From NCBI GenBank assembly GCA_026392215.1, contig JAPLCN010000056.1, positions 1-33,668 of the forward strand: DNA of 33,668 nucleotides, given 5' to 3'. How positions within the stretch are numbered: position 1 is the first letter of the stretch; each line of letters opens with the position of its first letter. The translations under genes were made by a program, and so were the position numbers. A model generated the notes under the pieces. That model was not told the origin of the DNA. It was given only the letters and a program-made list of their open reading frames with translations, and did not search any database. Positions 1 through 33,668 of the stretch are shown piece by piece. The DNA is from Actinomycetota bacterium. Its GTDB lineage: Bacteria; Actinomycetota; Humimicrobiia; Humimicrobiales; Humimicrobiaceae.

Positions 1-504
1 GAATATTTATTAATAGAGGCAAGAATTAGAAAGGAAAAAGAAAAGCTTACGAGTTTGGAAAAAGAACTTCAAGGGTACGGTTTATGGCCTAAGATTACTG
101 CAAATATGATCGGAGGTTTTTCTATTGATGATTCTGCTTCTGTAAGAATTATTGGCTCTATCCTTCATGACTATTACTCTGCTGCTGAAAGCATCTTTAA
201 GGCTGTAGCAATTAATATAGATAAAAGTTCTCACCAAGGTGACCAATGGCACAAAGAATTGCTCGAACGGATGACGCTTGATGTTCCTGGGTTGCGTGTG
301 TCAGTAATTTCTACTGAAACTGCACAGAAACTTAATCATTACCGTAGCTTTAGACATGTTTTTCGAAATGTCTATGGTTTTGAACTTTCCTTTAAAAAGA
401 TCAAAGAACTTCTTGAATTGCTCCCGGACACTTCTATGTCCCTGGAAAAAGATCTGGACAATTTTATTTATCAGATGAGGATTATCTACGAAGTTAATAA
501 ATAA
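1..504 (+). CDS. HepT-like (HEPN-fold) protein, 5' end outside the window
   Basis: The reading frame is open from base 1, so the gene starts to the left of the window; the TTG at 55 is only an internal codon. The visible protein is mostly helical. Near the C-terminus it has a run reading FRHVFRNVYGFEL, which resembles the R-x4-H-x-Y signature of HepT-like ribonuclease toxins (MNT/HepT toxin-antitoxin systems). The Arg is at 352-354, but the position where I expect the catalytic His (367-369) is Asn. It could be a HepT-family toxin or an inactivated relative; an MNT-type nucleotidyltransferase partner would have to lie to the left. The family call is from motif resemblance only. It is followed by about 70 bases of T-rich spacer and then an IS200/IS605 end. 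Confidence 0.6.
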   Translation, partial: EYLLIEARIRKEKEKLTSLEKELQGYGLWPKITANMIGGFSIDDSASVRIIGSILHDYYSAAESIFKAVAINIDKSSHQGDQWHKELLERMTLDVPGLRVSVISTETAQKLNHYRSFRHVFRNVYGFELSFKKIKELLELLPDTSMSLEKDLDNFIYQMRIIYEVNK

Positions 505-574
505 TATCATGCAAGCTTGAAACAAATAATAAATCATCTTTATTTTTTTCTTTACATACTTTATGCGAGAAAGT

Positions 575-594
575 CCCCGGCTTTAGCCGCGGGG
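575..594 (+). other. left-end hairpin of the IS605-like element
   Basis: CCCCGGC, a TTTA loop and GCCGCGGGG form a stem with a two-base bulge. Such subterminal hairpins are what TnpA recognises in IS200/IS605 ends. It lies about 90 bases before tnpA. It could alternatively be the leftover right end of a second, deleted copy, since its layout resembles the right-end hairpin. Confidence 0.55.
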
Positions 595-646
595 ATGAAT
601 CGCCTCCTCCTTTTTTTAAAAAATACTTGCTGATATTAAAAAATAC

Positions 647-675
647 TTGAAAAAGGCGTTGATATATGCTATAAA
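647..675 (+). promoter_or_regulatory. sigma70-like promoter of tnpA
   Basis: TTGAAA, 17 bases, TATAAA. Transcription would begin about 682, only a few bases before the tnpA ATG at 685, so the message would be nearly leaderless. Confidence 0.5.
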
Positions 676-684
676 TGTACAGAT

Positions 685-1076
685 ATGAAGTACAAACATT
701 CTCATAATCAAGTATATCTCATTAACTACCACCTGATATGGTGCCCTAAAAGACGGGAACCTGTTCTCGTCGGTAAAGTTAAACAACGGCTTGAGCAGAT
801 TATTAAAGAAGTTGCTAAAGAAAAAGGTGTTGAAATTCTTAATCTTAGTATACAACCTAACCATGTCCATAACTTTATTTCCGCCTATCCTACTATCGCT
901 GTTCATAAGTTGGTCAAAGCATTTAAGGGTAGAAGTTCTCACTACCTACGTAGAGAATTCCCTTAAACTACTTAAACTTCCTACTCTCTGGACGCATTCT
1001 TATTTTGTTTCTACTGCTGGTAATGTTAGTAGCCAAACAATTTAAAAAATATATTGAAGAACAGAGCAAATCATGA
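685..1076 (+). pseudogene. tnpA: IS200/IS605 TnpA (Y1 HUH transposase), two frameshifts
   Basis: The N-terminal part (685 to about 960) reads as a TnpA with the HUH pair in QPNHVHNF and the conserved HKLVKAFKGRSS stretch, then meets a stop at 964-966. Homology continues one frame over (LKLPTLWTHSYFVSTAGNVSSQTI, to the stop at 1043-1045), and in the third frame as KKYIEEQSKS ending at TGA 1074-1076. The Tyr of KKYIEEQ is at the position expected for the catalytic tyrosine, beyond both shifts. Each change looks like a single-base indel. Without them the gene would be about 130 codons, normal for the family. I treat it as inactivated; sequencing error in homopolymers is the alternative. Confidence 0.85.
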
Positions 1077-2132
1077 TAACTAAAACTATCCTGTTGAAAA
1101 TTAAGGAACCCGATATATTAAAGTTTAAACTACTGCGACAAGAATATTCTAAAACCTTGAACTTGGGAATAGAATATCTTTCCAATCAGTGGCCGAACAA
1201 AAATAGTCATTCTCAACTTTATAATTATCTTAAAACAAAAGCAGAACTTCCATCATCAGTTCTCAACGAGGGAGTTCGGTTTATCCGTTCCCGTTGGGTA
1301 ACTTTTTGTAAACAATGGAAACAACATATTAAAACTTCCATTCCCCATTTTAAAAATACCATTGCCATTAGTTTTAATAACCAGAACTGGAGCGTTAAAG
1401 AAAATAAGGGAATTTATTCTGTTGGTTTCCCTATCAGCGGCTCAAAACTATATTCTGATATAACGATATCCAGCAGACAAAAGGATACTCTTGATAGATT
1501 ATCTACGGCACAAATTAAACCCGGCAACGGCCAGCTTCTGGCACGAAAAGGTAAATGGTATTTTGTAGCCACTCTTAATTTTCCCGATTGCGAACCGACT
1601 GATGGTACCGATATAGTCGGAGTTGACCTCGGGTTAAACAATATCGCCGTTTGTTATGACAAAGAACAAGGTAAAACCGAATTCTGCTCAGGCAAAGAAG
1701 TCAGATACTATAGAACTAAATATGCTGTGCGAAGAAAGTCCCTCGGCAAAGCCAAGAAACTTAGTGCTATTCGTAAATCAAAGTAAATTATCTCGCAGGA
1801 TAATCAAATTCGCTCTTAAAGTAAAAACAGGAATAATCTGTTTTGAGAATCTGAAAAACATAAGAACTACGGCTAAAACGAACCATAAACAGAGACAACG
1901 ATTGGGGAGTACGCTCCACAACTGGCCATTTGATCAGCTCAAACAATTTATAGAGTATAAAGCAAAAGAACTGGGTATAGCTGTCAATCTTATTGACCCT
2001 GCTTATACTTCCCAAGAATGTCCGATTTGCCATTATGTAGATTCTTCCAATCGCAACGGGATATATTTCCGTTGCCGAGCATGTGGGTATACTGCCCGGG
2101 ATTGTATATCCTTCTCGGGAAGGGCTGCCTGA
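1073..2132 (+). pseudogene. tnpB: TnpB (RuvC-like RNA-guided nuclease family), internal deletion and frameshift
   Basis: The first frame (1073-1786) gives the N-terminal part with the RuvC-I motif GVDLGLNN (Asp185). It breaks in the Arg/Lys-rich bridge near 1780, where part of the segment normally joining this helix to the next block is missing. The frame of 1656-2132 then carries RuvC-II (CFENLKNIR, Glu present) and the zinc finger (CPIC and CRACGY). The RuvC-III Asp may be the one in TARD, but the reading then runs into SGRAA and a stop, so the C-terminus is also lost. TnpB uses a guide RNA made from the element's right end, whose hairpin is still recognisable here. A functional protein is unlikely. 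Confidence 0.85.
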
Positions 2133-2198
2133 CACAGCCCCGAACTTAGGGGTTGCCCGAACCGGAAACGGACAGAGGGCGTTAACCACCTAAGAATC

Positions 2199-2226
2199 TT
2201 CCGACTTTAGTCGTGGAGAGTGTCAA
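2199..2226 (+). other. right-end hairpin of the IS605-like element
   Basis: CCGAC, TTTA, GTCGTGG followed by AGAGTGTCAA. This matches the general form of IS605 right ends (hairpin then a TCAA-type cleavage site) and would be the 3' scaffold of a TnpB guide RNA. Bases from 2227 on would be the guide portion if one were still made. Confidence 0.6.
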
Positions 2227-2431
2227 CCAAGTTTTACCATTATAATTACAGAAAAAAGGCTTTAATTATCAAATTAAAAATTGTTGATGTGCTGATTTGA
2301 AAGTGATAAAAAGAACAATAGACAAAAATTAATTAAAAAAAACAATATAAAAAGAAACAAAAAGGTATTATAGTCGAGTGGCATACATTTAACATTTTAA
2401 TAATTAATAAACATAAATAAACATAAATAAA

Positions 2432-4123
2432 ATGAATAAATTTGAAAAATTTGGGATAAAAGAAGAATTAGTGAGAGCAATCAAAGAATTAGGTTTTGAA
2501 AAACTGACTCCAATACAAGAACAATCTATCCCCATACTGAAAGGCGGCAACAGGGATTTCATAGGTCTGGCACAGACAGGCACAGGGAAAACTGCTGCTT
2601 TTGGACTGCCCCTAATAGAGCTTCTTGATATAGACTCAAAAATAATACAAGCACTCATATTGGCTCCGACAAGGGAGCTATGTGTTCAGATTTCAAATGA
2701 TCTGGAGAATTATTGCAAATATTTACCAGGAGTGAAGATAGTTGCAGTGTATGGAGGTGCAAGCATTGAAACACAGATAAGCAGGATAAAGAAAGGCGTG
2801 CATATAGTGGTTGCAACACCGGGTCGTCTGACAGACCTGATAAGAAGGAAGAAAATTGATATTTCAACTATAAAGTACGTGATACTGGATGAAGCTGATG
2901 AAATGCTCAATATGGGTTTTCAGGAAGATATTGACAGCATCCTTGAATGCACACCAGCCCACAAACAGACCTGGCTATTTGCTGCAACTATGCCTGATGC
3001 GATACACAATATCACAGGTAAATATATGCACAACCCTTTTGAACTTACTGTTGGTAAAAAAAATACTACTGCTGAAAATATTGAGCATATTTATTATGTT
3101 GTGCATGAACACAACCGTTACACAGCATTGAAGAGAATAATAGATGTAAATCCTGATATTTTTGCAATTGTATTTTGCAGAACAAAGGCAGAAACACAGG
3201 ACATAGCAGAAAAGCTCATTAAAGACGGTTATAATGCAGATTCATTGCATGGGGATCTGAGTCAGGCTCAACGTGACAAGGTGATGCAGCATTACCGGGA
3301 CAAGAACTTACAGTTACTTGTGGCAACAGATGTGGCTGCAAGAGGAATAGATGTAAATGATATAAGTCATATCATAAATTACCAGTTACCCGACGAGATA
3401 GAGCTTTATACTCACCGGAGTGGCAGGACAGCGCGAGCAGGCAAATCAGGCACAACTATCTCGATAATAAATACAAAAGATATCGGTAGAATCAGACAGA
3501 TAGAAAAACAAATAAACAGAAAACTTATCTATGCTAAGGTGCCGGAAGGAGTAGAAGTTTGTGAACAGCAGCTTTTGGCACTGATTAAAAAGATACAAAA
3601 AGTAGAAATAAATCAACAGGGAATTTCTAAATATCTGCCGGCGATATTTGAAGAATTAAAAGATATTGATAAAACCGAGCTTATAAAGCGTATGGTATCT
3701 CTTGAGTTCAACCGTTTCCTTGAATATTACAGGAATGCAGAAGACCTTAACATAGATTTTTCGAAGAAAGACCACGTAAGAGGCAAAGATTCATATAATA
3801 CAGGCAGCAGTATGTTTATTAATCTCGGCAATATGGATGGTTTTGATAATGGCAGGATGCTGAAATACCTTATAGAGACAACCAATCTACCTGCAGACAC
3901 ATTCAAAAGGATCAACATAAAAGGGGTATATTCATTCATAGATGTGAAAGAAACCCAAATACAGGATGTTCTTAATTCTTTTAAGAATGAAGTCTATAAA
4001 GGCAGGAAAGTAAGGGTTGATAATTCAGAGGGAGGTAGAAATAAAAAATCTTCTTCCACGATAGGAAAAAAAGAATTTGAAAAGAAGGGAAGAAAAAAGA
4101 AATACTACGTATCTGCTTCTTAG
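2432..4123 (+). CDS. deaD: DEAD-box RNA helicase with DbpA-type RNA-binding domain
   Basis: An ATP-dependent RNA helicase acting on structured RNA (ribosome assembly, mRNA decay, cold adaptation in relatives). Motifs in order: Q motif GFEKLTPIQ (21-29), Walker A AQTGTGKT (47-54), PTREL (79-83), TPGR (129-132), DEAD (153-156), AAT in place of the usual SAT (184-186), then in domain 2 [12 protein letters not shown] and [11 protein letters not shown] region from about residue 445 to 520 (beginning [16 protein letters not shown]) looks like the DbpA/CsdA RNA-binding domain, followed by a Lys-rich tail. The length of 563 residues suits the CshA/DeaD group. No Shine-Dalgarno precedes the ATG; the upstream bases hold short TAAACATAAA repeats. 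The gene stands alone, facing the minus-strand ktr genes. Confidence 0.93.
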
Positions 4124-4124
4124 A

Positions 4125-4357
4125 AAAAGGAACAACGACTGAATTGTCAGATTGCTTATAAGCTTGAGTATCTGAAACAGGAATTTTAAATGAGTTAAGA
4201 AAACCCATCAGTCTCGCGTATTCCCGGGGAGTAAGCCTCCCCCGTGTTTTTCTCCAAGGCTTATTTTCTTTGATACCCCGGCAATTGAAAATGGCTGGCA
4301 AGGGAAACCTCCTACAAGAATATCATGTTCGGGAATATCATCAGTATTGATATAAGC
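4125..4357 (-). pseudogene. relic of a DNA (cytosine-5) methyltransferase
   Basis: Reading the minus strand from about 4357, one frame gives [26 protein letters not shown], containing the motif IV PCQ loop with the catalytic Cys of C5 methyltransferases. At about 4265 the homology jumps in another frame to [21 protein letters not shown] and [17 protein letters not shown], matching motifs IX and X at the C-terminus (usually ARLQGFP and QxGNSVVVPV). Everything between (target recognition domain, motifs VI-VIII) and the N-terminal SAM-binding part are missing. The relic lies between two convergent genes; its neighbours show no restriction enzyme. Confidence 0.75.
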
Positions 4358-4406
4358 TTAACTCTTGAAGAAATGTAAATGTATGTATATTGGATTTTAA
4401 AAAAAT

Positions 4407-5075
4407 CTATTTATAAAATTCCATCAGATGGAGTTTTATAAGCAGCTTGTTTTCACCTATCAGGGTTAAGATATCTTCCTGCTTGAATTTATAATTTACA
4501 GCAGGAGGAGTTTTAACATTTCCTTCAGAATCCTTAACGCTGATTATTGTAACCCCATATTTTCTACGCAGGTTTAGTTCAATTAAATCTTTTCCTGCCA
4601 TCAATTCAGGAGTTTTAAGCTCAAGAATAGTTATATTGGAACTTAGCTCTATATAATCTATAACATTGTTGCTGCTTAAAATCTTACCGACTCTTTCACC
4701 CATATCTTTTTCAGGGAAAACTACCATATCTGCACCTACTTTGGAAAGAACCTTTCCTTGTACTTTGGTTCCGGCTTTGGCAATTATTTTTTTTGCGCCT
4801 TTTTCTTTTGCTAAAAGAGTAGCAAGAATTGAGTTTTGAATATACTTTTCTCCAATGCAGATAATCACAGCTTCAAATTCTGGAATTCCAAGGCTGTCAA
4901 GAACTTCTGAATCTGTAGCATCCAGCTTCATTACATTATCAATCTCAAAGGAAAATTTCTGGATTACTGTTTCGCTGCTGTCAATTCCAAGAACTGAATG
5001 TCCTTCTTTGGTTAAGGTTCTGGCTAAACTGATTCCAAATCTTCCAAGCCCTATTACTAAAAATGATCTTTTCAT
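4407..5075 (-). CDS. ktrA: KtrA/TrkA-type potassium-channel regulatory RCK protein
   Basis: A cytoplasmic gating subunit that binds nucleotide and controls a Ktr/Trk potassium channel. The N-terminus holds the Rossmann motif GLGRFG (residues 8-13) followed by an acidic residue at the end of strand 2 (GIDSS). The RCK-N half reaches about residue 135, and an RCK-C half ends with KQEDILTLIGENKLL. At 222 residues it is a normal single-unit KtrA, not a double TrkA. It lies 249 bases downstream of ktrB on the same strand, so they probably share a function and perhaps a transcript. No clear Shine-Dalgarno precedes the ATG at 5075. The 5076-5324 spacer shows no recognisable riboswitch. Confidence 0.9.
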   Translation of the reverse strand: MKRSFLVIGLGRFGISLARTLTKEGHSVLGIDSSETVIQKFSFEIDNVMKLDATDSEVLDSLGIPEFEAVIICIGEKYIQNSILATLLAKEKGAKKIIAKAGTKVQGKVLSKVGADMVVFPEKDMGERVGKILSSNNVIDYIELSSNITILELKTPELMAGKDLIELNLRRKYGVTIISVKDSEGNVKTPPAVNYKFKQEDILTLIGENKLLIKLHLMEFYK

Positions 5076-5324
5076 ATTTTCACTAAAATTATTGTTTGTT
5101 AATAAAAATAATAAGATATAGATATATTAATATAAAATCTGCATTAATGAAATTATTAAAAACAGTCACTGGAATGAATCCAATTTAAAAAACAAAATAA
5201 AGATAACAGCTTTCAAATAAATACCAGTTTAAAAATATTAATTTTCCTGCCAGCCTTTTTAATTAATTCCTTTTACTCTTTCTTTTTAATAAATATATGT
5301 ATAAGTTATTGCATGATCTTTATA

Positions 5325-6671
5325 TTAACCTATCGATATCGACTCTTCAGGCCTTTTTATTTTTTCCGGCAGTACTCTTGATGCTATTATGAGTGAAAGC
5401 GAACTGATGCCTACTCGTCCTATAAACATGCAGGCTATCAGGATGTACTTGCTCGCAGTGGTTAATTCCGGGGTTATTCCTGTTGACAGGCCAACAGTTC
5501 CGAATGCTGAAGTAACTTCAAAAATTACTTTAATAAAACTCTCCTTTTCAATGAGCATAATAGCTATTGAAGCGAATATTACCAGAAGTAATGCAGTTAA
5601 GGTTAAAGTAAGTGCCCTAAATATTATTCCCTGAGGTATTCTTCTTTTAAAGATAGTTATATTTTTCTGCCCTTTAAAAGAATAAAAACCTGCTATTGTA
5701 ATAGATGCAAAAGTTGTAGTTTTTATTCCTCCTCCTGTCCCGCCGGGAGAAGCTCCAATAAACATTAAAATCACTAATATTAACAAGGTTGCTTCGTTTA
5801 AAGTTCCTATGCTTACTGTATTATAACCTGCAGTTCTCGCGGTAACTGACTGGAAAAAGCTTGAAAGTATTTTTGCACCGTTTGGCAGGCTTCCAATAGA
5901 TTTAGGATTTTTAAATTCTATCAGGAAAAATACAATTGCTCCAACTATAATTAAAATAATGGTTGTACATAATACCAGTTTTGTGTGGAGAGAAAACTTT
6001 TTTACTTTTCTGTACTCTATAATTTCAGAAATAACTGAAAATCCAATTCCTCCGGTTACAATAAGAAGCATGACAGTAATACTGAAAGTGGGATCTCTGC
6101 TAAACCTCTCGAGGTTATTTGAATAAAGGGAAAATCCTGCATTATTAAAAGCGCTGATACTATGGAATATACCGGAAATAAAAGAGCTTTTTAAAGTTTG
6201 CCCATATTTAAAAAATAATACTCCTGCAATTGAAAATGAGCCTAAAATTTCTATTGTAATTGTAGTAGCAGCAATAATCATAAAAAACCTTGCCGCACTG
6301 AATAGCTTGTCTGCACCAAAACTGGTTTTCAAATAAAATCTGTCTCCAAGATTAATCTTTCTGCCAAGAATAATTCCAAAAATAGAGGTTACGGTCATTA
6401 TACCAAGCCCGCCCATCTGAATAAGAATAAGTATGATTGTCTTGCCCACCCCGGTAAAAAATGTTGCAGTGTCCTGAACAATAAGCCCTGTTACACAAGT
6501 AGCAGAAGTTGAAGTAAAAAGGGCATCAATGAAACTGACTTTATGACCATGCGTCATCATAGGAAACATAAGTATCAAAGCCCCGGCAAGAATAACTGCT
6601 GCAAAGGTAATTACAACCTGGTTGACAATCCTTCTCTGACCTTTTAAAAAAAAGCTCGATAGATCTTCCAT
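5325..6671 (-). CDS. ktrB: KtrB/TrkH-type potassium uptake channel subunit
   Basis: An integral membrane potassium (with sodium) translocating subunit, partner of KtrA. The protein shows the repeated membrane-pore-membrane plan, with selectivity-filter segments around TCVTGL, NNAGFSL, TAGYNT and TVGLSTG. A glycine-rich segment, GASPGGTGGGIKTTT, sits where the gating loop of the third unit is found in KtrB. About 448 residues agrees with KtrB rather than the longer TrkH. I chose the ATG at 6671 over an in-frame TTG six bases upstream; neither has a good Shine-Dalgarno. It is divergent from the heat-shock operon. Confidence 0.9.
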   Translation of the reverse strand: MEDLSSFFLKGQRRIVNQVVITFAAVILAGALILMFPMMTHGHKVSFIDALFTSTSATCVTGLIVQDTATFFTGVGKTIILILIQMGGLGIMTVTSIFGIILGRKINLGDRFYLKTSFGADKLFSAARFFMIIAATTITIEILGSFSIAGVLFFKYGQTLKSSFISGIFHSISAFNNAGFSLYSNNLERFSRDPTFSITVMLLIVTGGIGFSVISEIIEYRKVKKFSLHTKLVLCTTIILIIVGAIVFFLIEFKNPKSIGSLPNGAKILSSFFQSVTARTAGYNTVSIGTLNEATLLILVILMFIGASPGGTGGGIKTTTFASITIAGFYSFKGQKNITIFKRRIPQGIIFRALTLTLTALLLVIFASIAIMLIEKESFIKVIFEVTSAFGTVGLSTGITPELTTASKYILIACMFIGRVGISSLSLIIASRVLPEKIKRPEESISIG

Positions 6672-6811
6672 AATCAATTAAAGAAATGAAATTGTAATAT
6701 TTAAAATCAAATAGTAATTTTAGTATAGATTATTGAAAAATATAAGTATTAATTTTTTTAAGAATATGTTGCTTTTTGGCAAATATCATATAAAATAATT
6801 GTAAAAATATA

Positions 6812-6828
6812 TTTCACTTAAAGTGAAA
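6812..6828. promoter_or_regulatory. 17-bp perfect palindrome upstream of hspR-dnaK
   Basis: TTTCACTT, a central A, then AAGTGAAA, between the divergent ktrB and hspR genes and about 40 bases upstream of the hspR promoter. It could be an operator for HspR or another repressor. It does not match the known actinobacterial HAIR element (CTTGAGT-N7-ACTCAAG). Confidence 0.4.
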
Positions 6829-6868
6829 AAGATATTTAAATATTTTAGAAAAAACTTTTAGTAGAATG

Positions 6869-6897
6869 TTGACAATTATTTTTTTATTTATTAAAAT
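6869..6897 (+). promoter_or_regulatory. sigma70-type promoter of the heat-shock operon
   Basis: TTGACA, 17 bases, TAAAAT, placed about 30 bases before the hspR start. No CIRCE element is visible, consistent with HspR-type rather than HrcA control. Confidence 0.6.
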
Positions 6898-6929
6898 TTA
6901 TTACAATAAAAAAAGGGGCTGGTGAAAAA

Positions 6930-7292
6930 TTGTTTAACGAAGCTGACAAGAGTTATCCGATAGAATTAGTAGCAGAGTTTCTGGGTATCAACAGCAGGAC
7001 TTTGTACTACTATGAAAAATTCAGTCTGGTATGCCCGCTTCGGAGGGGAAGAAAAAGGTATTATTCAAAAGAAGACATAAACTGGCTTGAATATGTAAGG
7101 GAACTTATGTATGAGCATGGAATGAATTTAAGATCCATAATCATTCTTATTAAAAGAAGGGATGCGGTTATTTTAGACAGGTGTCCTGAAGATATTGTTC
7201 TTTGTTTTAAGAATTACCTGGCAAGAAAAGAAACAGTAGCAAGGAAAATTAACATTGAAGGCGAAGATGATAATGTAAAAGATCTTAAATAA
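6930..7292 (+). CDS. hspR: MerR-family regulator, HspR-like, heading the dnaK operon
   Basis: A predicted repressor of the chaperone genes that follow. Residues about 10-50 form a MerR-type winged helix: IELVAEFLGINSRTLYYYEKFSLVCPLRRGRKRYYSKEDI is interrupted only by wing-like turns, with the typical LYYYEK recognition region. A following helix (about 52-80) would dimerise. The start is a TTG with a G-rich stretch (GGGGCTGG) a few bases upstream; no in-frame ATG fits better. In actinobacteria hspR usually follows dnaJ, whereas here it is first. About 90 bases separate it from dnaK. A different MerR function is possible, but the context favours HspR. Confidence 0.75.
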   Translation: MFNEADKSYPIELVAEFLGINSRTLYYYEKFSLVCPLRRGRKRYYSKEDINWLEYVRELMYEHGMNLRSIIILIKRRDAVILDRCPEDIVLCFKNYLARKETVARKINIEGEDDNVKDLK

Positions 7293-7380
7293 GTTTTCAA
7301 GTTGGCTTTATTATAAGCTAAATAAATATTTGTAAGGTTTTAAAAGTATTAAAAAATTTAAAAAGAAAGGTTGATTTATT

Positions 7381-9222
7381 ATGGGGAAAGCAGTTGGAAT
7401 TGATTTAGGAACGACAAACTCATGTATTGCAGTTATGGAAGGCGGAAGCCCGACAGTTATAACAAATAGCGAGGGGGGGAGGACCACTCCTTCTGTTATT
7501 GCTTTTACGAAAAAAGGGGAAAGGCTGGTTGGACAGCTTGCAAAAAGACAGGCTGCACTTAACCCTGAAAATACGATTTATTCTATTAAGAGATTTATCG
7601 GCAGAAAATATGATGAAGTTGAAAGCGAAAGAAAAATAGTTTCATATAAAGTAATGGATGGCAAGAACATGCTTGCAGCTGTTAAATTAAATGACAGGGA
7701 ATACACTCCTGAGGAAATTTCGTCTATGATTCTGCAAAAGTTAAAAGCAGACGCTGAAGCTTATCTTGGAACTGAAGTAACTGACGCAGTTATTACGGTT
7801 CCTGCCTATTTTAATGATTCGCAAAGGCAGGCAACAAAGAATGCCGGAAAGATTGCAGGGCTTAATGTATTAAGAATTATTAATGAACCTACAGCAGCAG
7901 CTCTGGCATATGGCCTTGATAAGAAAAAAGAAGAGAAAATTCTGGTATTTGACTTGGGCGGAGGAACATTTGATGTTTCGGTGCTTGAAGTTGGAGATGG
8001 GGTATTTGAAGTAAAGGCAAGCCATGGTGATATGCATCTCGGTGGAGATGATTATGATAACAGAATTATGAATTATCTTGCGGATGAATTTAAAAAAGGA
8101 CAGGGTATTGACTTAAGGAGCGACAGGCAAGCTCTTCAAAGATTAATTGAAGCATCTGAAAAAGCCAAGGTTGAGCTTTCAAGTGTTATGGAAACCAATG
8201 TAAGCCTGCCATTTATCACGGCAGATGCCAATGGTCCTAAGCACCTGGAGTCGAAGATAACAAGAGCAAAATTTGAGCAGATTACTGCTGATTTAACGGA
8301 CAGATGCAAAAGTCCCCTGGAAAAGGCGCTGGCTGATTCAGGATATAAGATTTCTGAAATAAATGAAGTTATACTTGTCGGAGGCGCTACAAGAATGCCG
8401 GTCATCCAGGAGCTTGTTAAAAATATTACAGGCAAAGATCCAAATAAAAGCGTTAACCCTGATGAAGTTGTAGCAGTTGGTGCTGCAATTCAGTCTGGCG
8501 TTCTTAAAGGAGATGTAAAAGATGTAGTACTTCTTGATGTAACTCCATTATCACTTGGGATTGAAACTTTAGGCGGAGTTTTGACAAGGCTTATAGAAAG
8601 AAACACAACTATCCCAACCAAGAAGAGTGAGATATTTACGACAGCGGCTGATAATCAGACGAGTGTTGATATACATGTTCTTCAGGGTGAAAGAGAGTTT
8701 GCAAGAGACAATAAAACAATAGGTAATTTTAGGCTTGATGGAATTCCACCGGCACCTAGAGGAATTCCTCAAATTGAAGTAACTTTTGATATAGATGCAA
8801 ACGGAATCGTTAACGTAGTTGCAAAGGATATGGCTACAGCCAAAGAGCAGAAGATTACAATTACAGCGACATCCCACTTAAGTGATGATGAGATTAATAA
8901 AATGGTAAGGGAAGCTGAAGCCAATTCTGCTGAAGATAAGAAAAAGAAAGAGCTGGTTGAAGCTAAAAACAGAGCTGATAACCTTATCTATCAGACAGAA
9001 AAGTCTTTAAAAGATTATGGTGACGATCTTGAAAAATCAGTAGGGGAATTGTCAACGCGTATGTATCAGCAGTCAAGTGCAGGCGCAGGTACAGGATCAG
9101 GTGCCGGAGCCGGAAGTGCTGGTCAAGGCGGGTCTGGAGCAGGAGAACAGGCAGCAGGCGGCAGCAAACCGGAAGATGATGTTATAGATGCAGAGTTTGA
9201 AGCTAAGGACGAAAATAAATAA
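7381..9222 (+). CDS. dnaK: Hsp70 chaperone DnaK with shortened C-terminal lid
   Basis: An ATP-dependent chaperone working with DnaJ and ClpB on unfolded and aggregated proteins. The ATPase domain is complete ([10 protein letters not shown] near residue 6, [31 protein letters not shown]), and the substrate-binding beta domain follows ([16 protein letters not shown] onward). In the helical lid, [12 protein letters not shown] runs almost directly into [11 protein letters not shown] (about residue 547-560). Relatives have about 35-40 further residues there, making up the middle of the lid bundle. The tail is long, rich in Gly and Ala, and ends in [10 protein letters not shown] as usual. grpE is not in the operon. 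A weak Shine-Dalgarno (AAAGG) precedes the ATG. Confidence 0.97.
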
Positions 9223-9258
9223 TTAGCTTAAAGTTTTATAATTAATTAAAGATTTTAT

Positions 9259-9289
9259 CCTGCCCATTGCTTTTGTAAGCGTGGGCAGG
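9259..9289 (+). other. intercistronic hairpin between dnaK and dnaJ
   Basis: CCTGCCCA (9259-9266) pairs with TGGGCAGG (9282-9289), and GCTT/AAGC extends the stem inside a small internal loop. No T-run follows, so it is more likely an mRNA processing or stability element, or a partial attenuator lowering dnaJ relative to dnaK, than a full terminator. Confidence 0.55.
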
Positions 9290-9326
9290 TGCTTTATATA
9301 AAATAAAAATTCCAAGGTGACTTAAA

Positions 9327-10367
9327 ATGGTTGATTACAAGGATTATTATAAGGTTCTTGGTGTCAGCAAGAGCGCAACAGAAGATGAAATAAAAAAAGC
9401 ATACAGGAAGCTGGCAAAACAGTACCATCCGGATGCAAATAGAAATAATCCGGAAGCTACAGAAAAGTTCAAGGGAATTGGTGAAGCTTATGAAGTTTTG
9501 AAAAATCCTGAAAAACGCTCAAGGTATAACCAGTTAGGTTCAAACTGGAAGGCTTATTCAAGAGCTGGAGACGGGGCTGGTGCAGGATGGCCGGGTGGAG
9601 CACAATGGCAAGGTACAGGGACTGGCGGTTCATCTGACTTCAGCGGTTCAGGATTTGATTATGGAGACTTAGGTGGAGGGTTCTCGGACTTTTTTGAAAC
9701 ATTTTTTGGCAAGGGCTCTGATTCAAGATTTCAGGACTTTTCATCTTCCTATGGCAGTTCAGGTTCCGGGGGAAAACAAAGTCAGAGGACTGGATGGAAA
9801 AGCAGAAGAACTGCTGAAAAAGGCCAAGACATAGAATCAAAACTAACTATTACTTTAAGGGAAGTATTTTTTGGAACAGAAAGGTCTTTAAGGTTGCAAA
9901 GTCAGGATGGAAAATTAAGAACAATAAATGTAAAAATTCCAAAAGGCATTAAAGATGGCGGAAAAATAAGGGTTACCGGAGAAGGCGGGAAAAGCGGTGC
10001 CGGAGGTGCTTCAGGAGACTTATACCTTTTAATTGAAATAAACCCCCATCATTTTTTCACAAGAAAAGAAGATAATTTATATTGTGAAATCCCGGTTACA
10101 GTTAAGGAGGCAATTTTTGGCGCAGCAATTGATGTTCCAACATTTGCAGGCTCCGTTTCTGTTAAGCTTCCTGCAGGAACACAATCAGGCAGGACTTTAA
10201 GGTTAAAAGGCAAGGGGATGCCGCAGATTAAAAGTGTTGATTTTGGAGATTTATATGCAAAAATAAAAATAGTTATCCCTGAGAATATGACAGTCCAACA
10301 AAAAAAGCATCTTGAGGAATTTTCAAAAATATATAACGAAAATCCGAGGGGTAAAATCATTATTTAG
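9327..10367 (+). CDS. dnaJ: J-domain co-chaperone without zinc finger (CbpA/DnaJ type II)
   Basis: It stimulates DnaK ATPase activity and delivers substrates. The J domain spans residues 1-70 with the HPD triad at 34-36. A Gly/Phe/Ser-rich linker follows (about 75-150, with repeated [12 protein letters not shown]-like segments). Two C-terminal beta domains then run from about 165 to 346 ([43 protein letters not shown]). There are no CxxCxGxG zinc repeats, so it is type II. A good Shine-Dalgarno (AAGGTGA) precedes the ATG. It is followed after 11 bases by clpB. Confidence 0.93.
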
Positions 10368-10378
10368 AGGTGATAAAA

Positions 10379-12979
10379 ATGCAATTTGAAAAATTTACTA
10401 TAAAAGCACAGGAAGCTGTTTCAGCTGCCAATACTATCGCTATGGATAATGGCAATCAGGAAATAGCAGATGTTCATTTAATAAATGCCTTGCTTGAGCA
10501 GGAGGGGGGAATTATTATTCCTATCCTTCAAAAACTTGAAATAAATCTGGAAGATTTTAATAAAAAAATTAATGGCGAGCTGAAGAAATATCCAAAAGTT
10601 TCCGGAGCAAACATACAGGTTTATTTAAGCCCGGAGCTTAACAATACTTTAAGTGTTGCTTTAAAAGAAGCGCAGCAGTTAAAAGATGATTATGTAAGCA
10701 CTGAACATTTGCTCATCGCTCTTTCTGAAAGCAAGAGCAGGATTGGAGAAATTCTTAGGCAATTTCAAATCTCCAAGTCAAAAATATACCAGATTCTTGT
10801 TGAAATCAGAGGGAACCAAAGAGTGACAGATCAGAATCCTGAAGATAAATACCAGGCTCTTCAAAAATTTGGCAAAGACATAACTGAACTTGCGCGAAAA
10901 GGCAAACTTGATCCTGTTATTGGCAGGGATGATGAGATCAGGAGAGTTATACAGGTTCTGTCAAGAAGGACTAAAAACAACCCGGTGCTGATAGGTGAGC
11001 CCGGTGTCGGGAAAACTGCCATAGCTGAAGGGCTTGCCCAGAGAATTGTATCCGGTGATATTCCTGAAGGCCTGAAAGGGAAAACGGTTTTTGCACTGGA
11101 TATGGGGGCAATTATAGCTGGAGCAAAATACAGAGGCGAGTTCGAAGACAGGTTGAAGGCAGTTCTAAAGGAAATTTCAAAATCAGAAGGCAAAATAATT
11201 TTATTTATAGATGAACTCCATACTGTTGTTGGAGCAGGTGCTGCAGAAGGAGCTATTGATGCATCAAATATGTTAAAACCTATGCTTGCAAGGGGAGAAC
11301 TTCACATGATTGGAGCTACAACCCTTGATGAGTATAGAAAATATATTGAAAAGGATGCTGCTCTGGAAAGAAGATTTCAGACAGTATTTGTAAGCGAACC
11401 TAATATTGAAGATACAATTGCGATACTCAGAGGGCTGAAAGAAAAATATGAAATCCATCATGGGGTGAGAATAAAGGATTCAGCATTGATTTCGGCTGCA
11501 ATGCTTTCAGGCAGATATATAACTGACAGGTTTCTGCCGGATAAAGCTATTGATTTGATTGATGAGGCTGCTTCAAAGTTAAGAATTGAAATAGACAGCT
11601 TGCCTACAGAAATTGATGAGATAGAGAGAAAAGTCAAACAGCTTGAAATAGAAGAGCAGGCTTTAAAGAAAGAAAAAGACAAACCTTCTTTGGAGAGAAT
11701 GGGGAAAATCAGGGAAGAGCTGGCACAGCTGAAAGAAAAAAGCACTGGTATGAAAGCTCACTGGCAGAAAGAAAAGGATCTTATAAAAAATATCCAGTCA
11801 ATTAAGGAAGAAATAGAAAAAACAAAAATAGCAGCAGAGCAGGCGGAAAGAAACGCAGATCTGCAAAAAGCTGCTGAATTAAAATACGGGAAATTGCTGG
11901 AGCTTGATAAAAAGCTTAAAGAGGGAAATGAAAAACTGGTAGTGCTTCAAAAAGATACAAAAATGCTTAAAGAAGAGGTGGATGATGAAGACATTGCTGA
12001 AATAATTTCAAAATGGACAGGAATTCCACTTTCAAGGCTTATGGAAGGTGAAGTTGAAAAACTTATCTATATGGAAGAAAGGCTCAAACAAAGAGTTGTA
12101 GGGCAGGAAGAAGCCATTATATCAGTATCTAATGCTATCAGGCGGGCAAGAGCAGGGCTGGGAGATCCAAATAAGCCAATAGGTTCGTTTATTTTTCTGG
12201 GACCGACTGGTGTTGGCAAAACAGAGCTTTCCAAAGCTTTAGCAGAATTTCTGTTTGATAATGAGCATGCTATGGTAAGAATAGATATGTCAGAATATAT
12301 GGAGAAACATACAGTTTCAAGATTAATAGGAGCTCCCCCGGGTTATGTGGGATATGAAGAAGGCGGCTATTTAACTGAAGCTGTTAGAAGAAGGCCTTAT
12401 TGCGTTATACTTCTTGATGAAATTGAAAAAGCCCATCCCGATGTATTTAATATTTTGCTTCAGATAATGGATGACGGAAGATTAACTGACGGGCATGGAA
12501 GAACAGTTGATTTTAAAAATGCCGTTCTTATTATGACTTCAAACATAGGGAGCCAGTATATTATTGAACTTGGCAAAAAAGATGAAAAGGAGATAGAAAA
12601 ACGGGTCAGAGAGGCAATGAAGGATTATTTCAAGCCCGAATTTTTAAACAGGGTGGATGATATTATAATTTTCCACAGACTTGGAATTAAGGAAATAAAA
12701 GAAATAGTGCTAATCGGACTTAAAAAGCTGATTGAATCTCTTGAAGACAGAAAAATTAAGCTTGAAATTAGCGAAAGCGCTAGAGAGCTTATTGCTAATG
12801 AAGGTTTTGATCCAATATATGGAGCTCGACCGCTTAAAAGAGTTATTCAAAATGAGATCCAGAATGTACTGGCTATGAAAATTTTAAACGGGGAAATTAA
12901 AGAAGGTGATACTGTTGCAATTGGTACAACTGGTCCGGAAGGTAAAAAATTATCTTTTGAAGTAAAAAAATCGCAGTAA
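10379..12979 (+). CDS. clpB: ClpB disaggregase (AAA+ Hsp104 family)
   Basis: A hexameric ATP-driven disaggregase that acts with DnaK/DnaJ. It has an N-terminal Clp-N domain (about 1-145), a first AAA+ module with Walker A GEPGVGKT (206-213) and Walker B LFIDELH, and a coiled-coil M domain (about 400-530, rich in Lys/Glu) that distinguishes ClpB from ClpA and ClpC. A second AAA+ module has GPTGVGKT (608-615) and [12 protein letters not shown], followed by the D2 small domain. I place the start at ATG 10379, preceded by AGAGGTG at proper distance; the GTG at 10370 would fall inside that ribosome site. The 866 residues match ClpB. It is the last gene of the heat-shock operon. Confidence 0.97.
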
Positions 12980-13015
12980 AATAGTTGTTAAAAATTTTTT
13001 CTTCAGGGGAAAAAC

Positions 13016-13135
13016 ATGGTCAATTTTTACCATACGATTTCCGGCTTGAGTGCTGCAACTGTCATCCTTAAAAAATACAGAAAAATAGTATATACTTACG
13101 ATAGAAATATGAAAGATAAGGTTACAGTACTCTAA
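13016..13135 (+). CDS. possible small protein, 39 residues
   Basis: A short open frame after clpB begins with an ATG at 13016, preceded by CAGGGGAAA at a suitable distance, and ends at TAA 13133. The product starts MVNFYHTISGLSAATVILKK and has no recognisable domain. It may be spurious; the ribosome site is the only support. Confidence 0.25.
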   Translation: MVNFYHTISGLSAATVILKKYRKIVYTYDRNMKDKVTVL

Positions 13136-13179
13136 AACCGGTAACTTTTGAAAAACTTTACAGACTGTTTTACAGAGCT

Positions 13180-13521
13180 ATGAGAATAGTGACAGAAAAT
13201 ATTAAATTATCAGAATTAAGAGAGATGACTGCTGTAATGCTTGGCAACCTGGTAAAAGCCGTTGTAGATATTAAAAAAGAAATAATGGTCGTAGATGCTG
13301 AGCTCCATTCTGATGAAGAAGCGTTACTTATAAAAGAAGGCTCAAGGCAGCAGGATATCTGGGGAATAAACATTTATCCCGATCTGCCAGCAGATCAACG
13401 TATAGAATTTGATTCAATGATAAATTTAAGGCCAAGGCTTGGAAACCGGACCCGAGGCATTGAAGACCCGGAGATACGTAACAGAATAAAATTGATTGTA
13501 AACAGATTAATAGAAGAATGA
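13180..13521 (+). CDS. DUF5674 family protein
   Basis: A 113-residue protein of unknown function. The stretches KAVVDIKKEIMVVDAELHSDEEALL, QQDIWGINIYP and IEFDSMINLRPRLGNRTRGIEDP match what I remember of DUF5674, a small family scattered in bacteria and archaea. It has no signal peptide or membrane segment. No clear Shine-Dalgarno precedes the ATG. It lies 9 bases before the next small gene, so the two are probably translated from one message. Confidence 0.7.
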   Translation: MRIVTENIKLSELREMTAVMLGNLVKAVVDIKKEIMVVDAELHSDEEALLIKEGSRQQDIWGINIYPDLPADQRIEFDSMINLRPRLGNRTRGIEDPEIRNRIKLIVNRLIEE

Positions 13522-13530
13522 GACATAAAA

Positions 13531-13860
13531 ATGACAGTCTATCATAAAGACCTTAAAAAAAGATGGCATGATTTAAGCCTGATGGAACAGCTTGCAAATG
13601 TAGGAAGCGAGGTCGAAAGGGCGCTTAACTGGCAGGAAAAAGGTAATCTGGAATATACTGTAATATCTTTTGAAAGATCCCTTGAATTGCTTGATTATAC
13701 TACTGAAGAAATGGATGACTTTTACAGGTTAAAAGAACTTAAAAGACTTAGGGAAGTTTTAGTAGATTATTTTGCAGGCCAGAATATTTATCATTCCAGT
13801 GCAAGGTTATTTAGAAATTATTTTTATGGATTTAATTATGCAGCCTCTCTTTCAAGATAA
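13531..13860 (+). CDS. conserved-looking hypothetical protein paired with DUF5674
   Basis: A 109-residue, helix-rich soluble protein. Residues about 15-60 (LSLMEQLANVGSEVERALNWQEKGN and a following FERSLELLDYT) could form a TPR-like helix pair, and the C-terminus has many aromatic residues (YFAGQNIYHSS, YFYGFNYAASL). I recall similar uncharacterised small proteins but no named family. The 9-base spacing from DUF5674 suggests a shared function. No signal peptide is present. Confidence 0.6.
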   Translation: MTVYHKDLKKRWHDLSLMEQLANVGSEVERALNWQEKGNLEYTVISFERSLELLDYTTEEMDDFYRLKELKRLREVLVDYFAGQNIYHSSARLFRNYFYGFNYAASLSR

Positions 13861-13867
13861 AGGGCTT

Positions 13868-13978
13868 ATGGTTCCATATTTTAACCTAATTGTAGACTTG
13901 CCTGATGGAATGTATACTGTAAAGACATTCCATGACCAGCCAGAACCTATACAGATATTTGTAATAGGTAAGCCATAA
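13868..13978 (+). CDS. possible 36-residue protein or gene remnant
   Basis: A short frame starts 7 bases after the preceding stop, with a weak AAAGGG upstream. The product (MVPYFNLIVDLPDGMYTVKT and on to a VIGKP end) has alternating hydrophobic residues suggesting beta strands. It may be a fragment of a larger gene cut by the repeats that begin at 14009. Function unknown. Confidence 0.25.
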   Translation: MVPYFNLIVDLPDGMYTVKTFHDQPEPIQIFVIGKP

Positions 13979-14008
13979 ATATTACCGATATATTATACCT
14001 GGAATTAT

Positions 14009-14080
14009 AATTATAAGAACTTGCTTTTAGTGGCTTAATATATAAATTATAAGAACTTGCTTTTAGTGGCTTAATATATA
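14009..14080. repeat. tandem duplication of a 36-bp unit
   Basis: Two identical 36-base units (14009-14044 and 14045-14080), each containing AAGAACTTGCTTTTAGTGGC. The unit occurs once more at 28050-28085, where it begins the second copy of the larger repeat block. It is probably the outer end of the IS91-like remnant. Confidence 0.85.
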
Positions 14081-14196
14081 CGATACAGCAGGTATTTTAC
14101 TGGATTTTAGCATTATAAATATAAAAAACAGGCAAATTAGGGTTAATAATTAGTAAAAACAGTCCCGGTAATATAATCAGGCAGACTTTATTGTAA
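14045..14196. repeat. repeat block 1, left copy (IS91-like remnant end)
   Basis: Almost identical to 28050-28196 (one 4-base indel and about three substitutions over some 150 bases). It has no open frame on either strand. It is always followed, after a non-matching segment of 129-140 bases, by a fragment of an IS91-like transposase gene, so it likely represents a terminal region of that element. Confidence 0.85.
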
Positions 14197-14280
14197 TATT
14201 TTCCATGGACCTGGCGTTGCGGGGATAAATCCTGTTTCCACAATATACATGAAAATCCGAGTGTCTCCAGGACGTTATAA

Positions 14281-14314
14281 GCTCTGTAGTCCTATCTGCT
14301 CTGTAGTCCTATCT
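14281..14314. repeat. tandem duplication of a 17-bp unit
   Basis: GCTCTGTAGTCCTATCT occurs twice in direct succession (14281-14297, 14298-14314). It lies inside the 129-base segment that is unlike the corresponding segment of the right copy. Confidence 0.85.
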
Positions 14315-14325
14315 ATCTGTAATAA

Positions 14326-14510
14326 GTCCCTTTTTCTTTAGCATTGAAAGTACCTTGTGTCTGAATAGAGGCTTAAAGACCATCCGCACTTTTTTTGGGC
14401 AGGGGGGACGTGTAAAACATGCCACTCTCTTTAAAGCATCCATCAGCGGCAAGTATATGAAGATGAGGACTGGCGCCAGGAAAGTCTCCAAATGTCTGGA
14501 TGATCGATTT
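14326..14510 (-). pseudogene. IS91-like (Y2 HUH) transposase fragment, left copy
   Basis: The minus strand reads IQTFGDFPGASPHLHILAADGCF, with an HLH that fits the HUH motif of IS91-family (Y2_Tnp) transposases, then MFYTSPLPKK. One frame over it continues as KVRMVFKPLFRHKVLSMLKKKGLI, also typical of the family. It is therefore a short internal piece with a frameshift. Bases 14326-14502 match 28337-28510 closely, and 14433-14502 also match 15493-15562. Confidence 0.75.
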
Positions 14511-14514
14511 TTTC

Positions 14515-14541
14515 TTGACAATCGAGAAACACAGGAATAAT
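14515..14541 (+). promoter_or_regulatory. possible promoter of the SPFH gene
   Basis: TTGACA followed after 15 bases by AATAAT, directly beyond the end of the IS91-like fragment and about 35 bases before the SPFH start. The spacing is short, so the call is tentative. Confidence 0.35.
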
Positions 14542-14575
14542 CTCTATCTAAAATAGTCAAAAAGGATGGTGTTTT

Positions 14576-15454
14576 ATGGGTATTATTACTAAAGCAATAA
14601 TCATAGTAGCAGCAATTATCTTTTTCTTTTTCTTAATTGGAATCAGGATTGTCAGACCTACACATCGTGGCCTAATCGAAACCCTCGGTAAATATACCGG
14701 TTTCGCCCAACCTGGGTTTCATTGGATTGTGTTTATTCTTCAAAAACTGTATCTTGTTGATATTAGGGAGCAGTTGGTCAATGCAGATCCGCAGGTAATT
14801 ATAACCAATGACAACTTGAATGCAACCGTGGATGCGCAAGTTTATCTAAAGGTTAAATCCGACGAAGAAAGTGTGAAGAGCTCGATGTATAATGTAACAA
14901 ATTACCGTTTTCAGGTAGTGAATCTTGCGAGAACCACCTTAAGAAATATCATCTGTACTCTTTCACTCAAATCGGCAAATAGTGAAAGAGGCAGGATTAA
15001 TACAGATCTTGACCAGACACTCAAGGTCGAGACTAAAAACTGGGGTATTGAAATCCTGCGAACTGAACTGAAAGAAATTGATCCGCCAAAAGATGTTCAA
15101 GAGACAATGAACAAGGTTGTCAAAGCGGAAAATGAGAAGATAGCTGCCGTTGACTTTGCAACAGCTGCGGAAACAAATGCAGATGGTGTGAAAAGAGCAG
15201 AAATCAAGAAGGCGGAAGGAATCAGACAGGCAAAGATTCTGGAAGCAGAGGGCGAAGCGCAGGCAATTAAATTGGTAAACGAGGCGGCTGAACATTATTT
15301 TATTGGCAATGCGCAATTATTGAGAAAACTGCAAGCTACGGAAACTGCACTTAAAAACAATTCAAAAATTGTGCTTCCTTCTGATAGTGATCTAGTCAAT
15401 GTGATCGGTGAGATGTCGGGTGTATTACCGCTTAAAAGAGAACCAAAAGAGTAG
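14576..15454 (+). CDS. SPFH/stomatin-like membrane protein
   Basis: A 292-residue membrane-anchored scaffold protein of the SPFH (prohibitin, stomatin, QmcA) group, which forms oligomers in lipid microdomains and often modulates membrane proteases. It has an N-terminal membrane helix (about 5-23) and an SPFH domain (about 24-190, with RPTHRGLIETLGKYTG, PGFHWI and LARTTLRNII). A charged coiled coil follows with the usual AEGEAQAIKL (about 190-255) and a short tail. Length and layout look intact. A Shine-Dalgarno (AAGGA) precedes the ATG. It lies alone between two direct copies of an IS91-like fragment, with no NfeD-type protease partner beside it. Confidence 0.9.
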   Translation: MGIITKAIIIVAAIIFFFFLIGIRIVRPTHRGLIETLGKYTGFAQPGFHWIVFILQKLYLVDIREQLVNADPQVIITNDNLNATVDAQVYLKVKSDEESVKSSMYNVTNYRFQVVNLARTTLRNIICTLSLKSANSERGRINTDLDQTLKVETKNWGIEILRTELKEIDPPKDVQETMNKVVKAENEKIAAVDFATAAETNADGVKRAEIKKAEGIRQAKILEAEGEAQAIKLVNEAAEHYFIGNAQLLRKLQATETALKNNSKIVLPSDSDLVNVIGEMSGVLPLKREPKE

Positions 15455-15492
15455 CAATAATCACTTAAAATGTTCAAGAATAATTTCTTTCC

Positions 15493-15585
15493 AAAGCATC
15501 CATCAGCGGCAAGTATATGAAGATGAGGACTGGCGCCAAGAAAGTCTCCAAGTGTCTGGATGGATGCAGCTGCTGCAGGCATTGC
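15493..15585 (-). pseudogene. IS91-like transposase fragment, middle copy
   Basis: The minus strand reads AAAASIQTLGDFLGASPHLHILAADGCFG, again with the HLH of the HUH motif. Bases 15493-15562 match 14433-14502 and 28441-28510 with only a few differences. The fragment is cut off on the side that extends further in the other two copies. Confidence 0.75.
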
Positions 15586-15675
15586 ACCATCTTTGCCAAT
15601 TTTAATTTTATAATATTGGCTTAATACTTCCCATGCAATTCTGGAAAGTATTGCAAGCAGTTTTCTGTCAAATAA

Positions 15676-15951
15676 AAAATAAATTCTAATATTGATCTGG
15701 ATGTTTCCAAAGATAAATTTCAGAGACAATATTGCAGGGGCGCAGAAAGTATTGATATTGGAACCTATAATACTTGCAGCAATGGTTGTCTATACTGTTA
15801 TGCCAATTACAATAGAGGAATTCTTAGACAAAACTTAAACAATCATAATCCAAAATCTCCTTTGCTTATTGGAGATATTGAGAAGGACGATAAAATATCT
15901 GAAAGAGAAGTGAAGTCATATTTAAATTTAAGTCAGGGTGGATTATTTTAA
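15676..15951 (+). pseudogene. C-terminal relic of a DUF1848 (radical-SAM-like) protein
   Basis: An open stretch without a start codon gives [19 protein letters not shown], then [30 protein letters not shown] and a stop at 15949. The C-x3-C-x2-C arrangement and the flanking text match the C-terminus of DUF1848 proteins, in which these cysteines resemble a radical-SAM iron-sulfur site. The N-terminal part is gone. Confidence 0.65.
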
Positions 15952-16029
15952 TCAATATAAGAGTGGAAATATAAGCTGTTCAAAAGTTGATTTGAAACAG
16001 AAAATTAATTTAAGTGGGGTAGTTTTAGG

Positions 16030-16395
16030 TTAACAGAAAAACATGGAACCCTTTACTACAATATGCAAAAACTATTTTCATCCCTAAAGTTAAAAAAGGC
16101 AGATGGAAGCTACGCAGCAGAGATTAAAAAAATAGCAAAAGCAGAACTTCTCATTTTAGATGATTTTGGACTGGAAACACTTGACGGCGCTTCCAGACTT
16201 TCACTTTTGGAGATATTTGAGGACAGACACGGGCTTGCCTCTACTATTATTACCAGCCAGCTTCCGGTATCTTCCTGGTATGAGGTCATTGGAGATCCTA
16301 CAATTGCTGATGCTATTTGTGACAGGATCATAAACAGCTCATACAGAATAGAATTAAAGAGTGAATCTATTAGAATAAAATATAAAATAGATTGA
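16030..16395 (+). pseudogene. istB: IstB (IS21 helper ATPase) C-terminal fragment
   Basis: The frame is open from before 16030 but lacks the N-terminal region with Walker A. It shows Walker B (AELLILDDFGLETL), the sensor stretch STIITSQLPVSSWYEVIGDPTIADAICDRI and RIELKSESIR at the C-terminus, all typical of IstB/DnaC-like helpers. The in-frame HGTLYYNMQKLF upstream of the ATG at 16063 also matches IstB, so that ATG is internal. No IstA accompanies it. Confidence 0.85.
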
Positions 16396-16464
16396 CATTT
16401 TATTTTTATTTTTTATATATTGAAAGATAAGAATTTGGATAGTCTATGGAGTGAACCCACTCCC

Positions 16465-16609
16465 TTGGACACATTGTATACTAAAATAACTTAAGTTAAA
16501 ATATGCTGATGAGGGCCTAAAAAAGAGAAAGGAAGGTCTCATCAGTTATGAGAGCAAGAAGAACATTTGATGAAAAGTTTAAAAGACAGGTTGTAGAATC
16601 GGTGTCCAA
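16465..16609 (+). mobile_element. IS3-like mini-element or deletion derivative
   Basis: TTGGACAC at 16465-16472 and GTGTCCAA at 16602-16609 form short terminal inverted repeats around 145 bases. Inside is a hairpin (CTGATGAG 16506-16513 with CTCATCAG 16538-16545) and the first codons of an IS3-type OrfA. It looks like an IS3-family element that lost nearly all its coding region. The hairpin just before the ATG could block translation from outside transcripts. Confidence 0.5.
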
Positions 16610-16643
16610 TTTCACCAGAATATGCAACTGTAAGTATTTTTAA
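16548..16643 (+). pseudogene. IS3-family OrfA N-terminal fragment
   Basis: The ATG at 16548 opens a frame of 31 codons whose first 18 (MRARRTFDEKFKRQVVES) match the start of IS3/IS911 OrfA helix-turn-helix proteins. The remaining codons run through the right inverted repeat and are unrelated. A G-rich ribosome site (GGAAGG) lies upstream inside the hairpin. Confidence 0.6.
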
Positions 16644-16838
16644 TAAATCAACCACAGAACTGCTATTAATATTATCATAACTGCTATTAATTCAGGCATT
16701 CTAAAATCAAAATATTTGCATATTTTTTGCTGTAATTATCTTAAATTAGAAAATGGTCTTTAAAATTATGCTGATTTTGCTGCTATTTTGTGTAAAATAG
16801 GGGGAAGATGGTTAATTGCTGAAACTTAAAAAATTTTC

Positions 16839-16867
16839 TTGACAAAAAATACAAGCGTTTGTATAAT
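16839..16867 (+). promoter_or_regulatory. consensus sigma70 promoter of the lacI-type gene
   Basis: TTGACA, exactly 17 bases, TATAAT: a perfect match at both hexamers. It drives the LacI-type regulator with a 5' leader of about 55-60 bases. Two operator-like palindromes overlap it. Confidence 0.85.
16849..16864. promoter_or_regulatory. LacI-type operator 1
   Basis: ATACAAGCGTTTGTAT is a 16-bp palindrome with a central CG, typical of LacI/GalR operators. It fills most of the promoter spacer and enters the -10 box, so binding should block RNA polymerase. Confidence 0.65.
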
Positions 16868-16882
16868 ACATACGATTGTATT
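16865..16882. promoter_or_regulatory. LacI-type operator 2
   Basis: AATACATACGATTGTATT has palindromic AATACA/TGTATT arms around a central CG. It begins directly after operator 1 and covers the start region; the two CG centres are 17 bases apart. Autorepression by the adjacent regulator is the simple reading. Confidence 0.6.
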
Positions 16883-16930
16883 ATTAATTAATTACTAATT
16901 TAAACAGAATAGTTATTTTAATTTAAAAAA

Positions 16931-17965
16931 ATGGCGACAATTAAAGATATTGCAAAACATGTTAAGTTAGATATTTCTACTGTATCCAGAGCGCTTAATG
17001 AAAGTCCCAGAGTCAAAGAGTCAACTAAGAAATACATAAAAAGAGTAGCTAATAAGCTTGGATACCAAAAAAATGACATTGCAAGAGGTCTGGCAACAAA
17101 AAAAACTAATACAATAGGTTTATTAATATCAGATATTAGTAACCCTTTTTTTGCAGAGCTTACTAAAGGTGTAGAATATGAAGCCAATAAAAAAGGTTAT
17201 AGTGTCATTCTTTGCAATAGCAATTGGGACCCTAAGAAAGAAAGGGACAGCATAGATGTTTTAAAAGGGAAAAGGGTAGACGGACTGCTAATACACGCTT
17301 CAATGGGACTTACCGGAATATATAAAAAAGAATATAAGGACGATAAAATCCCCGAAGTTTTTTTAGGTAATTTCTTTGATCATAAGGATTATGATGAATT
17401 TTACTATGTTTCTATTGATAATATAAAAGCAGCTCATGAGACAACATCATATTTAATTTCTTTAGGTCATAGAAGAATAGCACATATTACAGGTAATATT
17501 ACAAAGGATAATAAAGGCTACAATATTTTAATTGATAGATTAAATGGATACAAATTGGCACTTGAAGAAGCAGGGATTAAGTATAACAATGATTTGATAT
17601 TAGAAACATCTCCAGGCATATCTTCTTCTTGTAACATAACTAAAGAATTTATTAAAGAGCACAAATATGTAACAGCCATATTCGCTTCATGTGATATTAT
17701 GGCTCTGGGAGTATATAAAGCTATATTTGATCTTGGTTTAAAAATTCCGCTTGATATTTCTGTTGCAGGGTTTGATGATATTGAAATTTCTTCCTTACTA
17801 AATCCAAAATTAACTACATATGAGCAACCTAAATTTGAAATGGGGAGTGCAGCAACAAAAATACTATTAGATCTTATTAATGGAAATAAACCAGAGAAAA
17901 AGGGTTTAATATTAAAATCAAATGGATTGATAAAAAGAGAATCCTGTAAATTCCTTGAACATTAA
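16931..17965 (+). CDS. LacI/GalR-family transcriptional regulator of the sugar locus
   Basis: A DNA-binding repressor that probably responds to the sugar handled by the downstream transporter. The N-terminal helix-turn-helix and hinge (residues 1-58, ATIKDIAKHVKLDISTVSRALN) are followed by a periplasmic-binding-protein-like effector domain (GLLISDISNPFFAELTKGVE, SLGHRRIAHITG, VAGFDDIEISSLLNPKLTTYEQP). Length 344 is normal. The ATG has no Shine-Dalgarno. The next gene (UroD-fold protein 1) begins 38 bases downstream, so they are probably cotranscribed. The effector cannot be read from the sequence. Confidence 0.9.
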   Translation: MATIKDIAKHVKLDISTVSRALNESPRVKESTKKYIKRVANKLGYQKNDIARGLATKKTNTIGLLISDISNPFFAELTKGVEYEANKKGYSVILCNSNWDPKKERDSIDVLKGKRVDGLLIHASMGLTGIYKKEYKDDKIPEVFLGNFFDHKDYDEFYYVSIDNIKAAHETTSYLISLGHRRIAHITGNITKDNKGYNILIDRLNGYKLALEEAGIKYNNDLILETSPGISSSCNITKEFIKEHKYVTAIFASCDIMALGVYKAIFDLGLKIPLDISVAGFDDIEISSLLNPKLTTYEQPKFEMGSAATKILLDLINGNKPEKKGLILKSNGLIKRESCKFLEH

Positions 17966-18003
17966 GTATATATTTATTAATTTTAAGTTAAGAATTACTG
18001 AAA

Positions 18004-19098
18004 ATGGCTGAAATAAATTTTAAAAAATACATTGGGGAGCCTAATAAAGAAAGATTAATTAAAGCCTTCAAAAGAGAAGAAATTGATAGGGTCCCAAATT
18101 TCGAAGGATTAATAGAAGATAAACATGTAGAAAAAATGTTGGGCAGATATGCTGGAAATACTTTTGCCTTTAGTGGAGATCCTGCTAAAGGTAAAATAGA
18201 TTTAAATAAGACACGCCCGATGTTTGCAAAAGATTATATAGAAATTTGTAAGATAATTGGCCAGGACGTAATAATGCTTGCAGATAATTGGACTCCTTTT
18301 AAAAAAGAAGATCAAAAAAATTCGCTTGTATTAGCATTTGATAAAAGTGTAAAAAATTTAAAAGACTTCCGTAAACTAATAAAGCCGGATTATAAAGATA
18401 TAGAAAAGATAATTAATTATATTAAAGAGTATAAAGAAGCAGTAGTAAATACAAAAATAGGAATTGCAGTTTCATTTGGTTCTTTATTTCAAACATTATA
18501 TGTATTTATTGTTGGTTTCGAAGATTTTATGATTGCCTGTCTTGAGGATAGAGATTTTATTGAAGAAATGCTAGAAATTTCTACAGATTACTGGATTGAA
18601 TTTTCTAAAGCAGTAGTCCACGAAAAAGTAGACATTATTTGTATTGGAGATGACGTAGCTTTTAAGAGCGGATTATTTATTCCTCCAAAATTATTTAGTG
18701 AAATTTGGATTCCAAGAATGACTAAAATAATAGAGCCTGCTGTTAAAGCAAATATTCCTGTGCAATTTCATTCAGATGGGAAAATAGATGATATCGTTGA
18801 AGATTTAATAGAAATGGGAGTAGATTGTTTAAATCCAATGGATCCATATTGCATAGATTATAAGGAATATAAGAAAAAGTATAATAAGAATTTAACATTA
18901 TCGGGGAATATTGATATTGGATTTCCTCTAGTAAATGGCACACCCGAAGATGTGGAAAAAGATGTGAAAGAGCATATGAAAGTATTAAAACCCGGCTATG
19001 GTTATGTTGCATGCTCATCACATTCTATTGTAAATTATATCCCTTTTGAAAATTTTATTACTATGATTAATTCCATACATAAATATGGCTTATATTGA
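18004..19098 (+). CDS. UroD-fold protein 1 (MtaA/CmuA-like family)
   Basis: A 364-residue member of the uroporphyrinogen decarboxylase superfamily, which includes heme-pathway UroD and corrinoid-dependent methyltransferases. Family features: an N-terminal NKERLIKAFKREEIDRVP, a C-terminal barrel with VQFHSDGKIDDIVEDLIEMGVDCLNP (His256, Asp258), SGNIDIGFPLVNG and YVACSSHSIVNYIPFENF. The HSDG replaces the His-x-Cys zinc site of MtaA-type methyltransferases. The N-terminal Arg/Asp pattern of true UroD is not evident, and the sugar-gene setting argues against heme synthesis. Substrate unknown. No Shine-Dalgarno. A terminator-like hairpin follows at 19142. Confidence 0.8.
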   Translation: MAEINFKKYIGEPNKERLIKAFKREEIDRVPNFEGLIEDKHVEKMLGRYAGNTFAFSGDPAKGKIDLNKTRPMFAKDYIEICKIIGQDVIMLADNWTPFKKEDQKNSLVLAFDKSVKNLKDFRKLIKPDYKDIEKIINYIKEYKEAVVNTKIGIAVSFGSLFQTLYVFIVGFEDFMIACLEDRDFIEEMLEISTDYWIEFSKAVVHEKVDIICIGDDVAFKSGLFIPPKLFSEIWIPRMTKIIEPAVKANIPVQFHSDGKIDDIVEDLIEMGVDCLNPMDPYCIDYKEYKKKYNKNLTLSGNIDIGFPLVNGTPEDVEKDVKEHMKVLKPGYGYVACSSHSIVNYIPFENFITMINSIHKYGLY

Positions 19099-19141
19099 AG
19101 ATTTATTTTTTAAAAATTATTTTCCCCAAGTTATTTATATA

Positions 19142-19167
19142 GTTCTAAAAAATATTTTTTTTAGAAC
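19142..19167. terminator. terminator after lacI-UroD1
   Basis: GTTCTAAAAAA and TTTTTTTAGAAC form a stem followed by T-rich sequence. The A-rich left arm would also allow it to work from the other direction. It separates the regulator unit from the transporter unit. Confidence 0.65.
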
Positions 19168-19325
19168 ATTTTTATAAATTTTTTTAAGTAAGGAAAGGAG
19201 GATAAAAAAGTTACTTTGTTAAACCTGCAATAGATTAAGAGTTTTATCATGCAGAGAGTATGTAAAAAATAAAGGGGGTTTTTACTTTTTGTGAAAGCCA
19301 CAATATTAACACGAGGAGGTGATAA

Positions 19326-19346
19326 ATGAAAAAGATCAAAAAATGA
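19326..19346 (+). CDS. candidate leader peptide MKKIKK upstream of the transporter operon
   Basis: A six-codon frame follows a near-perfect ribosome site (GAGGAGGTGATAA just before the ATG). That site is the strongest in the window, which argues that it is translated. Its stop codon lies inside the left arm of the long hairpin at 19343-19400, so a ribosome ending here would touch the hairpin. Its Lys-rich sequence resembles the start of the lipoprotein signal peptide (MKKIL), so an ancestral duplicated start is an alternative. Confidence 0.45.
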   Translation: MKKIKK

Positions 19347-19400
19347 GATTTGTTTAGATAAAAGCTTATTCTGTGGTTGCTTATCCTAAACAAATCTCAT
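19343..19400 (+). promoter_or_regulatory. long leader hairpin upstream of the sugar-binding lipoprotein gene
   Basis: Arms 19343-19361 and 19381-19400 pair over 19 bases with one bulged base; the loop is 19 bases. No T-run follows, so it is not an ordinary terminator. It could stabilise the 5' end of the abundant lipoprotein message, or control readthrough through coupling to the short leader frame. A smaller palindrome, TTGTG-N5-CACAA, lies upstream at 19289-19303. Confidence 0.6.
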
Positions 19401-19455
19401 ATGTATTTTATTAATAATTGAGATGAAAGTAAACTAAGAAAGAAAGGCGAGCAAA

Positions 19456-20793
19456 ATGAAAAAAATATTATTATGGCTATTAGTGTTAACCATGTGTGTA
19501 TCGATGTTAGTAAGTTTTTCGCTTGTAGGATGTAAGAAAACAGAAGTAGCAGCTACAACCGCGGCAGCAGAAACTACAGCAGCAGCAGCAGAAACTACAG
19601 CGGCAGCTGAAACGACAGCCAAAGAAGTTTCTTTAGAAGGTAAAACTATTTATTACATTTCTTGGGCAGACTATACACCGGAAATGCTGGACCTTTTTAA
19701 AGAGCAGACTGGTATTACCTTAAATTACCAGCAATTCGGAGGTGGTGAATATAACGAGGCTGTAAGAACAAGAGTAGCAGGTGGCGCAGACTTAGATGTT
19801 GTAGCAATAAGGGCAGAAATGCGAAAAGAGTTCTTTAATGATGATATGATGGTTGATTTGACAGGTCAGCCAGTTCTTGAAAGAGTAAAGGATTTATCAG
19901 CAGGTACTTCGCCTGATGGTAAAATATATGGAATACCTATTGGAGGTTTTGTTGAAGCTGTTTGGTATAACAAGGATATTTTTGCTAAAAATAATTTATC
20001 AGTACCAAAAAACTGGGAAGAATTTAATGATGTATGTAAAAAACTTAAAGAAGCAGGAATAACTCCATTAGTTGAACCTTTCAAAGACGTGTGGCCATGC
20101 TGGTATGTAGGAATAGGACCACTCCAAAGAATATACGAAAATGATCCAAAAATTGTACAAAAATTGGATAGCGGTGAAGTTAAATGGACTGACCCGATAT
20201 GGGTGGATGCCTTAAAAGAAGTAGAATCTTTTATTGCGAAGGGTTATTTTGCTCCAGAATCAACAGGTCTTGCATATACGCCAGCTAAACAAGCTTTTAA
20301 TGATGGCAAGGCTGCCATGACTATATGTGGAACATGGAATGCAAGAAATGATACGCATGGAAAAGACCTAAGGATAGGGGGTTTTGATTTGGGACTATTT
20401 CCAATGCCTTATAATTTACCAGGCGAAGAACTTAAAGGAATTAGAGTTCAAGGAGTAGTTACCGGAATTGCTCAACAATCTAAGAATAAAGAAGCTGGAA
20501 TGAAATTCTTAGAGTGGATAACTGATCCAAATGGAGGTGCGCCTATTTATCACAATACAAATGGCCATCCTTCAAATTTTAAAGGATTTGAGACAGATTT
20601 GGGAGATTTCACAGGAATTATTAAAGAAGCACAGGAATTACCAGGTGTTGAAACACTAAGGGATGATTTATTTACGCTGGTTAATTCAAGTTTATACACT
20701 GTATTGTCTGAAATGTATATTGGAACAAAAACTGCAGAAGAAGCTGCAAAAGCATTACAGGATGCTCAGGATAAGGCTATGGCTGAGAAATGA
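19456..20793 (+). CDS. sugar ABC transporter substrate-binding lipoprotein (CUT1 family)
   Basis: It captures a sugar outside the cytoplasmic membrane and delivers it to the two permeases encoded next. A signal peptide ends in lipobox LVGC, with lipidated Cys26. A repeat linker of Ala, Glu and Thr follows (about 32-55; AAAETT units), and then a family-1 binding fold (TIYYISWADYTPEMLDLFKEQTG, GKIYGIPIGGFVEAVWYNKDIF, FNDGKAAMTICGTW, GVVTGIAQQSKNKEAGMKFLEWI). Aromatic residues (WPCWYVG, WNARND) suit stacking on sugars. Length 445 is typical. A Shine-Dalgarno-like AAAGGCGAG precedes the ATG, and the leader hairpin lies upstream. Confidence 0.93.
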   Translation: MKKILLWLLVLTMCVSMLVSFSLVGCKKTEVAATTAAAETTAAAAETTAAAETTAKEVSLEGKTIYYISWADYTPEMLDLFKEQTGITLNYQQFGGGEYNEAVRTRVAGGADLDVVAIRAEMRKEFFNDDMMVDLTGQPVLERVKDLSAGTSPDGKIYGIPIGGFVEAVWYNKDIFAKNNLSVPKNWEEFNDVCKKLKEAGITPLVEPFKDVWPCWYVGIGPLQRIYENDPKIVQKLDSGEVKWTDPIWVDALKEVESFIAKGYFAPESTGLAYTPAKQAFNDGKAAMTICGTWNARNDTHGKDLRIGGFDLGLFPMPYNLPGEELKGIRVQGVVTGIAQQSKNKEAGMKFLEWITDPNGGAPIYHNTNGHPSNFKGFETDLGDFTGIIKEAQELPGVETLRDDLFTLVNSSLYTVLSEMYIGTKTAEEAAKALQDAQDKAMAEK

Positions 20794-20830
20794 GAAATGA
20801 TCAATAATTAAAATCTGAATTATTATTAAG

Positions 20831-20867
20831 CTTAAGGGGTAATTTAGGATATAAATTACCCCTTAAG
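20831..20867 (+). promoter_or_regulatory. intercistronic hairpin between lipoprotein and permease genes
   Basis: CTTAAGGGGTAATTTA pairs perfectly over 16 bases with its complement at 20852-20867, around a 5-base loop. No T-run follows. Such structures between binding-protein and permease genes protect the upstream message and lower permease output, as known for malE-malF. A partial terminator role is also possible. Confidence 0.75.
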
Positions 20868-20895
20868 GTATAAGTAAAATAATATATATAATAAT

Positions 20896-21774
20896 ATGGA
20901 TAAAAATAAACAAAAATTTTTACTTTATTTAATAATACTACCGGCATTTTTAATTTTTTTAATTTTTTTTATAGCCCCATTTATTAGTGGGCTCTTTATA
21001 AGTTTTACTTCATGGAGTGGGTTTAATGAAATTAAATTTGCAGGTTTTAAGAATTTTATAGAATTTTTTACTAACAAAAATGCTTACTCCGCACTGGGAA
21101 GGACATTATGGTTAACGTTTATTATAGTTATTTTTCAAAATATTACAGCTTTATTTTTTGCTGTTATATTAGAAAGGAAAATAAAGGGAAAGGACTTATT
21201 TAAAGTTATTTTTTTTGTTCCAACAATGTTAAGCTCCATAGTAGTAGGTTATATGTGGTCTTTTATATTTGATCCAATGAATGGGTTATTTAATAAATTA
21301 TTTACGTTTTTTAATTTAAGTGAATTAGCTAAAATTAATTTACTAGGCAATCCAAAATTAGCTCTCTATACTATTATATTTACACTTTTATGGCAATATA
21401 CTGGATATACTATGGTGATTTATATAGCTGGTCTGTCAAATGTGCCTCCAGAATTAAATGAGGCTGGTTATATTGATGGAACAAACAACTGGCAAAATTT
21501 TAAATATATAACTTTCCCGATGATTGCTCCAGCAGTTACTATTAATATTTTAATTTCTGTAATTGGAGCTTTAAAATTATTTGACCAAATATATGTCATG
21601 ACAGGCGGAGGTCCAGGAAGAACTACTGAAAGTTTAACTTTGCTTATATATAAAGAAGGATTCGGAGCTTCTAGATTAGGGTTTGGAACTGCTTCTTCTA
21701 CTATACTTTTCATACTTGTATTAATTATATCTTTAATACTTCTAACATATCTTAGACGAAGGGAGATATATTAA
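20896..21774 (+). CDS. sugar ABC transporter permease, MalF/UgpA type
   Basis: An integral membrane subunit of a CUT1 importer. It has six predicted membrane segments beginning with LYLIILPAFLIFLIFFIAPFI, and the EAA loop reads ELNEAGYIDGTNNWQNFKYITFPMI (about 188-212), where it contacts the ATPase. The 292 residues are normal. The ATG at 20896 lacks a Shine-Dalgarno and is preceded by AT-only sequence. The second permease starts 2 bases after its stop. No ATPase gene is present in the locus, so a shared MsmX/UgpC-type ATPase is expected elsewhere. Confidence 0.93.
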   Translation: MDKNKQKFLLYLIILPAFLIFLIFFIAPFISGLFISFTSWSGFNEIKFAGFKNFIEFFTNKNAYSALGRTLWLTFIIVIFQNITALFFAVILERKIKGKDLFKVIFFVPTMLSSIVVGYMWSFIFDPMNGLFNKLFTFFNLSELAKINLLGNPKLALYTIIFTLLWQYTGYTMVIYIAGLSNVPPELNEAGYIDGTNNWQNFKYITFPMIAPAVTINILISVIGALKLFDQIYVMTGGGPGRTTESLTLLIYKEGFGASRLGFGTASSTILFILVLIISLILLTYLRRREIY

Positions 21775-21776
21775 GC

Positions 21777-22622
21777 ATGAAAGAAGGAAGATTAATCAAA
21801 AAATTTGATTTAAATAAACTTTTAATATATTTTTTGCTGATTATAACTGCAATATTGATTATACTTCCTATATTATTTATATTTATAAATTCTTTTAAAG
21901 GAATAGTTGATTTTACAAAAAATGTATTTGGATTGCCTCATGAAATACAATTTGGAAATTATTCGGTAGCATGGGAGCAAGGTAATTTTTTTAGACTAAT
22001 ATCTAACAGCTTAATTATTACTATAATTAGCGTTGCTGCCCTAATATTTTTAGGTGCCTTAGCCTCATATCCAATTGCCAGAAAAAAACTATTTGGAGGC
22101 AATTTTATTTATGTATTATTTCTGTCTGGACTTATGATTCCTCCCCAGGTAATAGCCATCCCATTATTTATATTGGAAAAAAAATTAGGTCTTCTCAATA
22201 CTCTTCCTGGATTAATATTTGTATATATAGCAGCACAATTACCAATTACTGTATTTATTTTTGTAGGTTTTATGAGAGGTATCCCAGTAGAGATAGAAGA
22301 AGCATCTCATATTGATGGTTGCAGTAATATTGGAACTTTTTGGAGAATAATTTTTCCTCTGGTAAAACCAGCTATTGCAACAGTTAGTATTTTAGGTTCT
22401 TTAAATATCTGGAATGACTTTTTCTATCCCTTAATTTTAATTAATACTAAAGAAAATATGACAGTAACTTTGGGATTATTTGCATTCAGAAGTTTTTTCA
22501 GGGTTACATTCACAAATTTGTTTGCATATATGTCAAGCATGATTATACCAATGATTATATTATATTTAGTACTTCAAAAATTTATAATTAAGGGAATGAC
22601 GGCTGGAGCCGTTAAAGGTTAA
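21777..22622 (+). CDS. sugar ABC transporter permease, MalG/UgpE type
   Basis: The second membrane subunit, forming a heterodimer with the preceding one. It has six predicted membrane segments and the EAA loop EIEEASHIDGCSNIGTFWRIIFPLVKP (about 178-203). The C-terminus (FIIKGMTAGAVKG) is the usual ending of MalG-type permeases. Its 281 residues match the family. GGGAG lies upstream of the ATG. The next gene (GH2) follows after 25 bases. Confidence 0.93.
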   Translation: MKEGRLIKKFDLNKLLIYFLLIITAILIILPILFIFINSFKGIVDFTKNVFGLPHEIQFGNYSVAWEQGNFFRLISNSLIITIISVAALIFLGALASYPIARKKLFGGNFIYVLFLSGLMIPPQVIAIPLFILEKKLGLLNTLPGLIFVYIAAQLPITVFIFVGFMRGIPVEIEEASHIDGCSNIGTFWRIIFPLVKPAIATVSILGSLNIWNDFFYPLILINTKENMTVTLGLFAFRSFFRVTFTNLFAYMSSMIIPMIILYLVLQKFIIKGMTAGAVKG

Positions 22623-22647
22623 TTTTATTTTAATAAAGGATTAAAGC

Positions 22648-25185
22648 ATGGGAAAAAATATATTGAGTCTTAATGGAATATGGAAATTAAAAGCCTTTAA
22701 GCCCGATGAATTATTAAAAGATAATATCTCTTCTATAGAAATAGATAGCAGTTGGATAAATATAAATGTCCCCGGAGACGTTTATTATGCTTTATTTGAA
22801 TCTGGAATGATTCAAGATCCTATGTATGGAGATAATTACATTAAATGCAAATGGGTAGCAGAACATGACTGGTTATACTATAAATCTTTTAAAGTACCCT
22901 CTAATTTTAAACAAAACAAAACATTTTTAGTTTTTAGAGGCATTGATACTTATAGCATGGTATGGTTTAACGGAAAAAAAATCGGATCTACTGATAATAT
23001 GTTTAGAGAGTATGAATTTAATATAACCGATCTTCTGAGAGCTAACCAGGAAAATCATATTATTGTTCTTATAAAGTCAACTATAAAAAATATTGAAAAG
23101 TTTTCAAACAAAAAATACATATCTCTTTTTAATAAAAAAAGGATATTTGTAAGAAAAGCTCAATGTCATTTTGGTTGGGATTGGGCACCAGATCTGCCAG
23201 CTATTGGAATCTGGAGAGATTGTGAAATATCATCCAGAAGAGAACATCAGATAGTTAATGTTTTTATAAAGACAAAAATAGATGGGATCGTAACTTTTTT
23301 TATAGAAACCGATCATTCTCCTGAAAGGACTGAGCTGAATGGGTTAAGTGTAAATTATGATATTAATGAACAAAAATATAAGCTTGTTATAAAAATTTAT
23401 GATGAGAGAAAGAATTTAGTAAAAAAAGAGGAAATAGAAGTAAGGGGCGGTAAAAATTATTTAACATTAAAGCTAAATAATCCTAAATTATGGTGGCCAA
23501 ATGGATATGGGGAATCATATTTATATAATTACACAGTTGAACTTATAAGAAATGATAATGAATTTGATTGCTATTCTGGAAAATTTGGTATTCGTGAGAT
23601 CGAACTTAAACAAGATCCAAAAAAAAATGGGGAATTTAATTTCCAATTTTTGATTAATGGAATACCCGTATTTTGTAAAGGTGCCAATTGGGTACCACCT
23701 GAATTGTTTATGGGTACTATTAGAAAAGAAAAATATTTGAGACTTATTAAATTAGCAAAAGAAGCTAATTTTAACATATTACGAATATGGGGTGGTGGTG
23801 TATATGAAAATGATGAGTTCTATGAGCTATGTGATGAAAACGGAATAATGATTTGGCAGGATTTTATGTTTTCTTGCTCTGATTTGCCAGGAGATAAACC
23901 ATGGTTTTTAGAGATGATAATACCTGAGATAGAATTTCAATTAAAAAGACTGCGGAATCATCCAAGTATAATTTATTGGTGTGGTGGTAATGAATTAGCA
24001 ATTTATGCAGGTTATAAAGTAAGTTTTAGTTATAGAATATTTCATTATATAATTAGAGGTCTCTGCAATGATCTTGATTCAAGTCGGCCATATGGTGTTT
24101 CAAGTCCAATTAGTTTTTCAGACTTAGGCAACGACCAGAACTCAGGAGATGCACATGTTTCAAGTTTTGAGCAATCATATCAAAAAGGTATTAATTTATT
24201 TAGAACTGAGTTAAATAAATGCAAAGCTAAATTTATTTCAGAGTTTTATGCAATTGGACCTGTTAGGTTTCAGTCTTTAAAAAAATATATGCCTGAAGAT
24301 AAACTATGGCCAACAAATGATCTATACGAACTTAGAAACAAGTGTAATCCTCATGGTCTTTATATTAAGGATACATATACAAAAATGCAGTTAGAAGTTG
24401 CAGCAAAATTATTTGGGGAATTTAATAATCTAAGAGATTTTTTAAAAAAGGCAATGACTGCTCAATCAGAACTTTTAAGTGCTGAAATAGAGTATCATCG
24501 CAGCAGAAAGTATAATTGCAGTGGATTAATATTTTGGATGTATAATGATACTTGGCCTACTTCAAGTTGGTCTGTTGTAGATTATTACCTTCTTCCCAAG
24601 CCTTCTTATTTTGCAGTAAAAAGAGCTTATAAGCCCCTTTTAATAACTATTCAAAAAGTGTTTTCTAACATTGAAGCTTATATAATAAATGATTTGATAT
24701 ATCCCGTAGAAGGCAATATTGAGATTGGCCAAAGGGATTTAGACGGCAATATAATTTGGCATGAAGAAATTCATAATTTTAAAGTTTTAGCAAATTATGC
24801 TGTGAAAGTATCAAGTTTTAAAAATAAATATAAAAATATTCCAAATTCTTATCTTTTTGCAAAATATATTAATGATTATGAGAATGTTGATTCAGTGTTT
24901 TTTTATGACTTGTGGAAGAATAAAGAATGGCCTGATCCACAAATATATCAAGAGATTATTTTTGAATCAAAAGAGGGAGATTATTATAAAAAAATTATAG
25001 CAATAACTTCTAAAAATTATGCAAGAATGGTGAATATAAATTTATCAGATGAATCTACTACATTTTATAGTGATAACTTTTTTGATATAGAAGCAGGGAA
25101 AACAAAGAAAATAGTAATTGGATCTAAAAAGGACTTTAATATTAATAACATAAGAGTTGATCATTGGCTAACAGAATGGCTGTAG
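22648..25185 (+). CDS. GH2 family glycosidase, beta-mannosidase-like
   Basis: It hydrolyses terminal beta-linked sugar, most likely mannose, from oligosaccharides entering through the adjacent transporter. It has no signal peptide, so it acts in the cytoplasm. The N-terminal jelly-roll (about 1-180, SLNGIWKLKAF; HFGWDWAPDLPAIGIWRD) and Ig-like domain (about 190-310) lead to the TIM barrel (about 315-640) with FCKGANWVPPE, ILRIWGGGVYE, acid/base Glu449 in WCGGNELA and nucleophile Glu532 in FISEFYA. C-terminal beta domains complete 845 residues. HFGWDWAP and the overall plan favour beta-mannosidase over beta-galactosidase or glucuronidase; exact specificity is inferred. A Shine-Dalgarno (AAGGA) is present. 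Confidence 0.88.
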   Translation: MGKNILSLNGIWKLKAFKPDELLKDNISSIEIDSSWININVPGDVYYALFESGMIQDPMYGDNYIKCKWVAEHDWLYYKSFKVPSNFKQNKTFLVFRGIDTYSMVWFNGKKIGSTDNMFREYEFNITDLLRANQENHIIVLIKSTIKNIEKFSNKKYISLFNKKRIFVRKAQCHFGWDWAPDLPAIGIWRDCEISSRREHQIVNVFIKTKIDGIVTFFIETDHSPERTELNGLSVNYDINEQKYKLVIKIYDERKNLVKKEEIEVRGGKNYLTLKLNNPKLWWPNGYGESYLYNYTVELIRNDNEFDCYSGKFGIREIELKQDPKKNGEFNFQFLINGIPVFCKGANWVPPELFMGTIRKEKYLRLIKLAKEANFNILRIWGGGVYENDEFYELCDENGIMIWQDFMFSCSDLPGDKPWFLEMIIPEIEFQLKRLRNHPSIIYWCGGNELAIYAGYKVSFSYRIFHYIIRGLCNDLDSSRPYGVSSPISFSDLGNDQNSGDAHVSSFEQSYQKGINLFRTELNKCKAKFISEFYAIGPVRFQSLKKYMPEDKLWPTNDLYELRNKCNPHGLYIKDTYTKMQLEVAAKLFGEFNNLRDFLKKAMTAQSELLSAEIEYHRSRKYNCSGLIFWMYNDTWPTSSWSVVDYYLLPKPSYFAVKRAYKPLLITIQKVFSNIEAYIINDLIYPVEGNIEIGQRDLDGNIIWHEEIHNFKVLANYAVKVSSFKNKYKNIPNSYLFAKYINDYENVDSVFFYDLWKNKEWPDPQIYQEIIFESKEGDYYKKIIAITSKNYARMVNINLSDESTTFYSDNFFDIEAGKTKKIVIGSKKDFNINNIRVDHWLTEWL

Positions 25186-25309
25186 TTAATTTTTTTAATT
25201 ATTTCTTTTAAAGATTTTAAATAACATGAAAAAATTAATCTGAGTAGAAATCAAAATATTTCCCAAATTTTTTATAATTTCTAATCGTAGCAAAAAGGCT
25301 AGACTTAAA

Positions 25310-26467
25310 ATGAATCAAAGAGAAAGAATGCTTTGCACTTTAAGGCATAAAATACCGGATATGGTACCATGTTGTCCTGATCTTTCAGTTATGGTTCCAT
25401 TGAAGATGAAGAAAAGACCATTTTGGGAATTTTATATAAATGAAAAAGAAAGTATTTTTTATGATCTTTATAATAATAAAAATCTTTTAGAAGCATATGT
25501 TGATGCTTGTAAGTACTTCGGTGTTGCAGCATGGGCATGGTATATAGCACCTATTTTTAAAAATGAAGATGTCAAATACAAGAATGAAATTATAGAGAAA
25601 AAAAGTGATAGAATAGTTACAAGAACTATAATGACTACCCCTGAAGGTGAACTCTGGGCTGAGACAGTGTTTCCGATAAATAATCCACCTTCCCCTGTTA
25701 GAAAATTTATTAAAGATTTCAAAAAGGAATTTAAGTTTCTAAAATACTTTTATCCTTCTTTAGATAACATGGATTTTAATCCAGTTATGGAGGAAAAGAA
25801 TTATGTAGGTGACCAAGGAGTTAATGCAGTAGGCGTTTTTCCACCGAGTCTTTCTCATCTTGACAGTTTTGTTGATGGAGGTTTAGGAAATATAGGCATT
25901 ATCTATTATGATTATCCACAACTTATTTCAAAATACAAGGAAATGCACGAGGAATGGTCAATGAAATATTTAAAGAAAATAATTGATTCAGAATGCTGTG
26001 ATGAGATACTAACTGGTGGTTCTGGACTTATGACCTGGCAGTCTCCTAAAATAACAAGAAATTTATCCCTTGATGGGATTAAACAAATAACCAAAATTTG
26101 CAAAGATAATAATACGATAAGCCATTTGCATTGTTGTGGTTTTGAAAATGAACTTGTTAGAATGTGTGCAGAGGAAACAGACCTTGATGTAATAGAACCT
26201 TTAGAAATTCCACCTTCAGGTGATTGCAATATAAAGGAAATAAAACAAAAACATGGAAACAAGCTTGTACTTAAAGGAAACCTACATACATCTAAGGTTA
26301 TGCTTGCAGATGTTAAAACAGTGGAAGCAGCTGCAATTAAATGTATTGAAGAAGCTAAAGAAGGTGGGGGATTTATTCTCTCGACTGGTGACCAGTGTGG
26401 CAGAGATACTCCTTATGAAAATATTTTTAAACTTGTGAAAGTGTGTGAAAAATATGGGAGATATTAA
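25310..26467 (+). CDS. UroD-fold protein 2 (methyltransferase-like, zinc-site type)
   Basis: A 385-residue uroporphyrinogen-decarboxylase-superfamily protein. It begins MNQRERMLCTLRHKIPDMVP, the usual N-terminus. Its C-terminal barrel carries HLHCCGFENEL (His274, Cys276) and a later Cys363 in LSTGDQCGRDTPYENI. This His-x-Cys and distal Cys set corresponds to the zinc-thiolate site of MtaA/MtbA-type corrinoid:thiol methyltransferases, so methyl-transfer chemistry is plausible. No corrinoid protein is encoded nearby. It is 124 bases after the GH2 gene with no obvious terminator between, and 1 base before UroD-fold protein 3. The methyl donor and acceptor are unknown. Confidence 0.8.
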   Translation: MNQRERMLCTLRHKIPDMVPCCPDLSVMVPLKMKKRPFWEFYINEKESIFYDLYNNKNLLEAYVDACKYFGVAAWAWYIAPIFKNEDVKYKNEIIEKKSDRIVTRTIMTTPEGELWAETVFPINNPPSPVRKFIKDFKKEFKFLKYFYPSLDNMDFNPVMEEKNYVGDQGVNAVGVFPPSLSHLDSFVDGGLGNIGIIYYDYPQLISKYKEMHEEWSMKYLKKIIDSECCDEILTGGSGLMTWQSPKITRNLSLDGIKQITKICKDNNTISHLHCCGFENELVRMCAEETDLDVIEPLEIPPSGDCNIKEIKQKHGNKLVLKGNLHTSKVMLADVKTVEAAAIKCIEEAKEGGGFILSTGDQCGRDTPYENIFKLVKVCEKYGRY

Positions 26468-26468
26468 A

Positions 26469-27539
26469 ATGAAGCCTAAAGAAAGATTTATTTGTGCTCT
26501 TAAAGGTGGAACTCCTGACATAATTCCCCTTTTTGATTATTTATTTTCAAGAAAATTATATAAAGAAGTTTTGGGTTTAGATGTTGAAGGTTACAACAAT
26601 TTAGCTGCATTAAAACTTGCGGAGGTATTAGGTCATGATGGGGTTTTTACTATGGCTGGTCTTCCTAAGAATTACAAATTAGATTTTATTTCTGATTGTG
26701 AATATATAGATGAGTGGGGAACTACATATAAAATTAATAAATCATCATGGCCATTTAGTGCCCCAACTAATTATTCTATTAGATACGAAAATGATTTACG
26801 AAATTTTAAATTACCAAATCCAAATGATGAAAGTAGATATTATTCAATTATAAATACCATAGAAAACAACAAAAAATCAATTGCAATTATAGGTGCTGTA
26901 GGAGGTCCATTTTCTCAGACAGCAGCTATTATAGGATTAGAGAGGCTGTCTATAATGGCTATTGATAATATAAATTTTATAAAAGAAATGTTTTTAATTA
27001 CAAAAGAATTAGCATTAAATCAAATAAATATGCTTAAAAAGATTGGGGTAGATGTAATTAATATAGCTGATGATCTTGGTTATGATAGCAGCACCTTTTT
27101 TAGTCCGCAATGGTATGAAGAATATTTATTTCCCTGCTATAAACAGTTGGTTGATGAGGTTAAGCAAAATAATTTACCTGTTTTTTTACATAGTGATGGA
27201 AATTTAAATTCAATAATAGAATGTTTTATAGATTTAGGTTTTGATGGCTTAAATCCTATTGAAAGAAAAGCAAATATGAGCATAAAAAATATACGGAAAA
27301 AATATGGTAATAAATTATGTTTGTTGGGAAATGTTGATTCATCAAAAACTTTAGTGTTTGGAAAAGAAGAAGATGTTGAGAAACAAACACTGGAATGTAT
27401 AAGAGATGGAGGTATAGAGGGTGCTTATATATTAGCTTCTGATCACTCTTTTCATGATGATATTCCTAAAGAAAATATTCTTAAAATAATCGAAATTCGA
27501 AATAAATTTGGAAAATATCCTATAAAATGTACTATCTAA
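26469..27539 (+). CDS. UroD-fold protein 3 (MtaA/CmuA-like family)
   Basis: A third, divergent member of the same superfamily, 356 residues from the ATG at 26469. That start is preferred because it lies directly after the previous stop and has GGGAGA upstream; an in-frame ATG at 26445 would overlap the preceding gene. Features: MKPKERFICALKGGTPDIIP, PVFLHSDGNLNSIIECFIDLGFDGLNPIE (His241, Asp243), LLGNVDSSKTL and YILASDHSFHDDIPKENI. Like protein 1 it has HSDG instead of His-x-Cys. The close coupling with protein 2 suggests that they work together, perhaps as a substrate-specific and a carrier-specific partner. Confidence 0.8.
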   Translation: MKPKERFICALKGGTPDIIPLFDYLFSRKLYKEVLGLDVEGYNNLAALKLAEVLGHDGVFTMAGLPKNYKLDFISDCEYIDEWGTTYKINKSSWPFSAPTNYSIRYENDLRNFKLPNPNDESRYYSIINTIENNKKSIAIIGAVGGPFSQTAAIIGLERLSIMAIDNINFIKEMFLITKELALNQINMLKKIGVDVINIADDLGYDSSTFFSPQWYEEYLFPCYKQLVDEVKQNNLPVFLHSDGNLNSIIECFIDLGFDGLNPIERKANMSIKNIRKKYGNKLCLLGNVDSSKTLVFGKEEDVEKQTLECIRDGGIEGAYILASDHSFHDDIPKENILKIIEIRNKFGKYPIKCTI

Positions 27540-27565
27540 TAGTACAAATAAATATTAAATAATTT

Positions 27566-27655
27566 TTAAGGGAAGTTATTATGACTACAAATAAAGGATT
27601 TGATACCTGGGATGATATTTTCGCTGGTAGTATTTTATCATCAGCAATAATTTGC
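27566..27655 (+). pseudogene. istB: IstB (IS21) C-terminal fragment, right side
   Basis: The frame reads LREVIMTTNKGFDTWDDIFAGSILSSAI, matching the ITTNxxFxxWxxIFxDxxLxxAIxDR region of IstB, then becomes unrelated sequence. The ATG at 27581 with an AAGGGAAG upstream makes it look like a fourth operon gene, but the match continues upstream of that ATG. It belongs to another IstB subtype than the fragment at 16030. Confidence 0.65.
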
Positions 27656-27658
27656 GTA

Positions 27659-27727
27659 TTCCGACGCATACGGACATCAATTCCGGTAGTATCCGGACAG
27701 TAAATCCGAAGGCATCCGATCCGGACA
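27659..27727. repeat. cluster of TCCGGAC-type repeats, probable IS21 end
   Basis: Variants of TCCGA and TCCGGACA occur seven times within 70 bases. Multiple short repeats at the termini are a feature of IS21-family elements, and this cluster directly follows the IstB fragment, so it is probably the right end of the same lost element. Confidence 0.5.
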
Positions 27728-28049
27728 CTTGTCAGATGGTTGAATTCTACAATAATAAACTATGCTTTTCAATGACTTTTTGTTCTTCAGTTTTTTTATG
27801 ACAATTTTTACCCTAAAGTAAACTGGGTTTTTTGCTAATTTATTTTTATCACCCTCACCTATGTAACTCTTAGCGTCACATCCTGTAAAAGATGAGACTT
27901 GACAAGTCGTGACACGCGGAGCAAAACCCAAAGACTTTTCTACAAATTATATTTTGTTTTTTCAGCCATTACTGCCCGCATAGATTTTTTAGAATCTAAA
28001 GGCAGAATATATGCATTGAACTAAACCGCTTGCGCGGTAGTTTTTAGTA
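27728..28049. other. gene-poor spacer
   Basis: No convincing gene on either strand. A 13-bp palindrome, GACTTG-A-CAAGTC, lies at 27896-27908, and a short hairpin with ACCGC/GCGGT arms followed by TTTTT lies at about 28024-28046, just before repeat block 1. The minus-strand open frame covering most of the spacer has no recognisable similarity. Confidence 0.5.
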
Positions 28050-28196
28050 AATTATAAGAACTTGCTTTTAGTGGCTTAATATATACAGCAGGTATTTTAC
28101 CGGATTTTAGCATTATAAATATAAAAAACAGGCAAATTAGGGTTAATAATTAGTAAAAACAGTCCCGGTAATATAATCAGGCAAATTTTATTGTAA
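28050..28196. repeat. repeat block 1, right copy
   Basis: The near-identical counterpart of 14045-14196, in the same orientation. It contains one 36-base unit where the left copy has two. It marks the right edge of the putative island. Confidence 0.85.
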
Positions 28197-28336
28197 GTAT
28201 AACCGGTTTTTAGGCATACTTATGCTTTAAGGAATCTCTTTTAAGTCCAGAAATCCATATAATCAGCATTTATATAGTCATCACATCGCCAGTCATCAAA
28301 TGTATCGGCTACAGCTAGTGTTCCGGGTGGGGACTT

Positions 28337-28540
28337 GTCCCTTTTTCTTTAGCATTAAAAGTATCTTGTGTTTGAATAGAGGCTTAAAGACCATCCGCAC
28401 TTTTTTGGGCTGGGGACGTGTAAAACATGCCACTCTCTCCAAAGCATCCATCAGCGGCAAGTATATGAAGATGAGGACTGGCGCCAAGAAAGTCTCTAAA
28501 TGTCTGGATGACTATAGCTGCTGCGTGCATTGTAATGTCA
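28337..28540 (-). pseudogene. IS91-like transposase fragment, right copy
   Basis: The minus strand carries the same SPHLHILAADGCF and PKKVRMVFKPLFKHKILLMLKKKG segments, in different frames, as the left copy. Bases 28337-28510 match 14326-14502 with scattered substitutions and small indels. It extends a little further than the left copy at its upstream end (AGCTGCTGC, shared with the middle copy). Confidence 0.75.
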
Positions 28541-28580
28541 TTTTTTCTCCCTGATGAAAATATATTAAATTTATGTCAAG

Positions 28581-29960
28581 TTATAAGACATCTTGGCAAC
28601 TCTTATTAGATCCTCTTATAAGTGAAGTAATAATTGCCGCACATGCTAATATGGCTCCGGTAAAAAAAGTAAACCTCATAGCCCCGGTAAAAACCATATT
28701 ATTTAACTCAATTCCGCTTATTCCATTTAATGTAAGTATTTTTGTCAGATAGATTTGCCTATAGCTAAAAAGACTGCCCGATAATGATGCCCCGAAAACC
28801 ATTCCAAGATTTCTCATTGTTGCAAGCATTGAAGATGCAGTCCCGCTCCGATTATGAGATACAGAACTCATTATCGCACAATTATTAGGGGTCTGAAACA
28901 TTCCTATACCTAATCCAATAATTGCCAGGTAAAGAATAATATAAGCAATATTACTATTTTCATTTAATAAGCCTAAAAGGAATAATCCTGCTGCAATTAA
29001 AACCATGCCTGATGAACTCATATATCTGGTATCATAACGGTCAGTCAAATATCCTGAAAGCGGAGTTATTATAAGTACTATCACGGGATTTGCTATAAGG
29101 ATCAAGCCTGCCATTGAAGCTGGAAAGTTTCTGAACTGTATCAGATAAAAAGGAATTATCAAGATTACCATAAATTGAGCTATAAAATTTAATAATAAAG
29201 AAATATTACCCAGTAAAAAAACTTTGCTCTTAAATAAGGAAAAGTCAAACATGGGATGTTTTATCCTAAGCTCTATAGACACAAATAAAATTAATAAAAT
29301 TATACCTGCAGCAAAAGAACCTATCATAAATGGATTTTTTATTCCTAATTTATCTATGAAACTAAGCGGGAAAATAATGCCTATAAGGGCAAAAAATAAA
29401 ATTATGGCGCCTATAAAATCAAATGGGTGTTTTTCGCCTTGTTTTATTGTGGGAAGCACTTTAACAGCCCATACAAAAGCAATAATCCCAATAGGTATAT
29501 TAATAAGAAAAATGCTTTGCCATCCAAAGATGGAAGTTAAAAATCCACCTAAAACAGGTCCTATTGAAAGCGCGATCGAAACTGATATTCCAATTATGCC
29601 GAGGTATCTACCTCTTTTTTTTGCTGGAGCATTAATAGTAATTATTGCAGGTCCCATAGACATCAGCATTCCGGCACCAACAGCTTGCAATGCCCTGAAT
29701 ACTACAAGAAGAATAATTGAAGAAGATAAAGCGCAGAGAAGAGAGCCTACGGTAAATATTGCAAATCCAATAATATAAATCTTTTTGTGGCCGTAAAGAT
29801 CTCCTAGCCTGCCAAATGTCAAAAGCAAACTGCTTATTATTATAAGATAAGATAAGACCACCCATTCAACCGTAGTAAGTGTAATATTAAAATAGCTGCT
29901 AATGGCAGGAAGTGAAATATTTACAATACTGCCATCAAGTGCACTCATGAACGTACCCAA
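28581..29960 (-). CDS. MFS exporter, DHA2 (EmrB/QacA-like) family
   Basis: A proton-coupled drug or metabolite exporter. The protein is strongly hydrophobic, with 13-14 membrane segments. It has motif GRLGDLYGHKKIYIIG (motif A, about 50-65), a motif C-like SIGPVLGGFLTSIFGWQSIFLINIPIG (about 131-157), and a TM1 motif GTFMSALDGSIVNISLP of the DHA2 group. The given start is a TTG at 29960. The frame continues open upstream to about 30053 as KFAPKELIQIVIVVALGTFM, which looks like the true beginning of TM1 but contains no ATG, GTG or TTG. The real start may be non-canonical (an ATT at about 30014 has AGGA upstream) or lost. Substrate unknown. Confidence 0.85.
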   Translation of the reverse strand: MGTFMSALDGSIVNISLPAISSYFNITLTTVEWVVLSYLIIISSLLLTFGRLGDLYGHKKIYIIGFAIFTVGSLLCALSSSIILLVVFRALQAVGAGMLMSMGPAIITINAPAKKRGRYLGIIGISVSIALSIGPVLGGFLTSIFGWQSIFLINIPIGIIAFVWAVKVLPTIKQGEKHPFDFIGAIILFFALIGIIFPLSFIDKLGIKNPFMIGSFAAGIILLILFVSIELRIKHPMFDFSLFKSKVFLLGNISLLLNFIAQFMVILIIPFYLIQFRNFPASMAGLILIANPVIVLIITPLSGYLTDRYDTRYMSSSGMVLIAAGLFLLGLLNENSNIAYIILYLAIIGLGIGMFQTPNNCAIMSSVSHNRSGTASSMLATMRNLGMVFGASLSGSLFSYRQIYLTKILTLNGISGIELNNMVFTGAMRFTFFTGAILACAAIITSLIRGSNKSCQDVL

Positions 29961-30195
29961 TGCTACAACTATTACTATTTGGATTAATTCTTTTGGTGCA
30001 AATTTATTAATTATTTTTCCTGTTCTAAAATAAGTTTTTATCTTAACCCTGCATTATTATTAAAAATTTTCATGCTTTTAATAATATTTTACTTTCAGCA
30101 ACAGGGAAAGTAAAAAAGCCTTTAAAAATAAATATTTATAAAAAAATATAAAAACTTATAATTATATTAATAATATTTTTTTATAAGTACAGCTA

Positions 30196-31338
30196 ATGGA
30201 AGATATTAATGATCAGAAATTAGTAAAATTAAAAAAAAGACCGTTATCTGTAACATTTCTTGCAATTTACTCATCCGCTTATATTATTGCCCTATTGATA
30301 ACCTTGACAGGGGTAATTGACTTTATTGATTTTTTATACGGATTTTTAATTATTTCATCATTTTTTGGAATACCATTATTTATAGTATCAATAATTCTTT
30401 TATTCATTAATTTCCGTCATAATAAGCGCAGAACACGGGGGTTTGGCATAAGTGCAGCGATCTGTTTATTGATAGTTCCTCTTGCTTTTTTATCATTAAC
30501 GTTTTTTAAAGACGGTCTTGCAAAGGCTGATAGTTATATGCTTAAAAAAAACTATGCCGCAGCAATAAAATATTATGAGGATGTCATAGAAAACGAAGAT
30601 GACCCTGGGATAAAAGATATTGCAAAGTCTGGCAAACTAAAGGCACAGAAATTTATAGATGAAGCAAAACGACAGCAAAAAGCAGGTGATATTTTTTATG
30701 ATTATGAATTATATAACCGTGCTGAAGAAAAATACAAAAAAGCATATGAAATTTACCCATTTCTTGATGGAATCAAAAAAAACATAGATATTGCTATTAC
30801 CATGAAGGAAAAAACAAATAATTTTACAGGTAAAGCTAATTATATACTTTTTAGTGATAAACTTAAATTCAATTATACTTCAGATCTACCTATAAAGTGG
30901 GGCAGTATAAAAGTATCTTCGCCGTACCTTGCAGAGTTTCAAAATATTTCCTTCCAAAAGAATAAATTTTTTGAAAGTGAAAATGAGCTAAAAGTCTCCG
31001 GAGTAATATATGGTAAGCCTGAAATTGCAGATTTTCTTGAATCGGAAAAAGGACTTTTTGTCTTCATATCTGCTGTAATTATAAGCGAATCAGGAGAAAT
31101 AAAATGGGAAAAAGACGGTTATATAAAAGGAGATACACCTTATTTGAAAGAAGGAGAGTTTAAAGAGTTTTCACTTATAAGCCCTATAATTAAACCTATT
31201 GAATCCAAAGACAGCTTGATTTTAATTGCATATGTAAAAAGAAACATAATAATTTTAACAGATTCTGAAAATCCTAACAATCATAATGCTTTAAAAAATA
31301 TTTTTTCATTTTATACGGAAAAAGGTATTAAAATTTAA
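30196..31338 (+). CDS. membrane protein with TPR-like helical region, function unknown
   Basis: A 380-residue protein with three predicted membrane helices (about 20-42, 47-70, 84-104). A helical stretch with TPR character follows (about 108-205; AKADSYMLKKNYAAAIKYYEDVIE and FYDYELYNRAEEKYKKAYEIYP). The C-terminal part (about 210-380) is beta-rich, and its LKVSGVIYGKP and YLKEGEFKEFSLISP resemble an FxLYD-type domain. I do not recognise a family. It is alone in its unit. TATAAG ends 9 bases before the ATG and no Shine-Dalgarno is present, so the message may be leaderless. Confidence 0.75.
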   Translation: MEDINDQKLVKLKKRPLSVTFLAIYSSAYIIALLITLTGVIDFIDFLYGFLIISSFFGIPLFIVSIILLFINFRHNKRRTRGFGISAAICLLIVPLAFLSLTFFKDGLAKADSYMLKKNYAAAIKYYEDVIENEDDPGIKDIAKSGKLKAQKFIDEAKRQQKAGDIFYDYELYNRAEEKYKKAYEIYPFLDGIKKNIDIAITMKEKTNNFTGKANYILFSDKLKFNYTSDLPIKWGSIKVSSPYLAEFQNISFQKNKFFESENELKVSGVIYGKPEIADFLESEKGLFVFISAVIISESGEIKWEKDGYIKGDTPYLKEGEFKEFSLISPIIKPIESKDSLILIAYVKRNIIILTDSENPNNHNALKNIFSFYTEKGIKI

Positions 31339-31367
31339 TTGACAATTACCAGTAAGGCTGATACTAT
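31339..31367 (+). promoter_or_regulatory. strong sigma70-type promoter after the membrane-protein gene
   Basis: TTGACA, exactly 17 bases, TACTAT, beginning directly after the stop codon of the preceding gene. No protein-coding frame follows for about 500 bases, so it probably drives a small RNA. Confidence 0.6.
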
Positions 31368-31373
31368 ATGGTT

Positions 31374-31553
31374 AATTCTTAGAAAAGAAGGCAACGATTA
31401 GGATTAACAGAAATTTCAGACGAAAGAATGTAAAAAGTATGTTAATTTCAAAATAGTCCTAAGAAAAGTTCTAGGAAGAGACCCCAAGATGTTAAGTAAC
31501 CTAAGGTCTTAAGACTAAGACGATGGTAAAAGATAACTTGGGGTTTTTCTTTT
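31374..31553 (+). ncRNA. candidate small RNA of about 180 nt
   Basis: A promoter (31339-31367) and an intrinsic terminator (31491-31553) frame an interval without a usable reading frame. It folds into at least three local stems: GUUAAU near 31371 with AUUAAC near 31417; CCUA-GAA with UUCUAGG (about 31458-31475); and the terminator stem. No match to a riboswitch, SRP RNA, tmRNA, RNase P RNA or the closed-end 6S layout was recognised. Confidence 0.5.
31491..31553 (+). terminator. intrinsic terminator of the candidate small RNA
   Basis: ACCCCAA (31491-31497) pairs with TTGGGGT (31538-31544), and GTTA (31501-31504) with TAAC (31534-31537) across a three-base bulge. TTTTTCTTTT follows. The apical part contains the self-complementary GTCTTAAGAC. 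Confidence 0.75.
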
Positions 31554-31884
31554 GCCTGCTTTTTCTTATCAAGAACAATTACTTATCTTAATTTAAAAAA
31601 AGTGTTCCAGTTGCTTCTATGTAGTTTTAGCTATTTACCACGTGTATCGGTCATAAAATCTCTGCGATATCCGAATAATCCCCTTGTAGGAATAATAAAC
31701 TAAAGTCATGGAGCCGAAAATTTTCATATATGGTTTAAAACATTAATAAGAAGTGTATTTGAAAGTAAATAAAAAAGCTGCACGTGTTAAATGAACAGGA
31801 ATAAGGTATTATTAGAAAAACATTTGCTTTATAATGGCATTATAATGTCAAATTATGCGTCCCCCTGACACTTCTACATAAAAA
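31554..31884. other. intergenic region upstream of rlmD
   Basis: No gene recognised. The 15-bp palindrome TATAATG-G-CATTATA at 31830-31844 contains -10-like hexamers and may be part of the rlmD promoter. No good -35 is visible. Confidence 0.4.
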
Positions 31885-33366
31885 ATGGAAGAAAAAAATA
31901 AATCTTTGGAAGTAGGCAACATCTTCAGAATGTCAATTACTGATTTAACCAGTGAGGGGTCTGGAGTTGGGAGAATAAACAATCTTGCAGTTTTTATAGA
32001 CGGAGCACTCCCAGGAGAAACCGTTGAAGCAAAAATAACCGGCATAAAGAAGAATTATCTTACTTCAAAAACAGAAATCATAATACTCCCGTCCGAACAC
32101 AGAAAAATCCCGTTCTGTCCTGTTTTTGATAGATGTGGCGGGTGCGTACTCCAGCATATGTCTTATGACTACCAGTTGATTTATAAAACTAATAAAGTCA
32201 GAGACGCAGTTGAAAGAATTTCTGGGATAAAAGACATAAAGATAAATGAGATTATTGGTGCAGAACAAAACAAGGGATACAGAAATAAGTCGCAATATTT
32301 TTTCGATGGAAATAGCGGGGAAATCAGTTGCGGATTCTTTGAAAGAAAAAGCCATAAGGTCGTAAATCATGATAATTGTTTTATAGTAAGCGGGATTGTC
32401 AATAGTTTAAAAAATAAATTTATACAATATGTTAAGGAAAATAAAATAAGTATTTACGATGAATCCAAGCACGCCGGCTTTTTAAAGAGTATCATGATCA
32501 GGCAGGCTTTCGGCACAAATGAATTAATGCTTGTAATTATCGGGGCCGCTCATCCAGGAGAGAAGCTAAAAGGATCATTGGAAAACCTACCTCATTACCT
32601 TGTGGAAAAAGTTCCATATTTAAAAAGCATATATTTGGCCATAAATACCGAACCTGGAAATTATGCTGTCGGTGATAAAATTAAGCATCTTCGGGGCAGT
32701 AAATTCATTGTTGAAAAAATCGGAGGTCTGAAATTTCATATCTCGCCTGATTCTTTTTTTCAGATAAATACAAAACAAACAGAAGTTCTTTACAATACAA
32801 TAATGGAGTTTACAGATTTAAAAGGCAGCGAAGCTGTACTGGATTTGTTTTGCGGAACAGGCACTATCGGCCTGTTTATGGCAAAAAAAACATCAATGAT
32901 ATTTGGCATTGATATTGTTAAAAGCGCAATAAATGATGCTATCGACAATGCGCAATTAAATAATATAAAAAACGCAGAATTTGTTTCAGGTGATGCTTTT
33001 GAAATATTAAGTCATTATAGCTTAAATAATAGCATCAAAGGGAAAGACGTGATTGAAAACGGATATAATAATAACGATGGCAGCGATAATCAAAGTAAAA
33101 ATAAATCGTATATCTCTAGCAATATTGATGTTTTAGTTGCCGACCCTCCGAGAAACGGGCTGGGGGAAGATCTGGTCAATTTAATATCAGATCTTTCAAT
33201 AAAAAAGATTATCTATGTTTCATGCAATCCCTCCACTCTTGCCCGCGATATTAAGTCCTTTCATGAAAAAGGTTATAAGGTTGAGCAGATCCAACCGATA
33301 GATATGTTCCCCCATACGGAACATGTGGAGTGTGTCGTATTGCTCACAAATGTAACTTCTAAATAA
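31885..33366 (+). CDS. rlmD: 23S rRNA (uracil-C5)-methyltransferase RlmD/RumA type
   Basis: It transfers a methyl group from SAM to a uridine of 23S rRNA. A TRAM domain lies at about 5-65. The 4Fe-4S ligands are Cys78, Cys84, Cys87 (CPVFDRCGGC) and Cys165. The SAM-binding motif is VLDLFCGTGTIG, followed by ADPPRNGL, catalytic Cys447 in YVSCNPSTLARD, and HTEHVECV at the end. About 30 low-complexity Asn/Lys/Ser-rich residues are inserted before NIDVLVADPPRNG. The target could be U1939 or, as in RlmCD, also U747. There is no Shine-Dalgarno before the ATG. Confidence 0.92.
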   Translation: MEEKNKSLEVGNIFRMSITDLTSEGSGVGRINNLAVFIDGALPGETVEAKITGIKKNYLTSKTEIIILPSEHRKIPFCPVFDRCGGCVLQHMSYDYQLIYKTNKVRDAVERISGIKDIKINEIIGAEQNKGYRNKSQYFFDGNSGEISCGFFERKSHKVVNHDNCFIVSGIVNSLKNKFIQYVKENKISIYDESKHAGFLKSIMIRQAFGTNELMLVIIGAAHPGEKLKGSLENLPHYLVEKVPYLKSIYLAINTEPGNYAVGDKIKHLRGSKFIVEKIGGLKFHISPDSFFQINTKQTEVLYNTIMEFTDLKGSEAVLDLFCGTGTIGLFMAKKTSMIFGIDIVKSAINDAIDNAQLNNIKNAEFVSGDAFEILSHYSLNNSIKGKDVIENGYNNNDGSDNQSKNKSYISSNIDVLVADPPRNGLGEDLVNLISDLSIKKIIYVSCNPSTLARDIKSFHEKGYKVEQIQPIDMFPHTEHVECVVLLTNVTSK

Positions 33367-33482
33367 AGACTGAAAACGCTTATATATTGGCACTTTTGGA
33401 GGTTTTGCCATCTGGGATAGTTACTTGGACAAGTAGTTTGAGCGGTGGCAATTGCTCATTTAGGGATGTTAGGACTGTGCGT

Positions 33483-33547
33483 GGAAACAGGTCTATGGCA
33501 TAGAATTTAGGTTTTGTACCTTAGTGTCGTAGTCGGAAACATGTCTA
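33483..33547 (+). repeat. direct repeat of a GGAAACAnGTCTA motif
   Basis: GGAAACAGGTCTA at 33483-33495 recurs as GGAAACATGTCTA at 33535-33547, 52 bases apart. It lies in a 300-base stretch after rlmD with no gene but with several short stems (for example TGAGC/GCTCA near 33440). This might be an end of a mobile element or a structured RNA ahead of the partial frame at the right edge. Confidence 0.5.
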
Positions 33548-33576
33548 CTGGATTTATGGGGTAAAAAGTTACAGTT

Positions 33577-33668
33577 TTGAAGCTATCGCCGTACATTGAA
33601 ACAGTGCTCGGAACAGAATTTGATATGGACACAGATGACATTGATGCAAAACTTGGTACACTTCAAGA
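33577..33668 (+). CDS. unidentified partial ORF at the right edge
   Basis: From a TTG at 33577 (a stop lies at 33562-33564) the frame is open to the window end and gives LSPYIETVLGTEFDMDTDDI, then DAKLGTLQ. It is acidic and looks like real coding sequence, but the family is not recognisable from about 30 residues. The start is uncertain; no convincing ribosome site is seen. Confidence 0.35.
   Translation, partial: MKLSPYIETVLGTEFDMDTDDIDAKLGTLQ

Follow-up and report, generated by a model that had tools for sequence, protein, structure and literature searches.

The stretch of DNA that was analysed (33,668 nucleotides, hereafter the window) carries at 31339-31553 a putative promoter, a small structured RNA and a terminator, this segment being one among six copies found in its own genome (G000). 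Comparison of the copies from related genomes shows that the unit is conserved as such, from predicted promoter to predicted terminator, and that its secondary structure covaries. These data make it moderately probable that the unit is an independent, multicopy gene for a compactly folded sRNA which would act in trans with a protein partner.

The features of the window copy are listed in Table 1. As described in an earlier note made from the sequence of the window, a TTGACA-N17-TACTAT promoter is located at the stop codon of the preceding gene: the -35 box (31339-31344) immediately follows the TAA of an ORF at 30196-31338 and is separated by 17 nt from the -10 box (31362-31367). This 380-aa ORF, whose stop codon abuts the -35 box, had no Pfam match at E 0.001, and neither tRNA nor tmRNA was detected in the window. 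Transcription is predicted to start near 31373-31375. The strong terminator that the same note had placed ca. 180 bases downstream was also recovered, with a stem in which ACCCCAAG (31481-31488) pairs with CUUGGGGU (31537-31544) and which is followed by TTTTTCTTTT up to 31553; a simple terminator scan misses it because the loop limit of the scan is 8 and the hairpin is long. The view that the interval is structured and non-coding was borne out as well, with a folding z of -3.5 (2 of 200 dinucleotide shuffles fold as well) and no ORF conserved across the copies. An mRNA for a small protein was rejected, the longest ORF having a median length of 13 aa, with 9 of the 96 copies showing one of 30 aa or more.

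Table 1. Predicted features of the window copy and its downstream flank (positions are those of the window)
Feature	Position	Strand	Support or remark
Sigma-70-type promoter, TTGACA-N17-TACTAT	31339..31367	+	Position and sequence conserved in relatives
Small RNA, model match	31374..31553	+	Covariance model, 158.5 bits; BLASTN copies in own genome
P1, 5' strand, pairs with 31469-31476	31377..31384	+	8/8 pairs change on both sides (A2)
P1/P2 asymmetric internal loop, 5' side (4 nt versus 8 nt)	31385..31388	+	
P2, 5' strand, pairs with 31458-31460	31389..31391	+	3/3 pairs change on both sides (76-copy alignment)
P3/P4, 5' strand, pairs with 31440-31448	31401..31409	+	All 8 pairs with two-sided changes
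P5 hairpin	31416..31431	+	Covariation (A2)
GAAA tetraloop of P5	31422..31425	+	GAAA in 90/96 full-length copies
P3/P4, 3' strand	31440..31448	+	A2
P2, 3' strand	31458..31460	+	76-copy alignment
P1/P2 internal loop, 3' side, AAGAAAAG	31461..31468	+	Among the most conserved unpaired bases
P1, 3' strand	31469..31476	+	Covariation (A2)
P6, 5' strand, terminator stem, pairs with 31537-31544	31481..31488	+	
Receptor-like motif, 5' strand, CCUAAG	31500..31505	+	Motif as in PMC3494683 and PMC11381326
Receptor-like motif, 3' strand, GAUGG (canonical UAUGG)	31522..31526	+	
P6, 3' strand, and U tract of intrinsic terminator	31537..31553	+	T-rich ends in relatives
Decayed typA/bipA relic, 63 bp, not part of the RNA	31637..31699	-	84% identity to typA of G000:C3

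Taken alone, the promoter match of the window is no better than chance, since 18 promoter-like sites were observed in this AT-rich region for 17.4 expected. It rises above chance because its position and sequence are conserved across the copies. Among the 96 copies for which 60 nt of upstream sequence were considered, 80 have a site of at least 9/12 that ends 3-6 nt before the start of the model, versus 1.4% of 2060 random windows taken from the same loci; at 10/12 the corresponding figures are 62 of 96 copies and none of the 2060 windows. At the other end of the unit, at least 6 T are found in the last 10 bases of 93 of the 96 full-length copies.

BLASTN matches were obtained in 32 of 61 genomes, that of the window included, and every one of these belongs to the same family. 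The six copies of the own genome were recovered at 71-100% identity, and one of them (C171, locus L094) has an altered 5' part and is devoid of a good promoter. A covariance model, R1, built from an alignment of 34 copies chosen from the BLASTN loci (A2, from which the promoterless L006 was left out), detected the RNA in 34 of the 35 genomes of the family, presumably Ca. Humimicrobiaceae; the lack of conservation in close relatives, which the earlier note had named as an argument against such an RNA, was not observed. The sole family genome with no match, G013, is 79% complete; it is also one of five CsrA-bearing genomes, a coincidence that may be due to chance in an assembly of this completeness. 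When the fetched stretches were searched again, 103 matches were counted overall, with 1 to 10 per genome, and the 96 that are at least 150 nt long were taken as the full-length set, in which some copies with altered 5' or 3' parts are kept in the counts. The matches outside this set are L099 (34.0 bits, no good promoter), which is probably due to chance, L168 and L169, which are weak or partial, and four further short matches, namely L124 and L164 (both from contig ends), L165 and the match at 5788 of L103.

Across a sample of 396 genomes of the phylum, R1 run with stricter filters found the RNA in 33 genomes, all in the family. The 396 genomes were also scanned with a core-motif pattern and 27 genomes were searched with a further model, R3; outside the family and one genome of a sister family (see below), no credible match was found in the phylum sample. 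A pattern scan of named species genomes returned 23 stretches, all from MAGs, that are labelled Actinomycetota, Actinobacteria/Actinomycetes, Ca. Humimicrobium, Ca. Hydromicrobium or, for two of them, 'bacterium'; in the taxonomy, Ca. Humimicrobium falls within Ca. Humimicrobiaceae, class Ca. Humimicrobiia, and these labels suggest that this is the family of the window.

The number of copies is variable, and in genus g7 several copies are truncated and the extra ones have integrase, toxin-antitoxin, NERD and plasmid-type genes in their vicinity, which suggests that extra copies have been gained and lost in this genus. Variable copy number and such a neighbourhood are also what a mobile-element repeat would display, whether as the RNA of a transposon end or as the attachment site of an integrase. 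We nevertheless consider this origin very unlikely, since two copies occupy unchanged chromosomal sites across genera, since the truncated copies break, as judged by eye, at differing places and not at a single crossover site, and since neither BLASTN against 50,697 records of phages and 72,556 of plasmids nor the same pattern scan of viral contigs gave a match. A phage or plasmid origin was rejected on the latter grounds.

Some local arrangements of the copies were recorded. At L155 (G033:C159, 370-2690), a Gp49-like toxin/XRE antitoxin pair is flanked by two RNA copies, one with an insertion in P5 and the other with an altered 5' arm. At L164 (G012:C333, 1-908), the RNA copy and a tyrosine recombinase gene are convergent, the gene terminating on the 3' end of the copy. 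Two copies lie close together on one contig at L098 (4224-4877) and at L103 (3990-5876), and one copy of each pair is a divergent subtype in which P1 is extended and has a different sequence.

Two chromosomal locations are recurrent. Site A, which was found in 22 genomes, has a copy that precedes ilvE in the same orientation with a gap of 27-414 nt, and these ilvE-side copies mostly have either lysE and bacillithiol genes or mnmA as neighbours. At the second conserved site, a copy is divergent from tyrA and next to aroA and cmk (15 genomes), and eight genomes have both the ilvE-side and the tyrA-side copy. The position at site A is that expected of a cis-acting leader or attenuator, riboswitch-like and ancestrally belonging to ilvE, and in three of the 22 genomes, with gaps of 27, 57 and 150 nt, no ilvE promoter was recognised by pattern. 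In the other 19, however, a promoter-like sequence occurs between the RNA terminator and ilvE; the copies divergent from tyrA do not suit a leader of ilvE, and no antiterminator pairing was apparent by eye. An ORF of 90 aa or more could be seen downstream of 92 copies; it has the orientation of the RNA in 49 of them and the reverse orientation in 43. The downstream gene not being consistently on the same strand, a cis leader was rejected, and we give the ilvE version of it a very low probability. The even orientation of the downstream ORFs, together with the separate ilvE promoters, argues for an independent gene that would act in trans. At site A loci such as L060, L064, L095 and L100, the ilvE promoter-like sequence just past the RNA terminator takes the recurrent form TTGCAA-N17-TANAAT.

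The history of the window copy can be partly read from its flank. Over 31330 to 31553 it is 94% identical to the copy on C3 of the same genome, and past the RNA unit the two flanks align over 63 bp alone (31637-31699). The gene concerned, typA, is intact beside the C3 copy and decayed downstream of the window copy. The simplest reading would be that the RNA and its flank were duplicated together from the typA-side copy, and that the flank then decayed while the RNA unit was kept. In a tree of 99 copies, most site B and window-type copies group together and the site A copies are split into several groups; because its deep branches are poorly supported, no order of duplication was concluded.

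The RNA is predicted to fold into two side-by-side domains, a long 5' arm with a GAAA tetraloop at its tip and the 3' terminator hairpin. When the relatives were aligned in search of covarying stems, as had been proposed in the earlier note, 29 of the 39 pairs of the structure were found to have changed on both sides in A2, where 92.8% of cells are paired, and none of 500 shuffles reached either the share of paired cells or the number of two-sided pairs. Sliding the partner by 1-3 columns made the paired cells fall to 23-56%, a comparison that favours the structure over the slid versions since it was partly read from the consensus of the same alignment. In a second alignment fitted to the structure (A4, 76 copies, the number also included in the larger model R2), 95.0% of cells are paired and 28 of 33 pairs have two-sided changes. 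Every pair of P1, P3, P4 and P5 has a two-sided change in A2, P3 and P4 being less regular (83.8 and 88.5% of cells paired, respectively), and one P5 pair of the window copy is a T-T mismatch. On the given strand, 148 G-U cells are counted versus 22 A-C cells (93 versus 17 without three wobble-rich pairs), an excess which fits transcription of the plus strand.

Conservation is also marked in the unpaired parts of the 5' arm. The lengths of the P1/P2 internal loop, 4 and 8, are each kept in 82 of 90 copies, and the sequence of its 5' side is shared with the sister-family version described below, which has also kept the internal-loop region formed by AGGAGGCAAC opposite CCUGAGAAAAG. AGUA and GAA, found on opposite strands of both arms, are presumed here to resemble loop E motifs. 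The 5' strand of P2 lies inside the AGAAGGCAAC segment, for which most copies read AGGAGGCAAC. As the latter is Shine-Dalgarno-like and conserved beyond the family, AGGAGG(C/U)AAC might pair with the anti-Shine-Dalgarno of 16S rRNA and the RNA would then bind ribosomes and titrate 30S. This appears improbable, because the segment is partly engaged in P2, where it covaries with a CCU partner, and because the window copy reads AGAAGG.

In the 3' domain, the copies have in common a motif, CCUAA(A/G)...NA(U/A)GG, that resembles the receptor of GAAA tetraloops. A relaxed receptor pattern is matched by 86 of 96 copies versus 9% of 1920 dinucleotide shuffles, and the exact 11-nt receptor by 18 of 96 versus 0.1% of the shuffles. 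According to PMC3494683 and PMC11381326, the 11-nt receptor consists of CCUAAG and UAUGG with a bulged U, and a form in which an A of the platform is changed to C is also known. The variation observed in the present copies is of the same kind: the bulged U is often A, some copies have CCUAC, the outer pair is U-A for C-G in 4 of 90 copies, and the window copy has one changed position, GAUGG for UAUGG. In 88 of 90 copies the receptor is offset by 19 nt from the base of P6, while the P7 tip varies from 6 to 16 nt, and the apical loop of P7 has many sequences among the 96 full-length copies and is free to vary. The GAAA loop is closed by C-G in 81 copies, U-A in 5 and U-G in 4. Overall, a GAAA loop and CCUAAG...UAUGG-like sequences are found at fixed geometry. 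This fixed offset, the receptor-type variation and the joint absence of both elements from the sister-family version make it likely that the GAAA loop docks into the receptor-like motif.

The sister-family version was detected in G035, which belongs to another family of the same class, as an R2 match with an E of 5.1e-4 within that genome; it scores 44.6 bits with R3, a model that itself includes the G035 sequence. It comprises TTGACA-N17-TATTAT, P1, CAGGAGGCAAC, CCCUGAGAAAAG and a terminator, folds at z -5.1, and has in place of P3-P5 a short hairpin with a UUCG-containing loop. Neither a GAAA tetraloop nor a CCUAA receptor was found in it, so that docking, if it occurs, cannot be essential to the oldest function. 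The core pattern GGAGGCAAC-N15-45-CCTGAGAAAAG was found in one of the 396 genomes (G035) and cannot match the copies of the window's family, in which the gap is longer. This version is represented by G035 as a single genome, and four further genomes of the same class, from a third family, gave no credible match. An R2 match in G037 (third family, E 0.065) falls, on visual inspection, within an open coding frame and was regarded as fortuitous. Two weak R2 hits were also left uncounted, one in G034 that is a truncated 5' half and one in G003 that is probably due to chance.

The earlier note had suggested a covariance-model search of Rfam and had left the choice between a new class and a highly diverged known one. 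The search returned nothing at gathering score for the window and, up to E = 10, only chance-level matches for the window copy and two relatives. Titles of the literature on Humimicrobium and Hydromicrobium included none on small RNAs, and the discovery papers on structured ncRNAs were covered by title. On the basis of Rfam and this title-level search, the RNA is apparently undescribed and its family absent from Rfam. A new class is thus the branch of the alternative that gained support, from the lack of an Rfam match, the conservation within the family and the abundant covariation, and a diverged 6S RNA is the branch that did not. In 6S, the 5' and 3' ends are joined in a single long hairpin that has a central bubble; here, as noted earlier, there is no such pairing between the ends, which sit in the two domains. 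The RF00013 model had no match to this RNA, and a diverged 6S is unlikely since a separate 6S gene scores above the Rfam cut-off in 26 of the 35 genomes, including that of the window (G000:C2:33992-34177). SRP RNA was rejected in the same manner, RF00169 giving no match to this RNA and a separate SRP RNA being present in 30 of 35 genomes. A sponge of the CsrB/RsmZ type was also discarded, as CsrA occurs in five of the 35 genomes and one of these is the sole genome without the RNA.

The main rival to a protein-bound RNA is a sibling family of antisense sRNAs, in which redundant copies control shared mRNAs as do the Qrr- and LhrC-type sRNAs. It would account for a small RNA with its own promoter and terminator that is present in several similar copies per genome, and some conserved bases, AGAAAAG and CAAC, are indeed unpaired. 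Most conserved bases, however, are located in helices, in the tetraloop, in the receptor-like motif and in internal loops, and a long unstructured conserved seed is not apparent. Hfq was found in none of the 35 genomes, while the control genomes were positive, which led us to reject an Hfq-dependent base-pairing sRNA and also weighs against antisense siblings at large. Overall, we regard this alternative as unlikely.

The protein-bound, trans-acting RNA favoured here would be in keeping with the compact fold, with the conservation of the internal loop and with a promoter that is both strong and uniform. Such an RNA would be transcribed from its own near-consensus promoter, after which the GAAA loop would dock in the receptor of the terminator hairpin and the 5' arm would fold back on the 3' arm, a fold-back that may be likened to that of P4-P6 of group I introns. 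Its action in trans would consist in offering the conserved internal loop between P1 and P2 to a protein partner, which is favoured over the exposure of an antisense seed, and RNA polymerase or the translation apparatus would be the candidates first in line. A more elaborate scenario is put forward tentatively and is itself rather doubtful: this would be a new RNA class in which the terminator hairpin also acts as the tetraloop receptor and docking of the 5' domain couples completion of the compact fold to termination, the resulting particle, encoded by several genes in each genome, serving as a scaffold or sink for a protein in Ca. Humimicrobiia, with the P1/P2 loop as the older core and the docking module acquired or lost as a whole.

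A structured RNA that is multicopy, present throughout a family and absent from Rfam suggests that a regulatory or housekeeping RNA has gone unrecognised in a class of actinobacteria that is mostly uncultured. With the covariance models, it can be annotated in metagenomes and metatranscriptomes. The GAAA/11-nt receptor contact predicted here provides a sharp and cheap structural test; contacts of this type are uncommon, with 4 of 78 loop-helix contacts in known structures according to PMC3494683.

Several known systems offer partial parallels. Sibling sRNA families (reviewed in PMC4211561) likewise have several related copies per genome, whereas the present RNA is compact, has no recognisable seed and occurs where Hfq was not found. 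Like 6S RNA (RF00013) and mycobacterial Ms1, it is small and folded with its own promoter and terminator, and a protein-bound regulator is the working idea in its case too; unlike them, it has no long hairpin closing its ends, is multicopy and has no Rfam match. CsrB/RsmZ-type sponges are multicopy and contain GGA, two traits found here as well, but this RNA has one GGA-rich segment, which is partly paired. A GAAA tetraloop with an 11-nt receptor is known from the class I c-di-GMP riboswitch. The same pair is shared by P4-P6 of group I introns, by the group II zeta-zeta' contact and by the RNase P specificity domain, according to PMC3494683 and PMC11381326. No homology of this RNA to P4-P6, group II introns, the RNase P domain or the c-di-GMP riboswitch was seen, and it differs from all of these in that the receptor-like motif is located in the terminator hairpin of what appears to be an independent small RNA.
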